In this document: piece by piece, positions 1-64,000 of the stretch
Numbering within the stretch: position 1 is the stretch's first letter
Layout of the letters: each line of letters begins with the position of its first letter
Source of the DNA: Micromonospora sp. MH99
GTDB taxonomy: Bacteria; Actinomycetota; Actinomycetes; Mycobacteriales; Micromonosporaceae
DNA: 64,000 bases
Assembly: GCF_021442385.1 (NCBI RefSeq)
Contig: NZ_MUZA01000001.1
Coordinates: 62,001-126,000 of the forward strand
Direction: 5' to 3'
Notes under the pieces: generated by a model
Seen by the model: the letters and a program-made list of their open reading frames with translations, nothing else
Told to the model about the DNA's origin: nothing
Database searches by the model: none
Translations under genes and position numbers: made by a program

Positions 1-91
1 CGCAGACCGCGACCGGGATGATGAGGCTGGTGATCAGCACCAGCCGGTTGCGGAAGATCTGGATCAGTTCGCTGGACGCGATGGACAACAC
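1..91 (-). CDS. ABC-2 type transporter permease (5' end only)
   Basis: Only the first 30 codons are inside the window; the gene continues beyond position 1. The visible N-terminus reads VLSIASSELIQIFRNRLVL followed by a hydrophobic stretch, the usual start of an ABC-2 export permease: a short cytoplasmic helix, then the first membrane segment. The GTG start at 91 is preceded by an AGGAG ribosome binding site seven bases upstream. It lies 27 bases after the ATPase gene on the same strand, so the two very probably form one exporter operon. The substrate cannot be told from this fragment. Confidence 0.8.
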   Translation of the reverse strand, partial: MLSIASSELIQIFRNRLVLITSLIIPVAVC

Positions 92-118
92 GGTGATGCT
101 CCTGTCGGAAGGCACGGA

Positions 119-1000
119 TCAGTTGTTGATGGCGCGGAACACGTCGTCGAGCCGGGTCGGTCCCGCCGCCAGGTCCCGCAGCTCCACGGCGTGGTCCCGC
201 GCCCAGCCGAGCAGGAGGTGCAGGTCTTTCTGCAGCTCGAAGGACTCGACAGTGACCTTCCCGTCGGCGTCGACGGCGGCCTGCACCGGCAGCGGTGGAA
301 CCGGCGCGGCAAGGGAGAAGCGGATCACGCCGGGGAGGGTGTGGGTCAGCTCGGAGACGGTGCCCTCACGGTGGAGGGTGCCCTCGTGCATGAGCCCGAT
401 CCGGTCCGCGCGCTGCTGCGCCTCCTCCAGGTAGTGCGTGGTGAGCACGATGGTGGCGCCGTTCTCCCGCAGCCGGTCCACGGTCGCCCACACGGCGTCG
501 CGGGACTGGATGTCCAGGCCGGTGGTCGGCTCGTCGAGGAAGATCAGCTCCGGGGTGCCGTAGACAGCCGTGGCGAAGTCCAGCCGCCGCTTCTCACCGC
601 CGGAGAGCTGGGACACCTTGCGGCCGGCTCGACCGGTGAGGTCGACCAGGTCGAGCACCCGGTCGACGTCGTCGGTGCGCCGGGTGAGCCGGCCGATCAG
701 GCCGACGGACTCGCGTACGGTGAGGTCCGGGGAGAAACCACTCTCCTGGAGCATGACGCCCATACGGGGACGTACGGCTCGCCGATCGTCGGGGCTGTGC
801 CCGAAGACCCGTACGCTGCCCGAGGTTGGCCTCCGGTGCCCCTCGACGACTTCCAGGGTCGAGGTCTTGCCCGCCCCGTTGGTGCCCAGCAGCGCGTAGA
901 GCTCCCCGGGTCGTACCTCGAAGGTGAGGTCCTTCACGGCGGGGAAGTCACCGTAGGTGAGGTTCAGCCGGTCGACTTCGATGACAGGTGTGGTGGACAT
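119..1000 (-). CDS. ABC transporter ATP-binding protein (DrrA/CcmA-like exporter ATPase)
   Basis: A 293-residue nucleotide-binding subunit. It has Walker A GTNGAGKTST, the signature LSGGEKRR, Walker B LIFLDEPTTGLD and an H-loop (LTTHYLEEA), followed by a short C-terminal domain typical of ABC-2 drug or lipid exporters. The start was set at ATG 1000 (MSTTPVIEV), where homology begins; the reading frame stays open 15 codons further upstream, but those residues look non-coding. It is transcribed together with the permease at the window edge and is divergent from a two-component system that may control it. The exported substrate is unknown; antibiotic resistance or lipid export are common roles for this family. 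Confidence 0.93.
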   Translation of the reverse strand: MSTTPVIEVDRLNLTYGDFPAVKDLTFEVRPGELYALLGTNGAGKTSTLEVVEGHRRPTSGSVRVFGHSPDDRRAVRPRMGVMLQESGFSPDLTVRESVGLIGRLTRRTDDVDRVLDLVDLTGRAGRKVSQLSGGEKRRLDFATAVYGTPELIFLDEPTTGLDIQSRDAVWATVDRLRENGATIVLTTHYLEEAQQRADRIGLMHEGTLHREGTVSELTHTLPGVIRFSLAAPVPPLPVQAAVDADGKVTVESFELQKDLHLLLGWARDHAVELRDLAAGPTRLDDVFRAINN

Positions 1001-1058
1001 GCACCCATGACAGCGCGGGGACGGCCGGCCGGTCAGTGGCGCCATGTCATCAGCGGAT

Positions 1059-1073
1059 GTGACGCGGTGTCAC
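1059..1073. promoter_or_regulatory. Inverted repeat GTGAC-N5-GTCAC between ABC exporter and two-component genes
   Basis: A perfect 5-bp inverted repeat with a 5-bp spacer lies in the 104-bp divergent intergenic region, about 35 bp upstream of the histidine kinase start. NarL-type regulators bind such dyads, so this is a candidate site for the adjacent response regulator. No experimental motif is available to confirm it. Confidence 0.35.
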
Positions 1074-1104
1074 TGGTCGTGGCCTCTGGCTGCCCGATAC
1101 TGGT

Positions 1105-2262
1105 GTGGTGACCGCGAGATCACCGCGCTTCACCGAGTCGACGCAGGGAAGGCTGCGCCGGCTGAACCTGGTTACGTCACTGCCGCCCGTGGTGTTCGCC
1201 GCGGTGGTCCTGCTCTACACCGACGCCCGTACCTGGTGGCACATCGTCGTCCTGGCACCGGGTGCCGTGGCGGCCGTGGTGGCCTTCGAACGGTGGACGG
1301 CCAACGACCTGGCGAGGGTGGCGCTGCCGTGCCTGGTCGTGGCGGGGGCGGTGTGGCCACTGGGGGTCCTGGTGACCGGCAGCCCCAACGCCTACTGGGG
1401 GTTCTGCGCCGTGGGCTCCCTCACCCTGCGTGAGGTGCGGAGGCGCCGGAAGCTGGTGATGGCCGGGCTGTTCACCTACGTCGCGGCCGTCGGCGCGGTG
1501 CGGCTGCTGGTGCAGCGGGACGACATCGGTCACGTTGTGATCACCTACGTCCTCGTCCCGACTGCCCTGACCGTCATCGTGACGGTCTTCACGGTGGTGG
1601 GGGAGCGCTTCTACGACCTCATCCGGGAACTCGAACAGACCCGGGAGCGGGAAGCGGAACTCGCGGTGATCCGCGAACGCGTCCGGTTCGCCAGCGACCT
1701 GCACGACATCCAGGGTCACACCCTGCACGTGGTGAAGCTGAAGATCGCTCTGGCGCAGCGGCTGCTGCTGCGCGACACCGAGCGGGCGGAAAAGGAGCTG
1801 CGCGAGACGTACGCGCTGGTCAGCGACACGATCGCACAGACCAAGGAACTCGCGTACGCCCAACGGCGGCTCAACCTCACGGCGGAACTCGAGAACGCGA
1901 AGAACCTGTTCGAGGCCGCCGGCATCCGGGTCCGGGTGACCCGCGAGGCCGACATCGATGACCGCGCCAGCGAACTGCTCGGTCAGGTGCTGCGGGAGAC
2001 CACCACCAACATCCTGCGGCACGCACAGGCCACCCAGGTGCAGATCACGCTGGCCGCGTCGGGCATCACCATCGTCAACGACGGCGCGACCGCCACCGCG
2101 CTCCCCGAGCTGCGCGGGCTGGCGGCGCTCCGGCAACGGGTGGCCGGCGACGGAGGTGAGCTGACCGTGGAACAGACCGGCGAGCGGTTCCTGACCGCGG
2201 CGGTCTTCCCACCGGCTCGGGCGGACGCGGCTCTGACGGTTCCCGGGAAGGACGGCCGATGA
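1105..2262 (+). CDS. Sensor histidine kinase (DesK/HisKA_3 type)
   Basis: A 385-residue membrane sensor kinase. Four or five hydrophobic segments occupy roughly residues 22-165, followed by a short coiled region (RELEQTREREAELAVIRER). The HisKA_3 phospho-acceptor motif DLHDIQGH has its histidine at about residue 200, and a compact HATPase domain with an N-box near residues 295-300 completes it. Two tandem GTG codons could start it (1105 or 1108). Its stop overlaps the response regulator start by four bases (ATGA), so the two are translationally coupled. Similar pairs next to ABC exporters sense membrane or antibiotic stress; the signal here is unknown. Confidence 0.93.
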   Translation: MVTARSPRFTESTQGRLRRLNLVTSLPPVVFAAVVLLYTDARTWWHIVVLAPGAVAAVVAFERWTANDLARVALPCLVVAGAVWPLGVLVTGSPNAYWGFCAVGSLTLREVRRRRKLVMAGLFTYVAAVGAVRLLVQRDDIGHVVITYVLVPTALTVIVTVFTVVGERFYDLIRELEQTREREAELAVIRERVRFASDLHDIQGHTLHVVKLKIALAQRLLLRDTERAEKELRETYALVSDTIAQTKELAYAQRRLNLTAELENAKNLFEAAGIRVRVTREADIDDRASELLGQVLRETTTNILRHAQATQVQITLAASGITIVNDGATATALPELRGLAALRQRVAGDGGELTVEQTGERFLTAAVFPPARADAALTVPGKDGR

Positions 2263-2861
2263 CCACCATCGTGCTCGCCGACGACGAGGCGTTGCTGCGT
2301 ACGGCCCTGGCCGCGCTGCTGCCGATGGAGGGGGACATCACCGTCCTCGCCGAGGCGCAGGACGGCCAGACGGCGATCGCCGCCACCCTGCGCCACCAGC
2401 CCGACGTGCTGGTCATCGACCTGGAGATGCCGGGCGTGGACGGCCTCGGCGCGGTCGCCGAGATCCGCCGTGTGCGACCCGAACAGGTGATCCTCATGCT
2501 GACCCGGCACGCCCGCCCGGGCGTGCTGCGCAAGGCGTTGAAGCTCGGTGTGCAGGGCTTCGTCAGCAAGTCCGCCGAGCCGGCCCACATCACCTCCGTC
2601 ATCGCCACCCTGCACGCGGGCAAGCGCTGGATCGACCCGGACGTGTCGGCGCTGGCAGTCACCGAGGACTGCCCCCTCACCGACCGTGAGGCGGACGTGC
2701 TGCGGGTCACCGGCGAGGGCTACTCGGTCGCCGACATCGCCGCCCGGCTCCACCTCGCCCCGGGCACCGTCCGCAACTACCTCTCCAACGCCATGCGCAA
2801 GACCCAGACCCGGACCCGCCACGAAGCGGCCCGCTACGCCCGCGAACACGACTGGCTGTAG
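2259..2861 (+). CDS. Response regulator, NarL/LuxR family
   Basis: A 200-residue two-component regulator. The N-terminal receiver domain has the acidic pair near D8-D9, the phosphorylated aspartate D54 in LVIDLEMPG and a conserved lysine in FVSKSAEP. The C-terminal LuxR helix-turn-helix (LTDREADVLRVTGEGYSVADIAARL) binds DNA. It overlaps the upstream kinase by four bases, so the cognate pair is clear. Likely targets are the divergent ABC exporter and its own operon, by analogy with DesR-like systems. Its length is normal for the family. Confidence 0.94.
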   Translation: MTTIVLADDEALLRTALAALLPMEGDITVLAEAQDGQTAIAATLRHQPDVLVIDLEMPGVDGLGAVAEIRRVRPEQVILMLTRHARPGVLRKALKLGVQGFVSKSAEPAHITSVIATLHAGKRWIDPDVSALAVTEDCPLTDREADVLRVTGEGYSVADIAARLHLAPGTVRNYLSNAMRKTQTRTRHEAARYAREHDWL

Positions 2862-2909
2862 CCGAGGGTCGCACGTAACCACTCCGCACCGAAACGATGG
2901 AATGAGAGC

Positions 2910-4088
2910 ATGACGTCCACCTGGATCACCACCCCGATCAGCACGGACCTCCTGCGCGGCGCGCTCGACGTGCAGCGCACCGCCCGCGGGGTGCTGCCGC
3001 ACCGGCTGCCCGCCTGGGCGCGCGCCCAGTACACCGATGGTCAGCTCGCCATGGTGGAGGCTCAGCCCGCCGGTGTGCGGCTGGCCCTGCGTACCCGGGC
3101 GACAGCGGTCGAGCTGGACGCGCTGCCCACCCGGCAGACCTACACCGGTCTGCCGTCGCGTCCGGTCGGCGTCTACGACCTGCTCGTCGACGGCCACCTG
3201 ACCGACCAGGCCAGCGTCACCGGTGGCGACACGGTGACCGTCGACATGGCCAGCGGTACCGCCGAGCGGCGGCCCGGTCCACCCGGCACCATCCGCTTCA
3301 CCGGTCTGCCGGACCGGTTGAAGGACGTCGAGATCTGGCTGCCGCACAACGAGACCACCGAACTCGTCGCCCTGCGCACCGACGCGCCGGTGGCTCCCGT
3401 ACCGGTGGGGGAGCGCCGGGTGTGGCTGCACCACGGCAGCTCCATCAGTCAGGGCTCCAACGCCACCAGCCCCACCGCCACCTGGCCCGTCGTCGCCGCC
3501 TCCCTGGGCGGCATCGACCTGGTCAATCTCGGCTTCGGCGGCAGCGCGTTGCTCGACCCGTTCACCGCTCGCACGATGCGGGACACGCCGGCAGACCTGA
3601 TCAGCGTGAAGATCGGTATCAACCTGGTCAACGCCGATCTGATGCGGCTGCGCGCCTTCACCCCGGCCGTGCACGGCTTCCTCGACACGATCCGGGAGGG
3701 CCATCCCACCACGCCGCTGCTGGTCGTCTCGCCCATCTACTGTCCCATCCACGAGGACACCCCCGGCCCGGGAGCCTTCGACCTCGTCGCCCTCGCCACC
3801 GGGCAGGTACGGTTCCGCGCCACGGGGGACCCGGCGGAGCGGGCGAGCGGAAAGCTCACGCTCGGTGTCATCCGCGACGAGCTGGCCCGCATCACCGCCC
3901 AGCGGGCGGCCGGCGACCCGAACCTGTACCACCTCGACGGCCTCGATCTCTACGGCGCGGCCGACTTCGCCGAGCTGCCGCTGCCCGACCAGCTCCACCC
4001 GGACACCGCCACCCACCGGCGCATCGCCGAACGCTTCGCCAAGCGGGCGTTCACCGCTGACGGTCCCTTCGCGGACCGTAGCTCTTGA
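2910..4088 (+). CDS. SGNH/GDSL hydrolase family protein
   Basis: A 392-residue predicted esterase or acylhydrolase without a signal peptide. An N-terminal beta-rich domain (about residues 1-165) precedes the SGNH domain. Block I is HGSSISQG with the nucleophile serine near residue 177, block II glycine is in NLGFGGSALLDP, block III asparagine is in VKIGINLVN, and block V is DQLHPD near the C-terminus with catalytic Asp and His. The two-domain layout resembles carbohydrate esterases of the CE2/CE3 type or GDSL lipases, but the substrate cannot be assigned. It starts 48 bases after the response regulator. Confidence 0.88.
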   Translation: MTSTWITTPISTDLLRGALDVQRTARGVLPHRLPAWARAQYTDGQLAMVEAQPAGVRLALRTRATAVELDALPTRQTYTGLPSRPVGVYDLLVDGHLTDQASVTGGDTVTVDMASGTAERRPGPPGTIRFTGLPDRLKDVEIWLPHNETTELVALRTDAPVAPVPVGERRVWLHHGSSISQGSNATSPTATWPVVAASLGGIDLVNLGFGGSALLDPFTARTMRDTPADLISVKIGINLVNADLMRLRAFTPAVHGFLDTIREGHPTTPLLVVSPIYCPIHEDTPGPGAFDLVALATGQVRFRATGDPAERASGKLTLGVIRDELARITAQRAAGDPNLYHLDGLDLYGAADFAELPLPDQLHPDTATHRRIAERFAKRAFTADGPFADRSS

Positions 4089-4264
4089 GCGCATGCCGAG
4101 GAGCGCACCGAGCGGCGAATCGTCCTCGTCGAGGGCCATGAGCGCCGCGACCATCTCGAGTGACGCCAGGTCGAGGCGGCGGGCCGGCGGCGGATCGGAT
4201 TGAGCAGCGCTCTCCTGCAGCGGCTGTCGCTCGTTCACGCATGCCGAGCGGGTGGGTCGGGCGG

Positions 4265-7200
4265 TCAGGCGGATCGCCGGGTGCGGCCGAGTGACAGGAG
4301 CAGGCCGGCGGCGGCCAGCCCGATTCCGGCGGCGGCGGTGTACTCAGGGAGTTGGGCGGGGATGCCGAGGTAGACGGTGATGCCGAGGATGCGGGACAGG
4401 CCCCAGGGCAGCAGCGCGAGCTGGTCGTTCCACACCGTCAGCGCGCGTTCCAGGCCCACCACCGCGACCAGGACGGACAGCACGCCGAGGGGCACACCCG
4501 CGGCGGTGAGCGTCAACCCGACGGCGCTTCGGCGGCGCCTGCCGTACCGGTCCCGCAGGACGACGGCGACGACCACGAACAGCCAGCAGAACGCCGCGAA
4601 CGCGACGGTGACGTACGCCCCGCGCACGCTCGGCGCGGTCCAGAAGGCGAACCAGTAACCGCCCGGTCCGCGCCCGGCGAGCGCCGCCAGCAGCAACACG
4701 CTGCGCAGCAGCGCGACGCCGCCGAGCGCGGCCCACAGGTGGAACGGGTCCCGACGGCCGACGACGAGGCGTACGACGAGGGCGAACAGCGCCCACCCAC
4801 CGAGGGTGACCAGCAGGTGCGCCGGCGCGGCGAACCAGGTCAACACGAGCCGGCTCGCCACCAGCACCACTGCCGGGACCAGCCACACCACCACCCGGTC
4901 CGCCCGCGTCGTGGGCGTCGGTAGCGCGGCGACCCGCCACGGCCGGAGCGCGCCGAGCAGCAACCCGCGCGCGGCGGCGGCGCCGAACCCACGCCCGTAG
5001 AGGCCGAGCAGCACCACCAGCAGGATCGACCCGAGCATCGCCCGGGCCGCCCAGGCCATCGCCGGGTCCCGGTCGGCACGCCGGGCCCCGAGGTCGGCGG
5101 CGGTGAAGTTGTACGCCGGCAGGTCCACATCGGCGCCGTAGCGCTGCCGGTGCGCGTCGCGCGCGTGGTGGTATGCCGCTGTGGCCAGCCGCCAGTCGTG
5201 GCGGGCCGCCGGGGCACCCGTGTCCAGCCACTGCGCGTGTCGCAGCACCATGGCCCGGTACGCGCTCAGCGTCTCGAACAGGTCGACCTGGTAGTCGAGA
5301 GTCGCGGTGAAACGCCCGCGCAGTTCGGCGTCCCGCCAGGTCGCCGGTTCGGTTCCGGCGACCAGGTCCCGCATGCGCCGGGCCAGTACGACTGCCTGCC
5401 GGCCCTCCTCGATCGCCTCGTCGACGTGGCCGCCGGTCACCGCGTAGATGCTGTCCAGTGCGGCGGAGTCGCCGGTCGGGATGTCCCACTCGAAGATCCA
5501 CATCATGGGCGGCGGTTCCAGCCCGAGCGCCCGCACCGACCGGTCGGCGTACGGGCCGATGTAGAGGCCCTTGGTGACCGCCCGCCGGGACAGCGCCATG
5601 GCCTGACCGATCGCGGCGACGGTGCCGGGGTCGCCGGAGAACATGCGGTACGCCCAGTCGGCCGTGATCTGCGCCGGGTCGACGTTCGGGTCCCAGGCCA
5701 GGCGGCCGACGGCGTACGTGTTGAGGTCGTAGAGCTGCCAGAACCCCGCGCGCAGGTACAACGACATGGGCCCGGCGCGCAGGGGACCGCCGTCCTGGGT
5801 CCAGTTCCAGACACCCTCGACGTTGGGGTTGGTGGCGAGGAATGCGCGCAGCGCCTCGCGGTGCAGCGGGCCGAGATCGTTGGGCAGCGAGCCGAACCCC
5901 TCGAACTCGCGGCGGGCCTGGAACTCCACGATGCGGCGGTGCCCGCCGCCCAGCAGGGTGGTGTTCAGCGGCAGGTGGCTGTAGAAGTCGCCCAGGGTGT
6001 ACTTGGTGGACACGATCAGGTGTGGGTCGTCGAGCCCGCCGAGGACCTGCGCGTACGACTCCGGGTTGGTGTGCAGGTCGCCGACGGCGCCGACGCCCAC
6101 CGTCCACGTGCGAAAGATGATCTCCTTTCCGGCCGTGCCAGCCGTGTCCAGCAGTGCCCGCAGCATCGCGCGCACGGACGCCGCCGTGGTGACCGCGAGC
6201 TTCGACGAGTAGTCCCAGCCGGCCCCGGCGTACACCTCGCCGCCCTCACCGACACGGACCATCAGGCCGTCGACGAACGGCATGCTCTCGAACAGCTCGG
6301 CCAGACCGGCCTGGTAGACAGCCCACAGCCGAGGGTCGGCCGTGTCGAGGCCGCCGACGGTCCGCGTCAGGTACGCCTCCACCGGCGGCGACACCGCGAG
6401 CATGTCGGTCAGCAGGAAGACCCGCACGCCCATGTCCTCGGCGTACCTGAAGACGGGGCCGAATGCGGCGACCATCGCCCGTGCGCGGTCGACGTGCGGG
6501 TCGCCGGGCGGGTAGACTGCGTGCCCGTCGTCGACCTTCGCGAACGTTACGTACTCCAGGAAGCCGGGCACGACGACTCCGTTGAATCCCTGCGCCACCG
6601 AGTGGTCGACGAACTGCCGGAACTGCGCGTCGATGCGGGCCACCGCGGCAGCGTCCACCCACGGCGCGCGAGGCAGGACCGCCGTCCCGACCACGTCGGT
6701 GTTCAGGCCATAGTCGTCGCCGGCGGCGAAGACGGCCGGGTCGGGCTCGCGCCCCACCGACCCCGCGTCGGTCAGCCGCAGGCCGAGTCGGGGGACGACC
6801 ACCCGACCCGCGTCCGCCGCCGCAAGCGCCTCGGCGCCGGAGCGGATCCGGTCGGCCAGCCGGTACATCCCGGCTGCCACGCCCGCGACGTCGCCGCCCT
6901 GGACGGTCAGCTCGGTGCCGCGCACGTCGAGCCGGTACGACTCGGGCGGCCCGCCGAGGGTGGACAGCACGCCCGCCCGCAGCGCGGTGACCGCCGACAG
7001 GTCCGGGGTGGCGACCGGTGCCGTGCCGGGTGCGGCCGTCGCGGGCTTGGCCGGGTGCGGCGCGGCCGGGACGAGCACCGGCCGGGGCAGGCCGCGAAAG
7101 ACGACCGCGTCGGCGACGGCGGTTGCGGCCTTCCTCAGCCGCAGATCATCGGGTACGACCAGGGACGCCAACGGCGGCACCGGCGTGGGCGTCCGCGCCG

Positions 7201-7357
7201 GCGCGGCGACAGCGTCCTCGCGCGGCACGGCGGCGGGGGCGTGGCTCAGCCCCAGCGTGTCGCCGACCCCCCAGGCAGCGGCCGCGCCGAGCGCCAGCAG
7301 GACCGCCGCGGCGACGAGCAGCGGGTACGGCCTGCGGGCCTGGGCAACGTGAGCCAC
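4265..7357 (-). CDS. Large membrane protein with GH67-like glycosidase domain and C-terminal transmembrane domain
   Basis: About 1030 residues. An N-terminal signal anchor (PYPLLVAAAVLLALGAAAAW) is followed by a region resembling the GH20/GH67 N-terminal domain (ESYRLDVRG...GVAAGMYRLADRI). A barrel-like region with GH67-style features comes next (VEGVWNWTQDGG, WGxxR-type loops, PMMWIFEWD), and the last 230 residues hold about seven hydrophobic segments. Alpha-glucuronidases are usually soluble and near 700 residues, so the polytopic tail is unusual. The GTG at 7357 is chosen because an alternative GTG at 7396 lies inside the terminator hairpin of the upstream gene. Catalytic residues were not confirmed. 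Confidence 0.7.
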   Translation of the reverse strand: MAHVAQARRPYPLLVAAAVLLALGAAAAWGVGDTLGLSHAPAAVPREDAVAAPARTPTPVPPLASLVVPDDLRLRKAATAVADAVVFRGLPRPVLVPAAPHPAKPATAAPGTAPVATPDLSAVTALRAGVLSTLGGPPESYRLDVRGTELTVQGGDVAGVAAGMYRLADRIRSGAEALAAADAGRVVVPRLGLRLTDAGSVGREPDPAVFAAGDDYGLNTDVVGTAVLPRAPWVDAAAVARIDAQFRQFVDHSVAQGFNGVVVPGFLEYVTFAKVDDGHAVYPPGDPHVDRARAMVAAFGPVFRYAEDMGVRVFLLTDMLAVSPPVEAYLTRTVGGLDTADPRLWAVYQAGLAELFESMPFVDGLMVRVGEGGEVYAGAGWDYSSKLAVTTAASVRAMLRALLDTAGTAGKEIIFRTWTVGVGAVGDLHTNPESYAQVLGGLDDPHLIVSTKYTLGDFYSHLPLNTTLLGGGHRRIVEFQARREFEGFGSLPNDLGPLHREALRAFLATNPNVEGVWNWTQDGGPLRAGPMSLYLRAGFWQLYDLNTYAVGRLAWDPNVDPAQITADWAYRMFSGDPGTVAAIGQAMALSRRAVTKGLYIGPYADRSVRALGLEPPPMMWIFEWDIPTGDSAALDSIYAVTGGHVDEAIEEGRQAVVLARRMRDLVAGTEPATWRDAELRGRFTATLDYQVDLFETLSAYRAMVLRHAQWLDTGAPAARHDWRLATAAYHHARDAHRQRYGADVDLPAYNFTAADLGARRADRDPAMAWAARAMLGSILLVVLLGLYGRGFGAAAARGLLLGALRPWRVAALPTPTTRADRVVVWLVPAVVLVASRLVLTWFAAPAHLLVTLGGWALFALVVRLVVGRRDPFHLWAALGGVALLRSVLLLAALAGRGPGGYWFAFWTAPSVRGAYVTVAFAAFCWLFVVVAVVLRDRYGRRRRSAVGLTLTAAGVPLGVLSVLVAVVGLERALTVWNDQLALLPWGLSRILGITVYLGIPAQLPEYTAAAGIGLAAAGLLLSLGRTRRSA

Positions 7358-7387
7358 GCTCGCATCGTAATGGCTGCACCGGCCCGC

Positions 7388-7418
7388 GCCCGGCACCCCC
7401 GCGGTGAGGATGCCGGGC
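7388..7418 (-). terminator. Hairpin downstream of GH25 lysozyme gene
   Basis: GCCCGGCA and TGCCGGGC form an 8-bp perfect stem just after the lysozyme stop codon at 7430. There is no U tract, which is common for actinobacterial terminators. It separates the lysozyme gene from the GH67-like gene on the same strand. Confidence 0.55.
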
Positions 7419-7429
7419 AGCGGCGGTGC

Positions 7430-8659
7430 TCAGAGAGCGATCCGGTCGAACTTCTCCCAGGCGCCGATCGCCGTCCGGTTGGCGATGAGGGGTTTGGTGC
7501 CGCCGCTCTCCGCCACCACGTACCTGCCGTTGGTCGCGGCGCGCAGGCTGATCGTGCCGTCCGAGTTGTTGATGATGGTGAACTTCTCCCAGGTGCCGAC
7601 CTTGGTGCGGTTGGCGATCAGTGGTTTGGCGCCGGCGCTCTCCGCCGTCACGTACCGACCGTTGGCACGCGAGCGGAGCGCGACGTAACCGCCGCCGGCA
7701 CTGATCACGTCGAACTGCTCCCACAATGCGACTGTGGTGCGGTTGGCGATCAGCGGCTTGCCGCCGGCGCTCTCCGCCACCACGTAGCGATTGTTGGTCC
7801 GTGAGCGGAGGGCGACCGGAGGCGCGGCCACCGGTGCGCCGGTCAGCCCGGTGAGGGCCGCGTGGGTGCCGTTGAAGACGTTCTGGCTGTAGTTCCCGGG
7901 CTGGCTAGGGTTGCCGGCGGCGTACTGCCAGATGGTCTCCGCGGTCCAACCCGCCGGCAGGGGTGGACGAGTGGTGGTGTAGCCGGCGATGTCCAACGGG
8001 TTGGCGCCGAACGACGCGTTCTTGCCGGTGCAGGGATTCCAGTAGTTGGTGTTCGTGTAGATCATCACGGGCCGGCCGATGCGTGCCTTGACCTGGTCGG
8101 TGAAGGACCGGATCCAGTTCGACATCTCGGTCGGGGTCAGCCCGTAGCAGGTGGGCGCGTCGCTCCAGTAGGGCCACTCGATGTCGACCATCGGCACGAG
8201 GGTCTGGCCGTCCTTGGTGAACTTCGCGCTGTCGACAAAGAAGTTGGCCTCGTTGATCGGATCGCGCTTGTCCGGACGGGCGAAATGGTAGGCCCCGACG
8301 AGCAGACCGGCGTCCTTGGCCGCGGCATAGTCTTCGGCGAAGTACGGATTGAGGTACGTCCTGCCCTCCGTCGCCTTGACGTAGGCGAACTTGACGCCGC
8401 TTGCCGCGACCGCGGGCCAGCTGATCGGGCCCAGGTTGTGGTCGTGGCTGGAGACGTCGATGCCCCTGACCGTGTAGCCCGCCGGGATGGCGGCACTCGT
8501 GGACGTCGCGGCGCTGCGCGCGCCCGGGGTGATGCCAGCGTTCGCTCGGCCGCCACCATCGGCGGTCGGGTCCGCGGCATGCGCGGGCTGCGTGACGCCG
8601 AGCGCCGTACCGACCGCGAGGCCGGCGGACATCAGCACGCAGAGCAGTTTTCTAGGCAT
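7430..8659 (-). CDS. Secreted GH25 lysozyme (N-acetylmuramidase) with three fascin-like repeats
   Basis: A 409-residue secreted protein. The signal peptide ends near TQPAHAA. The GH25 domain starts with [10 protein letters not shown] and includes [17 protein letters not shown] and MVDIEWPYW, with the conserved catalytic acidic residues (D of GIDVS, D and E of VDIEW). The C-terminus carries three similar segments of about 45 residues, each with the pattern [24 protein letters not shown]...WEQFDVI, typical of a fascin/RICIN-like beta-trefoil. The domain probably binds cell-wall or plant glycans. The ATG at 8659 is preceded by a weak GAGG site. The expected activity is cleavage of the MurNAc-GlcNAc bond in peptidoglycan. 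Confidence 0.93.
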
Positions 8660-9072
8660 GGTGAGGTGGCTTTCTCCTTGCTCGCGGGCCGAGTTGACCA
8701 CCGGCGCGGCGGGCGGAACCCGCCACGCCTGTGTCGCGCGCCGAGAGGCGCGGCTGGCTGCCTCCATCGGCGTGGGTCCGCAGGAGTATTTCTTGTCGAC
8801 GGAAGATCGCACCGTCCTGGAGGAGCGAAATCAGGTCATCGGCAGGACGCGTCGAGCCGAACGGTGGAATTCGAGAGTCGGGGACACCGCCACGGCGGCC
8901 GCGAGCGGTGCGCCGGCCCGCAGCACGCCCACGGAGAGCAGTCGCATCCCGGTGTGTGCCATGTGCGTGCGCGGGACGAAGAGCAGCCGTGGGCCAGCAA
9001 CACCACCCTGATCCGCACCACTCGTCGTCATGGGGACGGCCGGTCGCTGTCTCCGCTCGGAGTCGGGATGTG
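8660..9072. other. 413-bp intergenic region
   Basis: This stretch separates the lysozyme promoter end from the 3' end of the iron-type alcohol dehydrogenase. No credible coding sequence, tRNA or strong hairpin was seen. It must contain the lysozyme promoter, but no convincing -35/-10 pair could be picked. Confidence 0.5.
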
Positions 9073-10281
9073 TCAGGTCCGGTCCCCGGTCCAGGCCGCT
9101 TCGAGGATCGCGGTCAGGCTGGCGGTGTCGGTCGGGCCCGGATGGTTCTGGATCAAGCGGGTGACGCCACTGGCCATCTCCGCGAAACGCGGGAGATCGG
9201 CGCGTGCCACGCCGATGTCCGCCAGGGTGGCAGGAATGCCGATGTCGGCAAGGAGTCCGTCGAGCCAGGTGAGGAACGTTTGCGCGGCCTCGGCATCCGA
9301 GGCGTCGGCCACGTCGAGCCCGCACACCCCGGCGAGGATGGCCAACCGGTCGGCGATCGCATCCCTGGCCGCGTCCAGCGCGTACGGCAGGAGCAGCCCG
9401 ACACCCAGGCCGTGTGGCGTGTGCGTGGCCGCGCCGATGGGGTACTGGAGGGCGTGCGGGGCCGCGTTGCCCGCATGGGAGAAGGCGAGCCCGGCGAGCA
9501 TGGACCCGTAGGACATGTCCGCGCGCGCGTCCGTGTCGCCGCCGTCGGTGACCGCACGACGCAGGCTACGGGCGATCCGCTCCGCGGCCAGGAGCGCGTA
9601 GTGGTCGGTGATCGGGTTGCGGCCGAGGAAGACCTGCTCCACCGGGTCGCGCGGTCCGTGGGGCCGGGGTCGCGCGGTGTAGCTCTCCACCGCGTGACAG
9701 AACGCGTCGATTCCGGAGTGGGCGGTGACGGTCGCCGGGCAGGTGTAGGTGAGTTCGGGGTCGACGATGGCGAAGTCGGGCACGATGTGGACGCTGGAGA
9801 CCCCCACCTTCAGCGCGCGGTCCGGGTCGGTCAACACCGAGACGGGTGTGAGCTCGGAACCGGTGCCTGACGTCGTCGGGACAGCGACGAGAGGAACCGT
9901 CGGCCCCGGCACCTTCGACTCGCCGTAGAAGTCGCGCGGCGTCCCACCGTGGCGCCGGATGACGCCGACGATCTTGGCGAGGTCGATCACCGTGCCACCC
10001 CCGATGGCGAGGATGACGTTGGCGTCCACCTCGGCGGCGGCCGAGACGGCCAGGGCGACATCGGTGAGCGGCACGTCCGGAGTCGCGTCGGAGAACACCG
10101 CGACGACCTCGACCGTGTCCCGCACGGCGGCCACGATCTCGGCCACGCCCGGCTGCCCCAGCAGAACCTGGTCGGTCACGATGAGGACCCGCGAGCCACT
10201 CTCGGCCACCACTCGTGGGATGTTCTGCGCGACCCCTTCGCCGACGATCAGCTGGCGTGGTCCGCGGACGGTCTCAAGCAT
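9073..10281 (-). CDS. Iron-containing alcohol dehydrogenase
   Basis: A 402-residue group III alcohol dehydrogenase. The nucleotide-binding half contains AIGGGTVIDLAK and PTTSGTGSE. The metal-binding half has TAHSGIDAFCHAVE (Asp and His ligands) and NAAPHALQYPIGAATHTPHG (two further His ligands). The family oxidises alcohols or hydroxy acids with NAD(P); members include 4-hydroxybutyrate dehydrogenase, maleylacetate reductase and 1,3-propanediol dehydrogenase, and sequence alone does not separate them. It is last in an operon after the aldehyde dehydrogenase, which could take its aldehyde product. The ATG at 10281 follows a GAGAG ribosome binding site inside the small upstream ORF. Confidence 0.93.
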   Translation of the reverse strand: MLETVRGPRQLIVGEGVAQNIPRVVAESGSRVLIVTDQVLLGQPGVAEIVAAVRDTVEVVAVFSDATPDVPLTDVALAVSAAAEVDANVILAIGGGTVIDLAKIVGVIRRHGGTPRDFYGESKVPGPTVPLVAVPTTSGTGSELTPVSVLTDPDRALKVGVSSVHIVPDFAIVDPELTYTCPATVTAHSGIDAFCHAVESYTARPRPHGPRDPVEQVFLGRNPITDHYALLAAERIARSLRRAVTDGGDTDARADMSYGSMLAGLAFSHAGNAAPHALQYPIGAATHTPHGLGVGLLLPYALDAARDAIADRLAILAGVCGLDVADASDAEAAQTFLTWLDGLLADIGIPATLADIGVARADLPRFAEMASGVTRLIQNHPGPTDTASLTAILEAAWTGDRT

Positions 10282-10282
10282 G

Positions 10283-10423
10283 TCAGTGCCTCTCTCGAAC
10301 GTCGGCGGCGATGTGCTGGGCGAGCGACCGGGTCACCCGCGCGACCCCGACGGCGTCGGCAGGGTTGGCCGCCCGGATGGCGCGGACGCGCGCGCCGGGC
10401 GGCCGGAGCAGCAGGGCGGTCAC
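10283..10423 (-). CDS. Possible 46-residue ORF coupled between ALDH and ADH genes
   Basis: A GTG codon at 10423 overlaps the aldehyde dehydrogenase stop by three bases (GTGA). The frame stays open for 46 codons, ending one base before the alcohol dehydrogenase ATG. The product would begin MTALLLRPPGARVRAIRAAN and is Arg/Ala rich. The tight overlap at both ends mirrors the coupled junctions of this locus and supports translation, but the composition is equally compatible with a spacer or with the tail of a lost gene. No family was recognised. Confidence 0.35.
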   Translation of the reverse strand: MTALLLRPPGARVRAIRAANPADAVGVARVTRSLAQHIAADVRERH

Positions 10424-11880
10424 GGCAGGTCGATCGCCGCGTAGGTGAGGTCGAGGTATTCGAGGATGCCCTCGTGCGACCCCTCCTTGCCGATCCCGGA
10501 CTGCTTGACGCCTCCGAACGGAGCCGACGGGTCCGATATGAGGCCGCGGTTGATGCCGATCATTCCCGTGTCCAGCCCCTCGGTGAACCGGAGCGCCCGC
10601 TGGAGGTTCCGGGTGAAGACGTATCCGACTAGGCCGTGTTCCGTGTCGTTGGCCTTCGCCAGCACCTCGTCGTCGGACGTGAACGAGATGATCGGCGCCA
10701 CCGGGCCGAAGATCTCCGCCCGCAGCATCCGCGCGTCGTCGGGCACGTCGACGAGGACCGTCGGCGGGTAGAAGTGGCCGGGTCCGTCCGAGCGCTCGCC
10801 GCCCACCAATACCCGCGCGCCGCGTTCGACAGCGTCGGCGACCAGCTCGTCGATCGTGGCGACCGAGGCCTCGTCGATCAACGCTCCGACGTCCACGCCG
10901 TCGTCGAGACCATGGCCCACCGACAGCGCGCCCATCCGCTCGGCGAAGCGCGCCGTGAACTCCTCGCGCACCGGCTCCTCGACGTAGATCCGGTTGGCCG
11001 CGATGCAGGACTCCCCGATGTTGCGCATCTTGGCCACCATGGCCCCGTCGAGCGCGACGTCCAGGTCAGCGTCCGCACACACGATCAAGGCCGCGTTGCC
11101 GCCCAGTTCCATTGACGTACGCAGCACGTTGTCCGCGGCCTGCCGGAGCAGTACGCGCCCGACCTCGGTCGACCCGGTGAACGAGAGCTTGCGGGTCCGA
11201 CTGTCGGCCAGCAGGGCGGAGACCACCTTGCCGGAACGCTTGGTGGTCACCACGTTGACGACGCCCGGGGGGACGCCGACCTCCTCCATGATGCGGGCCA
11301 GGAACAGCATGGTCAGTGGCGTCTGGGCGGCCGGCTTGGTGATCGTCGTGCAGCCCGCGGCCAGCGCAGGAGCGATCTTGCGGGCACCCATTGCCAACGG
11401 AAAGTTCCAGGGCGTCACGAAGACGCACGGTCCGACCGGCTTCGGCACGGTGAGGATGCGGTACCCACCTGCGGGAGCGACGCTGTAGCGCCCCTCGACG
11501 CGCACCGCCTCCTCGGCGAACCAACGGAAGAACTCGGCGCCGTAGGCCACCTCCGCCCGAGCCTCGGCGAGCGGCTTGCCCATCTCGAGCGTGATCAGCC
11601 GGGCGACCTCCTCGGTTCGCTCGGTCAGCGCCCGGTACGTCGCGGTCAACAGCTCTGACCGTTTCCGGGGCGGGGTCGCCGCCCACCGCGCCATTGCCGT
11701 GCTCGCCGCGTCCAGAGCGGCGAGCCCGTCACCGACGTCGGCGTCCGCCACCTCGGCGATGGTCTTGCCGGTGGCCGGGTCCTCGACGGCGAAGGTGGCT
11801 CCGCTTGCGGCGTCGCGCCAGGCGTCGCCGATCCGGAGCCGCCGGTGCTCGGGGGCCAGGACGTTCATCGGGTCACTCAT
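10420..11880 (-). CDS. NAD(P)-dependent aldehyde dehydrogenase, succinate-semialdehyde dehydrogenase type
   Basis: A 486-residue ALDH superfamily enzyme of normal length. It shows VTPWNFPLAM (cofactor site), KPAAQTPL, FTGSTEVGR, the catalytic glutamate in MELGGNAALIV and a cysteine in the conserved loop NIGESCIAANRIYV, the characteristic form of SSADH/GabD proteins. The likely reaction is oxidation of succinate semialdehyde (or a similar short aldehyde) to the acid. It is the first gene of a unit with the small ORF and the iron-type dehydrogenase, downstream of the importer operon on the same strand. The substrate is inferred from family resemblance and context. Confidence 0.92.
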   Translation of the reverse strand: MSDPMNVLAPEHRRLRIGDAWRDAASGATFAVEDPATGKTIAEVADADVGDGLAALDAASTAMARWAATPPRKRSELLTATYRALTERTEEVARLITLEMGKPLAEARAEVAYGAEFFRWFAEEAVRVEGRYSVAPAGGYRILTVPKPVGPCVFVTPWNFPLAMGARKIAPALAAGCTTITKPAAQTPLTMLFLARIMEEVGVPPGVVNVVTTKRSGKVVSALLADSRTRKLSFTGSTEVGRVLLRQAADNVLRTSMELGGNAALIVCADADLDVALDGAMVAKMRNIGESCIAANRIYVEEPVREEFTARFAERMGALSVGHGLDDGVDVGALIDEASVATIDELVADAVERGARVLVGGERSDGPGHFYPPTVLVDVPDDARMLRAEIFGPVAPIISFTSDDEVLAKANDTEHGLVGYVFTRNLQRALRFTEGLDTGMIGINRGLISDPSAPFGGVKQSGIGKEGSHEGILEYLDLTYAAIDLP

Positions 11881-12068
11881 CGCGTCGCCTCCTGTGATCT
11901 TCTTGGTGATGTCCGGCGTGCCGCAGCGATCGCGCTGTGCGCGCAGACGGACGGGTCACCCGCCCTCGTCGGGGGCGAGGTTCGTCGAGCGCGTCGAATG
12001 GGGCAGTGGCCCGGTCGGCGGGGCGACGCCCGGCACCACCGATCGCCACTGCCGTCTCGGCGTCCCGG

Positions 12069-13145
12069 TTACCGCCCAGCCTCGGACAGCGACAGCCCGG
12101 TGTCCGCGTCGAACAGGTGCGCCCGGTCCAGGTCGACCGTGACCTGCAGCCGTTCGCCCGGCGTACCGGTGACGGTGGGCCGGGCCTTGACCTTGACGAT
12201 CTTCGTCCCCACTCGGACGTCGACAAGCGTCCGGTCACCGAGCGGCTCGAGCCCGTAGAGTTCCCCCGACAACGACGCGTTCCCACGCTGCTCGACGGAC
12301 AGGTCCTCAGCTCGCAGGCCCAGCAGCAGCGCACGACCGTCCTCGGCAGTGGTCCAGTGGGGCCGTGGCAGCGTCCAGCCCTCCGCGCCGACCAGACGAT
12401 CTCCCTCGGCGCGGCAGGCGAGCAGGCTGATCGGCGGGCTCCCGACGAATCCCGCCACCCACTGGTTGGCGGGACGTTCGTACACCTCGGTCGGCGTTCC
12501 GACCTGTTGCACCTTGCCCTCCTTGAGGACCGCGACCTGGTCGGCCATGGACAGCGCCTCGACCTGGTCGTTGGTCACGTAGACGAACGTCGCTCCGAGG
12601 CTCCGGTGGATGCGGGTGAGCTCGGTGCGCATCTCGACGCGGAGCTTGAGGTCGAGGTTCGTCAGCGGCTCGTCCATGAGAAACGCGCGCGGGCGACGGA
12701 CCAGCGCCCGGGCCAGGGCGACACGCTGCATCTCACCGCCCGACAACTGCGCGGGACGACGCTGCAGCAGACGTTCGATGTGCAGCAGGCTCGACATCTG
12801 CTCGACCGCGGTGGTGATCTCACTGGAAGAACAGCGGCGTGCCCGCAGGGGCGACGCGATGTTCTCGTACACCGTGTGTCGCGGGTAGAGGGCGTAGCTC
12901 TGGAAGACCATCGCCAGGTCGCGTGCGGCCGGGGTGTCACCTGTGGCGTCTCTCCCGTCCAGGTGCACCGACCCGGCGTCGAGCTTCTCCAGGCCGGCGA
13001 TCGCTCGCAGGGTCGTGGTCTTGCCTGCCCCGGAGGGCCCGAGCACGACGAAGAACGAGCCGTCCGGCACGTCCAGCGTCACCCCGTCCAGGGCCTGGAC
13101 CTTCCCGAAGGACTTGCTCAGCCCGCGCGCTGCCACGGTTCCCAT
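12069..13145 (-). CDS. ABC importer ATP-binding protein with Asn in place of the H-loop His
   Basis: A 358-residue MalK/UgpC-like ATPase with Walker A GPSGAGKTTT, signature LSGGEMQRVALARAL, Walker B FLMDEPLTNLD and a C-terminal OB-fold regulatory domain. The H-loop reads VYVTNDQVEAL: residue 192 is Asn (codon at 12570-12572), whereas the neighbouring paralogue has the canonical His in VYVTHDQVEAM. The switch histidine is normally needed for ATP hydrolysis. The gene overlaps the preceding ATPase by four bases. Two unlike ATPases in one importer operon resemble the glycerol transporter GlpSTPQV of rhizobia, suggesting an asymmetric heterodimer with one weak site. Confidence 0.92.
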   Translation of the reverse strand: MGTVAARGLSKSFGKVQALDGVTLDVPDGSFFVVLGPSGAGKTTTLRAIAGLEKLDAGSVHLDGRDATGDTPAARDLAMVFQSYALYPRHTVYENIASPLRARRCSSSEITTAVEQMSSLLHIERLLQRRPAQLSGGEMQRVALARALVRRPRAFLMDEPLTNLDLKLRVEMRTELTRIHRSLGATFVYVTNDQVEALSMADQVAVLKEGKVQQVGTPTEVYERPANQWVAGFVGSPPISLLACRAEGDRLVGAEGWTLPRPHWTTAEDGRALLLGLRAEDLSVEQRGNASLSGELYGLEPLGDRTLVDVRVGTKIVKVKARPTVTGTPGERLQVTVDLDRAHLFDADTGLSLSEAGR

Positions 13146-14212
13146 CAGGCCACCAGCTCTTCCGTGCGCACGTCGTAGACCGCCGGGGTCCCGCCGGTGT
13201 GCCGCAGCCCGACCTTCGCGTCAGCGGCGAAACGGACGGTCGGTGGCATCCGAACCCGTACGTCGCGCTCGCCGCCGTGGTCGACCACGTAGATGATTTC
13301 GTCGCCCAGCCACTCCGCCGAGACCACGCGGGCCGGGACAGTGCCGTCCGCCCCTGGCTCGGTGACTTCCAGCGCCTCCGGCCGTACGCCCGCCACCAGG
13401 CGAGCGTCGCGCGGCAGACCGGGCGGTGGCGTGAGGACCAGGCCGCCCTGACCGCGCAGCTTCCCGTCGGCCACCTCCACCTCGATCAGGTTCATCGGCG
13501 GGGAGCCGATGAACGCGGCGCAGAAGAGACTCGCCGGCCGGTCGTACACCTCCAGCGGCGTGCCGATCTGCTCGACGCGGCCCTTGTTGAGGATGGCGAT
13601 CCGGTGACCGAGCGACATCGCCTCGACCTGGTCGTGGGTGACATAGACCATGGTCGCCCCCAGTTCCCCCTGCAGGTGCTTGATCTCCGTGCGCATGTCC
13701 GCTCTCAGTTCCGCGTCCAGATTGGTGAGAGGTTCGTCCATGAGGAATGCGCGCGGCCGTCGCACCAGGGCGCGAGCGAGCGCGACGCGCTGCTGCTCCC
13801 CACCGGACAGCTGGCGCGGTCGCCGGTCCAGGAGCGGTCCGAGCCGCATCAGCCGGGCGGCCTCCTCGACCCGCTCGCGCACCTCCGCCTTGGGCAGCCC
13901 TTCGGCCCGCAGGGGGAACGCCAGGTTGTCGCGGGTCCGCAGGTGCGGGTAGAGCGCGTAGAACTGGAACACCATGGCGATGTCGCGCTCGGCGGGCGGC
14001 AGGTCGTTGACGAGCGTGTCGCCGATGCGGATGTCGCCAGTCGTCTGCCTTTCCAGGCCGGCGATGGCCCGCAGCGTGGTCGTCTTGCCGCAACCCGAAG
14101 GGCCGAGCATCACGAACAGCTCGCCATCGCCGATGGACAGGTCCACGTGATCAACCGCTACCGTCCCGTCCGGGTAGCGCTTGTGCAGTGCGTTCACCTC
14201 GATGCCCGCCAT
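13145..14212 (-). CDS. ABC importer ATP-binding protein (canonical ATPase)
   Basis: A 355-residue MalK/UgpC-type ATPase with Walker A GPSGCGKTTT, Q-loop VFQFYALYPH, signature LSGGEQQRVALARAL, Walker B FLMDEPLTNLD, an intact H-loop VYVTHDQVEAM and a C-terminal regulatory OB-like domain. The start is ATG 14212 (MAGIEVNALHKRYPDG), overlapping the permease stop by four bases; its own stop overlaps the next ATPase start by four bases. It energises import through the two permeases upstream. With its divergent partner it probably forms a heterodimeric motor. Confidence 0.95.
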   Translation of the reverse strand: MAGIEVNALHKRYPDGTVAVDHVDLSIGDGELFVMLGPSGCGKTTTLRAIAGLERQTTGDIRIGDTLVNDLPPAERDIAMVFQFYALYPHLRTRDNLAFPLRAEGLPKAEVRERVEEAARLMRLGPLLDRRPRQLSGGEQQRVALARALVRRPRAFLMDEPLTNLDAELRADMRTEIKHLQGELGATMVYVTHDQVEAMSLGHRIAILNKGRVEQIGTPLEVYDRPASLFCAAFIGSPPMNLIEVEVADGKLRGQGGLVLTPPPGLPRDARLVAGVRPEALEVTEPGADGTVPARVVSAEWLGDEIIYVVDHGGERDVRVRMPPTVRFAADAKVGLRHTGGTPAVYDVRTEELVA

Positions 14213-15123
14213 CAGCGTCGCACCGCCCCGAGCGTCACACCGGCGATGAGATGCTTGCGCACCAGGTACGCGAAGACCAGCACCGGTAGGGCGAACACCA
14301 CGGAGGCGGCGGCCACGAGACCCCAGTCCGTCGTGGTGCCACCGATGAGGCCGGCGATGGCGGGCGGAGCCGTCCGCACGTCGTCGCTGGAGGTCAGGAA
14401 GATGGCGAACACGAACTCGTTCCACGAGAAGATGAGTGCGAAGACCGCCGTCGCGGCGATGCCGGGCACGAGCAGGGGGAGGGTGAATTTCCAGAACGCC
14501 TGCAGACGGGTGTAGCCGTCGAGCATTGCGGCATCCTCGTACTCCGCGGGCACCTCGTCGACGAACCCCTTCATCATCCAGATCGTGAACGGGACGTTGA
14601 ACGCGGCGTAGATGAGGATCAGCCCGAGCTTGCTGTCGATGAGTCCGACCTGGCGGTACATGAGGAAGATCGGGATCACCACCACCACGGGCGGCATGAA
14701 GCGGGTGGACAGGATGAAGAACAGTTGGTCCTTCTTGGCCTTCACGGCGAAGCGTGAGTAGGCCCAGGCCGCCGGCACCCCCAGCACGGTGGCCAGCACC
14801 GTGGAGACCCCCGCGACCACCGCGGAGTTGAGGAACGAGACGGACAGGGCCGAGCGACCGCCATCGGGAGCGACGAACACGTCCCTGTAGTGCTCCAGTG
14901 TGACTCTGAAGTCGAAGAACTTCGCCGGGATGGCGTAGACGTCCCGGTTCTCCTTGATGGACGTCTCGATCATCCACAGCACCGGAAAGAGCATCACGAC
15001 GGCCAGCACGATCAGCAGCGCGACCTCCAGCCCGGAGCGGCCCCGGCCGCCGAGGCGGCGCGCGGGGGGCGAGTGATCCCGGGCAGGACCTGTGGACACG
15101 GCCTCGTCAACGGAGACGGCCAT
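14212..15123 (-). CDS. Carbohydrate ABC transporter permease (MalG type)
   Basis: A 303-residue inner membrane protein with six predicted membrane segments after a charged N-terminus. The EAA-type loop that contacts the ATPase is visible as DEVPAEYEDAAMLDGYTRLQ. Sequence features are those of the CUT1 family second permease. ATG 15123 overlaps the stop of the first permease, and its stop overlaps the ATPase start, so the four transport genes are translationally coupled. The substrate is probably a polyol, sugar or small hydroxylated compound, inferred only from family and context. Confidence 0.94.
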   Translation of the reverse strand: MAVSVDEAVSTGPARDHSPPARRLGGRGRSGLEVALLIVLAVVMLFPVLWMIETSIKENRDVYAIPAKFFDFRVTLEHYRDVFVAPDGGRSALSVSFLNSAVVAGVSTVLATVLGVPAAWAYSRFAVKAKKDQLFFILSTRFMPPVVVVIPIFLMYRQVGLIDSKLGLILIYAAFNVPFTIWMMKGFVDEVPAEYEDAAMLDGYTRLQAFWKFTLPLLVPGIAATAVFALIFSWNEFVFAIFLTSSDDVRTAPPAIAGLIGGTTTDWGLVAAASVVFALPVLVFAYLVRKHLIAGVTLGAVRR

Positions 15124-16073
15124 CAGTCCTCCTTGAGCTTGTTCAGGTAGCGCAGGTACAACTGCGTGAGGACGATGACGACGAGGACCATGAGAATCCC
15201 GTACGCCGACGCGGTTCCGGTGTTGAAGCCCAGGAACGCCACCTTGTAGACGTGGAACGACAACGTCTCGGTGGAGACGCCCGGGCCTCCGTTGGTGAGG
15301 ATGTAGACGAGGTCGAACAGCCGGAAGGCCTCGATGGCCCGGAACATCACGGCAATGAGGAGCAGCGGCCACACCAGGGGAAGAGTGATGGTGCGGAACC
15401 GGAACCACTCGGACGCCCGGTCGATCGAGGCGGCCTCGTACAGGTACTTGGGAACCGCCGTCAGGCCCGCGAGCGCGATGAGCATGATGAACGGCGTCCA
15501 CTGCCAGGTGTCGACCACGACCAGGGAGATCAGTGCCGTCCGCTGCCGGGTGAGCCACTCCACCTGCCCCAGGCCGAGCGACCCGAGCATGCTGTTGATC
15601 ACGCCGAACTGCGCGTCGAGCATGAATCGCCAGAACAGCCCGACCACGACCGGCGACAGCATCATCGGCACCAGGAACAGAGTGGTCAGCACTCCTCGCC
15701 CGTGCGTACGCCGTGAGATCAGGTAGGCGATGCCGAAACCGAGCACGGTCTGCAGGCCGACCGCGCCGATCACGTAGATCAACGTCGTCAGGGCCCTCTG
15801 GTGGACCTGCGCCGACGTCAGGATGGCGGTGTAGTTCCCGAACCCGATGAAATTGGCGGGCCCACCGCGGGTGGCCGAGTAGTCGGTGAAGGACAGGTAC
15901 AACGCCCACAGCAACGGGAACACCGACATGGCGAGCAACAGCAGCAGCGCGGGGGAGATGAAGCCCACGGCGAGCCCGCGGTCGGTCAGCCGGCGGGACC
16001 GACCCGGCGCAGGTGGCGGCACGGACGCCACCTGCCCGGGGTTGTCGGTCGTCAGAGGGACGGGGTCACTCAC
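15123..16073 (-). CDS. Carbohydrate ABC transporter permease (MalF type)
   Basis: A 316-residue integral membrane permease with six hydrophobic segments. It contains the EAA motif region VPKYLYEAASIDRASEWFRFRTITLPL near residue 215. The GTG at 16073 (VSDPVPLTTDN) was chosen because it overlaps the binding-protein stop as GTGA and because residues upstream in the same frame are arginine-rich antisense-like sequence. It pairs with the downstream MalG-type permease to form the channel of the importer. Confidence 0.94.
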   Translation of the reverse strand: MSDPVPLTTDNPGQVASVPPPAPGRSRRLTDRGLAVGFISPALLLLLAMSVFPLLWALYLSFTDYSATRGGPANFIGFGNYTAILTSAQVHQRALTTLIYVIGAVGLQTVLGFGIAYLISRRTHGRGVLTTLFLVPMMLSPVVVGLFWRFMLDAQFGVINSMLGSLGLGQVEWLTRQRTALISLVVVDTWQWTPFIMLIALAGLTAVPKYLYEAASIDRASEWFRFRTITLPLVWPLLLIAVMFRAIEAFRLFDLVYILTNGGPGVSTETLSFHVYKVAFLGFNTGTASAYGILMVLVVIVLTQLYLRYLNKLKED

Positions 16074-17503
16074 AGTCCGCCGCCGCCCTTGCGGCCGCTG
16101 GAGTCGAGCACACCCTGCTGCTCCTTGGCGATGTCGTCGAGCGCATCCTTCGGCTTCTTCGCGCCGTTGAGCGCCGCGTTCACGTTGGTGTTCTCGATGT
16201 CGACGAGGCGCGCGTACTCGGGCACGTTCCACATGTCCCGCATCCGCGGCACCGAGTCCGTGTACACCTGGTTGAAGGGCCCGGCGTTGAGGAACTCGGG
16301 CGACTGCAGGGCGTCCGTACGTGAGGGCACGCCACCAGCCGCTGCCCACTTCTTCTGAACATCAGCCTGCTCGAACCACTTCATGAAGTTCAGGGCCTCG
16401 GCCTGGTTGGCCGCGGAGGAGTAGGCCGACACGTGCATCCCCATGCCGCCCAGAGGGACCAGGTTCGTCTTCTGGCTCGGCAGGGTGGCGAAGCCCAGCT
16501 TGTCGAGAATCTGCTCCCGCGTGGTGCCGAGCGTCGACTGCTTCGGGTCCAGCAGCCCGCCGCTCGCGGCGATCCAGTTGAACGCGATGCAGGCCTTGCC
16601 CTGGGCTACCGCCGCGTTCACCTCGTCGATGAACCAGTTGCCGGAGCCCTTGGCGGTCAGCGGCTTCATCTTGTTGACCAGGACGTCCATCGCCTCCTGG
16701 CCGGCGGCGTCGTTGAGGACGCCGTTGATCTTGCGGGCCTTGGCGTCCCAGAGGTTGCCGCCGTAGACGCCGTTGACCGTGTTGTAGGTGACGGCCGCGG
16801 CGTCGGAGCCGTTGGCCTGGTGGAACGCCAGCCCGCTGACGCCAGGATTCTCCGCCTGGCACTTCTCGGCGACTGAGATCATCTGGTCCCAGGTCTGCGG
16901 AGGCTTGTCACCGATCAGGTCCTTGCGGTAGATCATCGTCCAGGTGTCGCCGAGCAGCGGCAGCCCGTACAGGCTGGCGTTCTCGTCGCGTTTGCCCGTC
17001 TCCGCCTGGGGGAACTGGCCGTAGGCCGCCAGGAGGTACGGGTTGTAGGCCGCGACGTCGATGTTCTGCTTGACGAAGTCGGTGAGGTCGAGGATGTTGC
17101 CGTTCGTCACGGCCTCGCCGATGTGCTGCGAGTCCAGGATCGCGATGTCGAAGTCGGTCTTGTGCGCGGCGAACTGGGTGAACATCGCGTCGTGCCAGTT
17201 GGCGTTCGGCACGGTGTTGACCTTGATGGTCGTGTTCGGCCGTTCTTTCTTGTACTCGGCGTTCGCGAAGGCTTCCAGTGCCTTGGCGGGGGGCCAGTCG
17301 AACCAGATGAAGCTGAGAGTCAGCGGGTCCTTGGTGAGTTCCGGGATGGTCGCCGGCGCCTTGGGGGCGCTCGCCTTCTCGCCGTCGTCCTTGCCGTCGC
17401 CGCATGCCGTCACGGTCGTGGCGACCAGCAGCAGGGCCGCCGCCGCCAGCCGCGCCTTTCGGCCGGGAACGGACATGATTCCTATTCGCTTCGGATTCCG
17501 CAT
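16070..17503 (-). CDS. Extracellular solute-binding lipoprotein of CUT1 ABC importer
   Basis: A 477-residue family 1 solute-binding protein. The N-terminus has positive charges, a hydrophobic core (LAAAALLLVATTVTAC) and a lipobox cysteine, so the mature protein is tethered outside the membrane. Conserved segments include FDIAILDSQHIGEAV, GLPLLGDTWTMIYRKDL and GGMGMHVSAYS. It is the first gene of the importer operon and is divergent from the GntR regulator 330 bases away. ATG 17503 is used; ATG 17476 with a closer AGGA site is an alternative. The ligand is unknown. Confidence 0.94.
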   Translation of the reverse strand: MRNPKRIGIMSVPGRKARLAAAALLLVATTVTACGDGKDDGEKASAPKAPATIPELTKDPLTLSFIWFDWPPAKALEAFANAEYKKERPNTTIKVNTVPNANWHDAMFTQFAAHKTDFDIAILDSQHIGEAVTNGNILDLTDFVKQNIDVAAYNPYLLAAYGQFPQAETGKRDENASLYGLPLLGDTWTMIYRKDLIGDKPPQTWDQMISVAEKCQAENPGVSGLAFHQANGSDAAAVTYNTVNGVYGGNLWDAKARKINGVLNDAAGQEAMDVLVNKMKPLTAKGSGNWFIDEVNAAVAQGKACIAFNWIAASGGLLDPKQSTLGTTREQILDKLGFATLPSQKTNLVPLGGMGMHVSAYSSAANQAEALNFMKWFEQADVQKKWAAAGGVPSRTDALQSPEFLNAGPFNQVYTDSVPRMRDMWNVPEYARLVDIENTNVNAALNGAKKPKDALDDIAKEQQGVLDSSGRKGGGGL

Positions 17504-17833
17504 GTTCTCGCCTGCTTTCTGGGTGGGAACTTCTAGAGCCTCGCTATGCGCTTCGCCGAGCAGTTGCTGGGTTGTTCAGGCGTGTCGCTGGACTGTCGCG
17601 GGGGTCGACCCGGGGGTCGGCGTCACGAGTACGCCGCCATGTGCTGGGTCTGCAGACCGTCGGGCAGTCCTCCAGGTGATCGAAGTCGCCGTGGCGGGTG
17701 GTTCCGCGATGATGGAGGATGAAGATCATCCGTCGCATTTCCTATACGATCCGGGTGGGGGCGTCAGCATGCCGCAGCGTCGTGACTGGTGTCAACAGGT
17801 TCCCGAAGGCGCAAGAAAGGACCTCAGGTCACG
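17504..17833. other. Divergent regulatory region between importer operon and GntR gene
   Basis: A 330-bp intergenic region holding promoters in both directions. Apart from the inverted repeat at 17717-17731 no gene or RNA was recognised. The GntR start has an AGG site shortly before ATG 17834. Confidence 0.6.
17717..17731. promoter_or_regulatory. Inverted repeat GGATGA-N3-TCATCC, candidate GntR operator
   Basis: A perfect 6-bp inverted repeat with a 3-bp spacer sits about 100 bp upstream of the FCD-family regulator and 214 bp upstream of the solute-binding protein. FCD regulators bind short dyads in such divergent regions. It is only loosely similar to the GATC dyads before the DJ-1 gene. 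Confidence 0.35.
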
Positions 17834-18577
17834 ATGGACGACGAAGCGATGAGCGGGCGGGGCCGGCGGGCCGTGCCGGGTGCGATGCCGCCGGGAAGAT
17901 CTCGCGGCAGGCTCGCCGACGAGGTGTACGACACGCTGCTCGGACAGCTGATGTCGCTCCGGATCGAGCCTGGCTCCCGCGTCACGATCGACGTCCTGGC
18001 GCGAGAGCTGGGGGTCTCGCAGACGCCGATCCGCGACGCCCTGAACCGCATGGAGGCCGAGGGCCTGGTCGTGCGCGTGCCCCATGCCGGCTACCGCATC
18101 CCACCCCAGATCACCCGTCACCGATTCGAGGACATGCTCGAGGTTCGCCTGCTCCTGGAACCGGCGGCGGCACGCAGATCCGCCGAACGGGCGTCCTTGG
18201 AGCAGGTGGCCGGTCTGCGGCGAATGCTGGAGGAGATGGCCGAGCTTCAGGGGGGCAGCGGGCTGCTGGCCTACGGTGCCTTCGGGCTACGCGACGCCGC
18301 TTTCCACGATCTCGTCGCCCTGAGCGCGGAGAACCAGGTCATCCGGGAAGCGCTCGCTCGCCTGCACAGCCACGTGCACCTCTTCCGGCTGCACCACGAC
18401 ACCCAGGTCACGCACCTGGCCATGGCCGAGCACGAGGACGTTGTGGCAGCGATCGCCGCGCGTGACCCCGACGCCGCCGCCTACGCGATGCGTCGGCACA
18501 TCCTTCGGTCCGGCGAGCGTTTCCGTCGATTGTTCGACGAGGTCAAGGACGCGGACCCGATGACGGTGGAGGGTTGA
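17834..18577 (+). CDS. GntR family transcriptional regulator (FadR/FCD subfamily)
   Basis: A 247-residue regulator. The winged helix-turn-helix covers about residues 28-95 (LADEVYDTLLGQLMSL...VSQTPIRDALNRMEAEGLV). A C-terminal all-helical FCD domain follows, with metal/ligand-binding features (FHDLVALSAENQ, HLFRLHHDTQ, EHEDVVAAIAARD). FCD proteins usually respond to carboxylic acids and repress nearby catabolic and transport operons. ATG 17834 is chosen because the helix-turn-helix begins soon after and an AGG site precedes it; an upstream ATG at 17789 is possible. Its position between the importer and catabolic genes makes it the likely local regulator. Confidence 0.93.
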   Translation: MDDEAMSGRGRRAVPGAMPPGRSRGRLADEVYDTLLGQLMSLRIEPGSRVTIDVLARELGVSQTPIRDALNRMEAEGLVVRVPHAGYRIPPQITRHRFEDMLEVRLLLEPAAARRSAERASLEQVAGLRRMLEEMAELQGGSGLLAYGAFGLRDAAFHDLVALSAENQVIREALARLHSHVHLFRLHHDTQVTHLAMAEHEDVVAAIAARDPDAAAYAMRRHILRSGERFRRLFDEVKDADPMTVEG

Positions 18578-18607
18578 CGGGCGGGCTGGGCCGAGGAATG
18601 CTAACTC

Positions 18608-18635
18608 GATCAGATCGGATTGGATCTGATCCACC
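18608..18635. promoter_or_regulatory. Tandem GATC-N-GATC dyads upstream of the DJ-1/PfpI gene
   Basis: Two short palindromes occur 15 bp apart: CGATC-A-GATCG centred at 18612 and TGGATC-T-GATCCA centred at 18627. Together they also form a 9-bp inverted repeat (GATCAGATC...GATCTGATC, 6-bp spacer). The half site resembles the VanR-type FCD operator ATTGGATCC. This is a good candidate for binding by the adjacent GntR/FCD protein and lies about 35 bp before the gene start. Confidence 0.5.
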
Positions 18636-18665
18636 CCGCCCGTCCCCACATGCGAGGAGAAGCAG

Positions 18666-19235
18666 GTGCCCAGAGCGCTGCTCCTGACCGGCGACGCCGC
18701 CGAGGAACTCGACACCATGTATCCCTACTACCGCGTGCAGGAGGGCGGCTGGGACGTCGACGTCTCGTCCCGGACGATGCGTGACGTGCAACTGGTCATC
18801 CACGAGTTCGACCCCAACTCCGACGCCTACGTGGAGAAGAACGGCCGGAAGCTGCCGGTCGACGTGCCCTGGGCCGAGGTCGACGTTGAGCGCTACGACG
18901 CCCTCATCATCCCCGGTGGACGTGCCCCCGAGTGGATCCGGGTCGACGCCGACGTCCGGCGCATCACCGAGCACTTCTTCGCGCGCAACCTCCCCATCGC
19001 GCTGGTGTGCCACGGCGCGCAGGTGCCGGCGGTGTACGGGCTGCTGAAGGGCCGCAAGACGGCGTGCTTCCCCCCGATCACCGGTGACATGGAGAACGCG
19101 GGCGCGACGGTCATCGACGCTCCCGACGTCGTGGACGGCAACCTCGTCTCCTGCCGGGGTTGGCCCGACATGCCGCAGTTCGGCCGGGCGATGATGGAGC
19201 TCTTCTCGAAGTCCGTCAACTCCGCCTCGGCATGA
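18666..19235 (+). CDS. DJ-1/PfpI family protein
   Basis: A 189-residue DJ-1/PfpI superfamily protein. The nucleophile elbow is ALVCHGAQV with cysteine 115 followed by histidine, and GRAPEW follows the first beta-alpha unit (LIIPGG). Family members act as cysteine-dependent amidases, glyoxalases/deglycases or chaperones. In this setting, between a regulator and an alpha/beta hydrolase in a catabolic island, detoxification of a reactive aldehyde or hydrolysis of an amide is plausible but not demonstrated. The start codon is GTG at 18666 after an AGGAGAAGCAG ribosome site. Tandem operator-like dyads precede it. Confidence 0.9.
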   Translation: MPRALLLTGDAAEELDTMYPYYRVQEGGWDVDVSSRTMRDVQLVIHEFDPNSDAYVEKNGRKLPVDVPWAEVDVERYDALIIPGGRAPEWIRVDADVRRITEHFFARNLPIALVCHGAQVPAVYGLLKGRKTACFPPITGDMENAGATVIDAPDVVDGNLVSCRGWPDMPQFGRAMMELFSKSVNSASA

Positions 19236-19254
19236 GCAGACCTGGTTCGCCCCG

Positions 19255-20073
19255 GTGACGGCACTTCGGACCGTCACCGTCGACGGTTCCCCCGTCCACG
19301 TCCTGGAGAGCGGCACCGGTCCCGCGGTGCTGATGCTGCACGGCTCCGGACCCGGCACGACCGGGTCCGGCGCCTGGGCAACGACCGCGCAGGCGCTGGG
19401 CACGTCCTGGCACCTGGTGGCTCCGGATCAGGCGGGGTTCGGCCGTACGCCCGTCCCGGCGGGCTCCAGGGGCGGGCTCCGGCTGTGGACGGACCAGGCT
19501 GCGGGCCTGATGGATGCTCTCGGCATCGACCACTACGCCGTGGTGGGTCACTCCATGGGCGGCGCCGTGGCGCTGGCGTTGGCGGCCGCCCGCCCCCAGC
19601 AGGTCACCCGTGTCGTGGCGGTCTCGACGATGGGCGCCCCCGGGGCGCCGCTGTCCGCCGAGCTCGACGCCGTCTGGGCCGCCCCGGCCGGCCCGACCGG
19701 GGCACGGGACATGCTGAGCCGCCTCCTCCTCGACCAGGCTCTCGTGACCGACGCGGCCGTCGAGGCCCGTGCGGCGGCGATGCGAGATGGGGCGGCCGCG
19801 TACGCGTCGCTGTTCCCGCCCCCCAGAGCACGGTGGGTCGACGACCTCACCCTCTCCGCGCAGACTCTGGCGGCGATCCGCGCGCCAGTCCTGCTCATTC
19901 ACGGCGCCGAGGACCGGGTCACCCCGTTCGCGACGACGGCCCAGCCGCTGCTCGGTCACCTGGCCGACGTCCGTCTGCACGTGTTCGGGCGATGCGGGCA
20001 CGTTCCCGCGATCGAGCACCCGCACGAGTTCCGGCAACTGTTGTCGTGCTTCCTCGGCCGGGACCACCAGTAG
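19255..20073 (+). CDS. Alpha/beta hydrolase
   Basis: A 272-residue alpha/beta hydrolase fold enzyme. The oxyanion region is MLHGSGPGTTGSGAW, as in meta-cleavage-product hydrolases and lactonases. The nucleophile is S100 in VVGHSMGG, the acid is probably D in HGAEDRVTP and the base is H in RCGHVPAIEHP. It follows the DJ-1 gene by 19 bases on the same strand with a GTG start and no strong ribosome site, suggesting co-transcription. Hydrolysis of an ester, lactone or C-C bond that feeds the ADH/ALDH pair is a reasonable inference. Confidence 0.92.
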   Translation: MTALRTVTVDGSPVHVLESGTGPAVLMLHGSGPGTTGSGAWATTAQALGTSWHLVAPDQAGFGRTPVPAGSRGGLRLWTDQAAGLMDALGIDHYAVVGHSMGGAVALALAAARPQQVTRVVAVSTMGAPGAPLSAELDAVWAAPAGPTGARDMLSRLLLDQALVTDAAVEARAAAMRDGAAAYASLFPPPRARWVDDLTLSAQTLAAIRAPVLLIHGAEDRVTPFATTAQPLLGHLADVRLHVFGRCGHVPAIEHPHEFRQLLSCFLGRDHQ

Positions 20074-20106
20074 CCGCGGCCGGTCCGCGTGCGCTCGGAA
20101 TATCCA

Positions 20107-20136
20107 TTGCCATCCGATCGACGCAGCGCCTACCTT
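20107..20136 (+). promoter_or_regulatory. Predicted sigma-70-like promoter upstream of small ORF and tRNA array
   Basis: TTGCCA (20107-20112) and TACCTT (20131-20136) are separated by 18 bases. This is a plausible housekeeping promoter about 40 bases before the 43-codon ORF and the only good one seen before the array. Confidence 0.45.
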
Positions 20137-20176
20137 GATTGAGCAAGGCAGTCCCGACCCACCCGAGGAGTTCCCG

Positions 20177-20308
20177 ATGGCGCAGTACGCCTACACCGAA
20201 AGCACGCGGCTCATGCCGCGCGGCGGTGTCGTGCTGCCCTCGATCGGGCGAGCCCACAACCTGTGCGCAAATGAGCGGAACTGGGATCCGGGGTGGCGGC
20301 GCGAATAG
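20177..20308 (+). CDS. Small 43-residue protein of unknown function before the tRNA array
   Basis: The frame starts with ATG 20177 after a strong GAGGAG ribosome site (seven-base spacing). It is framed by a predicted promoter upstream and a strong terminator downstream, which together support a real small gene. The product begins MAQYAYTESTRLMPRGGVV and ends with an acidic/basic Trp-containing tail (NWDPGWRRE). No domain, signal peptide or membrane segment was recognised. Because it stands directly before the first tRNA, it could be a cargo gene or a remnant of the element that carries the array. Confidence 0.5.
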   Translation: MAQYAYTESTRLMPRGGVVLPSIGRAHNLCANERNWDPGWRRE

Positions 20309-20325
20309 CGTCAGCGCAAGCTGCG

Positions 20326-20360
20326 AAGCCGCCCACCCCGACCGGGACAGGGCGGCTTTT
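20326..20360 (+). terminator. Rho-independent terminator before the tRNA array
   Basis: AAGCCGCCC and GGGCGGCTT form a 9-bp stem with a 15-base loop, followed by TTTT. It ends the small ORF transcript 22 bases before tRNA-Trp. It is among the few U-tract terminators in the window. Confidence 0.75.
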
Positions 20361-20381
20361 CTGTTGCGGGAACAACGTCAC

Positions 20382-20454
20382 AGGGGCGTAGCTCAACTGG
20401 TAGAGCACCGGTCTCCAAAACCGAAGGTCGCAGGTTCGAGTCCTGCCGCCCCTG
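20382..20454 (+). tRNA. tRNA-Trp (CCA)
   Basis: A full cloverleaf: acceptor AGGGGCG/CGCCCCT, D arm GCTC...GAGC, loop CTCCAAA with anticodon CCA at 20415-20417, and T arm GCAGG/CCTGC. The anticodon stem has a C27-A43 mismatch. No CCA end is encoded. It is the first gene of the array. Confidence 0.93.
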
Positions 20455-20523
20455 CTTTTCGTCCCGGCTGCGGCCGGCGACGTCGTAGATTCTCAACTCC
20501 ACAGTGGATGGCATGAGCAAGAC

Positions 20524-20551
20524 CCGGCCGGCGCCGGCACGCGCCGGCCGG
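20524..20551 (+). repeat. GC-rich hairpin between tRNA-Trp and tRNA-Pro
   Basis: CCGGCCGGCGC and GCGCCGGCCGG form a perfect 11-bp stem with a 6-base loop. It could be a terminator without U tract or an RNA-processing signal within the array transcript. Confidence 0.6.
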
Positions 20552-20562
20552 GGGAATTACCT

Positions 20563-20635
20563 CCGGGACGAGGGAGACGGCTGACCCGCTCGCTTTGGGA
20601 GCGAGAGACACGGGGTTCGACACCCCGGTCCCGGA
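20563..20635 (+). tRNA. tRNA-Pro (TGG)
   Basis: Acceptor CCGGGAC/GTCCCGG, anticodon stem CTCGC/GCGAG, loop TTTGGGA with TGG at 20596-20598, T arm CGGGG/CCCCG. The D arm is short-paired. No encoded CCA (the sequence after the discriminator A is CCC). Confidence 0.9.
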
Positions 20636-20648
20636 CCCGTTCGAGTCG

Positions 20649-20697
20649 GGGAGGGGCACGTTCGCGGGGGACCGGTCCAGGTCTCCCAGCCCCTCCC
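20649..20697 (+). repeat. Compound hairpin between tRNA-Pro and tRNA-Glu
   Basis: GGGAGGGGC pairs with GCCCCTCCC (9 bp), enclosing a second 8-bp stem (GGGGGACC with GGTCTCCC, one G-T). The two-stage hairpin may be a processing or termination structure, or the residue of a lost tRNA. Confidence 0.5.
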
Positions 20698-20705
20698 GGC
20701 TTCAT

Positions 20706-20780
20706 GGGCCATTGGAGCTGTCGGCAAAGCTCACCTGGTTCTCAGCCAGGAGATCGTCGGTTCGAGCCCGACATGGCCTA
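20706..20780 (+). tRNA. tRNA-Glu (CTC)
   Basis: Acceptor GGGCCAT/ATGGCCT (one G-T), D stem GAGC/GCTC, anticodon stem CCTGG/CCAGG, loop TTCTCAG with CTC at 20741-20743, T arm GTCGG/CCGAC. All stems pair well. Confidence 0.9.
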
Positions 20781-20797
20781 CGTGGAAAATCCCTACC

Positions 20798-20874
20798 GCC
20801 TACCAGCTCACGTGGTTGAACGCACCGCTTCCAACGTGGAGGTGTCGCGTCCTGTCGAGCTGCCCCAGGTGTGG
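20798..20874 (+). pseudogene. Degenerate tRNA-like segment
   Basis: AGCTCACGTGGTTG and ACCGCTTCCAACGTGG-type stretches resemble a D arm and anticodon arm, but the D stem, the T arm (CCTGTCGAGC) and the acceptor do not pair. The loop could be read as a Gly (TCC) or Trp (CCA) anticodon. It is probably a decayed tRNA gene in the array. Confidence 0.35.
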
Positions 20875-20937
20875 GGCAACGGTGGGCGCGAAGTGCGCCA
20901 GCGGGCACGTTCCCGTCCAAGTGGTGGAGGCGCCCTG

Positions 20938-21010
20938 GCCGTCGTAGCTCAGATTGGGGGAGCGTCCCCTGGTACGGGGAAGGTCGCGCGTTCGATTCGC
21001 GCCGGTGGCT
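20938..21010 (+). tRNA. tRNA-Thr (GGT), CCA encoded, altered anticodon loop
   Basis: Acceptor GCCGTCG/CGGTGGC, T arm GCGCG/CGCGC and an encoded CCA (21011-21013). The best anticodon stem TCCCC/GGGGA leaves a six-base loop TGGTAC with GGT at 20971-20973. Keeping seven loop bases costs a G-A mismatch and a T-G wobble. Identity follows the anticodon. Confidence 0.8.
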
Positions 21011-21014
21011 CCAC

Positions 21015-21087
21015 GCGGTTGTAGCTCAGTTGGTAGAGCGCGACGTTGCCAACGTCGAGGTCGCCCGTTCGAATCGGGTCAACCGCT
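21015..21087 (+). tRNA. tRNA-Gly (GCC)
   Basis: Acceptor GCGGTTG/CAACCGC, D stem GCTC/GAGC, anticodon stem CGACG/CGTCG, loop TTGCCAA with GCC at 21048-21050, T arm GCCCG/CGGGT. It starts two bases after the CCA of tRNA-Thr. Confidence 0.93.
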
Positions 21088-21171
21088 CGATGCCTCTCGG
21101 GTAGAGACAGTGCGACATCACCGACGCCGGCCTCAACGGGCCGTTCGTGATCGGAAGAAGGGAGGGACCGG

Positions 21172-21363
21172 GTGGACGCCGGACCCCTACACCGCGTCAG
21201 GTTCGCCCACGCGATCCGGATGCTGAAGAACACCTGGCGGATCACCGTCAGCGCGTGCGCGCCCTGCAACCAGCGCAAGGGCGATCGGACCCCGGCCGAG
21301 GCAGGCATGGTGCTCCGCACCAGCCCGGTCGTGCCGGCGTGGGGGTCGCTGGCGCAGCGCTGA
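21172..21363 (+). pseudogene. HNH endonuclease remnant (C-terminal half)
   Basis: A 63-codon frame opening with GTG contains SACAPCNQRKGDRTPAEAGM, the zinc-knuckle and C-terminal part of actinobacterial and phage HNH endonucleases. The first half of the domain (the DHxxP-type HN motif and the first CxxC) is missing, and only a short unrelated leader precedes it. It is therefore probably a truncated, inactive gene. Its place between tRNA-Gly and tRNA-Gln suggests a past endonuclease insertion in the array, comparable to the frameshifted nuclease further on. Confidence 0.6.
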
Positions 21364-21398
21364 CACCGGCCGGCGGGCCATCACCCCGCCGGCCGCGA

Positions 21399-21470
21399 TG
21401 GGAGCTGATGTAACCGGCAGCATCGCTGGCTCTGACCCAGTGCGTAGAGGTTCGAATCCTCTGCTCCCAG
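21399..21470 (+). tRNA. tRNA-Gln (CTG)
   Basis: Acceptor TGGGAGC/GCTCCCA with the U1-A72 pair typical of Gln tRNAs, loop CTCTGAC with CTG at 21432-21434, T arm AGAGG/CCTCT. The D stem is three base pairs (ATG/CAT). Confidence 0.88.
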
Positions 21471-21474
21471 CTAG

Positions 21475-21547
21475 GCCCTCGTAGCCCAGTGGTAGAGGCG
21501 CGGTCGTGAGGCGGCCGACAGGGCAGGTTCGAATCCTGTCGGGGGCA
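21475..21547 (+). tRNA. tRNA with Leu anticodon (GAG) on a short-variable-loop body
   Basis: Acceptor GCCCTCG/CGGGGGC, anticodon stem CGGTC/GGCCG, loop GTGAGGC with GAG at 21508-21510, T arm GCAGG/CCTGT, encoded CCA (21548-21550). The variable loop is only five bases. Bacterial Leu tRNAs normally have a long variable arm, so charging by leucyl-tRNA synthetase is uncertain. Confidence 0.75.
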
Positions 21548-21551
21548 CCAA

Positions 21552-21624
21552 GCCGGTGTAGCTCAGTTGGCAGAGCACGCGCCTTGTAAGCGCGAGTGGG
21601 CCGGTTCGATCCCGGTCGCCGGCT
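21552..21624 (+). tRNA. tRNA-Thr (TGT), CCA encoded
   Basis: Acceptor GCCGGTG/CGCCGGC, D stem GCTC/GAGC, anticodon stem CGCGC/GCGCG, loop CTTGTAA with TGT at 21585-21587, T arm GCCGG/CCGGT. CCA is encoded at 21625-21627. Confidence 0.93.
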
Positions 21625-21633
21625 CCACACCCT

Positions 21634-21707
21634 GCCGCCGTAGCTCATCAGGCCAGAGCGACGTCCTCGTAAGACGTAGGCACCCGGTTCGAGTCCGGGC
21701 GGTGGCT
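21634..21707 (+). tRNA. tRNA-Thr (CGT)
   Basis: Acceptor GCCGCCG/CGGTGGC, anticodon stem ACGTC/GACGT, loop CTCGTAA with CGT at 21668-21670, T arm CCCGG/CCGGG. It is the third Thr isoacceptor in the array. Confidence 0.92.
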
Positions 21708-21712
21708 CTCTC

Positions 21713-21786
21713 GCCGACGTAGCTCAGGTGGTCAGAGCGTCCCGCTCATAACGGGAAGGTCCCCGGTTCGACACCGGGTGTCGGCA
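21713..21786 (+). tRNA. tRNA-Met (CAT), elongator type or possible Ile2
   Basis: Acceptor GCCGACG/TGTCGGC, anticodon stem TCCCG/CGGGA, loop CTCATAA with CAT at 21747-21749, T arm CCCGG/CCGGG. The paired G1-C72 excludes an initiator. A lysidine-modified Ile tRNA cannot be excluded from sequence. Confidence 0.88.
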
Positions 21787-21856
21787 CGCAACACCACCTG
21801 TCCGGGTGGGCAAAATCGCAAAGCCACCGCACTCGATTAGTGCAGGATTGCTAGTT

Positions 21857-22482
21857 ATGGGCAACCCGCGCACCTACACCGACGACCAGCTCCGCAACGC
21901 CGTCCAGGGCGCGACCTGCTGGGCAGACGTCATGGAAGCCATCGGCAAGTCACGGACAGCAGGTCGTACGAGTGTCCAAGCTGTCGCGGCCCGCCTCGAC
22001 TTGGACGTGTCGCACCTGACTCACGGCAGCAACCCTCGCCAGCTCGCAGCGCCAGCGCACCCGTTCAGCCAGCCAGCTCAGCACGGCGGACGATCGGGGT
22101 TGAGCATCGCCGCCCGATGGTTCATGGATCGGGGTTACAACGTCTCGATCCCGCTAGAGCCGGCCGCATACGACCTGATCGCGGAATCCGACACTGGACT
22201 GCAACGGGTGCAGGTCAAGACCACCGGCACGACCGAGAGCAATGGACGCTACCGGGCGGTCCTGCGGCGGACGGTGTACGACGCCAGCGCGCGGGATACC
22301 GCTCGTGGTCGCATCCGAGTCACGGGCTACACAAAGGGCGAGACCGACTTTTCTTCATCTCGACAGCGGGGGCCCTCGACTACCTCATCCCGGTAGAGGC
22401 GGTGAGCGGCGCGCAATACATCGTCCTCGACTCGAAGTACGCGGCGTTCGCGGTCGAGACGAGGAATCACATGCCCGGCTAG
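21857..22482 (+). pseudogene. PD-(D/E)XK-type endonuclease gene with a frameshift
   Basis: ATG 21857 opens an N-terminal helix-turn-helix-like region (YTDDQLRNAVQGATCWADVM, ending DLDVSHL) often found on actinobacterial homing-type nucleases. A PD-(D/E)XK core follows (AAYDLIAES...RVQVKTTG). At the TTTT run near 22349-22352 the frame is lost; one extra T, or a -1 slip, restores FFISTAGALDYLIPVEAV and runs to TAG 22482. The repaired product would have about 208 residues. The stop lies inside the next tRNA gene. Recent inactivation, programmed slippage or a sequencing error are all possible. Confidence 0.7.
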
Positions 22483-22546
22483 CCCAACTGGCAGAGGCGT
22501 CCCGTTCAGGGCGGGAAGGTTCGCGGTTCGAATCCGCGGTCGGGTA
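22473..22546 (+). tRNA. tRNA with Leu anticodon (CAG) on a short-variable-loop body
   Basis: Acceptor GCCCGGC/GTCGGGT, anticodon stem TCCCG/CGGGA, loop TTCAGGG with CAG at 22507-22509, variable loop AGGTT (five bases), T arm CGCGG/CCGCG. Like the GAG tRNA it lacks the long arm expected for Leu. Its first bases overlap the stop of the nuclease gene. Confidence 0.75.
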
Positions 22547-22560
22547 CTCAGCAACACCTT

Positions 22561-22633
22561 GGGGTCGTAGCTCAGTTGGTAGAGCGTCCCGCTCGCACCG
22601 GGAAGGCCGTCGGTTCGATTCCGTCCGACTCCA
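22561..22633 (+). tRNA. tRNA-Ala (CGC)
   Basis: Acceptor GGGGTCG/CGACTCC includes the G3-T70 wobble that specifies alanine. The anticodon loop CTCGCAC has CGC at 22594-22596. One T-T mismatch occurs in the T stem (GTCGG/CCGTC). Confidence 0.9.
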
Positions 22634-22718
22634 CGCCGCCGGCCCGCCGGTCGGCCCGAGGTTCCCCCGCACCAAGGTCACGTAAGCGTGGGCGATTCGC
22701 CGCCGGAAGCGGCCACAT

Positions 22719-22791
22719 GCCGACGTAGCTCAGTGGTTAGAGCACCCGACTGTCGATCGGGGGGCCGCGGGTTCGATCCCCGTCGTTGGCG
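22719..22791 (+). tRNA. tRNA-Asp (GTC)
   Basis: Acceptor GCCGACG/CGTTGGC, anticodon stem CCCGA/TCGGG, loop CTGTCGA with GTC at 22752-22754, T arm GCGGG/CCCGT, discriminator G as expected for Asp. Confidence 0.92.
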
Positions 22792-22796
22792 CGCAT

Positions 22797-22882
22797 GAAG
22801 GGTTGGCCGAGTCTGGTCGAGGCGCCGCGTTGCTGACGCGGAGCGGGTCATACTGCCGGGGGTTCGAATCCCTCACCGGGTC
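22797..22882 (+). tRNA. tRNA-Ser (GCT) with defective acceptor stem
   Basis: A class II body: anticodon stem CCGCG/CGCGG, loop TTGCTGA with GCT, long variable arm GCGG...CTGC, T arm GGGGG/CCCTC. The acceptor halves GAAGGGT and ACCGGGT have three mismatches in the middle, so only the inner three pairs and one terminal wobble remain. It may not be functional. Confidence 0.7.
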
Positions 22883-22940
22883 GCCGGGATGAGACAGAAC
22901 CCGGCGTACCGGCCGGCTTCCCTCGCCGCACGCACGACAT

Positions 22941-23013
22941 GCCCCCGTAGCTCAGTGGATAGAGCGCTTGACTACGAATCAAGAGGCCAGACGTTCGAAT
23001 CGTCTCGGGGGCA
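22941..23013 (+). tRNA. tRNA-Arg (ACG)
   Basis: Acceptor GCCCCCG/CGGGGGC, anticodon stem CTTGA/TCAAG, loop CTACGAA with ACG at 22974-22976, T arm AGACG/CGTCT, discriminator A. All stems are perfect. Confidence 0.94.
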
Positions 23014-23017
23014 CTCA

Positions 23018-23090
23018 CGGGATATGGCGCAGTTTGGTAGCGCACCTGACTGGGGCTCAGGGGGCCGTCGGTTCGAATCCGGCGCCCGCT
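23018..23090 (+). tRNA. tRNA-Pro (GGG) with damaged acceptor 3' side
   Basis: The 5' part CGGGATATGGCGCAGTTTGG and the anticodon arm CCTGA-CTGGGGC-TCAGG (GGG at 23052-23054) are typical Pro. The T arm GTCGG/CCGGC pairs, but the 3' acceptor reads GCCCG instead of the TATCCCG needed, as if two bases were lost. Probably non-functional. Confidence 0.65.
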
Positions 23091-23125
23091 CCCAGCGGTC
23101 CTGTCCGTTCGGGTCGGCCCTGGCA

Positions 23126-23146
23126 CAGGGAGTGCCAGGTGCAAGC
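23126..23146 (+). repeat. Hairpin between tRNA-Pro and tRNA-Val
   Basis: CCTGGCAC and GTGCCAGG form an 8-bp perfect stem around the loop AGGGA in the 91-bp gap after tRNA-Pro(GGG). Possible terminator or processing element. Confidence 0.5.
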
Positions 23147-23181
23147 GCGGCAGTACCCTCCGCGGCCGGCCGCCTATTCAC

Positions 23182-23254
23182 GCCCCGATAGCTCAGCGGG
23201 AGAGCACCGGTTCGACAGACCGGGGGTCGCTTGGTTCGACACCAGCTCGGGGCA
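23182..23254 (+). tRNA. tRNA-Val (GAC) with C33
   Basis: Acceptor GCCCCGA/TCGGGGC, anticodon stem CCGGT/ACCGG, loop TCGACAG with GAC at 23214-23216. Position 33 is C instead of the near-universal T. The T stem (CTTGG/CCAGC) has a terminal mismatch. Confidence 0.82.
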
Positions 23255-23266
23255 CGCACACCACCT

Positions 23267-23341
23267 GGCGCGGTGGACGAATTGGAAGAGTCGCCCGGCT
23301 TTCACCCGGGACATGTGCGGGTTCGAGTCCCGTCCGCGCTG
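23267..23341 (+). tRNA. tRNA-Glu (TTC)
   Basis: Acceptor GGCGCGG/CCGCGCT, D stem GAC/GTC, anticodon stem CCCGG/CCGGG, loop CTTTCAC with TTC at 23301-23303, T arm GCGGG/CCCGT. Confidence 0.92.
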
Positions 23342-23345
23342 CCGA

Positions 23346-23431
23346 TCTGGCGTAAACCGTAATTGGTAACGGTCCGGACTGTTAATCCGGCGGGCGCAAG
23401 CCCTCTACAGGTTCGAGCCCTGTCGCCAGAG
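23346..23431 (+). tRNA. tRNA-Asn (GTT) with an extra GNRA-capped variable arm
   Basis: Acceptor TCTGGCG/CGCCAGA, D stem ACCG/CGGT, anticodon stem CCGGA/TCCGG, loop CTGTTAA with GTT at 23381-23383, T arm ACAGG/CCTGT. The variable region is 16 bases and folds as GGGC-GCAA-GCCC (23392-23403), whereas bacterial Asn tRNAs have about five variable bases. All other stems are perfect. Confidence 0.88.
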
Positions 23432-23435
23432 CCAA

Positions 23436-23507
23436 GCCCGCGTAGCTCAACGGGAGAGCGCCTGGTTTACACCCAGGGGGTCGGAGGTTCGACACCTTCC
23501 GCGGGTA
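23436..23507 (+). tRNA. tRNA-Val (TAC)
   Basis: Acceptor GCCCGCG/CGCGGGT, anticodon stem CCTGG/CCAGG, loop TTTACAC with TAC at 23468-23470, T arm GGAGG/CCTTC, discriminator A. Confidence 0.93.
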
Positions 23508-23527
23508 CTGGCCTTCGGGCCGTAGTT

Positions 23528-23599
23528 GTGGCTGTAGCTCAGTGGTAGAGCGCCCGGTTGTGGTCCGGGTTGTCGCGGGTTCGAGTCCCGCCAGTCACC
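23528..23599 (+). tRNA. tRNA-His (GTG), CCA encoded, no G-1
   Basis: Acceptor GTGGCTG/CAGTCAC, anticodon stem CCCGG/CCGGG, loop TTGTGGT with GTG at 23560-23562, T arm GCGGG/CCCGC, discriminator C and CCA at 23600-23602. The base before position 1 is T (23527), so the G-1 identity base of bacterial His tRNAs is not encoded. Confidence 0.9.
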
Positions 23600-23603
23600 C
23601 CAC

Positions 23604-23687
23604 GGGAGTGCGCCACCGATGGTGAGGTGGGCCGGGCTGTAACCCCGGTGCGTTCGCGCTCAGGGAGTTCGAATCTCTCCACTCCCA
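23604..23687 (+). tRNA. tRNA-Tyr (GTA)
   Basis: Acceptor GGGAGTG/CACTCCC, anticodon stem CCGGG/CCCGG, loop CTGTAAC with GTA at 23639-23641, long variable arm GCG-TTCG-CGC as normal for bacterial Tyr, T arm GGGAG/CTCTC. Confidence 0.93.
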
Positions 23688-23692
23688 CGCTG

Positions 23693-23765
23693 GCCCGCGT
23701 AGCTCAGGGGATAGAGCACCAGCTTCCGGAGTTGGGTGTCGGGGGTTCGATTCCCTCCGCGGGCG
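23693..23765 (+). tRNA. tRNA-Arg (CCG)
   Basis: Acceptor GCCCGCG/CGCGGGC, anticodon stem CCAGC/GTTGG, loop TTCCGGA with CCG at 23726-23728, T arm GGGGG/CCCTC, discriminator G. Confidence 0.92.
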
Positions 23766-23774
23766 CTTCTGCCT

Positions 23775-23845
23775 GGTCGTGTGCCCGAGTGGTGAGGGAG
23801 CGGTCCGCAAAACCGCGTACGCCGGTTCGATTCCGGCCACGGCCT
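23775..23845 (+). tRNA. tRNA-Cys (GCA) with C33
   Basis: Acceptor GGTCGTG/CACGGCC, anticodon stem GCGGT/ACCGC, loop CCGCAAA with GCA at 23807-23809, T arm GCCGG/CCGGC, discriminator T as expected for Cys. Position 33 is C rather than T. Last gene of the array. Confidence 0.87.
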
Positions 23846-23927
23846 CGACTGCCATCCACTGTGGTGCGAGGACGCAGCGTGCCGTCCACAGGCTCTCCGG
23901 GGAGACGCTCGCCCGAGGCGGTGGCGG

Positions 23928-24680
23928 TCAGTACACCGTCAGCCCGTGTTCCTCGAACTGGCCACGGACCCGACGCAGCAGCGCCTCATCCGGCGGCACC
24001 GTGCCCGCCAGCGGGAACGGCAGGCCGAGGGCGGCGTACTTCTGCGCGCCGAGCCGGTGAAAGGGAAGCACCTCGACGCGTTCGACGGTGGGCAGGTCGG
24101 CCGCGATGGACGCGACGGCGTCGACGTTGCCCGGGTCGTCGGTGAGGCCGGGCACGAGGACGAAACGGACCCAGATCGGCGTGCCACGCTCGGCCAGGCG
24201 GTGCGCGAACCGCACGGTCGGCGTCAGCCGCCCGGTGCGGGTGACGGTCCGGTACGTGGCCGGGTCGCCGGACTTGATGTCGAGCAGTACCAAATCGGTG
24301 GCGTCGAGCAGCGCGTCGTCGGCGCGGTCGCCGAGCAGGCCGCTGGTGTCCAGGGCGGTGTGCAGCCCCATCTCCGTGCAGCGGCGCAGCACCTCGCGGG
24401 TGAAGGCTGGCTGTTGCAGCGGCTCGCCGCCGCTCAGGGTGACCCCGCCGTGCGCGACCTTCAGGAAGCGTTCGTAGCGGCGGATCTCGGTGACGAGGTC
24501 GTCGACGGAGATGGGCCGGCCGTAACGGCGGTACTGGGTGTCGGGGCTGTGGCAGTAGAGGCAGCGCAGCGGGCAGCCGGCCAGGAACGCGACGAACCGG
24601 GTGCCCGGCCCGTCCACTCCGATGGAGATGTCGAAGGAGTGGAGCGAGCCGGTCACCGGCGCCGTGACGACGTCGGTCAT
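23928..24680 (-). CDS. pflA: Pyruvate formate-lyase activating enzyme (radical SAM)
   Basis: A 250-residue radical SAM enzyme with the CxxxCxxC iron-sulfur motif C36-P-L-R-C40-L-Y-C43, then TLSGGEPLQQP (SAM binding), DTSG, VLLDIKSGD and WVRFVLVPG. It generates the glycyl radical on PflB using S-adenosylmethionine and a [4Fe-4S] cluster. The start ATG 24680 overlaps the pflB stop by four bases, so the pair is translationally coupled. The gene ends 82 bases from the end of the tRNA array, on the opposite strand. Confidence 0.95.
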   Translation of the reverse strand: MTDVVTAPVTGSLHSFDISIGVDGPGTRFVAFLAGCPLRCLYCHSPDTQYRRYGRPISVDDLVTEIRRYERFLKVAHGGVTLSGGEPLQQPAFTREVLRRCTEMGLHTALDTSGLLGDRADDALLDATDLVLLDIKSGDPATYRTVTRTGRLTPTVRFAHRLAERGTPIWVRFVLVPGLTDDPGNVDAVASIAADLPTVERVEVLPFHRLGAQKYAALGLPFPLAGTVPPDEALLRRVRGQFEEHGLTVY

Positions 24681-26917
24681 CAGAGCGATCCGTGGAAGGT
24701 TCGGGAGATGACGTCGCGTTGCTGCTCGGGGGTGAGTTTGACGAAGTTCACCGCGTACCCGGAGACCCGGACGGTCAGCTGCGGGTAGTTCTCCGGGTGG
24801 GCCATGGCGTCCTCGAGAGTCGCCCTGTTCAGCACGTTGACGTTCATGTGGAAGCCGCCGCTGTCGGTGTAGCCGTCGAGCACTCCGGCGAGGTTGGTGA
24901 TCCGTTCGTCGCGGGCGTGGCCGAGGCCGTCCGGGGTGACGGTGATCGTCAGCGAGATCCCGTCGCGCGCGCTGCGGTACGGCAGCTTGGCGACCGACAG
25001 CGCGGCGGCGACCATGCCGTGCGTGTCGCGGCCGTTCATCGGGTTCGCGCCCGGCGCGAACGGCTCACCCGCGCGCCGCCCGTCGGGCGTGTTGCCGGTG
25101 TGTCTGCCGTAGACCACGTTCGACGTGATGGTGAGAACCGAGAGCGACGGCTCGGCGCCCCGGTAGGTGGGCTGCCGTCGGATCTTGGCCATGAATCGTT
25201 CGACCAGGTCGACGGCGATCGCGTCGGCGCGGTCGTCGTTGTTGCCGAAGGCCGGGAAGTCGCCGTCCACGGCGTAGTCGACGGCCAGGCCGTTCTCGTC
25301 GCGCAGCACCTTGACGTGGGCGTGCTTGATGGCGCTCAAGCTGTCCACGGCGACCGACAGGCCGGCGACGCCGGTGGCGAGGAAGCGGTGCACGGGGTAG
25401 TCGTGCAGGGCCATCTCGATGCGCTCGTAGGCGTACTTGTCGTGCATGTAGTGGATGACGTTGAGCGCGTCGACGTACGTCTCGGCCAGCCAGTCGAGCG
25501 TCTGGTCGTACGCGGTCATGACCGCGTCGTAGTCGAGCACGTCGTCAACGATCGGCGCGGCGACGAAGACCTGCTCGCCGGTCATCTCGTCGCGGCCGCC
25601 GTTGATCGCGTACAACAGGGCCTTGGCGAGGTTGGCGCGGGCGCCGAAGAACTGCATGTCCTTGCCCACCCGCATCGCCGACACGCAGCAGGCGATGGCG
25701 GTGTCGTCGCTGTACGCCGGTCGGATCAGGTCGTCGTTCTCGTACTGGATGGCGCTCGTGTCGATCGAGACCTGGGCGCAGAACCGCTTGAATCCCTCGG
25801 GCAGCGCCGGCGACCACAGCACTGTCAGGTTCGGCTCGGGGGCCGGGCCCAGGTTGTACAGGGTCTGCAGGTAGCGGAAGCTCGTGCGGGTGACCAGCGG
25901 GCGGCCGTCGCAGCCGATCCCGCCGAGCGCCTCGGTCACCCAGGTCGGGTCGCCGGAGAACAACTGGTCGTACTCCGGCGTGCGCAGGAACCGGATGATC
26001 CGCAGCTTGATGACGAAGTCGTCGACGAGTTCCTGCGCGTCCCGCTCGGTGAGCAGGCCCTCGGCGATGTCGCGTTGCAGGTAGGCGTCGACGAACGTGG
26101 CGGTCCGGCCCAGCGACATCGCCGCGCCGTTCTGCTCCTTGGTGGCCGCCAGATAGGCGAAGTACAGCCACTGGATCGCTTCGCGGCCGGTGCTCGCCGG
26201 ACCGGAGATGTCACAGCCGTACCGGCTGGCCATGACTCGCAGCTCGTCCAGCGCCCGAATCTGCTCGGCAAGTTCCTCACGGTCGCGGATCACGTCCTCC
26301 GACGACAGCCGGGCGTCGAGCGACGCCTTGACGGCCCGGCGCTCGGCGATCAGGCGGTCGACCCCGTACAGCGCGACGCGTCGGTAGTCGCCGATGATCC
26401 GACCACGGCCGTACGCGTCCGGCAGCCCGGTGATGATGTGCGAGCGGCGGGCGGCCTTCACGTCGGCCGGGTAGGCGTCGAAGACACCGTCGTTGTGCGT
26501 CTTGCGGTATCGGCTGAAGATCGCGTGCACGGTCGGGTCGAGGGTGAAGCCGTACGCCTGGAGACCGGCCTCCACCATCCGCAGCCCGCCGTTCGGCATG
26601 ATCGCGCGGCGCAGCGGGGCGCTGGTCTGCAGACCCACGATGAGCTCATGGCCCTGGTCGAGGTAGCCGGGCTCGTGCGAGGTGATCGTGGACGGGGTGT
26701 GGTTGTCCACGTCGTAGACACCGCGACGACTCTCCTCGACGAACATGTGCTGCAGCTGCCGCCAGATCCGCTCGGTACGGGGCGTCGGCCCGGTCAGGAA
26801 CTCCGACCCGCCGGTGTACGGCTCGATGTTGTCGTGGACGAACCCGCCGACGTCGATCGTCTCGCGCCAGCCGGTGCCGCGGAACCCGCGCCAGGCTTCG
26901 TGGGATGTGGTGGCCAT
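24680..26917 (-). CDS. pflB: Formate C-acetyltransferase (pyruvate formate-lyase)
   Basis: A 745-residue glycyl radical enzyme converting pyruvate plus CoA to acetyl-CoA plus formate without oxygen. The catalytic cysteine pair is C410-C411 in [12 protein letters not shown], and the glycyl radical site is G720 in [12 protein letters not shown]. The N-terminus [26 protein letters not shown] is typical of PflB. The length is close to the 760 residues of enterobacterial PflB. It is coupled with pflA and lies downstream of a phosphoketolase on the same strand, forming a fermentative module. A formate channel gene was not seen. Confidence 0.96.
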
Positions 26918-26973
26918 GGCCCCTCCTTGGTCTCCTCCCAGCGTCGCCGAGGGACAACCAGCGGTTAAGGGCC

Positions 26974-27009
26974 GGAGGTCCCGGACGGTCGGGACCGTCC
27001 GGGACCTCC
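26974..27009 (-). terminator. Strong hairpin between phosphoketolase and pflB
   Basis: GGAGGTCCCGGAC and GTCCGGGACCTCC form a perfect 13-bp stem, and the loop itself can pair (GGTC/GACC). It lies 33 bases after the phosphoketolase stop and 57 bases before pflB, so it probably ends or trims the phosphoketolase transcript. Confidence 0.7.
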
Positions 27010-27041
27010 AGGTGCGGGTGCGCCCACCAGGGCGGTCGATC

Positions 27042-29444
27042 TCAGCCGCGCGCGGCCCAGTCGCCGAGGGCCCAGTCGCGGACCTCGGGCATGTCCTCCA
27101 GGTGTTCCACCACGTACGTCTCGTGGCGGTCGAGCTGGCTCTGGCACCACGCCTTGAGCTCGGCGGCGCCGCGCGGGAGGCGCCTGGCGTTGTTGATGGC
27201 GTCCATCACCAGGTGGTACCGCGACGCCTTGTTGCGCACGGTCATGTCGAACGGGGTGGTGGTCGTGCCCTGCTCGATGAAGCCGCGGACGCGGAACCGG
27301 TCGGCGTCGGGGCGGCCGTGCACGAGCTGGTGGATCGCGCCGGGGTAGCCGTGGAAGGAGAACACCACGTCGACGTTGTCGGTGAACAGCTCGGTGAACA
27401 GGGTCTCGCTCATGCCGTGCGGGTGGTCCTTGGGCCGGACGAGGGTCATCAGGTCGACCACGTTGACCACGCGGACCTTGAGGCCGGGCAGCTTGTCGCG
27501 CAGGATCTGCGCCGCCGCGACGGTCTCCATGGTGACGACGTCGCCGGCGCAGGCGAGGACGATGTCGGGGTCGCTGGTGCCGTCGTCGGTGCCGGCCCAG
27601 TCCCAGACGCCCGCGCCGCGAGCGCAGTGTTCGACAGCCTCGTCCATGGAGAGGTACTGCAGCTGCGGCTGCTTGTCGATCACGATCAGGTTGATGTACG
27701 ACCGCGACCGGAAGCAGTGGTCGGCCACCGACAGCAGGGTGTTGGCGTCCGGTGGCAGGTAGACCCGGGCGACGTCGCCGCGCTGGGTGAGCACCACCTG
27801 GATCAGGCCCGGCCCCTGGTGGGAGAAGCCGTTGTGGTCGTTGCGCCACGCCGTCGAGGTGAGCAGCACGTTGAGGCTGGGCACCTTCTCGCGCCACGGC
27901 AGGTTCTTGGCCTCCTGCAACCACTTGCCGTGCTGCACGGTCTGCGAGGCGCTGACCATGGCGAACGCCTCGTAGGTGGCGAACATCCCGTGCCGGCCGG
28001 TCAGGTTGTAACCCTCCAGCCAACCGTGGCAGTTGTGCTCGCTGAGCACCTCCATGACCCGGCCGTCGCGGCTGATCGCCACGTCCTCCGGTGTCACGCG
28101 CTCCATGAAGGCGCGGTCGGAGACCTCGAAGACGCTGCCGAGCCGGTTGCTGTTGGTCTCGTCCGGGCAGAACAACCGGAACCGGTCGGCGTTGCGGGTG
28201 TAGATGTCGCGCATCATCTCGCCGAGCTTGCGCGTCGACTCGGCCCGCTGCTGCGCGGGCCGGGGCACGTCGATCGCGTAGGCCCGGAAGTCCGGCAGGT
28301 CCAGATCCCGGGTCAGCACCCCGCCGTTGGCGTGCGGGCTGGCACTCATCCGCAGGTCGCCGTCGGGCGCCTGGTCCCGGATGGCCGCCACGGGCGTGCC
28401 GGCGGAATCGAACAGCTCCTCCGGACGGTACGACTTGAGCCAGCGCTCGAGCAGCGCGAGATGCTCCGGGTTGTCCTTGACGCCGGACAGCGGCACCTGG
28501 TGGGACCGCCACGTCCCGGTGACGGTGATCCCGTCGACGGAGTCCGGCCCGGTCCAGCCCTTCGGCGACCGTAGGACGATCAGCGGCCAGACCGGGCGGG
28601 TGCCGTCCCAGGAACCGTCACGGGCGGCGGTCTGAATGTCGCGGATCCTCGTCCAGGCGGTGGCGAGGGCGGCGGCGCATCGGTGGTGCATGCCGGGCAG
28701 GTCGGAGCCCTCGACCTCGATGACGTCGTAACCGTGGCCGCGCAGCAGGGCGCGTACCTCCTCGGGGTCCTTGCGACCCAGCACCGTGGGACCGGAGATC
28801 TTGGCGTCGTTGAGGTGCAGGATCGGCAGGACCGCGCCGTCGCGTTCGGGGTTGAGGAAGGACACGCCCTTCCAGGAGCCCTCGAGGGGCCCGGTCTCGG
28901 CCTCGCCGTCGCCGACGACCGCGATGGCCAGCAGGTCGGGGTTGTCCATGACCGCGCCGAACGCGTGGACCAGGACGTAGCCCAGCTCGCCGCCCTCGTG
29001 GATGGAGCCGGGGGTGGTCACCGACACGTGCGACGGGATACCGCCCGGGCTGGAGAACTGCCGGAACAGGCGCAGCATCCCGGCCTCGTCCTGGCTGACG
29101 TCCGGGTAGATCTCGCTGTAGGTGCCTTCCAGATAGCCCGCGGCCACCAGCGCCGGCCCGCCGTGACCCGGACCGGCCAGGTAGATCGCCTGCTGACCGG
29201 TGTGCCGGATCAGCCGGGAGACGTGTGCGTAGATCAGCGACAGGCCGGGGCTGGTGCCCCAGTGACCGAGCAGGCGCGGCTTGATGTGCTCAGCCGACAG
29301 GGGTTCGCGCAGCAGCGGGTTGGCCTGCAGGTAGATCTGTCCGATGGTCAGGTAGTTGTTCGCCCGCCACCACGCGTCCAGACGAGCGAGTTCGGTGTCG
29401 TCGAGCTCGGCGAGCGTACGGAGTTCGGATACGACCGCGGTCAC
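27042..29444 (-). CDS. Xylulose-5-phosphate/fructose-6-phosphate phosphoketolase
   Basis: An 800-residue thiamine-diphosphate enzyme that splits xylulose 5-phosphate (or fructose 6-phosphate) with phosphate into acetyl phosphate and glyceraldehyde 3-phosphate (or erythrose 4-phosphate). Family motifs are [44 protein letters not shown], the ThDP-binding [16 protein letters not shown], and the C-terminal [14 protein letters not shown] and [14 protein letters not shown]. The length is standard. It precedes pflB/pflA on the same strand; together they supply acetyl-phosphate and acetyl-CoA when respiration is limited. An acetate kinase gene is not in the window. Confidence 0.97.
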
Positions 29445-29531
29445 GGTGGTCCTTTCGCAGATCTCGTCGGGTCAGGACTCACGTTAGGCCCAGCCGAGGT
29501 CGGCCACCCGGGGCCACCAGACGGAAGCCAC

Positions 29532-29546
29532 AGGACCTTCGGCCCC
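29532..29546. promoter_or_regulatory. Possible DosR/DevR-like box between phosphoketolase and OsmC genes
   Basis: AGGACCTTCGGCCCC matches the core of the actinobacterial hypoxia box (GGGACYTTYGGCCC) with one change in the first G triplet. It is about 90 bp upstream of both divergent starts. Hypoxic control would fit the fermentative gene module, but a single match is weak evidence. Confidence 0.4.
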
Positions 29547-29634
29547 CGGATGTCCCGGCATTGCCGGCGTACCTCAGTCTGATCGTTGGTGGGGCCCGCC
29601 CACCACCGGTGATGACGGAGGTAGTTTTCCTGTC

Positions 29635-30087
29635 ATGAGTGACGACACCTTCCGCTCGGTGGAGATCGAGCGCACCAGCGTGGGCAGCTACGTCGCGCGC
29701 AACGTCCGCGGCGGTTCCCTGTCCATGGGTACGGGAGAGGACGCCAGTTTCACGCCCGTGGAGCTGCTCTTGGCCGCCATCGGTGGCTGCAGCGCGGTGG
29801 ACGTCGACCACATCACCAGCCGGCGTGCCGAGCCGACCGGGTTCTCCGTCGCGGTCAGCGGCGACAAGATCCGGGACGAGGTCGGTGGAAACCGGATGCA
29901 GAACATCAGGGTCGAGTTCACCGTGACGTTCCCGGCGGGGCCGGAGGGGGACCGGGCGCGCGAGGCGCTGCCCCGGTCGTTGCAGCAGTCCCACGATCGC
30001 CTGTGCACCGTCTCCCGTACCGTCGAGCTTGGCACTCCCGTCTCGGTCGTCGATGCGGCCGCCGCCGGGCAAGAGCCGAGGCCGTAG
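29635..30087 (+). CDS. OsmC/Ohr family protein
   Basis: A 150-residue OsmC-like thiol peroxidase. Two conserved cysteines occur at C52 (LLLAAIGGCSAVDVD) and C124 (SHDRLCTVSRTV), the usual catalytic pair for reducing organic or fatty-acid hydroperoxides. The N-terminal beta strands and the FTPVELLLAAIG helix match the YhfA/OsmC subgroup. The ATG is preceded by GGAGG at a rather long spacing of about 12 bases. It is divergent from the phosphoketolase gene and shares the intergenic region with the candidate hypoxia box. Confidence 0.92.
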   Translation: MSDDTFRSVEIERTSVGSYVARNVRGGSLSMGTGEDASFTPVELLLAAIGGCSAVDVDHITSRRAEPTGFSVAVSGDKIRDEVGGNRMQNIRVEFTVTFPAGPEGDRAREALPRSLQQSHDRLCTVSRTVELGTPVSVVDAAAAGQEPRP

Positions 30088-30148
30088 CCGTTGTCGGCGG
30101 CGCGGGCGTGGTCGGCCCGGTGAAAAGGCGCCTCGCCGACGTGCGGGT

Positions 30149-31408
30149 TCAGACCCGCGTGATCCGTACCGCGTCGGCGACCACGAGGCCGGTGCCACCG
30201 GTCCAGCGGCTCACGCCGACGGTGTTGCCCGTGCCGGCGGCCAAGGTGAACACACCGATCGAGACCCACCGGCCGCCGTTGGCCCGCTGGTTGACGGGCA
30301 CCGACAGGTTTCCGGTGGTGGTCGCCACCACGTACGGCGTCTGATCGTTGTAGCCGGCGTCGGCCGGGTACCAGACCGAGATCTCGTAGGTTCCGGTCAC
30401 CGGAATCGTCGACCGGAACCAGGCGACGTCGCTGGACGACACCGGGCTCGCGAACCGGTAGTCGGTGCCGTACCGCTGGCCGGAGTAGGTCGAGGTGCCC
30501 CACGCGGTGCTCGCCGTGAACCCGCCCGAGGTGCTGTTGTCGATGGTCGCGGTCCACTGCTGCGGCGGGGTCTGGGTGACCCTCAGGTCGAGGTAGTTGC
30601 GGTCGATCTTCATCGTCACGCCGCCCCACGTCTCGGTGACGTCGCCGGCGTACTGGTGGACCCGCTGCTGGTTCGCGTAGTAGGCGTCGGCGCAGTAGCT
30701 GCCGGCCCGCGTGTCGGCCACCCCGTTCCACCAACCGATCCAGATCTGGTCGAGTCGGGTGTAGCTCGGGTTGCCGTACGCGTCGCAGACGTCCTTGATG
30801 CCGGACGAGCCGCTGGAGTACATGCCGGCGAGGTAGCCGCGCACGTGCAGTTGCTCGGTCCAGCCGGACAGGAACGACAGCACGGCGGCCCGGCACGACG
30901 CGGTGGTCGGGTACTGCTCGATGTCGTTGTAGATGGTGCTCGCACTGCCGATGCCCAGTGCCTGAGCGGCGTTCGCGGACCTGTTCGCCGCGGAGACGCC
31001 CTGTGACCGGGCGGTGGTGGGGTCGGCGGACATCTTCGGAGCGCGAGTGCCGCAGGGTGCCTGGTAACCCAGCTCGATGGGGAGCAGTCGCCATCCGTTG
31101 TTCGTCTGGTTGGCCACCCACGTCGGCGTGAGGTTGGGCTGGGAGCAGGTGCGGCTGTCCCCGCTGATGTAGATGCCTATCGCGCCGTAGGGCGAGCTGG
31201 CCCGCCACGTGTCCATGGTGGCCTGTGCCGGCGCCGTGCAGGTGTCGAAACCGCGGCCGGTGAAGGTGCCGGGCTGCGGGCCGGTGGCCAGCGGCACCAC
31301 GGCAGTCGGTGCTGGCGCGGTTGTCGCGGCACCCGCGACCGGGCCAGCCGGTGCCACGACACCTGCGGCAACGGTGAGAACGACAAGCCACCCGGCGAAT
31401 GCCCGCAC
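30149..31408 (-). CDS. Secreted DUF1906 (Rv2525c-like) glycoside-hydrolase-like protein with C-terminal golvesin/Xly-type domain
   Basis: A 419-residue exported protein with signal peptide ending near PVAGAATTA. The first domain (GRGFDTCTAPAQATMDTW, IGIYISGDSRTC, IELGYQAPC, YNDIEQYP, RGYLAGMYSS) is the GH25-related DUF1906 fold implicated in cell-wall glycan processing. A region with DRNYLDLRVTQ separates it from about 130 residues resembling the golvesin/Xly carbohydrate-binding domain (YRFASPVSSSDVAWFRSTIP, YEISVWYPADAGYNDQTPY). GTG 31408 follows GGAGG by four bases. Six or more cysteines suggest disulfides. The substrate is not established. Confidence 0.87.
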   Translation of the reverse strand: MRAFAGWLVVLTVAAGVVAPAGPVAGAATTAPAPTAVVPLATGPQPGTFTGRGFDTCTAPAQATMDTWRASSPYGAIGIYISGDSRTCSQPNLTPTWVANQTNNGWRLLPIELGYQAPCGTRAPKMSADPTTARSQGVSAANRSANAAQALGIGSASTIYNDIEQYPTTASCRAAVLSFLSGWTEQLHVRGYLAGMYSSGSSGIKDVCDAYGNPSYTRLDQIWIGWWNGVADTRAGSYCADAYYANQQRVHQYAGDVTETWGGVTMKIDRNYLDLRVTQTPPQQWTATIDNSTSGGFTASTAWGTSTYSGQRYGTDYRFASPVSSSDVAWFRSTIPVTGTYEISVWYPADAGYNDQTPYVVATTTGNLSVPVNQRANGGRWVSIGVFTLAAGTGNTVGVSRWTGGTGLVVADAVRITRV

Positions 31409-31535
31409 GCCGCCTCCAATGTGAAGAAATCCTTGGCCTCTGGCAGCCACTGTGAAGGATTTCTACCATGAATCGATGAGCGGCAATAGAGGGGCAGTCG
31501 GGGTGGGCCCGGTTCGGGGCGCCGCGAGCCGCGGA

Positions 31536-33527
31536 CTACGCCGGGACCACCTGCGGCTCCCCGGCGGTGTCATGGGCGGCCATCGTCTCCTGCCGGCCGG
31601 GTTCCTCGCGCAGGATCGCGCAGTGCAGCCACGAATCCGGAATCGCGAAACCGTCCACGAGCGTCCGCATGTGCGGGCGTAGCTCCTTGAGCAGGCTGTT
31701 CACCACGCCGGTGATCGCCTTGGATCGGGCCGGGGTGAGACGGCCGTGCTCCAGGTACCAGCCCTTGTTGGCCTCGATGACGCTGAGCGCGTACAGGTCG
31801 CAGACCCGGGACAGCAGCTCCCGCACCGTCGGGTCGGCGACACCCTCGATGCCGGCGACGAACGCCTCCAGGGTGACCCGGTCGACGTGCGCGGCGGCAA
31901 CAGCGAGGACATGATCCTGGACGTCGTTGAAGATGTCGAAGGGATGGTCCTTCTTCGTGGCCGCGCCACCGCGCAGGCGGCGGACCGCGCCCTCCAGGAG
32001 ATGCCTCTCGCGGTCCTCGAAGGCCTTGAGCTGCCAGCCGCGGTCGGTGAGGGCGACCTCGTCGTCGCGTCCGGGCACCGCACTGATCAGCCGCTCGATG
32101 AGCGACCGCGCGGCGGTGCGCTCCAGCACCATCTCGCGGACCTGTTCGGCGACGAAGGAGGCACGACCCCAGCCGTCCAACGAGCCGAACTCGTCCCGGT
32201 AGCCGGTCAGCAGTCCCTTGGCCACCAGTTGCAACAGCACCGTGTTGTCGCCCTCGAACGTGGTGAAGACGTCGGTGTCGGCCTTGAGGCTGGGCAGCCG
32301 GTTCTCAGCGAGGTAACCGGCGCCGCCGCACGCCTCGCGGCACATCTGGATGGTGCGCGTCGCGTGCCAGGTCTGCGCCGCCTTGAGACCCGCGGCCCGG
32401 GACTCCAACTCCCGCTGCCGGCGCTCGTCGACCGGCCCGTCGCCGCCCTGCACCGAACTGAGCGCGGCGACCAGCTCGGTCTGGGCGAAGTGCAGCGCGT
32501 ACGTGGTGGCCAGGGCCGGCAGCAGCTTGCGCTGGTGGGCCAGGTAGTCGTTGAGCAGCACCTCCCGGTCGGCGTCCGGCGTGCCGAACTGGCGGCGGAT
32601 GTCGCCGTAGCGCACCGCGATGGTCAGCGCCGACTTCGTGGCTGCCGACGCGGCGCCACCCACGCTGACCCGGCCACGGACCAGGGTGCCGAGCATCGTG
32701 AAGAAGCGCCGGGAGTCGTTCTCGATCGGGCTGGCGTACGTCCCGTCCTCGGCGACCTGCCCGTACCGGTCCAGCAGCATGTCGCGGGGCACCGTCACAT
32801 GGTCGAAGCTGAGCCGTCCGTTGTCCACGCCGAGCAGGCCGGCCTTGGGGCCGGCGTCGCCGATGCTCACGCCGGGCAGCGGGTTGCCCCGCTCGTCGCG
32901 GATCGGCACCAGCCACGCGTGTACGCCGTGCCGCTGCCCACCGCTGATCAGCTGCGCGAAGACCACCGCCATCCGCCCGTCGCGTGCCGCGTTGCCGATG
33001 TAGTCCTTGCGGGCCGCCTGGTGCGGGGTGTGCAGATCGAAGGTCTGCGTCTGCGGGTCGTACGTGCAGGTGGTGCGCAGCTGCTGGACGTCGGATCCAT
33101 GGCCGGTCTCGGTCATCGCGAAACAGCCGAAGATCTTGCCCGAGACGATGTCCCGCAGATAGGCGTCGTGGTGGCGCCGGGTGCCGAGGGCTTGGACCGC
33201 GCCGCCGAAAAGCCCCCACTGCACGCCCGCCTTGACCATCAGCGACAGGTCGACCTGCGCGAGCATCTCGCTGGCGATGATCGAGCCGCCGACGTCGCCC
33301 CTGCCGCCGTACTCGGTGGGGAAGCCCGACGCCATGCCCAGCTCGACGGGGAGCTGGGTGAGCAGCCGGGTGATCCGCTCCCGTGCCTGGTCACCGGTTT
33401 CGCCGTACACCGGGAGGAAGCGTTCGTCGAGGTGATCCCGGTGTGCCTTGCGAACCTCGGCCCAGGGCCCGTCGAGCACTTCCCGCAGGTGTGCGAGGTC
33501 GATCCGGCTGGTCTCGTGAGCGGGCAT
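31536..33527 (-). CDS. Acyl-CoA dehydrogenase/oxidase family protein
   Basis: A 663-residue FAD enzyme of the acyl-CoA oxidase type. It shows the family segments CFAMTETGHGSDVQQLRTT (FAD/substrate binding), ENDSRRFFTMLGTLVRGRVSVGG, CREACGGAGYLAENRL and DTDVFTTFEGDNTVLLQLVAKGLL, where the glutamate of TFEGDN is the expected base. It catalyses the first step of fatty acyl-CoA beta-oxidation. ATG 33527 is preceded by a GGGGGGAC ribosome site; the frame continues upstream but without family similarity. A perfect inverted repeat lies about 40 bp upstream. Confidence 0.94.
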   Translation of the reverse strand: MPAHETSRIDLAHLREVLDGPWAEVRKAHRDHLDERFLPVYGETGDQARERITRLLTQLPVELGMASGFPTEYGGRGDVGGSIIASEMLAQVDLSLMVKAGVQWGLFGGAVQALGTRRHHDAYLRDIVSGKIFGCFAMTETGHGSDVQQLRTTCTYDPQTQTFDLHTPHQAARKDYIGNAARDGRMAVVFAQLISGGQRHGVHAWLVPIRDERGNPLPGVSIGDAGPKAGLLGVDNGRLSFDHVTVPRDMLLDRYGQVAEDGTYASPIENDSRRFFTMLGTLVRGRVSVGGAASAATKSALTIAVRYGDIRRQFGTPDADREVLLNDYLAHQRKLLPALATTYALHFAQTELVAALSSVQGGDGPVDERRQRELESRAAGLKAAQTWHATRTIQMCREACGGAGYLAENRLPSLKADTDVFTTFEGDNTVLLQLVAKGLLTGYRDEFGSLDGWGRASFVAEQVREMVLERTAARSLIERLISAVPGRDDEVALTDRGWQLKAFEDRERHLLEGAVRRLRGGAATKKDHPFDIFNDVQDHVLAVAAAHVDRVTLEAFVAGIEGVADPTVRELLSRVCDLYALSVIEANKGWYLEHGRLTPARSKAITGVVNSLLKELRPHMRTLVDGFAIPDSWLHCAILREEPGRQETMAAHDTAGEPQVVPA

Positions 33528-33566
33528 GGGGTCCCCCCTGGGATGGCGGACATATGGGGACAGTCT

Positions 33567-33584
33567 GTACTCGATCAAGAGTAC
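33567..33584. promoter_or_regulatory. Inverted repeat GTACTC-N6-GAGTAC upstream of acyl-CoA oxidase
   Basis: A perfect 6-bp inverted repeat with a 6-bp spacer (18 bp in all) sits 40 bp before the start codon, in the promoter zone. The size and symmetry suit a TetR-type fatty-acid regulator. No regulator gene is adjacent. Confidence 0.5.
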
Positions 33585-33692
33585 CGGGCCCCTGGCGCGA
33601 TCCGCCCGGAGAACCCTCGGTGAGACCGGACACCATCGCGGCCGGTCGCCGAGCGACCGCACCGCTGCGTCTCGGACGCGGTAACTGTCGGC

Positions 33693-34739
33693 TCAGCCCT
33701 CCTGGAAGGGCGACCTGCTGACGGGACGCAGGACAACCGTCGGAGCATCGACCATGCCCCCACCGGCCGGCGCGAACGGCTGGCTCGTCGAGGGAACGTC
33801 CTCCTCCGGTGCGCTCCTGCGGCGCATCACCACCAGTGCGAGCGCGCCCAGGCCCGCGGCGACAAGCACGCCGCCCAGGAGGAAGAACGGCGACGAACCG
33901 CTTCCCTCGTCGCTGACGGCCTTGAGGGTGGGCGGGGCTGCCTCGGGGGTGCCGTCGCCTGCCGCGGCGAGAGGGCTCTCCTCTGCCGTCGGCGACGCCG
34001 ACGTCCTGGTGGGCGCTGCAACCGCCGCGAGGGTCAGCCGCACTGTCGCGACGTCACCGGCGCTGCCGCGTACGGTCGTGCGAGCGGTGCGGTAGCCGTC
34101 CCTGGCCGCGCTGACGGTGATGGAGCCCACGGCGATCGTCCTGCCGGCGCTCGACGTGATCGCGAACTGACCGCTGGCACCGCTGGTCGTCCGGTATTCG
34201 TGCCCGGCGCTGTCCCGGATGGTCAGGTTCGCGCCGCCGACTGCCTTTCCGTCGGCGTCGCGGACCCGGCCGGAGACCCCGCTCACCCCGGCCGCCGGCT
34301 TGGCGCTGGCGGACGACGACGCGCCCGGGCCATGGACGTAGACCATCTTGTACGCATAGCTGTTCTGCTCGGCAAGCCGTACGCCGATCGAGATGTTGAG
34401 GCCGGTGATCTCACCCGGGCGAGCCGCGGGGGCGACCAGCGTCGCCTCGAAGCTCTGGCTCTGGCCGGGTTTGAGGTTCGGCTCCGCCCGGCATCCGGAG
34501 GTGCACCGCAAGCCGCCGCCGACCACCACGATGGCCTTTTCGGCCCGGCTTGCGCTGTTGGTGACGCGGTAGCGCACGCGTACCGTCTCGTTGGGTTTCA
34601 CGTTCTCCGCCGACACGCTCAGGATGCTGACGGTCTCCGGGGCGGCCGCCGCAGGCGCCGCCGAGACGGCGAGCATCCCCCCGGTCAGCATGATTAATGC
34701 GGCCGCTCGGGTCCATCGGACACGTAAGCGCGTCGTCAC
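33693..34739 (-). CDS. Secreted membrane-anchored protein with carboxypeptidase-regulatory-like domain
   Basis: A 348-residue protein. A signal peptide (ALIMLTGGMLAVSAAPAAAA) is followed by a beta-sandwich domain of the CARDB/NEW3 kind (VKPNETVRVRYRVTNSASRAEKAIVVV with a C-C pair). A carboxypeptidase-regulatory-like repeat comes next (VSGRVRDADGKAVGGANLTIRD), then a Ser/Thr/Ala/Pro-rich stalk, one membrane helix (FFLLGGVLVAAGLGALALVVM) and a basic cytoplasmic tail. GTG 34739 has an AGGTGG site six bases upstream. It is probably a cell-surface protein; its function is unknown. Confidence 0.82.
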   Translation of the reverse strand: MTTRLRVRWTRAAALIMLTGGMLAVSAAPAAAAPETVSILSVSAENVKPNETVRVRYRVTNSASRAEKAIVVVGGGLRCTSGCRAEPNLKPGQSQSFEATLVAPAARPGEITGLNISIGVRLAEQNSYAYKMVYVHGPGASSSASAKPAAGVSGVSGRVRDADGKAVGGANLTIRDSAGHEYRTTSGASGQFAITSSAGRTIAVGSITVSAARDGYRTARTTVRGSAGDVATVRLTLAAVAAPTRTSASPTAEESPLAAAGDGTPEAAPPTLKAVSDEGSGSSPFFLLGGVLVAAGLGALALVVMRRRSAPEEDVPSTSQPFAPAGGGMVDAPTVVLRPVSRSPFQEG

Positions 34740-34871
34740 TTCCAACCACCTATTCCAAGGGCAGGCAATATCGGTCGATGGTGCCGCGGGTCACTATGCC
34801 CTGTCCGGTACGGGCTGCGCGATCCACCTCCGACGGACGCGTCGCCATCGCAACCCGCCCGCCGCGCACCG

Positions 34872-35453
34872 TCAGCGGCGCACCCGGTAGCGCAGGTGAA
34901 GCACCCGGTTGCCCGGAATCACCACGTCAGGGTCCTCCAACAGGTGCTGCGCGTCGACCGACCCGAAGTAGCGCTTGCCGGACCCGAACACGACGGGTAC
35001 GACGTCCATGCGCACCTCGTCGACCAGACCCGCGGCGAGCACCTGGCCACCGACGTTTCCAGCGGCGACCTCGACGATGCGGTCACCCGCGAGTTCCTGC
35101 GCCCTGGCCATGGCCGCCTCGACGCCGTCGACGAAGTGAAACGGCGCCTCCGGGTCCCAACCCTCGGGCGCCGGCCGGTGCGTCACGACGACCACGTGGT
35201 CGATCCCGCCCGGAGGCTTACCGTCCCAGCCGTCCGTCATGTCGAAGACGTGGCGGCCGACGACTGTCACCCCGATCTGGTCCCAGTAGGGCCGGGTGTA
35301 GTCGTAGGACGTCTGTGACACCTTCAGCGCGCCGCTGTCGTCCAACGGGACGTCACCGCTGGACAACCAGTCGAACAGCGGGCCGGGCTGGTCGTTCTCG
35401 TCCGCGACGAAGCCGTCCACCGACACCGAGCTGTACATGACGACAGTGCCCAC
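34872..35453 (-). CDS. Dihydrofolate reductase family protein (RibD C-terminal-like)
   Basis: A 193-residue protein beginning MGTVVMYSSVSVDGFVADEND, the family signature. VVGRHVFDMTDGWDGKPP and VEVAAGNVGGQVLAAGLVDEVRMDVVPVVFGSG form the NADPH-binding part. Such proteins are NAD(P)H-dependent reductases of unknown substrate and are common next to regulators in actinobacteria. It sits 64 bases downstream of the AraC-family gene on the same strand, so it may belong to that gene's transcription unit. Confidence 0.9.
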   Translation of the reverse strand: MGTVVMYSSVSVDGFVADENDQPGPLFDWLSSGDVPLDDSGALKVSQTSYDYTRPYWDQIGVTVVGRHVFDMTDGWDGKPPGGIDHVVVVTHRPAPEGWDPEAPFHFVDGVEAAMARAQELAGDRIVEVAAGNVGGQVLAAGLVDEVRMDVVPVVFGSGKRYFGSVDAQHLLEDPDVVIPGNRVLHLRYRVRR

Positions 35454-35517
35454 GGGGCTCTCCTCTGCCTGGGGGCCCTCAAATTAGCGTGCCGTGAGAC
35501 GTCGTTCTTGTAAGAAA

Positions 35518-36363
35518 TCAATCGATTGGCAGCGGCCAGCCGTCCAGCACGTGGCCGGGATGGTCGCGGAGGAACCGCCGCCGGACTTCGACGTACCGGG
35601 TCGGCGTGAGGCCGGTGAACGCCCGGAACTCGTGGCCGAAGTGCGCCTGGTCGAAGTAGCCCGCGCCGCCGGCGAGGTGGCCCCAGTCGATCGGTCCGGC
35701 GGGATCGATCGAGAGCACGGTGGCGGCGAAGCGGTGGGTGCGGGCCAGTCGCTTCGGTGTGACGCCGATGAGCTCCTTGAAACGCCGTGCCAGATGGGTG
35801 CTGCTGACACCGGCTGCCACGCTCAGGTCGCCGATCGCCACGCTCCCGCTGGTCGTCGCGATGAGACTGCTCGTGTGCCTGACCAGCCCCAGGCCGGCGG
35901 TCTCGCACAGCCGCCGCATCAGCTCGTCCTCAAGCAGCGTCAGCATCTCGTGCGGTCCGGCCGACGCGGCCAGCCGGTCGCGCAGCTCAGCAACGGCGGG
36001 CCGGCCCCACACCTGTTCCATCGTCACCGGCCGGTCACACAGCTCGGCCGCGGGCATCGGCAGGAACGGCGCCAGCCCCCACGGCTTGACGTGTACGCCG
36101 ACGGACCGGGTCGGAAGTGGGTAGCCGAACTCCAGCGCGCGGGTGGGCGTGGTGACCACGCAGCCGTCGGCGTACTCGGCCGTCTCGATGTCGGTGCCGC
36201 CGCGGATGCGGAACGGCGCCCCGAGGTTCACGATCAGCAACGCCCCCGGCATCGGCGGCAGCATCAGCCGGGCGTACGGCGGCGTACCTTCCAGGTAGTA
36301 GACGTCGTCGATCAGTCGGTCCAGCGGTGGCCGCGGCAGTCTGGACACATACTCCACGCCCAC
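35518..36363 (-). CDS. AraC family transcriptional regulator
   Basis: About 281 residues. An N-terminal sensor domain similar to DUF6597 (LIDDVYYLEGTPPYARLMLPPMPGALLIVNLG...VHVKPWGLAPFL) is followed by a C-terminal AraC helix-turn-helix pair (IGDLSVAAGVSSTHLARRFKELIGVTPKRLARTHRF ... YFDQAHFGHEFRAFTGLTPTRYVE). GTG 36363 is a choice among several GTG codons; the frame continues upstream with arginine/proline-rich sequence. A decayed copy of its middle part lies at 43215-43356. It is divergent from the MscS channel gene and upstream of the DHFR-like gene. Confidence 0.88.
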   Translation of the reverse strand: MGVEYVSRLPRPPLDRLIDDVYYLEGTPPYARLMLPPMPGALLIVNLGAPFRIRGGTDIETAEYADGCVVTTPTRALEFGYPLPTRSVGVHVKPWGLAPFLPMPAAELCDRPVTMEQVWGRPAVAELRDRLAASAGPHEMLTLLEDELMRRLCETAGLGLVRHTSSLIATTSGSVAIGDLSVAAGVSSTHLARRFKELIGVTPKRLARTHRFAATVLSIDPAGPIDWGHLAGGAGYFDQAHFGHEFRAFTGLTPTRYVEVRRRFLRDHPGHVLDGWPLPID

Positions 36364-36667
36364 AGCATCGCCGACACCCCGAACGAGGGCCGGCCGCGAC
36401 ACGTCTTCGGTGCGGACCAACGCCCGACCCGTGGCGCGGGCACCGGCCGGTCGAGCGTGCCGGGGAGGCGGTCGCGACGTTCGCGGCGAGAGGCGTGACA
36501 ACCAGGCAGGCAGACCGGCACCCACTGTCGGGCGTTTGCGGCAGGCTCGTTCAGCGCCTGTTTGCCGATGTTGCCGCCCGCCACCGGATCCGATGGCACC
36601 CTGGGCCCGTGGACCGGGCAGCGAGCCCGGGGGAGGGTGGCATCAGGATCACGGTGAACGGCTTCTG
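36364..36667. other. 304-bp divergent intergenic region
   Basis: This region lies between the AraC-family gene and the MscS-like gene. It must carry both promoters. No tRNA, strong dyad or credible short gene was found. Confidence 0.45.
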
Positions 36668-37678
36668 ATGCATACCGCGTTGATCGTGTTGGCCGCGCTG
36701 GCGACGGCTGTGGTCGTCGACCTGGTCTCCGGCGTGCTGGTGCGCCGGGTTGCCCGGGGCCGTTACAGGTGGCTGCTGGAGCCGCTGCGGCTCGCCTGCC
36801 GCCGCCCGGCAGCCACGGCCCTGCTGGTCGGGGCGCTGTACTACGCGCTGCCGCCTGAACTTGCCGGGTGGGGGCGTTATCTGCGGCATGCCACCCTGCT
36901 GGTCCTGATCGCCGTCGGTGCGTGGCTGGTGGTCAGGGCATTGCACGTGGCCGAAGCGGTCGCGTTCAGTCGACTGCCGAGTAATTTGGCAACGAACCGG
37001 CGGGTCCGGCGGGCCCGGACCCAGATCCGTCCGGTGCGGCGGCTCACGGTGGCTGTTGTCACGGTCCTTGCGATCGGCCTGATCCTGATCACCTTCCGGC
37101 CGGTACGCCTCTTCGGCGTCTCGATTCTGACCTCGGCCGGGGTGGTCGGCGCGCTGATCGGCCTCTCCGCCCGAACCGCGCTCGCCAATGCGTTCGCCGG
37201 CATCCAGGTCGCCTTCGCCGACGGGCTGCACGTCGGCGACGTGCTGGTGGTGGAGGGCGAATGGGGCCGGGTCGAGGAGGTGAAGCTGACCAACGTGGTG
37301 ATCCGGCTCTGGGACGAACGGATTCTCATCCTGCCGACCACGTACTTCACCGAGCGGCCGTTCCAGAACTGGACCCGGAACGAGTCGCGGGTGATCGGCA
37401 AGATCCAGATCCACGTCGACCACACCGCGGACCTGGACGACCTGCGCCGGGAGGCACGCCGACTGGTCGAGTCCGCACTGCTGTGGGATCGCAGCCAGTG
37501 GGTGCTCCAGATGGTCGACGCCACCGCGCAGACCGTGATCGTCCAGGTGCAGGCCTCTGCTGCCGACGGTGCCAGCGCCTGGGACCTGAGCTGCGACCTA
37601 CGCGAGGGACTGATCCGCTACCTGCGTGACCAACACCCCCAGTGGTTGCCCCGAACCCGCAGCCAGTACCAGCCCTGA
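36668..37678 (+). CDS. Mechanosensitive ion channel family protein (MscS type)
   Basis: A 336-residue membrane protein. Four hydrophobic segments precede the pore helix and the MscS beta domain. The pore region SAGVVGALIGLSARTALANAFAGIQVAFADGLHVGDVLVVEGEWGRVEEV is highly typical, followed by LILPTTYFTERPFQNWTR. MscS-like channels open under hypo-osmotic tension to release solutes. ATG 36668 (MHTALIVLAALATAVVVDLV) places the first membrane helix at the N-terminus; the frame is open upstream but lacks similarity. The C-terminal domain is complete. Confidence 0.92.
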   Translation: MHTALIVLAALATAVVVDLVSGVLVRRVARGRYRWLLEPLRLACRRPAATALLVGALYYALPPELAGWGRYLRHATLLVLIAVGAWLVVRALHVAEAVAFSRLPSNLATNRRVRRARTQIRPVRRLTVAVVTVLAIGLILITFRPVRLFGVSILTSAGVVGALIGLSARTALANAFAGIQVAFADGLHVGDVLVVEGEWGRVEEVKLTNVVIRLWDERILILPTTYFTERPFQNWTRNESRVIGKIQIHVDHTADLDDLRREARRLVESALLWDRSQWVLQMVDATAQTVIVQVQASAADGASAWDLSCDLREGLIRYLRDQHPQWLPRTRSQYQP

Positions 37679-37817
37679 CCGGCGGGTATGTCTCCACGTC
37701 CTCCACTCCGTCAGTGGCGGGCGGGGGCGGCTCCCCGGTGCGGACCTCGCGTGTGCCGCCTGCCGCAGCGGGTAACCCAGGCAATCTACTGGTACCCAGG
37801 CTCAGGAAGGTCGACAA

Positions 37818-38645
37818 ATGATCGAGCTGCCGTCCGGCCAGACCATGCCCGTACTCGGTCAGGGGACCTGGTACCTGGGTGAGCGTCCCGCACGGCGGCG
37901 GGACGAGATCGCCGCCCTGCACACCGGGCTCGACCTGGGCTTGACCATGATCGACACTGCGGAGATGTACGGTGACGGCGCTTCCGAGGAACTCGTCGGC
38001 GAAGCGATCACCGGACGACGCGCCGATGTCTTTCTGGTCGACAAGGTGCTGCCGTCCAACGCCAGCCGACGGGGAACCATGCAGGCCTGCCGCCGCAGCC
38101 TGCAACGACTCGGCGTCGACCACATCGACCTCTACCTGCTGCACTGGCGCGGCTCGCATCCACTCGCGGAGACCATCGAGGCGTTCGCCGAACTCGTCGA
38201 CGCCGGTGACATCGGACAGTGGGGCGTCAGCAACTTCGATCTTTCCGACATGACGGAGCTATTCGAGGCGGCGGGCGGGCAAGACTGCGCGACCAATCAG
38301 ATCCTGTACAACCTGACCCGCCGCGGCCCGGAATACGACCTGCTGCCCTGGCTACGCGAGCACGGGATTCCGGTGATGGCCTACTCGCCGATCGAGCAGG
38401 GCCGACTGCTCGGCCACTCCCAGATCGCGGAGATCGCCGCCCGGCACGGGGCCACCCCGGCCCAGGTGGCGCTGGCCTGGGTGCTGCGGCAGGAGATGGT
38501 TGGGGCCATTCCGCGATCGTCCAATCCCGAACACACCCGGGAGAACGCGGAAGCGCGAAACCTGCAGCTGACCGAGGAGGACGTAGCGGCACTCGACACG
38601 GCGTTCCCGCCGCCGACCGGTCCGCAACCGCTCGAGATCTTGTAG
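37818..38645 (+). CDS. Aldo/keto reductase
   Basis: A 275-residue TIM-barrel NADPH-dependent reductase. The catalytic tetrad is visible: D46 and Y51 (MIDTAEMYGDG), K76 (FLVDKVLP) and H109 (LYLLHWRG). NADPH-binding elements include GAIPRSSNPEHTRENAEA. It probably reduces aldehydes or ketones. ATG 37818 follows an AGGAAGG ribosome site. Family members in actinobacteria often protect against methylglyoxal or other carbonyls, but no substrate can be given. Confidence 0.94.
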   Translation: MIELPSGQTMPVLGQGTWYLGERPARRRDEIAALHTGLDLGLTMIDTAEMYGDGASEELVGEAITGRRADVFLVDKVLPSNASRRGTMQACRRSLQRLGVDHIDLYLLHWRGSHPLAETIEAFAELVDAGDIGQWGVSNFDLSDMTELFEAAGGQDCATNQILYNLTRRGPEYDLLPWLREHGIPVMAYSPIEQGRLLGHSQIAEIAARHGATPAQVALAWVLRQEMVGAIPRSSNPEHTRENAEARNLQLTEEDVAALDTAFPPPTGPQPLEIL

Positions 38646-38680
38646 CGGCGCCCGCCTGGTGAAACCGCGGATCGCCCGCC

Positions 38681-39364
38681 TCAGCCTCTTGGCGGGTCAG
38701 GTTCGTGAGTGATCCGGCGGATCACCCGGGACTGGTAGAGGCCGGCGCTGGTGATCGCGTAGAAGACGGGTAGAAGGAGAAAGATGGCGAGGCCGAGCAA
38801 CGGCGCCACCAGGTAGCCGACTATCCCCGCGAGGACGTACAGGACGACCCCGGCGAGGGCCCGGAATCGCTCAACGTGAAAGAAGCCGTCCCTCACCTGG
38901 TCCTTCAGCAAGTCGGGGTTTCGGGCCAGGTAGTGGTAGAACGCCAGCCACGTCGCGCACAGCAACGCGCCGATCAGCGCGTAGAAGCCGATAGCCACCC
39001 GCTGGTCCGCGTTGTCGTGCTCCTGCAACGCGTGCGACACGACGATTGTCGGAAACGGCAGCAGCGCCGTGCTGAACAGCACAAACAGGTTCATCCAGTG
39101 CAGGCCGCGATCGACCTGCTGAATGCGGTTGAACGCCGCCTTGTGATTGAGCCAGACGACCGCCACGTACGAGTAGGAGGCGAGATACGCGGCATACGAC
39201 GGCCACTGGCTGAGCAGGCCGGACAGGAGGTGGCCGGGCGGGACGTCCGGTACCCGGAGGTCCAGGACCAGCAGTGTGATGATGATGGCGAAGATGGCAT
39301 CGCTGAACGCGACGGCGCGGCTGGTGTCCGATCGGGTGCCTAGGTCCGTGTCTGGCGCGCTCAC
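38681..39364 (-). CDS. TMEM175 family (DUF1211) potassium-channel-like membrane protein
   Basis: A 227-residue protein with six hydrophobic segments. The N-terminal signature RAVAFSDAIFAIIITLLVLDLRVP contains the FSD motif that defines bacterial and lysosomal TMEM175 channels. A second typical stretch is YVAVVWLNHKAAFNRIQQVD. Bacterial members assemble as tetramers with weak K+ selectivity. The GTG at 39364 is the start. It ends 36 bases from the convergent aldo/keto reductase gene. Confidence 0.9.
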   Translation of the reverse strand: MSAPDTDLGTRSDTSRAVAFSDAIFAIIITLLVLDLRVPDVPPGHLLSGLLSQWPSYAAYLASYSYVAVVWLNHKAAFNRIQQVDRGLHWMNLFVLFSTALLPFPTIVVSHALQEHDNADQRVAIGFYALIGALLCATWLAFYHYLARNPDLLKDQVRDGFFHVERFRALAGVVLYVLAGIVGYLVAPLLGLAIFLLLPVFYAITSAGLYQSRVIRRITHEPDPPRG

Positions 39365-39504
39365 CGACTGCGCCTACCCGGGGCCGTCTGCGGCAAACAG
39401 GTGGGCGGCTCGGTTGCGAATGCCTGGTGCCCGCAGGTCGACGCCTCGTGATGTGGCGCATCCGGCCACCGCGCGGGCGGCGGCGGCCGGATGCGGGTGA
39501 TGGC

Positions 39505-40680
39505 TCAAGGTTTGAGAACGACCTTCTCGCAGTGGTCTTGCTTGTTCTTGAACATTTCGAAGCCGCGTTCTGCCTGGTCGAGCGGCAGGGTGTGGGTGAT
39601 GACCCGGGTCGGATCGATCTCCCCGCGTTCGATGTGCTGTAGCAGCGGCTTCATGTAGCGCTGCACGTGGCATTGGCCGGTACGCAGGGTCAGCGCCCGA
39701 TTCATCCAGGCCCCGGCCGGGAACTTGTCGAGGAAGCCGCCGTACACACCGATCACCGACACGATGCCGCCGCTGCGGCACGACAGGATCGCCTGCCGCA
39801 GCGCGTGCGGGCGCTCGGACTCCGAGCGGACCGCCTGCTTGACCCGGTCATAGGCGTAGAGGGCTGCGCTGCCGTGGGTGGCCTCCATGCCAACCGCGTC
39901 GATGCACTTGTCGGGCCCCCGCCCACCGGTCAGCTCCAGCAGCCGGGACCGTACGTCCACCTCCTCGAAGTTCACCGGCGTATAGCCCGCCCGCTCGGCC
40001 ATCTGCAGCCGGTACGGCTCCTTGTCGATGGCGATGACCTTCGCGGCGCCGAGCATCCGGGCGCTGTCCATCGCGAACTGGCCGACCGGGCCGGCGCCCC
40101 ACACCGCCACCACGTCGGTGGACTGGATGTCGCACATATCGGCACCCATGTAGCCGGTGGGCAGGATGTCCGAGAGGAACAGCACCTGCTCGTCGGTCAG
40201 GTCGGACTCGATCTTCAGCGGACCGACGTCGGCGAACGGCACCCGCGCGTACTGCGCCTGACCGCCCGCGAAGCCGCCGGTCAGATGCGAATAGCCGAAG
40301 ATCCCGGCGACCGGATGACCGAACATCTTCTCCGCGATCCCCGCGTTGGGGTTGGAGTTCTCGCAGCAGGAGTACAGCTCGGCGGCGCAGGCGCCGCACG
40401 CGCCGCAGGCGATCGGGAACGGCACGACGACTCGGTCACCCTTACGCAGCCGACCTGGATCGACGCCCCGGCCGACCTCGATCACCTCACCCATGAACTC
40501 GTGACCCATGACGTCGCCGTTCTGCATCGTGGGCACATACCCGTCGACGAGGTGCAGGTCCGAGCCACAGATCGCGGTGGAGGTGATCCGTACGATGGCA
40601 TCGCGCTCGTTCAGGATCCGCGGGTCCGGCACGTCACGGACCTTGACCTTGTTCCGGCCGGCCCAGGTGTTCGCCCTCAT
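39505..40680 (-). CDS. Zinc-dependent alcohol dehydrogenase (formaldehyde dehydrogenase-like)
   Basis: A 391-residue MDR family enzyme. The catalytic zinc site is ICGSDLHLVDG...GHEFMGEV, the structural zinc site is CGACGACAAELYSCCENSNP, and the NAD site is AVWGAGPVGQFAMDSARMLGA. The long insertion and the sequence DKCIDAVGMEATHG point to the glutathione-independent formaldehyde dehydrogenase subgroup. ATG 40680 overlaps the stop of the SRPBCC gene by four bases, so the two are coupled. The role is likely aldehyde or alcohol oxidation. Confidence 0.93.
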   Translation of the reverse strand: MRANTWAGRNKVKVRDVPDPRILNERDAIVRITSTAICGSDLHLVDGYVPTMQNGDVMGHEFMGEVIEVGRGVDPGRLRKGDRVVVPFPIACGACGACAAELYSCCENSNPNAGIAEKMFGHPVAGIFGYSHLTGGFAGGQAQYARVPFADVGPLKIESDLTDEQVLFLSDILPTGYMGADMCDIQSTDVVAVWGAGPVGQFAMDSARMLGAAKVIAIDKEPYRLQMAERAGYTPVNFEEVDVRSRLLELTGGRGPDKCIDAVGMEATHGSAALYAYDRVKQAVRSESERPHALRQAILSCRSGGIVSVIGVYGGFLDKFPAGAWMNRALTLRTGQCHVQRYMKPLLQHIERGEIDPTRVITHTLPLDQAERGFEMFKNKQDHCEKVVLKP

Positions 40681-41666
40681 GCCTGGGCCCCCTTCGCGAA
40701 CTCGGCATCCGACAGCGGCTGCGCCGGACGCTGCGGGAACTCCTTGCGGGCCCGTTTGCCCCATGGGGCGCCGTCGGACCGGACCACCTCGCCGGTCTCC
40801 AGCACCTGCTTGAGCCGGCGCAGGTCGTCGTCGAGCTGCTGGTGCGGTTCCTCGCCGAAGTACCTGGCGACCGCCTTGCCAATCGCCCCGCCTGGGATGT
40901 CGTACGACAGAACGACGTGCACCTCCGTGCTCAGGCCATCCGGGGCGGGCACGAACCGGACCGTACCGGCGTTCGGCACGTCGGCGTTGCCGGTCGACCG
41001 CCACGCGATCTTCTCGCCGGGCGTGTCGTCGACGATCTCCGCGTCCCACTCGACGTTCGTGCCGAACGGGGCGCTGGCGGACCAGTGGCTCGTACGGTTA
41101 CCGGTGGAGCGGATCTTTTCGAGATGAGCCATGAACGTCGGCAGGTTGTCCAGATCGCGCCAGAACGCGTAGACCTTGGGCGGCGGTTTGCGAATGGTTG
41201 TCGTGGCTGTCAGCTCCATGGGTCCTCCTCTGCGTGAACCTCGTACCGCGCCGACCTCCTTCGCCCGCGTGGCCTGTACGGCGGTCAACAGGTCCACCAC
41301 CGTGATCCCGACGATGGCGCCGGTGACAACGAGGAGCCGCCGACGGCGGCGCCCGCCCCGGTGGGCGATGGCCAGTCCGAGCGAGGCCAGGTCCATCGCG
41401 TCGCCCGCGACCCGGGTCCAGACCCACATGCTCTTGCGCCGGTTCGTCAGGAGCCCGGCCGCGTGTATCAGCTCCCGCGCCCCGACGAGTGGCACCACCG
41501 CCCGGGACGTCGGGGAGTCGTCCACGCCGCTGATCCGGCGTACCGTGTCCGATGCCGCCAGTTGTGCCACGCCCAGGCCGAGGCTCATCCAGCCGAGCCC
41601 GCGCCCTCGCCGCTGTACCTCGTCCTGCCTGGCCTTGATTGCCTCTCGGGTCGCCAGTCCGGTCAC
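40677..41666 (-). CDS. SRPBCC family protein with N-terminal membrane segments
   Basis: A 329-residue fusion. The first ~170 residues have hydrophobic helices (LGWMSLGLGVAQLAASDTV, VVPLVGARELIHAAGLL, LLVVTGAIVGITVVDLLTAV). The C-terminal ~150 residues are an SRPBCC/cyclase-dehydrase-like domain (MELTATTTIRKPPPKVYAFWRDLDNLPTFMAHLEKI...FGTNVEWDAEIVDDTPGEKIAW). Such proteins may bind lipids. GTG 41666 follows GGAGG by six bases, a strong argument for this start. It is coupled to the zinc dehydrogenase; the same pairing occurs in other actinobacteria. Confidence 0.88.
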   Translation of the reverse strand: MTGLATREAIKARQDEVQRRGRGLGWMSLGLGVAQLAASDTVRRISGVDDSPTSRAVVPLVGARELIHAAGLLTNRRKSMWVWTRVAGDAMDLASLGLAIAHRGGRRRRRLLVVTGAIVGITVVDLLTAVQATRAKEVGAVRGSRRGGPMELTATTTIRKPPPKVYAFWRDLDNLPTFMAHLEKIRSTGNRTSHWSASAPFGTNVEWDAEIVDDTPGEKIAWRSTGNADVPNAGTVRFVPAPDGLSTEVHVVLSYDIPGGAIGKAVARYFGEEPHQQLDDDLRRLKQVLETGEVVRSDGAPWGKRARKEFPQRPAQPLSDAEFAKGAQA

Positions 41667-41834
41667 GGGTAGCCTCCGTATCCGGTCGTGCCCGCCCGGG
41701 CAGCCCGATTCACGGTGCCCCGGGGCACGACTCATCGCGGCCCGGTTACCCCCTGGGAACCACCCGAACCCGCCGATCGGCCGCTGCATCGAGATCGCCC
41801 TTGGATCATCAGCGGTTCGGTCGCACCTGACCGC

Positions 41835-42959
41835 TCATCCCGCCCGCGATGGACGGGCCGTCTCGTCCCGCCAGCCGTCGGGTTCGGGATGGTAGCCGTA
41901 CGCGGCGGCCCGCACCGTCTCCTCGTTCTCCAGTCCGGAGCCGATCGCCCCGCCGACGGTGGCCAGCGAGCTGGTGATCCAGGCGAGCGTCAGATAGTCG
42001 GTGAAACCGACCGGTCGCTGCAAGGTCTGTTCCAGTACGGATGTGTCGATCAACAGCGCTCCGACGAGCACGGTTCCCACGAACAACACCACGTAGGACA
42101 CTGCCGTGGCCAGCGTGAGGGTGAGGACCGTCCCCAGGTTGAAGAGTCGGGCCAGCTCAGCCGGTGTCTCGCGGTCTGGCTTCTCCCACAGGTCGTGCGC
42201 GACGATCAGCCAGGCCACCAGCGCGGCCAGTCCGAGTAGCATGATCACGGCGAGCCGGAGTCCGCCGAGCGCATCGCCCATCTGCCAGATGGTGTCCGTG
42301 GTGAGCGCGAACGCGGCCGTGCCGAACGCGCCGACCAGCAGCTTGGACAGGCCCAGCAGGGCACGCCCCGGGCGGTTGGCGCGGACCATGCCGGCCACCA
42401 GCCGTGCCCGGCCGATCAACCCGGAGGCGACGTAGCGCCGCTCGCCGGTGTCGGCCTCGCCGATGACCCGGTGTACGGCGGGAACCCGGCGTGCCAACTC
42501 GGCCGGTGCGCGACCGGCCGTCGGTATTCGCTGGTCGGAAGCGTCGTTCAGCAGCCTGCTCACCAGATCCGGGATGGCCGAGCGGGCCGCTCGCAGCTGT
42601 TGCAGTCCCAGCGCGGGCAGGGACACCATCACGGCTCGGCGCCGGGCCGAGGTCTGCGCGACCAGCGGCATCCGCTCGGCGTGCAGTGGCAGGTCGGTCA
42701 GGCAGATCGCGACGTCCCACTGGTCGTCGGCACGCCGCTGGGCAAGATCGTCGAGCAGTGCCTCAACGCCGCCGTTGCGACGTGGCGCCACCTCGCCCCA
42801 GCCTTGCCGGACGGTCCACCGCACGTCCGCGTTGACCCGCTCGGCGAGTCGGGCGGCCAACTCGGCGGCGAGCGGCGCGGCCACCCGGGCGGGCTGGTCC
42901 GGCGGGGTCGCCACCAGCCCGACGATGATCTCCGGGTGCTGCTGTTCGCTGGGGGTCAT
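41835..42959 (-). CDS. Hypothetical protein with four C-terminal membrane segments
   Basis: 374 residues. The N-terminal half is soluble (IIVGLVATPPDQPARVAAPLAAELAARLAERV...WDVAICLTDLPLHAERMPLVAQ) and looks like a small alpha/beta domain. The second half has about four membrane helices (LGLAALVAWLIVAHDLW, TLTLATAVSYVVLFVGTVLVGALL). I do not recognise a characterised family. The start ATG 42959 has GAGCAGGAGCACC upstream. It is on the same strand as the SRPBCC/dehydrogenase pair but 168 bases away. Confidence 0.75.
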   Translation of the reverse strand: MTPSEQQHPEIIVGLVATPPDQPARVAAPLAAELAARLAERVNADVRWTVRQGWGEVAPRRNGGVEALLDDLAQRRADDQWDVAICLTDLPLHAERMPLVAQTSARRRAVMVSLPALGLQQLRAARSAIPDLVSRLLNDASDQRIPTAGRAPAELARRVPAVHRVIGEADTGERRYVASGLIGRARLVAGMVRANRPGRALLGLSKLLVGAFGTAAFALTTDTIWQMGDALGGLRLAVIMLLGLAALVAWLIVAHDLWEKPDRETPAELARLFNLGTVLTLTLATAVSYVVLFVGTVLVGALLIDTSVLEQTLQRPVGFTDYLTLAWITSSLATVGGAIGSGLENEETVRAAAYGYHPEPDGWRDETARPSRAG

Positions 42960-43372
42960 CGGTGCTCCTGCTCCTCACCGGCAGCCGGGCCCGGCCGTCG
43001 ACCGCGAAAACCGGGGGCGCCGCGCCGTCGCGGCAGCTCCTGTGCCGACTGACGTAGTGGTCGAGCAGGCCGCCGAGGGAAGCACCCCGACGAGCCCGGA
43101 CAGCGTCACTGCGACGCCCTCATCGAGCCGGGTGCCCGCCCACGCAGCCTAAGAGACCACCCCGAGGGGTGCAGCGGATTCAGCGGAAGGCGCCCTTTTG
43201 GCTCGCACCACCGTGGCCAGCCGGTCTCGCAGCTCAACAGGGGCGGGGCTGCCCATGCCTGTTCTGTCGTCAGCCGCCGGTCACACCGCTCGGCCGCGGG
43301 CATCGGCAGGAACGGCGGCAGCCTCCACGGCTTGATGTGTACGCCGACAGACCGGGCGCTTCGCCAGGAGTG
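42960..43372. other. 413-bp region containing only an AraC-gene remnant
   Basis: No intact gene was found. The segment 43215-43356 is a decayed partial copy of the AraC-family gene. The rest shows no recognisable feature. Confidence 0.6.
43215..43356 (-). pseudogene. Partial, decayed copy of the AraC-family regulator
   Basis: About 142 bases align without large gaps to 35968-36110 within the AraC-family gene, including the identical block CTCGGCCGCGGGCATCGGCA. On the minus strand it encodes VGVHIKPW-R-LPPFLPMPAAERCDR, against VGVHVKPWGLAPFLPMPAAELCDR in the intact gene. Neither a start nor the DNA-binding domain is present. It is a fragment left by duplication or by loss of a paralogue. Confidence 0.85.
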
Positions 43373-43879
43373 TCAGTAGACGTACTGATCGCAGTCGAGC
43401 CACAGATGAAGGTCGGCCAGTCGTCGCATCGTCTCTGCGGTGAGGTGGAGAGCGGGAGTCGCCACCAGAATGTCGTCGGCCCCGTCTCGGCCGGAGTGCA
43501 TCTCGATCACGACGTTGACCCCCGCCCGGAGTCCCAGCGCCTGCCGGGCGCGCGCCAGCCCTTCGGCGTGCGGCTCGATGAGGCCGAGCAACTCGATGAG
43601 AAGAAGCTCAGTGTCGTACTCAGGCCGCCGTGGCACGTCGACGTACCAACCGCTCAACCTGTGAACGCGCTGACCCGTGGCTTCGCCGCGCCGGTGAACC
43701 CGCGTCGGCTCCAGCCCTACCAGCCGCGTTACGTGTGCCGGATCGAAGTCACCACCGTCGGAATCCCCCGCAGCCGCCACCCTCAGATAGGCGCGTTGAA
43801 TGCACGTCACCGCGACCGGGCCGGCAAGGACCTGGTCTTCATCGTTGTCCACAATCCGAGAATCGTACGACCGGGCCAC
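43373..43879 (-). CDS. DUF4279 domain-containing protein
   Basis: A 168-residue soluble protein. The core AYLRVAA...FDPAHVTRLVGLEPTRVHRRGE...LSGWYVDVPRRPEYDTELLLIELL matches DUF4279, a small domain of unknown function with an N-terminal strand, a W-containing strand and a C-terminal helix. No signal peptide or membrane helix. It lies between the AraC remnant and the divergent MFS gene. The function is unknown; some relatives occur next to toxin immunity genes, but nothing of that kind is seen here. Confidence 0.85.
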   Translation of the reverse strand: MARSYDSRIVDNDEDQVLAGPVAVTCIQRAYLRVAAAGDSDGGDFDPAHVTRLVGLEPTRVHRRGEATGQRVHRLSGWYVDVPRRPEYDTELLLIELLGLIEPHAEGLARARQALGLRAGVNVVIEMHSGRDGADDILVATPALHLTAETMRRLADLHLWLDCDQYVY

Positions 43880-43986
43880 GAAGACCGGCCGATGCCATCG
43901 ACGCTGCTAATCTGCGATCAGAATCGGGATCTGCACGCGTCCGGTGGCTGGGTAGGCGCGTCTCTTCGTCATGCGAGGAGAACGCC

Positions 43987-45207
43987 TTGTCCTACCGCCA
44001 GCTCGCCCGTGCGACCCGTCCCGCCATCTTCCCCATCGGCTTTCTGGCGCGGCTGCCGTATGCGATGACGCCCCTGGGGACGCTGCTGCTGCTGCGGCAT
44101 GCCACGGGCAGTTATGCCTTCGCCGGCGCGGCCGCCGCAGCTCAGAGCCTCGCCATCGGCGCGGGAGGCGTTATCGTCGGACGGCTGGCCGACCGCACCA
44201 GCATCCGTCGGCTCGGCGTCTGGATGGCCGTTGCGAACGCCGTCGCTCTGGCGGGCCTCCTTGCCGCCACCTTCGCTGATCGTCCGACGCTTGTCGCCGC
44301 TGCTGTCCTCGTCGGTGCGACTCAACCGCAGGTAGGTCCGCTGATCCGTGTGTACTGGTCCCATCTGGCGCGGTTGCGGCCTGGCCAGCCCGATCTGGTG
44401 ACCACCGCCCTGTCATACGAAGCTGCTGCGGACGAGGCGAGTTTCATCGCCGGGCCCGCGGTCGTCGGGCTTCTCGCTGCGGCGTGGGCGCCCGTGCCAT
44501 CAGGTGCGCCGCTGACGGCCTGCATCGTGCTCCTCCTCGCGGCGGCGGCTCCGTTGGCGTTGCTGTACCGAACCGCGCCCGAGCGGGTGTCGTCGCAGTC
44601 CGTGGCGTCGCCCCTGCCCCGGGCAGGACTGGCAGCGATGTGCGCCGCCATGGCGATCATGGGTGCAATCTTCGGCACCGTTCAGGTAGGAGTGACGGCA
44701 TACGCCACCACGGCAGACAACCCCTCTGCCGGCGGACTGCTGTACGCCGCGCTAGGGGCGGGCAGCGCCGTCGCCGGCATCGCCTACGCCTGGATCCCAT
44801 CCCGGGTTACCCTGCGGACCCGCTATCGCCTGTTCGCTCTCGGGCTTGTCATCGCCATGAGCCTGCTGCCGGCCGGCGGAGCACAGCTGCCACTTGCGGC
44901 GGTCGTCCTGGTAGCCGGGATCGCCATCGCGCCCTACATGATCACCATTTACGCCATCACCGAGCGGTTGGCGCCCGCCCGAGTCGCGATCACGATGAGT
45001 ATCGTCTGCGCCGCCGGACCCGTCGGCACAGCTGCCGGCCAGTCACTCGCCGGTCTGCTCGCGGAGCAATTCGGACACCGCGCCCCCTTCCTGCTGCCGC
45101 CCATGCTGGCGGCAGCCGCCCTCATCCTCGCCGCCACGAACGGCGCCACCACTGTTGGGCAGGTGCGGGCGGTCGGCTCGCGACTCGGCCACCGGGTGGG
45201 GCGGTAG
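43987..45207 (+). CDS. MFS transporter
   Basis: A 406-residue major facilitator protein with about 12 hydrophobic segments. The first-half loop GAGGVIVGRLADRTSIRRLG is the MFS motif A equivalent, and the second half repeats the pattern less strictly. The predicted role is drug or metabolite efflux. The start is TTG 43987 (LSYRQLARATRPAIFPI), chosen because a GAGGAG ribosome site lies right upstream and the upstream frame has no similarity. The substrate is unknown. Confidence 0.9.
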   Translation: MSYRQLARATRPAIFPIGFLARLPYAMTPLGTLLLLRHATGSYAFAGAAAAAQSLAIGAGGVIVGRLADRTSIRRLGVWMAVANAVALAGLLAATFADRPTLVAAAVLVGATQPQVGPLIRVYWSHLARLRPGQPDLVTTALSYEAAADEASFIAGPAVVGLLAAAWAPVPSGAPLTACIVLLLAAAAPLALLYRTAPERVSSQSVASPLPRAGLAAMCAAMAIMGAIFGTVQVGVTAYATTADNPSAGGLLYAALGAGSAVAGIAYAWIPSRVTLRTRYRLFALGLVIAMSLLPAGGAQLPLAAVVLVAGIAIAPYMITIYAITERLAPARVAITMSIVCAAGPVGTAAGQSLAGLLAEQFGHRAPFLLPPMLAAAALILAATNGATTVGQVRAVGSRLGHRVGR

Positions 45208-45233
45208 GCGAAGCGGTGAGGGCCGGAACCGGT

Positions 45234-45264
45234 GTGGACGGCCGCCCGGTGCGCGGCCGTCCAC
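45234..45264. terminator. Bidirectional terminator between MFS and PQQ dehydrogenase genes
   Basis: GTGGACGGCCGC and GCGGCCGTCCAC form a perfect 12-bp stem with a 7-base loop, placed between two convergent genes (stops at 45207 and 45303). Confidence 0.7.
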
Positions 45265-45302
45265 CAGGTTGGGGCGGATGCGGAGCGAACCGCCCCCAGT
45301 GC

Positions 45303-46547
45303 TCAGCGGCTCGCCACCGCGCTGGGCGAGGCCGGCGGGACCCGCTCGAACCGCACCTTGCTCAACCATCCCGGGAGGTCGCTGAGGACGTACAACTCGC
45401 CGTGCACATCGGCGGCGAACGCCGTCGGCTGGGTGGGGAAGGTGCCGATCTCGGCAGACTCGTAGCCACCCGTGGACGTTTGACGCACGGCGAACGCGCG
45501 GGTCGAGCAGTAGTCGCTCGCGATGTAGGTCCCCTGCGCCTCCGGGGTGACGGACCCGCGGTACACCAAGCCGCCGATGATGGAGCAGTTCTCCGTCAGG
45601 TAGTGCTCGTACTCGACTACCGGGTCGGTGAGCCGTACGCCCGGCCGGCACTGCGTCTGGTCGAAGACCGGCGTGCCCTCCTTGCAGGACCAGCCCAGGT
45701 TCGCGCCGCGCTGCGACGGGCGGATGTGGTTGATCTCCTCGATCAGGCCCTGGCCGACGTCGCCGATCCACAGCGAGTTGTCGACCGGGTCGATGGAGAA
45801 CTTCCACGGGTTACGCAGCCCGTACACCCAGATCTCCGGCCGCGCGCCGGCCGTGCGGACGAACGGGTTGTCGAAGGGTACGCAGTAGGGCTTGCCTCCG
45901 CAGCTGCGGTTGACGTCGATCCGCACGATCTTGCCGAGCAGGGTGCCGAGGTTCTGGCCGCTCTTGAACGGGTCGTTCGCGCCGCCGCCGTCGCCGGTCG
46001 ACCAGTAGAGGTAGCCGTCGCGGCCGAACGCCACCTGCCCGCCGTTGTGGTTGCCGTACTCGGCGTGCTCCTGGGTGAGCAGCACCTGCAGCCGGTCGGG
46101 AGCGCCGAGGGGCACTCGCGCCAGGGTCAGCGTGCCGGCCGGCAGGCTCGTGTAGGCCACGTACAGCATCCCGGTCCGCGCGAAGTTCGGCGCAGGCGTG
46201 ATGCCGAGGAGGCCACGCTCGTTGTCCGACGTGTCGACGCGGGCGGTCAGGTCGAGCACCGGCTCTGCCGCCAGGCCGGTGTCGGGGTGGTACGCGCGGA
46301 CGGTGCCGTTCTTCTCCGCGATCAGCATCCGACCGTCCGGCAGTCCGGTGATCGCGATCGGACGCTGCAGGCCGAACGCGACCCGTTCGGACACCACTGT
46401 CAGCTCGGCGAGTGGCGCCGCACGGGTGTGGGATGCGCCGGCCGTCGCGGTGCTGGCCACCGACGCCGATGGCATCAGTAGCGCGGACAGGGCCAGGGTG
46501 AGCAGCCCGACCAGCATGGTGGCCGGGCGATAACGCCGTCGCTGCAT
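45303..46547 (-). CDS. Secreted PQQ-dependent sugar dehydrogenase-like protein
   Basis: A 414-residue exported beta-propeller of the glucose/sorbosone dehydrogenase family. The signal peptide (LVGLLTLALSALLMPSASVAS) precedes the core: RPIAITGLPDGRMLIAEKNGTVR, DNERGLLGITPAPNF, HNGGQVAFGRDGYLYWSTGDGGGANDP, EIWVYGLRNPWKFSIDP and ADVHGELYVLSD. The family oxidises aldoses with PQQ and Ca2+. ATG 46547 follows GAGGAG by six bases. It lies downstream of an AA10 LPMO gene, for which such dehydrogenases can act as electron donors. Confidence 0.92.
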   Translation of the reverse strand: MQRRRYRPATMLVGLLTLALSALLMPSASVASTATAGASHTRAAPLAELTVVSERVAFGLQRPIAITGLPDGRMLIAEKNGTVRAYHPDTGLAAEPVLDLTARVDTSDNERGLLGITPAPNFARTGMLYVAYTSLPAGTLTLARVPLGAPDRLQVLLTQEHAEYGNHNGGQVAFGRDGYLYWSTGDGGGANDPFKSGQNLGTLLGKIVRIDVNRSCGGKPYCVPFDNPFVRTAGARPEIWVYGLRNPWKFSIDPVDNSLWIGDVGQGLIEEINHIRPSQRGANLGWSCKEGTPVFDQTQCRPGVRLTDPVVEYEHYLTENCSIIGGLVYRGSVTPEAQGTYIASDYCSTRAFAVRQTSTGGYESAEIGTFPTQPTAFAADVHGELYVLSDLPGWLSKVRFERVPPASPSAVASR

Positions 46548-46585
46548 GTTCAGCTCCTCGAGCAGGTGGGTGGTGGCGCGGTCGG

Positions 46586-46595
46586 GGAACGTTCC
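46586..46595. promoter_or_regulatory. Palindrome GGAACGTTCC upstream of the PQQ dehydrogenase
   Basis: A perfect 10-bp palindrome 39 bp before the start. It shares the TGGRAC...TTCC pattern with the CebR-like site at 47411, so a LacI-type sugar regulator could bind here too. Weak evidence on its own. Confidence 0.3.
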
Positions 46596-46633
46596 ACAGA
46601 ACATCGACTCACGGCACTATCGGGAGGGCACTC

Positions 46634-46663
46634 CGGCCCAGGGTGCCAACGCGCCCTGGGCCG
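46634..46663 (-). terminator. Hairpin downstream of the AA10 LPMO gene
   Basis: CGGCCCAGGG and CCCTGGGCCG pair over 10 bp with a 10-base loop, 31 bases after the LPMO stop codon. It probably ends the LPMO transcript before the sugar dehydrogenase gene. Confidence 0.65.
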
Positions 46664-46693
46664 AAGTGGTGCCGTGCCGGTCGGACCTGCCGA

Positions 46694-47374
46694 TCAGGTG
46701 ATGGTGATGTCGCTGCACCACATGTAGGTCTGGTCCAGGTGTGACGCCCTCCAGATCACGAACAGGATCTGGTTCCCGCTGCGTGCGGGCAGCGAGACGT
46801 TGAACGAGATGTTCTGCGCTGGCGCGTAGCGTCCGGTCGTCGCGATCAGGTCGAGGTTGCCCCACCCGAGTCGCTGGGTGGCCGGGTTGAACCCCTGCTT
46901 GGTGACGTAGACCTGGAAGTAGTCAGCACCGTGGCTGGCCTGGTCGTACATCTGGACCGTGAGGTTGCGGCTGACGGTGGTCGCCTTCCACGGTCCGGGC
47001 TGGTTCACCGCGTCGTTCCTGGAGAGGGCGTTGCTGCACAGTTGCCCGTCGGGCGTGCGGGCCTGGTACTGACCAGCGAGGCCGTCCCGCAGTTGGCTCA
47101 TCCAGTTCCACATGGTGTCGGGGTTCGCCTGGAACGCCTGCCAGCACATGGGGTCCTGCTGCTGCATGGCCGGGTTGGTGTGCTGGTTGCCCCAGGTCTT
47201 CCAGCACTGGTACGCGCGGGTCGCCGGACTGATGACGGTGCCGTGGGCCTGGGCTGCGCCGGTCCAGGGCAGCGTGCCGACCACCATGGCGAACATCAGA
47301 ACGAGCGCCTGGAGGGACCGCCGGACGGTTGACCTGGGTCGTCCGCCGGATTGATCGGACGTGTGTGAACGCAC
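46694..47374 (-). CDS. AA10 lytic polysaccharide monooxygenase
   Basis: A 226-residue secreted copper enzyme. After signal-peptide cleavage at AQA-H44, the mature N-terminus is HGTVISPATRAYQC, whose His forms the histidine brace with H148 in YDQASHGADYF. Cysteines in YQCWKTWG and MWCSDITIT are typical. The protein ends with the catalytic domain and has no carbohydrate-binding module. AA10 enzymes oxidatively cleave cellulose or chitin; the short form and its context with xylanase and a CebR-like operator favour cellulose. Expression is probably controlled by the operator at 47411-47424. Confidence 0.95.
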   Translation of the reverse strand: MRSHTSDQSGGRPRSTVRRSLQALVLMFAMVVGTLPWTGAAQAHGTVISPATRAYQCWKTWGNQHTNPAMQQQDPMCWQAFQANPDTMWNWMSQLRDGLAGQYQARTPDGQLCSNALSRNDAVNQPGPWKATTVSRNLTVQMYDQASHGADYFQVYVTKQGFNPATQRLGWGNLDLIATTGRYAPAQNISFNVSLPARSGNQILFVIWRASHLDQTYMWCSDITIT

Positions 47375-47410
47375 TGTTCATCCTCCGTTCCTCGGTACGA
47401 GAGATCAGTA

Positions 47411-47424
47411 TGGGAACGCTCCCA
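47411..47424. promoter_or_regulatory. CebR/CelR-type operator TGGGAACGCTCCCA
   Basis: A 14-bp palindrome differing by one base from the known cellulose-regulator box TGGGAGCGCTCCCA of Streptomyces and Thermobifida. It lies 37 bp upstream of the LPMO start. The LacI-family CebR/CelR releases it on binding cellobiose. Confidence 0.88.
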
Positions 47425-47550
47425 AAGTCACTGTTGCATCTATTAACTTAAATATCAATGCTGATCTATCTATAGGTGGATGTGAAGCAAGCTGTCCGAG
47501 ATCGCCGGATCGATGACGGGTCCACGGACCCTGCTGGGGCGCCGGTGTGG

Positions 47551-48129
47551 TCAGAGTCCGGCGGCGGCGTCGTACCGGCGCCGCTGGTCGGCCATCTCCG
47601 CGGCGGTCAGCGCCTCCTCCTGCGCCAACGTCGCGTATTTGGCCGGGAACATCTCGCGCAGCCGGTCGACGAACCTGACGTCGGCTGTCGCCTCGACGAC
47701 CTGGATGCCGGGAGGGTCGGTGGACATGTCCATGATCAGTGGGCCGGCCAGCTTGACGGCCACGTCCCAGGGGCGCTTCTGCTCGGCGATTCCGCAGAGG
47801 TGGAAGCCGTAGACCTTCTGCACCTCGGCGACGGTGGTGGCGTCGGCCGGTTCGTAGCCGTAGACGCGCACTCCGCAGATGACCGGTGGCTTCTCGGCGG
47901 CGTCGCCCTGCCGGGCGCTGTGTCCGGCGTGGTTGTGCTGCCCCGGGTCCGTCTGTTCGAGCGTGGTCCGCATCCGGGCCACGATCTGCGCCTGCAGATC
48001 CGCCGGCTCCGCCCCCGAGTCGGCCCGAGTGACAAGGACGACCGCGCCGACCAGCACCGCCAGCAGGACCACCGCCGCCCAGAGCGGACGGCGGCCGTAC
48101 CGCTCCGCGAAACTCTCTCCGGAATCCAT
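47551..48129 (-). CDS. Membrane-anchored hypothetical protein
   Basis: 192 residues. One N-terminal membrane helix (PLWAAVVLLAVLVGAVVLVT) places the rest outside the cell. The extracellular part has two cysteines (PVICGVRVYGYEP, YGFHLCGIAEQ), which could form a disulfide, and a C-terminal helical segment (FVDRLREMFPAKYATLAQEEALTAAEMADQRRRYD). I recognise no characterised family. The ATG at 48129 is the likely start. It is on the same strand as the LPMO gene but lies 177 bases upstream of it. Confidence 0.75.
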   Translation of the reverse strand: MDSGESFAERYGRRPLWAAVVLLAVLVGAVVLVTRADSGAEPADLQAQIVARMRTTLEQTDPGQHNHAGHSARQGDAAEKPPVICGVRVYGYEPADATTVAEVQKVYGFHLCGIAEQKRPWDVAVKLAGPLIMDMSTDPPGIQVVEATADVRFVDRLREMFPAKYATLAQEEALTAAEMADQRRRYDAAAGL

Positions 48130-50232
<2,103 letters not shown>

Positions 50233-50332
50233 TCGGCGGCACGCACCAGCCGCGCCGCCTCAGCACGCTGACCCGGCCCGGAGCCACTCGGCTCCGGGCC
50301 CGGGTGTGCGGCAGTGGTCGGTCGAACCCGCT

Positions 50333-50369
50333 GTGCTTCGGTCGGCCGGCAGCCGGCCGACCGAAGCAC
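50333..50369 (+). terminator. Perfect 17-bp hairpin after the xylanase gene
   Basis: GTGCTTCGGTCGGCCGG and its exact complement flank a three-base loop (CAG). This is one of the strongest hairpins in the window and lies 101 bases after the xylanase stop, without a U tract. Terminator or transcript-stabilising element. Confidence 0.75.
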
Positions 50370-50432
50370 CTGCCGAATGTTCCTGCTGGCCCGGCCCGTG
50401 TGGTGGGGGACCAGCCGTCATGGAGGATGACC

Positions 50433-51206
50433 ATGCGCAATCTTCTCGCGGCGCTCAGCGCCGCCCTGATCCTCGGCACCGCAGTCGGCAGCGTTCCGGC
50501 CGGCGCATCGGGCGCCCCCCTGTCCTCGTGCCCCCGCGGCCTGCTCTTCTGTGAGGACTTCGAGCGACTGCCTTCCGGAGGGGCCAGCACGGTGAACTGG
50601 GGCGTCGACACCCGCCACGGCACGCTCACCGTGGAACGCGCCCGCCGCGGCAACCAGGTGCTGCACATCCACACGGTGGACAACGGCCGCGCCTTCCTGC
50701 GCGTCGACGACTTCGCCGCGCCGGGCAACCGCTTCTACGGCCGGATGCGTCTGCGCGTCGATGCCTTCCCCACCGCACCGGACTGGGCGCACTTCACGCT
50801 TGTGGAAGCCACCGGCGCCGGCAGCGCGGAGGTCGTCCGTCCGGTCGGTGGCCAGTACGCGCCCACGGTCCCCGGAACGTTCTGGGGGGTCGGCGCCGAC
50901 GGTGGTCCGACCGGCGACTGGACCAACTGGCGCGAGTCCGCGCCGGTCGTCGAGGACACCTGGCAGTGCTTCGAGTGGAAGATGGACGCGGCGGACAACC
51001 GCGTCGCGGTGTGGATCGACGGCGTGGCGAACCCGGAGCTGACCGCCTCCACGACCGACCACGGTGGCAACGATGTTCCCTTCGTCCTGCCGACTGTCGA
51101 CACGGTGAAGATCGGCTGGCAGCTTTACCAGGGCGGCACGACACCTGGCGAATTCGACCTCTGGATCGACGACATCGCCCTCTCGAGTAAGCGGCTCGGC
51201 TGCTGA
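50433..51206 (+). CDS. Secreted Cip1-like beta-jelly-roll protein
   Basis: A 257-residue exported protein. After a signal peptide (LLAALSAALILGTAVGSVPAGASG) the segment LLFCEDFERLPSG opens a concanavalin-like jelly roll. Features such as RFYGRMRLRVDAFPTAPDWAHFTLVEATG, WRESAPVVEDTWQCFEWKMDAADNRVAVWIDG and DLWIDDIALS match Cip1-type proteins and related polysaccharide lyases. Cip1 is co-secreted with cellulases in fungi; its catalytic role is unsettled. ATG 50433 follows GGAGG by six bases. The neighbouring xylanase and LPMO support a role in plant biomass breakdown. Confidence 0.82.
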   Translation: MRNLLAALSAALILGTAVGSVPAGASGAPLSSCPRGLLFCEDFERLPSGGASTVNWGVDTRHGTLTVERARRGNQVLHIHTVDNGRAFLRVDDFAAPGNRFYGRMRLRVDAFPTAPDWAHFTLVEATGAGSAEVVRPVGGQYAPTVPGTFWGVGADGGPTGDWTNWRESAPVVEDTWQCFEWKMDAADNRVAVWIDGVANPELTASTTDHGGNDVPFVLPTVDTVKIGWQLYQGGTTPGEFDLWIDDIALSSKRLGC

Positions 51207-51270
51207 CCTGAAGCCCGGCTCGGAGGCTCTCGACACCTGTCGTCGCGAGGTCGGTCCCGATCGGCGTCCC

Positions 51271-51304
51271 TGCCGGGGTGCGGCGGCAAAGCCGCACCCC
51301 GGCA
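51271..51304. terminator. Bidirectional terminator hairpin
   Basis: TGCCGGGGTGCGGC and its exact complement (14 bp) flank a six-base loop. It lies between the convergent Cip1-like and PP2C genes (ends at 51206 and 51375). Confidence 0.75.
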
Positions 51305-51374
51305 GCGGGTCGCAGGGCGGGTCAGGCCGAGAGGGGGGCGCCAGCTTCCCGGCGGTGCGGCCGCACCTGTCGAG

Positions 51375-52613
51375 TCAGCTGCCTACGGGGGCCTGTTCCG
51401 GTGGTGGTTGGCGGCGGATGACCAGGAGGGCGATGTCGTCGTTCGGGTGCTCCTGGGCGGTCGTGGCCATGATGTGGTCGCACAACGCCTCGGCTGGCCT
51501 GGACCGCACAGCGTCGGAGAGACGCTCGATACCGGTGTCGATCAGTTCGCTGCGGCGCTCGACCAGTCCGTCGGTGTAGAAGACGAGCGCCGCGCCCGGC
51601 GGCAGGTCCACGACTGTGGTGCGGCGGTTGGTTGCTGGTCTGCCCACACCCAGTGGCCGGTCCACCGTCAGGTTGACGGGCTGGGTGGGCTGGCCGGGGA
51701 CAGCCAGCAGCGGCGGCAGATGGCCTGCCGAGGACAGGTGCACCCGCGTGCCGTCCGGTGTGATCAGGGCGTAGACGGCGGTGGTGAGGTTGCCCGCCTC
51801 GAAGTGGTGGATCTTACGGTCGAGGGAGGTCAGTGCCTGGGCGGGATCGTCGGAATCGAGGGCGTAGGCACGTAGCGCGCTGCGGATGCGTCCCATGACG
51901 ACCGCGGATGGCAGCCCGTGGCCGGAGACGTCGCCGATGACGGCGCCGACCCAGCCGGAGGGCAACCTGAACACGTCGTACCAGTCGCCGCCGATGCCCA
52001 GGTCGTGGCCGGGTACGTACCGGGCGGCCAGGTCGAGGCCGGGAATGTCGGGTAGCTTGCCCGGTAGCAGGCTGTGTTGCAGGGCCAGCGCCGCCTGCCG
52101 GTCGAGGGCCCGCGCCCGGGCCTGTCCCGCGAGGCTGGCGCGATCGGCAACGAGCTGCAACAGCTGCACGTCGTCGGGGCCGAACTCGCGCAGGGCCAGG
52201 GAACCGACGTGTAGCACGCCGACGAGGTTGCCGTTGGCGAGCATGGGCACGCCCAGCAGGGCTCGTATCCCGGTGGCGAGCAGGATGGGGTTGACGACGT
52301 CGTCGGGCGTGACGTTGTGAATCGTGACCGGCGCGCGTGTCGCCGCCACTCGGCCGGCGAAGCCGCGTCCGACCCGGATGCGGAAACCGCGCCGCACTTC
52401 CTCCTCCAGGCCCTTGGCCGCTGTCGCGACGAGTTCGCCGGTGTGGTCGTCCAGCAGGAGGATGGTGGCGGTATCGACCTCGAGCAGGTCCCGGACCCGG
52501 TCGAGTAGCTCGTCGAGCAACTCGGTGATGTTCAGCCCGGACAGGGCGGCGTCGGTGATCGCCTCGATACGTCGCAGCCGCTCGTCGTTCGTCATCAGCT
52601 CGGCATCGGCCAC
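51375..52613 (-). CDS. GAF domain PP2C/SpoIIE-type serine phosphatase
   Basis: A 412-residue protein with an N-terminal GAF domain (about 25-165; LDVDTATILLLDDHTGELVATAAKG-like, LLGVPMLANGNLVGVLHVGS) and a C-terminal SpoIIE phosphatase domain (GIGGDWYDVFRLPSGWVGAVIGDVSGHGLPSAVVMGRIR, VFYTDGLVERR, PNDDIALLVIR) with the metal-binding aspartates. Such enzymes dephosphorylate anti-anti-sigma factors in stress-response partner switching. GTG 52613 is taken; an ATG at 52594 is possible. It is divergent from a HATPase anti-sigma-type kinase, a likely partner. Confidence 0.94.
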   Translation of the reverse strand: MADAELMTNDERLRRIEAITDAALSGLNITELLDELLDRVRDLLEVDTATILLLDDHTGELVATAAKGLEEEVRRGFRIRVGRGFAGRVAATRAPVTIHNVTPDDVVNPILLATGIRALLGVPMLANGNLVGVLHVGSLALREFGPDDVQLLQLVADRASLAGQARARALDRQAALALQHSLLPGKLPDIPGLDLAARYVPGHDLGIGGDWYDVFRLPSGWVGAVIGDVSGHGLPSAVVMGRIRSALRAYALDSDDPAQALTSLDRKIHHFEAGNLTTAVYALITPDGTRVHLSSAGHLPPLLAVPGQPTQPVNLTVDRPLGVGRPATNRRTTVVDLPPGAALVFYTDGLVERRSELIDTGIERLSDAVRSRPAEALCDHIMATTAQEHPNDDIALLVIRRQPPPEQAPVGS

Positions 52614-52806
52614 GCAGGAAGCCTAGACGCTGGCACGTCGTCGACGGCACACCCCGCGGAGAGCAGGAGTACACCGCCTGGGCGCGGGGTACGTTCTGAT
52701 GTCACATCGGCGTGCTCATCGTCCGGCAAGTCCGTTCTTGGAAGGCTGTCCGCCTTCGTGCCACCGGTAAGGTCACCGGCTCCACGTCCGACAGGGAAGG
52801 GAAGCA

Positions 52807-53244
52807 GTGGCTGATCCACCGCTGGACCAGCATGCCCCTGGCGCCGGGAAGGCCTTGTTCTCGTCGGCGTTCACCCTCGTGGATCTGACCCGGGTTCGAC
52901 ACGAGGTCGAGGCGGTCAGTCGCCGGTGCGGCCTCGCCCATGACGAGATTGAGAACTGGGTCATCGCGGTCAACGAGCTGATGATCAACGTGATTCGGCA
53001 CGGGGGTGGGCGGGGTGGCCTACGCCTGCTCCTGAACGGGCAGCTCACCTGTGAAGTCACCGACGAGGGGCGGGGCTTCAACACCGCTCGTTACGTTCCC
53101 AGCGCCGAACGACCGCCCTTGTCCGACGCGGGAGGAATGGGCCTGTGGGTGGTCGGGCGAATGGCCGACTACGTCCTCGTCGACAGCGGCCCCGCAGGCA
53201 CCACCATCCGCATCGCGGCACGCAGCCGCGACACTCTCCGATAA
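52807..53244 (+). CDS. ATP-binding protein, anti-sigma factor (RsbW-like HATPase)
   Basis: A 145-residue GHKL ATPase. It has the N-box ENWVIAVNELMINVIRHGGG, the G1 box VTDEGRGFN, and the G2 region GGMGLWVVGRMADYVLVDSG. Small stand-alone HATPases of this kind phosphorylate anti-anti-sigma proteins and bind sigma factors in stress signalling. GTG 52807 follows GGGAAGGGAAGC. The divergent GAF-PP2C phosphatase suggests that the two counteract each other; no anti-anti-sigma (STAS) gene is visible nearby. Confidence 0.92.
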   Translation: MADPPLDQHAPGAGKALFSSAFTLVDLTRVRHEVEAVSRRCGLAHDEIENWVIAVNELMINVIRHGGGRGGLRLLLNGQLTCEVTDEGRGFNTARYVPSAERPPLSDAGGMGLWVVGRMADYVLVDSGPAGTTIRIAARSRDTLR

Positions 53245-53311
53245 CCGTGCGGTTTCCCTGCTGCCGACCGGCAGACGGTCACCACGCGTCCTCTCGACCT
53301 CGGCCGGCGGA

Positions 53312-54577
53312 TCACCGACGGTGGCGGGCCATCCACTGCCAGATGCGGGTGCCGTTGTGGCTCGGGTCGTTGCGGGCCACGTAGATCCAGGACCAGTGAC
53401 CGGGGAACTGATAGCCGTTCCAGACGACATGGTCGTACAGGCTGATCAGTGATCCTCCGATGAGGTCGTGGGCGTGGATCGTGTTCGTCTCGGGCGGCAC
53501 CGTGTCGTCGTCGCGCGAGGCGACCAGCCAGGTCGGGGTATGGATCCTCGCCAGCTCCGCGTCGGTGATCAGCGGCGGGCCCGCCCCGTCGAGCGGCTCG
53601 ACGACCCCGCAGATCGGCACCGACGCGGCGAACAGGTCGGGATAGGCGACTGTCATCTCCAGGGACATGTAGCCGCCGTTGCTGCAACCGACCACGTAGA
53701 TCCGGTCGGGGTCGACCCGCTTGCGGCGTACGAGGTCCTGGACGATCTCGCGGATCAGCGGGGCGAACCGGGGGCCGTCCTGGATCCAGTAGGAGGTGCT
53801 CTGCGGAGCGACGACGTACGCGCCGGAGAAGATCCGTTGAGCCTGCGGGGTGGCGAAGCCCAGCGCGCCGCGGTTGGCGCGCAACGTGGTCTCGTTGTCG
53901 TAGTAGTCGTCAGGCAGCGAGGCGCCCTCGCCGCCGCCGTGCAGCCACAGGATCAGTGGCCGTCGGCCGTGGCGGGGCGATCGCTCGGGGGAGTACAACC
54001 GGTACTTCAGACCCGAGCCCGACACGTGGTGGCTGAAGGCGTCCACCTCGGGGTTCGACAGCCGCCCCTGCACGAAGCGTGTGATGGTGACCGGCGGGCC
54101 GTGTCGCCGCACGAGCGGAGTGTTCTGCGTGATGGTGTAGACGAGGTCCAGCCGGACGTTGCGGCCCCTGCTCACGATGTAGCCGAGGGTGCCACCGCCG
54201 AGTTGCCCCTCGGCGGTGCTGAGCTCCAGCACGATGTTCCCGTGCCGGTCGAGCCGGGCGGCGGTCACGGTGCGGTCCAGGTCGTACTCGCTGAAGATCA
54301 GATCGCCGGGAGCGATCGGGATCGGGCTGGTGGCCTTGGCGTGCACGGTGAACGTGCCGGGGGTGAGCCCGGCGGGGTCGATCGGTCCGAGCCCGCTGGT
54401 GTCGAGGGTGACCGACGTGACCTGCTCACCGCCGTCGAGCGTTCTCGCGTCGAGGGTGAAGCTCACGCTGGTGCCGTGGTGGCCATCGGCGTGGGCGGCG
54501 GGGCCGGGCAGCGCCAGGCCGATGGCGGCACCGGCGCCACCTGCCAGGACGCTGCGGCGAGTGACAGACGTGGACAT
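53312..54577 (-). CDS. Tat-exported alpha/beta hydrolase (esterase/prolyl oligopeptidase-like)
   Basis: A 421-residue secreted hydrolase. The N-terminus SVTRRSVLAGGAGAAIGLALPGPAAHA carries the RRxVLxG twin-arginine signal. An N-terminal beta domain (about 35-190) precedes the catalytic fold: LILWLHGGGEGASLPDDY (oxyanion), the nucleophile Ser in VVGCSNGGYMSLEM, and catalytic Asp and His in SRDDDTVPPETNTIHAH. The shape resembles feruloyl or acetylxylan esterases and LpqC-like polyhydroxybutyrate depolymerases. The biomass genes a few kilobases upstream make a carbohydrate esterase plausible, but that is inference. Confidence 0.88.
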   Translation of the reverse strand: MSTSVTRRSVLAGGAGAAIGLALPGPAAHADGHHGTSVSFTLDARTLDGGEQVTSVTLDTSGLGPIDPAGLTPGTFTVHAKATSPIPIAPGDLIFSEYDLDRTVTAARLDRHGNIVLELSTAEGQLGGGTLGYIVSRGRNVRLDLVYTITQNTPLVRRHGPPVTITRFVQGRLSNPEVDAFSHHVSGSGLKYRLYSPERSPRHGRRPLILWLHGGGEGASLPDDYYDNETTLRANRGALGFATPQAQRIFSGAYVVAPQSTSYWIQDGPRFAPLIREIVQDLVRRKRVDPDRIYVVGCSNGGYMSLEMTVAYPDLFAASVPICGVVEPLDGAGPPLITDAELARIHTPTWLVASRDDDTVPPETNTIHAHDLIGGSLISLYDHVVWNGYQFPGHWSWIYVARNDPSHNGTRIWQWMARHRR

Positions 54578-54688
54578 GCGGCCCCCGTACCCCGAAAGGT
54601 GTAGACGTTCATCGATGGCATCCCAACGTAACGCCCCCGAGATCCGCCGGCAACCGGCGCCGCCGCAGCGCGCTCGACGACGGTACGG

Positions 54689-55633
54689 TCAGACGACGGC
54701 TGTCACGTTCTCCTGCTCCGCGCGCACCCGGTACCGGTAGCGCAGCGGTGACACGCCCACCTCGCGCTTGAAAGCGGTGCTGAAGGCGCTCTCGGACGCG
54801 TAGCCCAGGCGGGAGGCGAGCGATCCGACGCGGACATCGTCGTCGCGCAGGGCACGTTGCGCGAGCAGCATCCGCCACCGGTTGAGATAGGTGACCGGCG
54901 GCATCCCCGCGACGGCCCGGAAGCGGTCGGCGAACGACGTGCGCGACATCGCGGCGGCACGCGCCAGTTCTTGCAGGCCCCAGGACTTTTCGGGTTCGGT
55001 GTGCATGAGGGTGATCGCCGGACGCAGCCGTTCGTCGGTCAGCGCCCGCAGCCAGCCGGGAGGCAGCTCGGCCTGGTCGACGTAGGCGCGCAGCACCTCC
55101 AGCAGCAGGAGTTGGCCATGTTGCCGGACCGCGAACGCCGAGCCGAGGCGAGCGCCCGTCGCCTCGTCGAACAGCCGGTCGAGGCTCGTGCGCAGGCTGC
55201 TGGCCGCTGCGGCCGACGCCCGTACGTGCGCGACCGGGGGGAGCGCCTGCAGCAGCAGTGTCCGACCAGCCTGGTTCAGGTCCACGCGTACGCCGATGAC
55301 GACGTCGTCGGCGTCCCGGTCGGCGCCGGCGAGGCCGGAGTGGTGGCCGGCCTCCTCCGGGGCGATTACGCGGAGCGGACCGTCGCCCGTGCCACCTGCG
55401 ATCTCCAGCCACGACCGGCTGTTCACGATCGCGACGTCGCCCGGCCCGAGCTCGATCGACCCGTCGACCCCGTCGGTGGTCAGCCGGGCGCTGCCGCGCA
55501 CCACCGCGAAGAACTTCAGCAGATCCTGCAACGGTGCGCGCGACACCCACCGACCCCGGGCTGTCAACCCGCCGGTCAGCAGCCCGCGCACCTCGACGAG
55601 GTCCAACACCTCGGACAACTGGTCACCGGGCAT
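54689..55633 (-). CDS. AraC family transcriptional regulator (cupin domain)
   Basis: A 314-residue regulator with an N-terminal AraC_binding_2/cupin domain (LVEVRGLLTGGLTARGRWVSRAP...LGPGDVAIVNSRSWLEI) and a C-terminal pair of helix-turn-helix motifs (WGLQELARAAAMSRTSFADRFRAVAGMPPVTYLNRWRM ... RLGYASESAFSTAFKREVGVSPLRYR). It is divergent from a short-chain dehydrogenase with a 73-base gap and probably controls it. ATG 55633 (MPGDQLSEVLDLVEV) is where similarity begins; a second start 13 codons upstream exists. Confidence 0.92.
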   Translation of the reverse strand: MPGDQLSEVLDLVEVRGLLTGGLTARGRWVSRAPLQDLLKFFAVVRGSARLTTDGVDGSIELGPGDVAIVNSRSWLEIAGGTGDGPLRVIAPEEAGHHSGLAGADRDADDVVIGVRVDLNQAGRTLLLQALPPVAHVRASAAAASSLRTSLDRLFDEATGARLGSAFAVRQHGQLLLLEVLRAYVDQAELPPGWLRALTDERLRPAITLMHTEPEKSWGLQELARAAAMSRTSFADRFRAVAGMPPVTYLNRWRMLLAQRALRDDDVRVGSLASRLGYASESAFSTAFKREVGVSPLRYRYRVRAEQENVTAVV

Positions 55634-55706
55634 TCCCGTACTCTTGCACAAGAAATCCGGACCGACAACCATTCAGAGTTCGGAAGCGCTGGCGCACAGT
55701 GGTGTC

Positions 55707-56741
55707 ATGACACCGAACATGACCCACCGGCAGCACCCCATCGGATCCGGTTTCACCGCCGCGTCGACGGCCGACGAGGTGCTCGCGGGCATCGACCTGT
55801 CCGGCATCAACGTCATCATCACCGGCGGTCACCACGGACTCGGCCTGGAGGTGACGCGTGCGCTGAGCAAGGCGGGTGCGTCCGTGACAGTGGCTTCGCG
55901 TAACCCGAACCGGGCGGCGGCCAGCCTGACGGGCATCGAGCGCGTCGACACCGGCGGGCTCGACCTTCTCGACCCGGGCTCGATCGACGCCTTCGTCGCT
56001 CGGTACCTCGACTCCGGACGTCCGCTGCACATTCTGATCAACAACGCGGGCATCATGGGTGGCCCCCTGGTCAGGGACGCCCGCGGGTACGAGTCGCAGT
56101 TCGCCACCAACCACCTCGGTCACTTCCAGCTGACCCTCGGTCTGCTGCCCGCTCTGCGGGCGGCGAACGGCGCCCGGGTGGTCAACCTGACCTCCGGGGG
56201 GCACCGCCTGTCCGACATCCGCTGGGACGACCCGCACTTCAGCAGTGGGTACGACCCCATGGGGATGCTCGGATACGGTCAGTCGAAGACTGCCAACGTG
56301 CTGTTCGCCGTCGAGCTGGACCGCCGCTGGGCAGCGGACAGGATCCGGGGCTACGCCGTGCACCCGGGCATCATCCACGGCACGAATCTGGGTCCCCACA
56401 TCACCGAGGGCGCCCCACGCACGGCGATGTTGAGCGACGAGCAGCTGCGGGCCATGAGGCTCATCGACGAGTCGGGCCAGCCGATCATCGACCCTGACCG
56501 CGAGCACAAGACGCCGCAGCAGGGCGCCAGCACCACCGTCTTCGCCGCGACCAGCCCGCTGCTGGCCGACATCGGCGGCGTCTACCTCAAGGACAACGAC
56601 GTCTCGCCACTGGACGAGAACCCGCAGCCCATCACCTTCGGCTCCGAGGAGGTGCCCCCCGCCACCGTCGTGCCGTACGCCATCGACCCGAGGTCCGCAC
56701 AGGCCCTCTGGAAGCTGAGCGAGGAACTGCTGGCGGCGTAG
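55707..56741 (+). CDS. Short-chain dehydrogenase/reductase (SDR)
   Basis: A 344-residue SDR. The nucleotide-binding motif is ITGGHHGLGLEVTRALS, followed by LINNAGIMG, VVNLTSGGHRLSD (catalytic Ser) and YGQSKTANVLFAVEL (catalytic Tyr and Lys). It resembles retinol-dehydrogenase-like and oxidoreductase SDRs. The C-terminal 70 residues carry an extension with VYLKDNDVSPLDENPQP, seen in some actinobacterial members. ATG 55707 or 55719 could start it; neither has a strong ribosome site, suggesting leaderless or weak translation. Divergent from the AraC-family regulator. Confidence 0.92.
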   Translation: MTPNMTHRQHPIGSGFTAASTADEVLAGIDLSGINVIITGGHHGLGLEVTRALSKAGASVTVASRNPNRAAASLTGIERVDTGGLDLLDPGSIDAFVARYLDSGRPLHILINNAGIMGGPLVRDARGYESQFATNHLGHFQLTLGLLPALRAANGARVVNLTSGGHRLSDIRWDDPHFSSGYDPMGMLGYGQSKTANVLFAVELDRRWAADRIRGYAVHPGIIHGTNLGPHITEGAPRTAMLSDEQLRAMRLIDESGQPIIDPDREHKTPQQGASTTVFAATSPLLADIGGVYLKDNDVSPLDENPQPITFGSEEVPPATVVPYAIDPRSAQALWKLSEELLAA

Positions 56742-56894
56742 GCAGGGGCAGGGTTCACCGTGGTCCCGACCTGTCGGGTAGGCCCCACCCGGCAGGTCGA
56801 GTCCACGTGACTGTCACCACCGCGGCGTCACGGGCACGGGCCGCTTGTCGGTCGGTCGGGCGACGTCCGCGCCCGCCGAGGTGCGCGCCTCGCG

Positions 56895-57458
56895 TCAGCG
56901 CACGGGGCCGCGGATGCCGTCGAGCAGGAGTGCCACGTGCCGGCGCCAGTCGCCGGTGCCGGTCATGTTCGCCATCGCGCCACGGGTGATGAGGACGAAG
57001 TCGTCAGCGAGGAAGTCGGCGCGCAGGCGGCCGGCGGCAACGGCGCGCTGAGCGATGCGGTCGGCGATCGCCGCGAACTCCTTCTTCTCGGCGACGATGT
57101 CCGCCCAGTGCGGCTCGGCCGGGCCGAGGAGCGCGAAGCGAAATGCGGCGTCCGTCTGCGCGGCTGCCAGATAGTCCAGGAGCAGCGTCTCGAAGGCGGC
57201 CCAGGGGTCCTCGACGGCCTCGGCGGCGCGGGCCAGGGTGGTCATCGCCGCGAACCGGCGACCGATGATCGCCGCGAGCAGCGACTTCTTGTCGGCGAAA
57301 TGCCGGTACAGGGTTCCGACGCCCAGGCCGGCGCGCTCGGCGATCTCGTCCATCTGCACCGCGTCGCCCCGCTGGGCGAACAGCTCACTGGCGGCGTCGA
57401 GAACGGCTTCGCGGTTGCGTCGGGCGTCGGCGCGCAGTGATCGGTCGGGAGCAGTCAT
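56895..57458 (-). CDS. TetR family transcriptional regulator
   Basis: A 187-residue repressor. The N-terminal helix-turn-helix (NREAVLDAASELFAQRGDAVQMDEIAERAGLGVGTLYRHFADKKSLLAAII) is typical, and the C-terminal ligand-binding domain is alpha-helical. It is divergent from the NmrA-like oxidoreductase with an 81-base gap, the classical layout for a TetR protein repressing its neighbour. The effector is unknown. Confidence 0.94.
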   Translation of the reverse strand: MTAPDRSLRADARRNREAVLDAASELFAQRGDAVQMDEIAERAGLGVGTLYRHFADKKSLLAAIIGRRFAAMTTLARAAEAVEDPWAAFETLLLDYLAAAQTDAAFRFALLGPAEPHWADIVAEKKEFAAIADRIAQRAVAAGRLRADFLADDFVLITRGAMANMTGTGDWRRHVALLLDGIRGPVR

Positions 57459-57539
57459 GGCGGCTCCATCGTAGTTGACGTTCGAGGGCGGGCGACGATA
57501 GATTCGGAACCGGAATTCACCTTCAGGTTAGGGGTCCTC

Positions 57540-58424
57540 ATGATCGTGGTCAGCGCGCCGACCGGACAGATCGGCAGCCAACTCGTCCGACAGTTGCTCG
57601 ACCGGGGGCACCGGGTCCGAGTGATCGCCCGCGACGTCACGCGCCTGGACCGCACCCTCCGCGATCAGGTCGAGGCCGTCGAGGGCTCCCACGACGACCC
57701 CGTTGTGCTCGACCGGGCGCTGCCCGGCGCCGATGCGTTGTTCTGGCTGGTGCCGCCGAATCCGCACGCGCCGAGTGCCGAGGAGCACTACCTGCGCTTC
57801 GCCCGCGCCGGCACCGCCGCCATTGCCCGCCACCGGGTGGGCCACGTGGTCGGCGTGTCCAGTGCCGGGCACGGCTGGCCCAAGCCGGCGGGTCTTCTCT
57901 CCGCGGCCTTCGCCATGGATGCTGAGCTTGCGAAATCGGGTGCGGCCTACCGGGCCCTGTCCATGCCCTTCTACCTGGAGAACCTGCTCGGACAACTCGA
58001 TGCGATCCGCGGGCAGGGCGCCTTCTATCTGACCTGCGCCGGTCACCTTCCGCTTGCCACGGTCGCGACACGCGACATCGCCGGCGCGGCTGCCGAACTC
58101 CTCACGGACCTGTCCTGGACCGGGCAGGAGGACGTCCCGGTGTTCGGACCGGACCGCCTCACCCCGGACGGCATGGCCGAGGTGATCAGCCAGGAGCTCG
58201 GCCGGCCGGTCGCCTACCGCCGGACGACAGTGGCGGACTTCGCGGCGATGCTGCGCTCCCGGGGCGCGACCGATCAGGCGATCACGGACCTGACCGAGAT
58301 GTTCGCCGCCCAGGACGAGGGCATCTACGACGCCGACTGGGCGCGCGCGAAACCCGCGGCGACCGACTTCCGGACCTGGTGCCGGCAGGTGCTCGTACCT
58401 GCCGCCAACACCCGCGAATCCTGA
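57540..58424 (+). CDS. NAD(P)-binding NmrA-like oxidoreductase
   Basis: A 294-residue atypical SDR. The N-terminal VVSAPTGQIGSQLVRQLLDRGHRVRVIAR is the NAD(P)-binding motif (GxxGxxG-like), and RDVTRLDR, GADALFWLVPP and VATRDIAGAAAELL follow as in NmrA/HSCARG-like proteins. The catalytic Tyr-Lys of classical SDRs is absent. Such proteins are redox sensors or quinone oxidoreductases. It starts with ATG 57540 next to a GGTTAGGGG ribosome site, divergent from the TetR gene that probably regulates it. Confidence 0.9.
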   Translation: MIVVSAPTGQIGSQLVRQLLDRGHRVRVIARDVTRLDRTLRDQVEAVEGSHDDPVVLDRALPGADALFWLVPPNPHAPSAEEHYLRFARAGTAAIARHRVGHVVGVSSAGHGWPKPAGLLSAAFAMDAELAKSGAAYRALSMPFYLENLLGQLDAIRGQGAFYLTCAGHLPLATVATRDIAGAAAELLTDLSWTGQEDVPVFGPDRLTPDGMAEVISQELGRPVAYRRTTVADFAAMLRSRGATDQAITDLTEMFAAQDEGIYDADWARAKPAATDFRTWCRQVLVPAANTRES

Positions 58425-58742
58425 TCAGGCCGGCTCGCTCGATCGCGACAGGCGGGCGGGAGGGACCACGCGCCCGTCTGTCGCGATTCGCGCCGACAGA
58501 TCGTGCCGGCCACTGACGAGGTGCCGCCGTGCCTGCCTCCGGAGTGGAAGGTGGCGAAACGTCGGCATTGGCGCGTGGTGAACGACGGGTATCCCGAACA
58601 GGGCTCCTGCGTCGATCATTGCCCGGAGATAGACATGAGTCACTCTCACCTCCTGGTGTAACGCCCGGGCGCGGAGGGCGAGACGTCGGCACCGAAGCCG
58701 GGCGTACCGAACGGCCCGACTCCGCGTCCCCGGAGGATCGCC
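58425..58742. other. 318-bp intergenic region
   Basis: This region lies between the NmrA-like gene and the acylase gene on the same strand. No gene or strong structure was recognised. The acylase ribosome site GGAGG lies just before ATG 58743. Confidence 0.5.
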
Positions 58743-61700
58743 ATGCCTCGTCCCGCTCTCCGAAACCGGCTCGCGGCGTTCACCGCCGCCGCCCTGACCG
58801 CGAGCGTGCTGACGGTGACACCGCCAGCACCGGCGCTCGCCGCCAGCACGTTCGCCGCCAACGACTACTGCCTCGGCCAGTGCGCCGACATCCTGCCCCC
58901 CGGGCAGAACGGCAACGCCACGCTTGTCGCCATCCTGGCGCACCAGGCGCTCGGCACCCGCCCGGCGCACTCCAGCGACCAGCTCGACGAGTACGCGAAC
59001 CTGGTCTACAACTACGCCGGGCTGACCGACGAGCAGATCGCCCACTTCTACAACGACGCCTCGTTCGGCGTCCCGGCCGCGCAGGTGGAGAGCACCGTCT
59101 CGCCGCGCGCGGACGTCACCATCGTGCGGGACAAGGCCACCGGCGTCCCGCACGTCACCGGCACCACCCGCGGCGGCACCATGTTCGGCGCCGGCTACGC
59201 AGGTGCCCAGGACCGACTCTGGGTGATGGACCTGCTGCGGCACGTCGGTCGCGGCAACGTCACATCGTTCGCCGGCGGCGCCCCCGGCAACCGGGAACTT
59301 GAGCAGAGCGTCTGGGCCAACTCGCCCTACACCGAGGCGGACCTCCAGGCTCAGGTGAACGCGCTGCGCACCAAGGGCGCCCGGGGTCAGCAGCTCTACA
59401 CCGACGTGGCCGACTACATCGCCGGCATCAACGCGTACATCGACAAGTCGATCGCCGACGACAACTACCCGGGCGAGTACGTGCTCGCTGGCGCCGGCAA
59501 GCCGACGCACTTCACCATGACCGATCTCATCGCCACCGCAGGGGTGATCGGCGGGCTCTTCGGCGGGGGAGGCGGCAGCGAGATCCAGTCCGCGCTGGTC
59601 CGGGTGGCCGCGCGGGCCAAGTACGGTGCCACCGAAGGTGACCGGGTCTGGCAGGCGTTCCGGTCGCAGAACGACCCGGAGACAGTGCTCACCCTGCACG
59701 ACGGGCAGAGCTTCCCGTACGGGGCGACACCGCCGGGCGCGACAAGCGCCGTACTGCCCGACGCCGGGTCGGTGGTCGCCGAGCCGCTCGCCTACGACGC
59801 CAGCGGCGGGGCCGCCGCCCGTACCGGCACCAGCACCGCCACCCAGGAGCTGATCGGCGGCCTGTCCAACCTGCGCGCGCACGGGATGTCCAACGCGGTG
59901 GTGGTGTCCGGGCGGCACACCACCACCGGCAATCCGGTCGCCGTGTTCGGGCCGCAGACCGGCTACTTCGCGCCGCAACTGCTGATGCTCCAGGAGCTGC
60001 AGGGGCCGGGGATCAGCGCGCGCGGCGCCGCGTTCGCCGGGCTCAACCTCTACGTGCTGCTCGGTCGGGGCCAGGACTACGCGTGGAGCGCCACCTCCGC
60101 CTCCCAGGACCTCACCGACACGTACGCGCTGACGCTGTGCACCACCGACGGCAGCGCCCCGACGCTGCGTACCAACCGCTACCTTTACCACGGGCAGTGT
60201 CTCGCCATGGAGGCGCTGGAGCAGCGCAACTCGTGGTCGCCGACGCTTGCCGACTCCACCCCGGCCGGGTCGTACACGCTGCGAGCGCTGCGCACGAAGT
60301 ACGGGCTGGTGTCCTACCGGGGTCTGGTGAACGGGCAGCCGACCGCGTTCACCAAGCTGCGCTCCACCTACCGGCACGAGGCCGACTCGGCGATCGGCTT
60401 CCAGGCCTTCAACGACCCGTCGGCGATGGGCAGCGCGGCGGCGTTCCAGGCGTCCGCGGCCAGCGTCGGGTACGCGTTCAACTGGTTCTACGTCAACTCG
60501 ACCGAGGCGGCGTACTTCAACTCCGGCTCGAACCCGGTCCGGTCGTCCGTCACCGACCCGAACCTGCCGGCCAGGGCCGAAGCGGCGTACGAGTGGGCCG
60601 GCTGGAACCCGGACACGAACGACGCCACCTACGCTCCGGCGTCGGCCCACCCGCAGTCGGTCAACCAGGACTACTACGTCAGCTGGAACAACAAGCAGGC
60701 GCGGGACTTCGGGGCGGCCGACGGCAACTTCAGCTTCGGCTCCGTACACCGGGCTCAGCTGCTCGACGGCCCGGTGCGTGCCGCGATCGCTCAGCGCAAG
60801 CTCGGCCGCGCCGACGTCGTCAAGATCATGGCGGATGCGGCGGTGACCGACCTGCGCGGCCAGCAGGTTCTCGGCGACCTGCTGCGGGTGCTGGACAGCA
60901 CACCGGTCACGGACCCGGCGCTGGCCGACGCGGTGGGCAAGCTGCGCGCCTGGCAGCAGGCCGGGACCCGCCGGGTGGAGACGTCGCCCGGCTCCAAGGT
61001 CTACCAGCACGCCGACGCGATCCGGATCTTCGACGCCTGGTGGCCGCTGCTGGCCTCGGCGGAGTTCCGCCCCGGCCTCGGGCCGGACCTCTACGCCGCG
61101 CTTGTCGACGCCATCGAGGTGAACGAGGCGCCGTCGGGCGGCCAGAACGGCGCGCGCGACGGCACCGCGAGCTGGGCGTTGCAGGGGCAGGCGCACAAGG
61201 GCTCGTCGTTCCAGTACGGCTGGTGGGGCTACGTCGACAAGGACCTGCGTACCGTCCTCGGCGAGCCGGTGGCCGGTGGGCTGGGCCGCGCGTACTGCGG
61301 CAACGGCAACCTCGGCACGTGCCGGCAGGCCCTGCTCGGCGCGCTCGGCCAGGCCGCCGCGGTGCCGGCCACCACTGTCTACCCCGGAGACAAGTCCTGT
61401 GGGGCCGGCGACCAGTGGTGCGCCGACTCGATCGCCCAGTCCGGGCTCGGCGGCATCACCCACCCCCTGATCGCCTGGCAGAACCGCCCCACCTACCAGC
61501 AGGTCGTCTCGTTCCCGGCACGTCGGGGCGACGACGTCGCGAACCTGGCGCAGGGTCGTCCGGCCACCGCGTCGAGCACCCAGTTCCTGACCAGCTTCAC
61601 CCCGGACAAGGCGGTCGACGGCAACCTCGGCAGCCGATGGGCCAGCAGTTACAACGACAACCAGTGGCTGCGGGTCGACCTCGGCGCGGCCCGCACGGTC

Positions 61701-61928
61701 AGCCGGGCCGTGCTGCGGTGGGAGGCCGGGTACGCCACCTCGTACCGGATCGAGGTCTCCGGCGACGGCAGTTCCTGGACGCCGGTGTTCGCCACCACCA
61801 CCGGCAACGGCGGCGTCGACAACGCCACCTTCGCGCCGGTCACCGCCCGCTACGTGCGGGTGTACGGGGTCAAACGGGCCACCTCGTACGGCTTCTCGCT
61901 CTACGAATTCGAGCTGTACGGACGGTGA
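58743..61928 (+). CDS. Secreted penicillin acylase family protein with C-terminal F5/8 type C domain
   Basis: A 1061-residue exported N-terminal nucleophile hydrolase precursor. After a signal peptide (FTAAALTASVLTVTPPAPALAAS) the alpha-chain region shows GVPHVTGTTRGGTMFGAGYAGAQDRLWVMDLLRHVGRG. Autocleavage should occur before S383 (HGM-SNAVVVSGRHTTTGNP), making S383 the nucleophile of the beta chain. The last 130 residues form a discoidin (F5/8C) module (GRPATASSTQFLTSFTPDKAVDGNLGSRWAS ... YEFELYGR). Acylases of this family hydrolyse beta-lactams, N-acyl-homoserine lactones or lipopeptides; the discoidin fusion suggests a surface glycan target. Confidence 0.93.
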   Translation: MPRPALRNRLAAFTAAALTASVLTVTPPAPALAASTFAANDYCLGQCADILPPGQNGNATLVAILAHQALGTRPAHSSDQLDEYANLVYNYAGLTDEQIAHFYNDASFGVPAAQVESTVSPRADVTIVRDKATGVPHVTGTTRGGTMFGAGYAGAQDRLWVMDLLRHVGRGNVTSFAGGAPGNRELEQSVWANSPYTEADLQAQVNALRTKGARGQQLYTDVADYIAGINAYIDKSIADDNYPGEYVLAGAGKPTHFTMTDLIATAGVIGGLFGGGGGSEIQSALVRVAARAKYGATEGDRVWQAFRSQNDPETVLTLHDGQSFPYGATPPGATSAVLPDAGSVVAEPLAYDASGGAAARTGTSTATQELIGGLSNLRAHGMSNAVVVSGRHTTTGNPVAVFGPQTGYFAPQLLMLQELQGPGISARGAAFAGLNLYVLLGRGQDYAWSATSASQDLTDTYALTLCTTDGSAPTLRTNRYLYHGQCLAMEALEQRNSWSPTLADSTPAGSYTLRALRTKYGLVSYRGLVNGQPTAFTKLRSTYRHEADSAIGFQAFNDPSAMGSAAAFQASAASVGYAFNWFYVNSTEAAYFNSGSNPVRSSVTDPNLPARAEAAYEWAGWNPDTNDATYAPASAHPQSVNQDYYVSWNNKQARDFGAADGNFSFGSVHRAQLLDGPVRAAIAQRKLGRADVVKIMADAAVTDLRGQQVLGDLLRVLDSTPVTDPALADAVGKLRAWQQAGTRRVETSPGSKVYQHADAIRIFDAWWPLLASAEFRPGLGPDLYAALVDAIEVNEAPSGGQNGARDGTASWALQGQAHKGSSFQYGWWGYVDKDLRTVLGEPVAGGLGRAYCGNGNLGTCRQALLGALGQAAAVPATTVYPGDKSCGAGDQWCADSIAQSGLGGITHPLIAWQNRPTYQQVVSFPARRGDDVANLAQGRPATASSTQFLTSFTPDKAVDGNLGSRWASSYNDNQWLRVDLGAARTVSRAVLRWEAGYATSYRIEVSGDGSSWTPVFATTTGNGGVDNATFAPVTARYVRVYGVKRATSYGFSLYEFELYGR

Positions 61929-61933
61929 TCTCA

Positions 61934-61977
61934 CCCGGGAGGGGTCGGCGGGGTGTCACTCGCCGGCCCCTCCCGGG
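61934..61977. terminator. Hairpin terminator after the acylase gene
   Basis: CCCGGGAGGGG pairs with CCCCTCCCGGG (11 bp), continued by CGGCG/CGCCG after one T-G wobble, with a 10-base loop. It lies between the convergent acylase and TetR genes and can serve both. Confidence 0.75.
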
Positions 61978-62010
61978 CGTGCGCAGCCTGATCACGCCGG
62001 GCATGCCCGG

Positions 62011-62667
62011 TCAACGGGTTGGCTCATCGGCCGGCTGCACGAGGAACGACCTGATGTGTTCCAGCGCCATGTCCAGGGCGACTTCCATCGGTGCGACGTC
62101 GTGCGCGGCGTTCGCCAGCAGGTAGCCGCCCTGCAGAGCGGCCATCAACCCCGTGGCCAACTTCTCCGGGTCGGCGTCCCGGCGGAGCAGACCGTTGTCC
62201 CGCATCCGGTGCAGACCGTCACTGATCAACTTTTCCCATGCCGCGAACGTCTCCGACAGCGACGACCGCGCCTGCTCATCCTGATCGGACAGCTCGAGGG
62301 CCATCGACCCGAGGCCGCACCCGTACTTGCCGTTGTTCAGCGAGTTGGCCTGGACCAGCGCGTTGCGCCAACGGACCAGCCCGGAGAACGATCTCAGTCG
62401 TTCGAGCCCGGCGCGTTCACGCTGGAGCACGAGCGCGCCTCGATAGGTGACCAGGGCGCGCACGAGTTCCTGCTTGTCGGCGAAGTGGTGGTAGAGCTGG
62501 GACTTGCTCGTCTGGCTCGCCTCGCGGATGTCGTCAAGGGTCGTCGCGTTCACGCCGCGTACGAGCATCAGCCGGTTCGCCGCATCGAGGATCCGCTCGC
62601 GGGTCGCGATGCCCCGCTGACTGATCCTCCGCCCGTTTCTCGGCGCGGCAACCTGCTCGTCGCTCAT
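62011..62667 (-). CDS. TetR family transcriptional regulator
   Basis: A 218-residue TetR repressor with helix-turn-helix RERILDAANRLMLVRGVNATTLDDIREASQTSKSQLYHHFADKQELVRALV. The C-terminal part (GLGSMALELSDQDEQARSSLSETFAAWEKLI, with a CGLGS segment) matches the TetR_C_16 type found in YcdC/AcrR-like regulators. It is convergent with the acylase gene and 157 bases from the msrA gene on the same strand. Targets are unknown. Confidence 0.93.
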   Translation of the reverse strand: MSDEQVAAPRNGRRISQRGIATRERILDAANRLMLVRGVNATTLDDIREASQTSKSQLYHHFADKQELVRALVTYRGALVLQRERAGLERLRSFSGLVRWRNALVQANSLNNGKYGCGLGSMALELSDQDEQARSSLSETFAAWEKLISDGLHRMRDNGLLRRDADPEKLATGLMAALQGGYLLANAAHDVAPMEVALDMALEHIRSFLVQPADEPTR

Positions 62668-62824
62668 CTGTCAAGTGTATCCAGCGCACCGGATGATCCA
62701 GCGAGAATGGGACCTCGCAGTCCATCCGGTGCCCTGTCCTATGTGCGAATGCCGAAGAGCCGACGGACTTGTTGCTGGACCATGTGGTCCGGTTCCTCAG
62801 ACGCCGCTGCCGGCGCCGGAGGGG

Positions 62825-63331
62825 TCAGGCCGTCGCCCGCTTCGGAAGCTTCCACCCGGGGCGGGGGAAGTGGCAGGTGTACCCGTCGGGGTAGCTCTGC
62901 AGGTAGTTCTGGTGCTCAGGCTCGGCCTCCCAGAAGTCGCCTGCCGCGGTGACCTCGGTGACGACCTTGCCGGGCCACAGGCCCGAGGCGTCGACGTCGG
63001 CGATCGTGTCCTCGGCGACCCGCTTCTGCTCGTCGCTGGTGTAGAAGATCGCCGAGCGGTAGCTGAGGCCGATGTCGTTGCCCTGGCGGTTCTTCGTCGA
63101 AGGGTCGTGGATCTGGAAGAAGAACTCGAGCAGCTCGCGGAAGTCGGTCCGGTCGGTGTCGTAGACGACCTCGATGGACTCCGCGTGGGTGCCGTGGTTG
63201 CGGTAGGTGGCGTTCGGGACGTCGCCGCCGCTGTAGCCGACGCGCGTGGACACGACGCCGGGCTGGCGGCGGAACAACTCCTCCATGCCCCAGAAGCAGC
63301 CGCCGGCGAGGATCGCCTTTTCGGTGTTCAT
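62825..63331 (-). CDS. msrA: Peptide-methionine (S)-S-oxide reductase
   Basis: A 168-residue MsrA. The catalytic cysteine is C12 in the GCFWG motif, followed by the family segments [56 protein letters not shown] and [28 protein letters not shown], which includes a resolving-type cysteine. The enzyme reduces oxidised methionine in proteins, using thioredoxin. ATG 63331 follows an AGGGAGATGAC ribosome site; the frame extends 14 codons upstream without similarity. Length is standard. Confidence 0.97.
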
Positions 63332-63759
63332 GTCATCTCCCTGCCTGTCGTCGTGCCGGTGTCTCTTGTGCAAAGCGCAGTGCGAGCCAGGTGGAGCGCA
63401 CCTCGACCCGCACGTACAGACGCTTTGCGGGGCGGTGGTATTCCCGCGGCCTTCGCCTTTCTTGGACTGTATAGTCCGGAGGCTGCATCGACAAATTGCC
63501 CGGATATTGCCTCAAACAAGCTGTTGAACTGGTGACTCTTGCAGAAGCGCGAGCGGTCTTTGCAACCGCAACTGGACTTGACGGACCAGTTTGAGGTGGC
63601 TAGGTTCGGGGTCCCGCCGCTCCCGGCGCCATCCCCGCGCCCAACCGCTACCGATCAGCCGTGGGTGTACGGCGCCGGGGCTTGACGCCGCCAACGCTGG
63701 GAAACGGACATGCGCTCCTCGTGCAGCGCAGACGAGGGCTGGATACAGGGAGGTATCTG
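63332..63759. other. 428-bp divergent intergenic region
   Basis: This region lies between msrA and the partial oxidoreductase gene. Besides the inverted repeat at 63464-63477 no gene or RNA was recognised. Confidence 0.5.
63464..63477. promoter_or_regulatory. Inverted repeat GGACT-GTAT-AGTCC
   Basis: A 5-bp perfect inverted repeat with a 4-bp AT-rich spacer, 132 bp upstream of msrA and about 280 bp upstream of the oxidoreductase. It could be a TetR/HxlR-type operator controlling oxidative-stress genes. Confidence 0.4.
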
Positions 63760-64000
63760 ATGAAGGCGATTGTGGTGACGGACGAGACTGCGGGAACAGC
63801 CGGAATGACGCTGGTGGACCGGCCTGAACCGGAACCGGCCCTCAACGACGTCGTCGTCCGGGTCCACGCGTCGGGGTTCGTCCCGACCGAGATGGCGTGG
63901 CCCTCAACCTGGACCGATCGCCTCGGACGTGACCGGACGCCGTCGATTCCCGGGCACGAGCTGGCCGGAGTGGTCACCGCTCTCGGGTACGGCACGACGG
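63760..64000 (+). CDS. Zinc-type NADP-dependent oxidoreductase (5' part)
   Basis: The first 80 codons of a medium-chain dehydrogenase/reductase; the gene runs off the window. MKAIVVTDETAGTAGMTLVDRPEPEP is followed by VVRVHASGFVPTEMAWP and PGHELAGVVTALG, the GroES-like domain of quinone-oxidoreductase-type proteins. The zinc-ligand positions (Cys-type) are not seen, suggesting a zinc-free member. ATG 63760 follows AGGGAGG. Confidence 0.85.
   Translation, partial: MKAIVVTDETAGTAGMTLVDRPEPEPALNDVVVRVHASGFVPTEMAWPSTWTDRLGRDRTPSIPGHELAGVVTALGYGTT

Follow-up and report, generated by a model that had tools for sequence, protein, structure and literature searches.

Why should an actinomycete chromosome carry a second set of tRNA genes whose anticodons are already supplied elsewhere in the genome, and how might such a set be controlled? 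The question is raised by positions 20382-23845 of the 64,000-nucleotide stretch of Micromonospora sp. MH99 analysed here (the window), which hold a real array of 24 tRNA genes, all on one strand and representing 17 isotypes.

Gene content, redundancy and distribution of the array

ARAGORN called 23 tRNA genes (20382-23846, all on the + strand) and the Rfam tRNA model added a 24th, Pro(GGG), at 23018-23089 (41.1 bits). The first gene is tRNA-Trp(cca) (20382..20455, +; ARAGORN and permissive Rfam scan), and the other 23, from Pro(tgg) to Cys(gca), occupy 20562..23846 (+; ARAGORN, with Pro(ggg) from Rfam). The 24 genes have 24 different anticodons according to the two programs together: Trp cca, Pro tgg and ggg, Glu ctc and ttc, Thr ggt, tgt and cgt, Gly gcc, Gln ctg, Leu gag and cag, Met cat, Ala cgc, Asp gtc, Ser gct, Arg acg and ccg, Val gac and tac, Asn gtt, His gtg, Tyr gta and Cys gca; Phe, Lys and Ile tRNAs are absent. 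In the genome search, 22 of the 24 genes passed the Rfam tRNA gathering score, Pro(tgg) and Thr(ggt) being ARAGORN calls that did not; Thr(ggt) scored 44.5 bits in the permissive Rfam scan. ARAGORN and Rfam therefore agree with the gene number, single orientation, isotypes and missing Phe, Lys and Ile given in a preliminary description of this DNA. Of the odd pieces that it had reported, the two nuclease remnants were recovered as a PD-(D/E)XK endonuclease remnant (21806..22396, +; Pfam PF11645, E 1.3e-11) and an HNH endonuclease remnant (21160..21363, +; PHROG HNH, E 2.4e-6; Pfam HNH_5, E 0.0014, below the Pfam cut-off), whilst no tool confirmed the decayed tRNA.

With 24 genes per 3.46 kb, the array is a tRNA array unit, a known kind of locus defined, as quoted in PMC5966550, by at least 20 tRNA genes at a density of at least 2 per kb. 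Such units occur on chromosomes, plasmids and phages of mycobacteria and, in the available text of these sources, resemble the window array as dense runs of more than 20 tRNA genes that are redundant with the core set and often have an HNH gene inside (PMC5966550, PMC12803027, PMC6515697). Redundancy, also claimed in the preliminary description, was evident in the whole genome, where the remaining 50 tRNA genes serve 20/20 amino acids and include every array anticodon. Anticodon loops are unlike those of the core in 15/23 array tRNAs, and the whole tRNAs are also just 57-87% identical to the core tRNA with the same anticodon. Class I leucine tRNAs were seen in many arrays, and a mischarging or decoy role was considered for them and set aside.

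An array, or a remnant with at least four tRNAs, was present in at least 17/60 genus relatives, this being a minimum because two places per genome were scored. The immediate flanks of the window array were shared by none of the 17 array loci compared. Each flank is kept in relatives, but not side by side with the other, so that no clean empty site was found; in G006 and G012, the single-contig genomes with both flanks over nearly the whole query, the distance between the two is about 149 kb and 5.0 Mb, respectively. The earlier suggestion of horizontal movement is thus supported in part, by the scattered presence, the unshared flanks and the arrays of the same design on plasmids and viral-collection contigs. 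Against it, no clean empty site was seen, a scan of five flanking genes gave no integrase, and the common flanks of one set of reduced arrays indicate inheritance in place.

The region upstream of the tRNA genes

The coordinates used in the preliminary description omit a 5' part (about 20107-20381) and a 3' complementary end (23850-23864); the leader ORF and attenuator, located just upstream of those coordinates, are absent from it. In 5' to 3' order, the window contains promoter-like hexamers, a leader ORF, an intrinsic-terminator hairpin and the tRNA genes. The hexamers TTGCCA and TACCTT, 18 nt apart (20107..20136, +), were read off the sequence; TACC(T/G)T is found again in alignment A1, and TTGCCA-N17-TACCGT is present at a Paractinoplanes locus. 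A strict scan for promoter and terminator consensus sequences detected no promoter and also missed the leader terminator, the latter because its loop exceeds the length that the scan allows. A Shine-Dalgarno sequence, GAGGAG (20165..20170, +, likewise read off), precedes the 43 aa leader ORF (MAQYAYTESTRLMPRGGVVLPSIGRAHNLCANERNWDPGWRRE; 20177..20308, +), within whose final codons lies the 5' arm of the putative antiterminator (GGGGTGGCGGC; 20290..20300, +), complementary to 20328-20339. The terminator hairpin (AAGCCGCCC...GGGCGGCTT) with its U tract follows at 20326..20362 (+), with a fold of -23.4 kcal/mol (z -3.72); the antiterminator duplex, at -28.5, was more stable than its dinucleotide-shuffled counterparts (-20.1; z -2.64). 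A known regulatory RNA family was considered and rejected after a permissive-threshold Rfam scan, which returned only tRNA, tRNA-like or sub-threshold matches.

This layout was sought, irrespective of amino-acid content, at 62 array loci including the window and three duplicate contigs, a Shine-Dalgarno sequence being a search criterion for leaders at the other loci. A leader ORF with a Shine-Dalgarno sequence, and a terminator 14-26 bases past the ORF stop, were found at 58 of the 62. Of the remaining four, L061 yielded a leader by homology and L114 carries the same one, L101 is truncated at the contig end and no leader was seen at L099, a 3-tRNA remnant. Two further remnants (L070 and L071), left out of the scan because tRNA-Trp was uncalled there, have leaders with the same layout. 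Merging of the duplicates L089 and L115 left 57 distinct leaders. Peptide sequence diverges widely between genera, while leader length, Shine-Dalgarno sequence and terminator spacing stay; several leaders accommodate all 20 amino acids within 40-52 residues.

Five other plasmid arrays, from Mycolicibacterium (two), Mycobacterium, Tsukamurella and Miltoncostaea, gave no leader when the 500 bases preceding their first tRNA (331 for L073) were searched with these criteria, so that the mycobacterial plasmid arrays examined differ from the window array in the stretches inspected. RNA-repair genes were located within plasmid arrays. A first scan of viral-collection contigs gave 11 stretches, three with arrays (L145, L147 and L148), and a second gave one stretch (L221) without any group of four tRNAs. 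Three Streptomyces plasmid matches (L226-L228) were rejected as arrays, there being no group of at least four tRNAs in the stretch.

The end of the leader ORF can, judging from its complementarity, pair with the 5' arm of the terminator. This complementarity beat shuffles in 32/32 cluster means (mean z -2.4), and the antiterminator helix was 96.8% paired in 31 sequences, with no two-sided covariation among them; in the shuffle test, no antiterminator was found in three Curtobacterium leaders or in Arthrobacter caoxuetaonis (z 0.23 to 0.64). The terminator helix was 96.3% paired in 31 homologous segments (window not included), two of its base pairs showing changes on both sides. As a test of switching, equilibrium folding over the full leader was not discriminating and was replaced by the shuffle test on the antiterminator arm. 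Even with an early stall it favoured the terminator (median probability 0.79) and 13/57 leaders switched strongly, so an attenuation model requires co-transcriptional folding. Early and late sequestration values (0.80 vs 0.23) were not relied on, being partly forced because a late ribosome itself masks the partner sequence.

Alignment and a pattern scan revealed a boxA-like motif, AACTCCACAGTGGATGGCA (20495..20513, +), which is the 5' arm of a possible long-range helix; TGCCATCCACTGTGG (23850..23864, +) is an exact complement to part of it, and pairing of the two might enclose the array in a helix (-33.1 kcal/mol for the window duplex). TGAGAACTCAACAG occurs at four places in the same genome, which we take to be rRNA leaders, and AACTCCACAGTGGATGGCA is presumed to be a boxA. 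The motif and the closing helix probably help to finish and process a long untranslated transcript, as in rRNA operons. A mobile element bounded by inverted repeats (20495 and 23850) was considered and rejected, because the repeats would leave tRNA-Trp and the leader stretch outside, the latter found in 19/19 aligned array loci, and because no transposase was seen. An RNA processing helix is the preferred reading of the complementary ends; covarying ends would fit DNA repeats as well.

Leader amino acids and array isotypes

The window leader contains 18 different amino acids and lacks only Phe and Lys, both of which are also missing from the array; its codons decode 23/23 ARAGORN-called array tRNAs (20.5 expected, P 0.07). 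Exclusion of the incomplete arrays L063, L090 and L116 left 54 complete arrays for matching tests, in which array tRNAs were taken from ARAGORN alone and degenerate tRNAs therefore count as absent. Over 19 amino acids (Met was excluded because of the start codon), the amino acid was in the leader in 605/616 cells with the isotype in the array, and still in the leader in 249/410 cells with the isotype missing. The rule that an array isotype has its amino acid in the leader is broken by 11 cells; L147 also breaks it, with Tyr in the array and not in the leader. Tyr is missing from both leader and array of M. costi, a co-absence that is less telling because the leader of the related M. craterilacus lacks Tyr despite Tyr in its array.

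With row and column margins fixed, Ile and Met excluded and one leader per cluster (31), co-absences were 81.2/86.9 vs 62.6 expected (z 6.2), compared with z 1.5 and -0.3 for the +1 and +2 frames of the same leader DNA; arrays of 8-19 isotypes gave z 5.3. Taking one per genus (17 groups, same exclusions) gave 42.4/45.2 vs 33.0 expected (z 4.4); this test merges two loci of one genus from f13, a further family of the order to which the Micromonosporaceae belong, which the preceding round of tests had counted as two groups. The fixed-margin tests supersede an earlier row permutation that ignored array size. Similar leaders were also compared in 22 disjoint pairs: leader and array differed alike in 26 cells and oppositely in 2, the leader alone differing in 24 further cells. 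Isotype number and leader diversity were correlated across cluster means (rho 0.75), and leader codons decoded 823/890 array tRNAs vs 780 expected from synonymous resampling. Leader diversity alone was mildly above chance (32 clusters, P 0.015), which is weak as evidence. Among leaders examined after the rule had been set, three from Curtobacterium plasmids (43, 44 and 44 aa) contain 20/20 amino acids, and on the A. caoxuetaonis plasmid Cys alone is missing from leader and array. These sequence comparisons argue strongly for a correspondence between the codons of the leader and the tRNAs that its operon supplies.

Proposed control of the array and alternative explanations

We propose, with a probability of somewhat over three in four, that the array works as a replacement-tRNA operon, silent but inducible, under ribosome-mediated transcription attenuation. 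The leader, the terminator, their complementarity and the leader-isotype match can be read in the sequence; array silence and induction we infer. RNA polymerase would initiate upstream of the short leader ORF, and a ribosome reaching its end would cover the last codons (GGGGTGGCGGC), so that the terminator would fold and transcription would end ahead of the tRNAs. A ribosome stalled at a codon without its tRNA would instead leave the last codons exposed to pair with the terminator 5' arm; with this arm sequestered, the terminator could not form and the array would be transcribed. Since the leader has a codon for almost every array isotype, depletion of nearly any replaceable tRNA would be expected to trigger the array, which suggests that spare tRNAs are turned on when the cell's own tRNAs run short. 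The natural trigger would be tRNA destruction (by anticodon nucleases, tRNA-cutting toxins or phage shut-off) and not amino-acid starvation, which is disfavoured because extra tRNAs would not cure it. The preliminary description had guessed that the array might sustain translation after cleavage of host tRNAs, an idea to which the leader would now lend a definite mode of regulation.

Attenuators of the trp, his and ilv type share the leader peptide, terminator and mutually exclusive antiterminator with the array device; there, the leader carries repeated codons for one to three amino acids and the genes controlled encode enzymes. The array leader, unlike these, names up to 20 amino acids and is followed by tRNA genes. 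The common layout counts in favour of a starvation sensor triggered by uncharged rather than missing tRNA, as in trp or his attenuators, and starvation likewise stalls ribosomes; with tRNA and not a biosynthetic enzyme as the product, and codons retained above all for isotypes that the array can supply, such a sensor is nevertheless very unlikely. A switch for translation stress in general, sensing any ribosome stall (antibiotics, for example) through a leader untuned to the array, would predict no amino-acid-specific match, whereas the match observed is a strong one, restricted to the leader frame. We consider it unlikely, although it has precedents in the available text of two sources. The Anabaena trn operon is likewise an accessory tRNA operon, silent, on a megaplasmid and switched on by translational stress, including a translation-blocking antibiotic; it has a ribbon-helix-helix repressor, TrcR, at its promoter and is described without leader peptide or attenuator control (PMC10272220). 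The uORF of E. coli TopAI-YjhQ, which senses several antibiotic classes, similarly converts ribosome stalling into downstream expression; it controls a toxin-antitoxin pair, and the text describes no match of codons to encoded tRNAs (PMC12121999).

If the array were a decaying mobile remnant without current function in the window genome, the two nuclease remnants, the few odd members and a total of 24 tRNAs, where fuller Micromonosporaceae arrays have 29-37, would be accounted for. Such decay is quite improbable given that promoter-like hexamers, leader, terminator and antiterminator all seem undamaged, that the leader lacks only the Phe and Lys missing from the array and that all 23 ARAGORN-called tRNAs have a decoding leader codon (again, P 0.07). 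Hardly any credence is due to the idea that the ORF arose by chance or encodes a small protein with no relation to the array, its match arising from shared ancestry, decay or GC-driven composition. Leaders of reduced arrays are indeed poorer in different amino acids, a possible outcome of general decay, and Phe, Lys, Asn and Ile codons are scarce in GC-rich genomes. The match nonetheless holds with fixed margins (z 6.2), in arrays of 8-19 isotypes (5.3), per genus (4.4) and in disjoint pairs (26 vs 2), with 1.5 and -0.3 in the other frames, and the layout persists across genera whose peptides vary widely.

Extra tRNAs replace host tRNAs in phages that evade tRNA-cutting defences, as would those of the attenuated operon proposed here, and anticodon-loop changes in phage tRNAs have been proposed to resist nucleases (PMC10264068, PMC11555353). 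The available text of these sources describes no damage-responsive switch, 'induc' and 'promoter' occurring 0 times in PMC10264068, and neither 'leader' nor 'attenuat' appears in the main text of PMC5966550 or PMC12803027. It is probable, if less firmly so than attenuation itself, that the leader peptide acts as an inventory of the tRNA genes that it controls, a device without description in the literature searched: each array isotype would have its leader codon, so that its loss from the tRNA pool would free the spare set. The device would be spread over Micromonosporaceae, family f13, Micrococcaceae, Microbacteriaceae, plasmids and virus-collection contigs, as a tRNA-damage response carried by mobile elements or hosts against tRNA-cutting toxins and defences.

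For years, arrays of tRNA genes have been recorded with no role known for them, and the codon-mirroring leader tells what they may respond to, namely missing tRNAs. The leader model predicts that arrays are silent until needed, and their role becomes testable codon by codon. If true, it would extend attenuation from the sensing of one amino acid to that of the whole tRNA pool, and would provide a ready reporter for tRNA-cutting toxins.

Content, distribution and flanks of the array

ARAGORN identified 23 tRNA genes in the window, all on the + strand between 20382 and 23846, and Rfam supplied a 24th, Pro(GGG) at 23018–23089, bringing the total to 24; no two of these genes share an anticodon, and together they represent 17 isotypes. 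The count of 24 in the preliminary description was thus correct. The two nuclease remnants noticed there were also recovered, as PD-(D/E)XK and HNH remnants lying between array tRNAs. The HNH remnant (21228–21377) shared 74 % DNA identity with a place elsewhere in the same genome (G000:C64:53914–54065) and was similar to single places in many genus relatives. The 6.86 Mb draft genome gave 72 Rfam tRNA matches, 22 of which were within the array. When the matches outside the array were read with ARAGORN, 50 core tRNA genes were obtained that already include all 20 amino acids and every array anticodon, so that the array is redundant, as had been proposed. Array and core tRNAs of the same anticodon were 57–87 % identical (23 array tRNAs compared), and the seven-base anticodon loop was unlike that of the core in 15 of the 23.

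tRNAs with the leucine anticodons GAG and CAA (and, in some arrays, CAG) in the Micromonosporales arrays compared were 69–79 bases long, without the extended variable arm that core tRNA-Leu has; they lie at 21475–21550 and 22473–22547 of the window and also occur in stretches from other records (L057, L058, L060, L068, L170, L171 and L172). In a Pseudarthrobacter array, CAA was the only short leucine-anticodon tRNA. The gene at the array's Met position in a Micromonospora relative (L053:9170–9245) had an anticodon called as TTA, which would decode the stop codon UAA.

With the array as query against 101 genomes, 20 stretches were fetched, and an array or remnant was present in at least 17 of 60 genus relatives (two places scored per genome). 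ARAGORN revealed one common tRNA order across the arrays, most of which start with tRNA-Trp, the fuller ones usually ending with tRNA-Cys; in the fetched stretches they held up to 36 tRNAs, and some were reduced to 4–8. A scan for the motif AACTNCACAGYGGATGGCA in one genome per species returned 54 stretches, and those with a tRNA array behind this motif come from genera of the Micromonosporaceae. Three genomes carried a pair of arrays, both members of which had a leader (L060/L061 in G023, L161/L162 in G101 and L177/L178 in G113).

Horizontal movement, which had also been put forward, was borne out in part. The window's immediate flanks were common to none of the 17 other array loci compared, and its conserved left flank (up to about 20065) and right flank (pfl genes, up to 23919) were not adjacent to each other in relatives; both results favour movement, whereas one group of reduced arrays has common flanks, which speaks against it. 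Two Micromonospora relatives (L053 and L054) had identical chromosomal flanks with arrays in opposite orientations, and a 1.5-kb segment of the window (34870–36376), 11 kb from its array, was found near the array in each of two relatives (L058 and L060).

AACTCCACAGTGGATGGCA is located just after tRNA-Trp and is boxA-like, similar to the corresponding region in rRNA operons of actinomycetes. TGAGAACTCAACAG was present at four places of the same genome, which may be rRNA leaders. The complement of AACTCCACAGTGGATGGCA stands after the last array tRNA. The 5' motif was detected by pattern scan in 49 of 54 complete arrays, 37 of which had an end-to-end duplex of −20 kcal/mol or better. Because the array ends are complementary and an array's own ends pair better than the ends of different arrays (P 0.00024), a helix enclosing the array, as in rRNA processing, is suggested.

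The leader ORF and its predicted attenuator

Upstream of tRNA-Trp, a conserved stretch comprises, in order, promoter-like hexamers, a Shine-Dalgarno sequence, a 43-codon ORF (the leader, 20177–20308 in the window), a terminator hairpin (20326–20362) and then the tRNAs. Leaders were sought irrespective of amino-acid content, as ORFs of 28–70 codons with a Shine-Dalgarno sequence and a terminator 5–75 bases past the stop. Of the 62 array loci scanned, a set that includes the window and three duplicate contigs, 58 have such a leader. A 59th was recovered by homology, and two remnants outside the 62-locus scan also have a leader. The stop-to-hairpin distance was 14–26 bases. The peptides diverge widely in sequence between genera and are similar in length (36–55 residues). 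All 20 amino acids occur within 41–52 residues in many of them (several Micromonospora, Asanoa, a Micromonosporaceae bin, and Pseudarthrobacter and Arthrobacter plasmids), the chance of which in 43 residues is 0.005, based on windows of 17 long ORFs of the same region. Over 32 clusters of similar leaders, amino-acid diversity was only mildly above chance (P 0.015), since reduced arrays have poor leaders.

In five further plasmid arrays (two Mycolicibacterium, one Mycobacterium, one Tsukamurella and one Miltoncostaea), the same criteria, applied to the 500 bases (331 for one array) upstream of the first tRNA, gave no leader, and the device is therefore not universal. In the mycobacterial plasmid arrays L073, L074 and L079 a boxA-like TTGAGAACT-type motif lies ahead of the first tRNAs, yet no leader with terminator was found.

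The terminator hairpin of the window had a folding energy of −23.4 kcal/mol (z −3.72). Helix conservation was scored in 31 of 42 distinct aligned segments, with the window left out: the terminator helix was 96.3 % paired, two pairs being altered on both sides, and the helix of the leader's last codons (20290–20300 in the window) with the terminator 5' arm was 96.8 % paired, with no two-sided changes. For each of the 32 clusters, the duplex between the last 33 leader bases and the terminator 5' arm was on average more stable than in dinucleotide shuffles (mean z −2.4). The same antiterminator was not found in the Curtobacterium or Arthrobacter caoxuetaonis leaders. Folded as a whole at equilibrium, the leader mostly preferred the terminator, even with an early ribosome modelled, and the switch would therefore depend on the antiterminator forming first as transcription proceeds.

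Leader amino acids and array isotypes

After completion of cut arrays, there were 57 distinct leaders, of which 54 had a complete array and could be used for matching. Isotype number correlated with leader diversity (rho 0.75, means of 31 clusters). An amino acid was present in the leader in 605 of 616 cells (one array by one amino acid) in which the array has the isotype, compared with 249 of 410 in which it does not (Met left out). When each cluster was represented by one leader and the row and column totals were kept constant, an amino acid missing from the leader was also missing from the array in 81.2 of 86.9 cells, where 62.6 would be expected (z 6.2), and the other two reading frames of the same leader DNA gave z 1.5 and −0.3. 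The test limited to arrays of 8–19 isotypes gave z 5.3, and one leader per genus (17 groups) gave a co-absence of 42.4 out of 45.2, compared with 33.0 expected (z 4.4). The match between leader and array is amino-acid specific. Among 22 disjoint pairs of similar leaders, leader and array differences were concordant in 26 cells and opposite in two; a further 24 cells differed in the leader alone, and in 21 of these both arrays lack the isotype. Isotypes present in both arrays of a pair were missing from the leader in only 3 of 400 readings.

The 35 array tRNAs of M. costi lack Tyr alone, as does its leader, although in the related M. craterilacus the leader lacks Tyr and the array has tRNA-Tyr. 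Phe and Lys are the only amino acids missing from the window leader; the window array is without these two and Ile. Of 890 array tRNAs, 823 have a matching codon in their leader, where synonymous resampling would give 780 (cluster test P 0.007), and M. maritima has leader codons for all 32 array tRNAs.

Further records were examined after the matching rule had been set. In the A. caoxuetaonis plasmid both the leader and the array of 34 tRNAs lack Cys alone; the Paenarthrobacter plasmid has 20 of 20 amino acids in each; and three Curtobacterium plasmid leaders (43, 44 and 44 residues, one annotated 'hypothetical protein') each contain all 20. Three virus-collection contigs carry the module. The leader of one contains all 20 amino acids, and that of another is identical to the M. 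costi leader; the third is an exception, its leader (read by eye) lacking Tyr and its array having tRNA-Tyr. The automated scan of this third contig, which has matches to a DnaB-like helicase and a DNA polymerase exonuclease, found no leader with hairpin.

Proposed control and trigger

tRNA array units are known from mycobacteria, phages and plasmids, and a counter-defence role has been suggested (PMC5966550, PMC12803027). A tRNA operon of Anabaena is induced by translational stress via a repressor (PMC10272220), whereas for the array a leader and attenuator are proposed from sequence. No publication joining a tRNA array with a leader peptide was found in the literature searched, which covered few subscription papers; the sole paper there to combine tRNA operon, leader peptide and attenuation concerned pyrrolysine engineering, and the matches listed included no description of a leader-attenuator device of tRNA arrays.

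The array would be under ribosome-mediated attenuation, the signal being a ribosome stalled at any leader codon. The antiterminator, made up of the leader's last codons and the terminator 5' arm, would form first during transcription and block the terminator. As to what stalls the ribosome, a supply of extra tRNA would not remedy amino-acid starvation, and a sensor of general stress would not require the leader to match the array; for these reasons a missing tRNA would be the best trigger of the switch.

On four Micrococcales plasmids, genes lying within the array encode the HAD domain of 'Swiss Army Knife RNA repair proteins' (PF18143; L223:24262–24795, L222:16805–17356 and L182:6275–6799) or RNA ligases (PF09414; L223:26128–27189 and L224:23708–24769), which is consistent with tRNA damage as the trigger. 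An RNA ligase of the T4 type (PF09511, L080:6526–7638) is encoded by a Streptomyces phage whose tRNAs are scattered. Judging from these genes, tRNA repair seems to travel with tRNA replacement.
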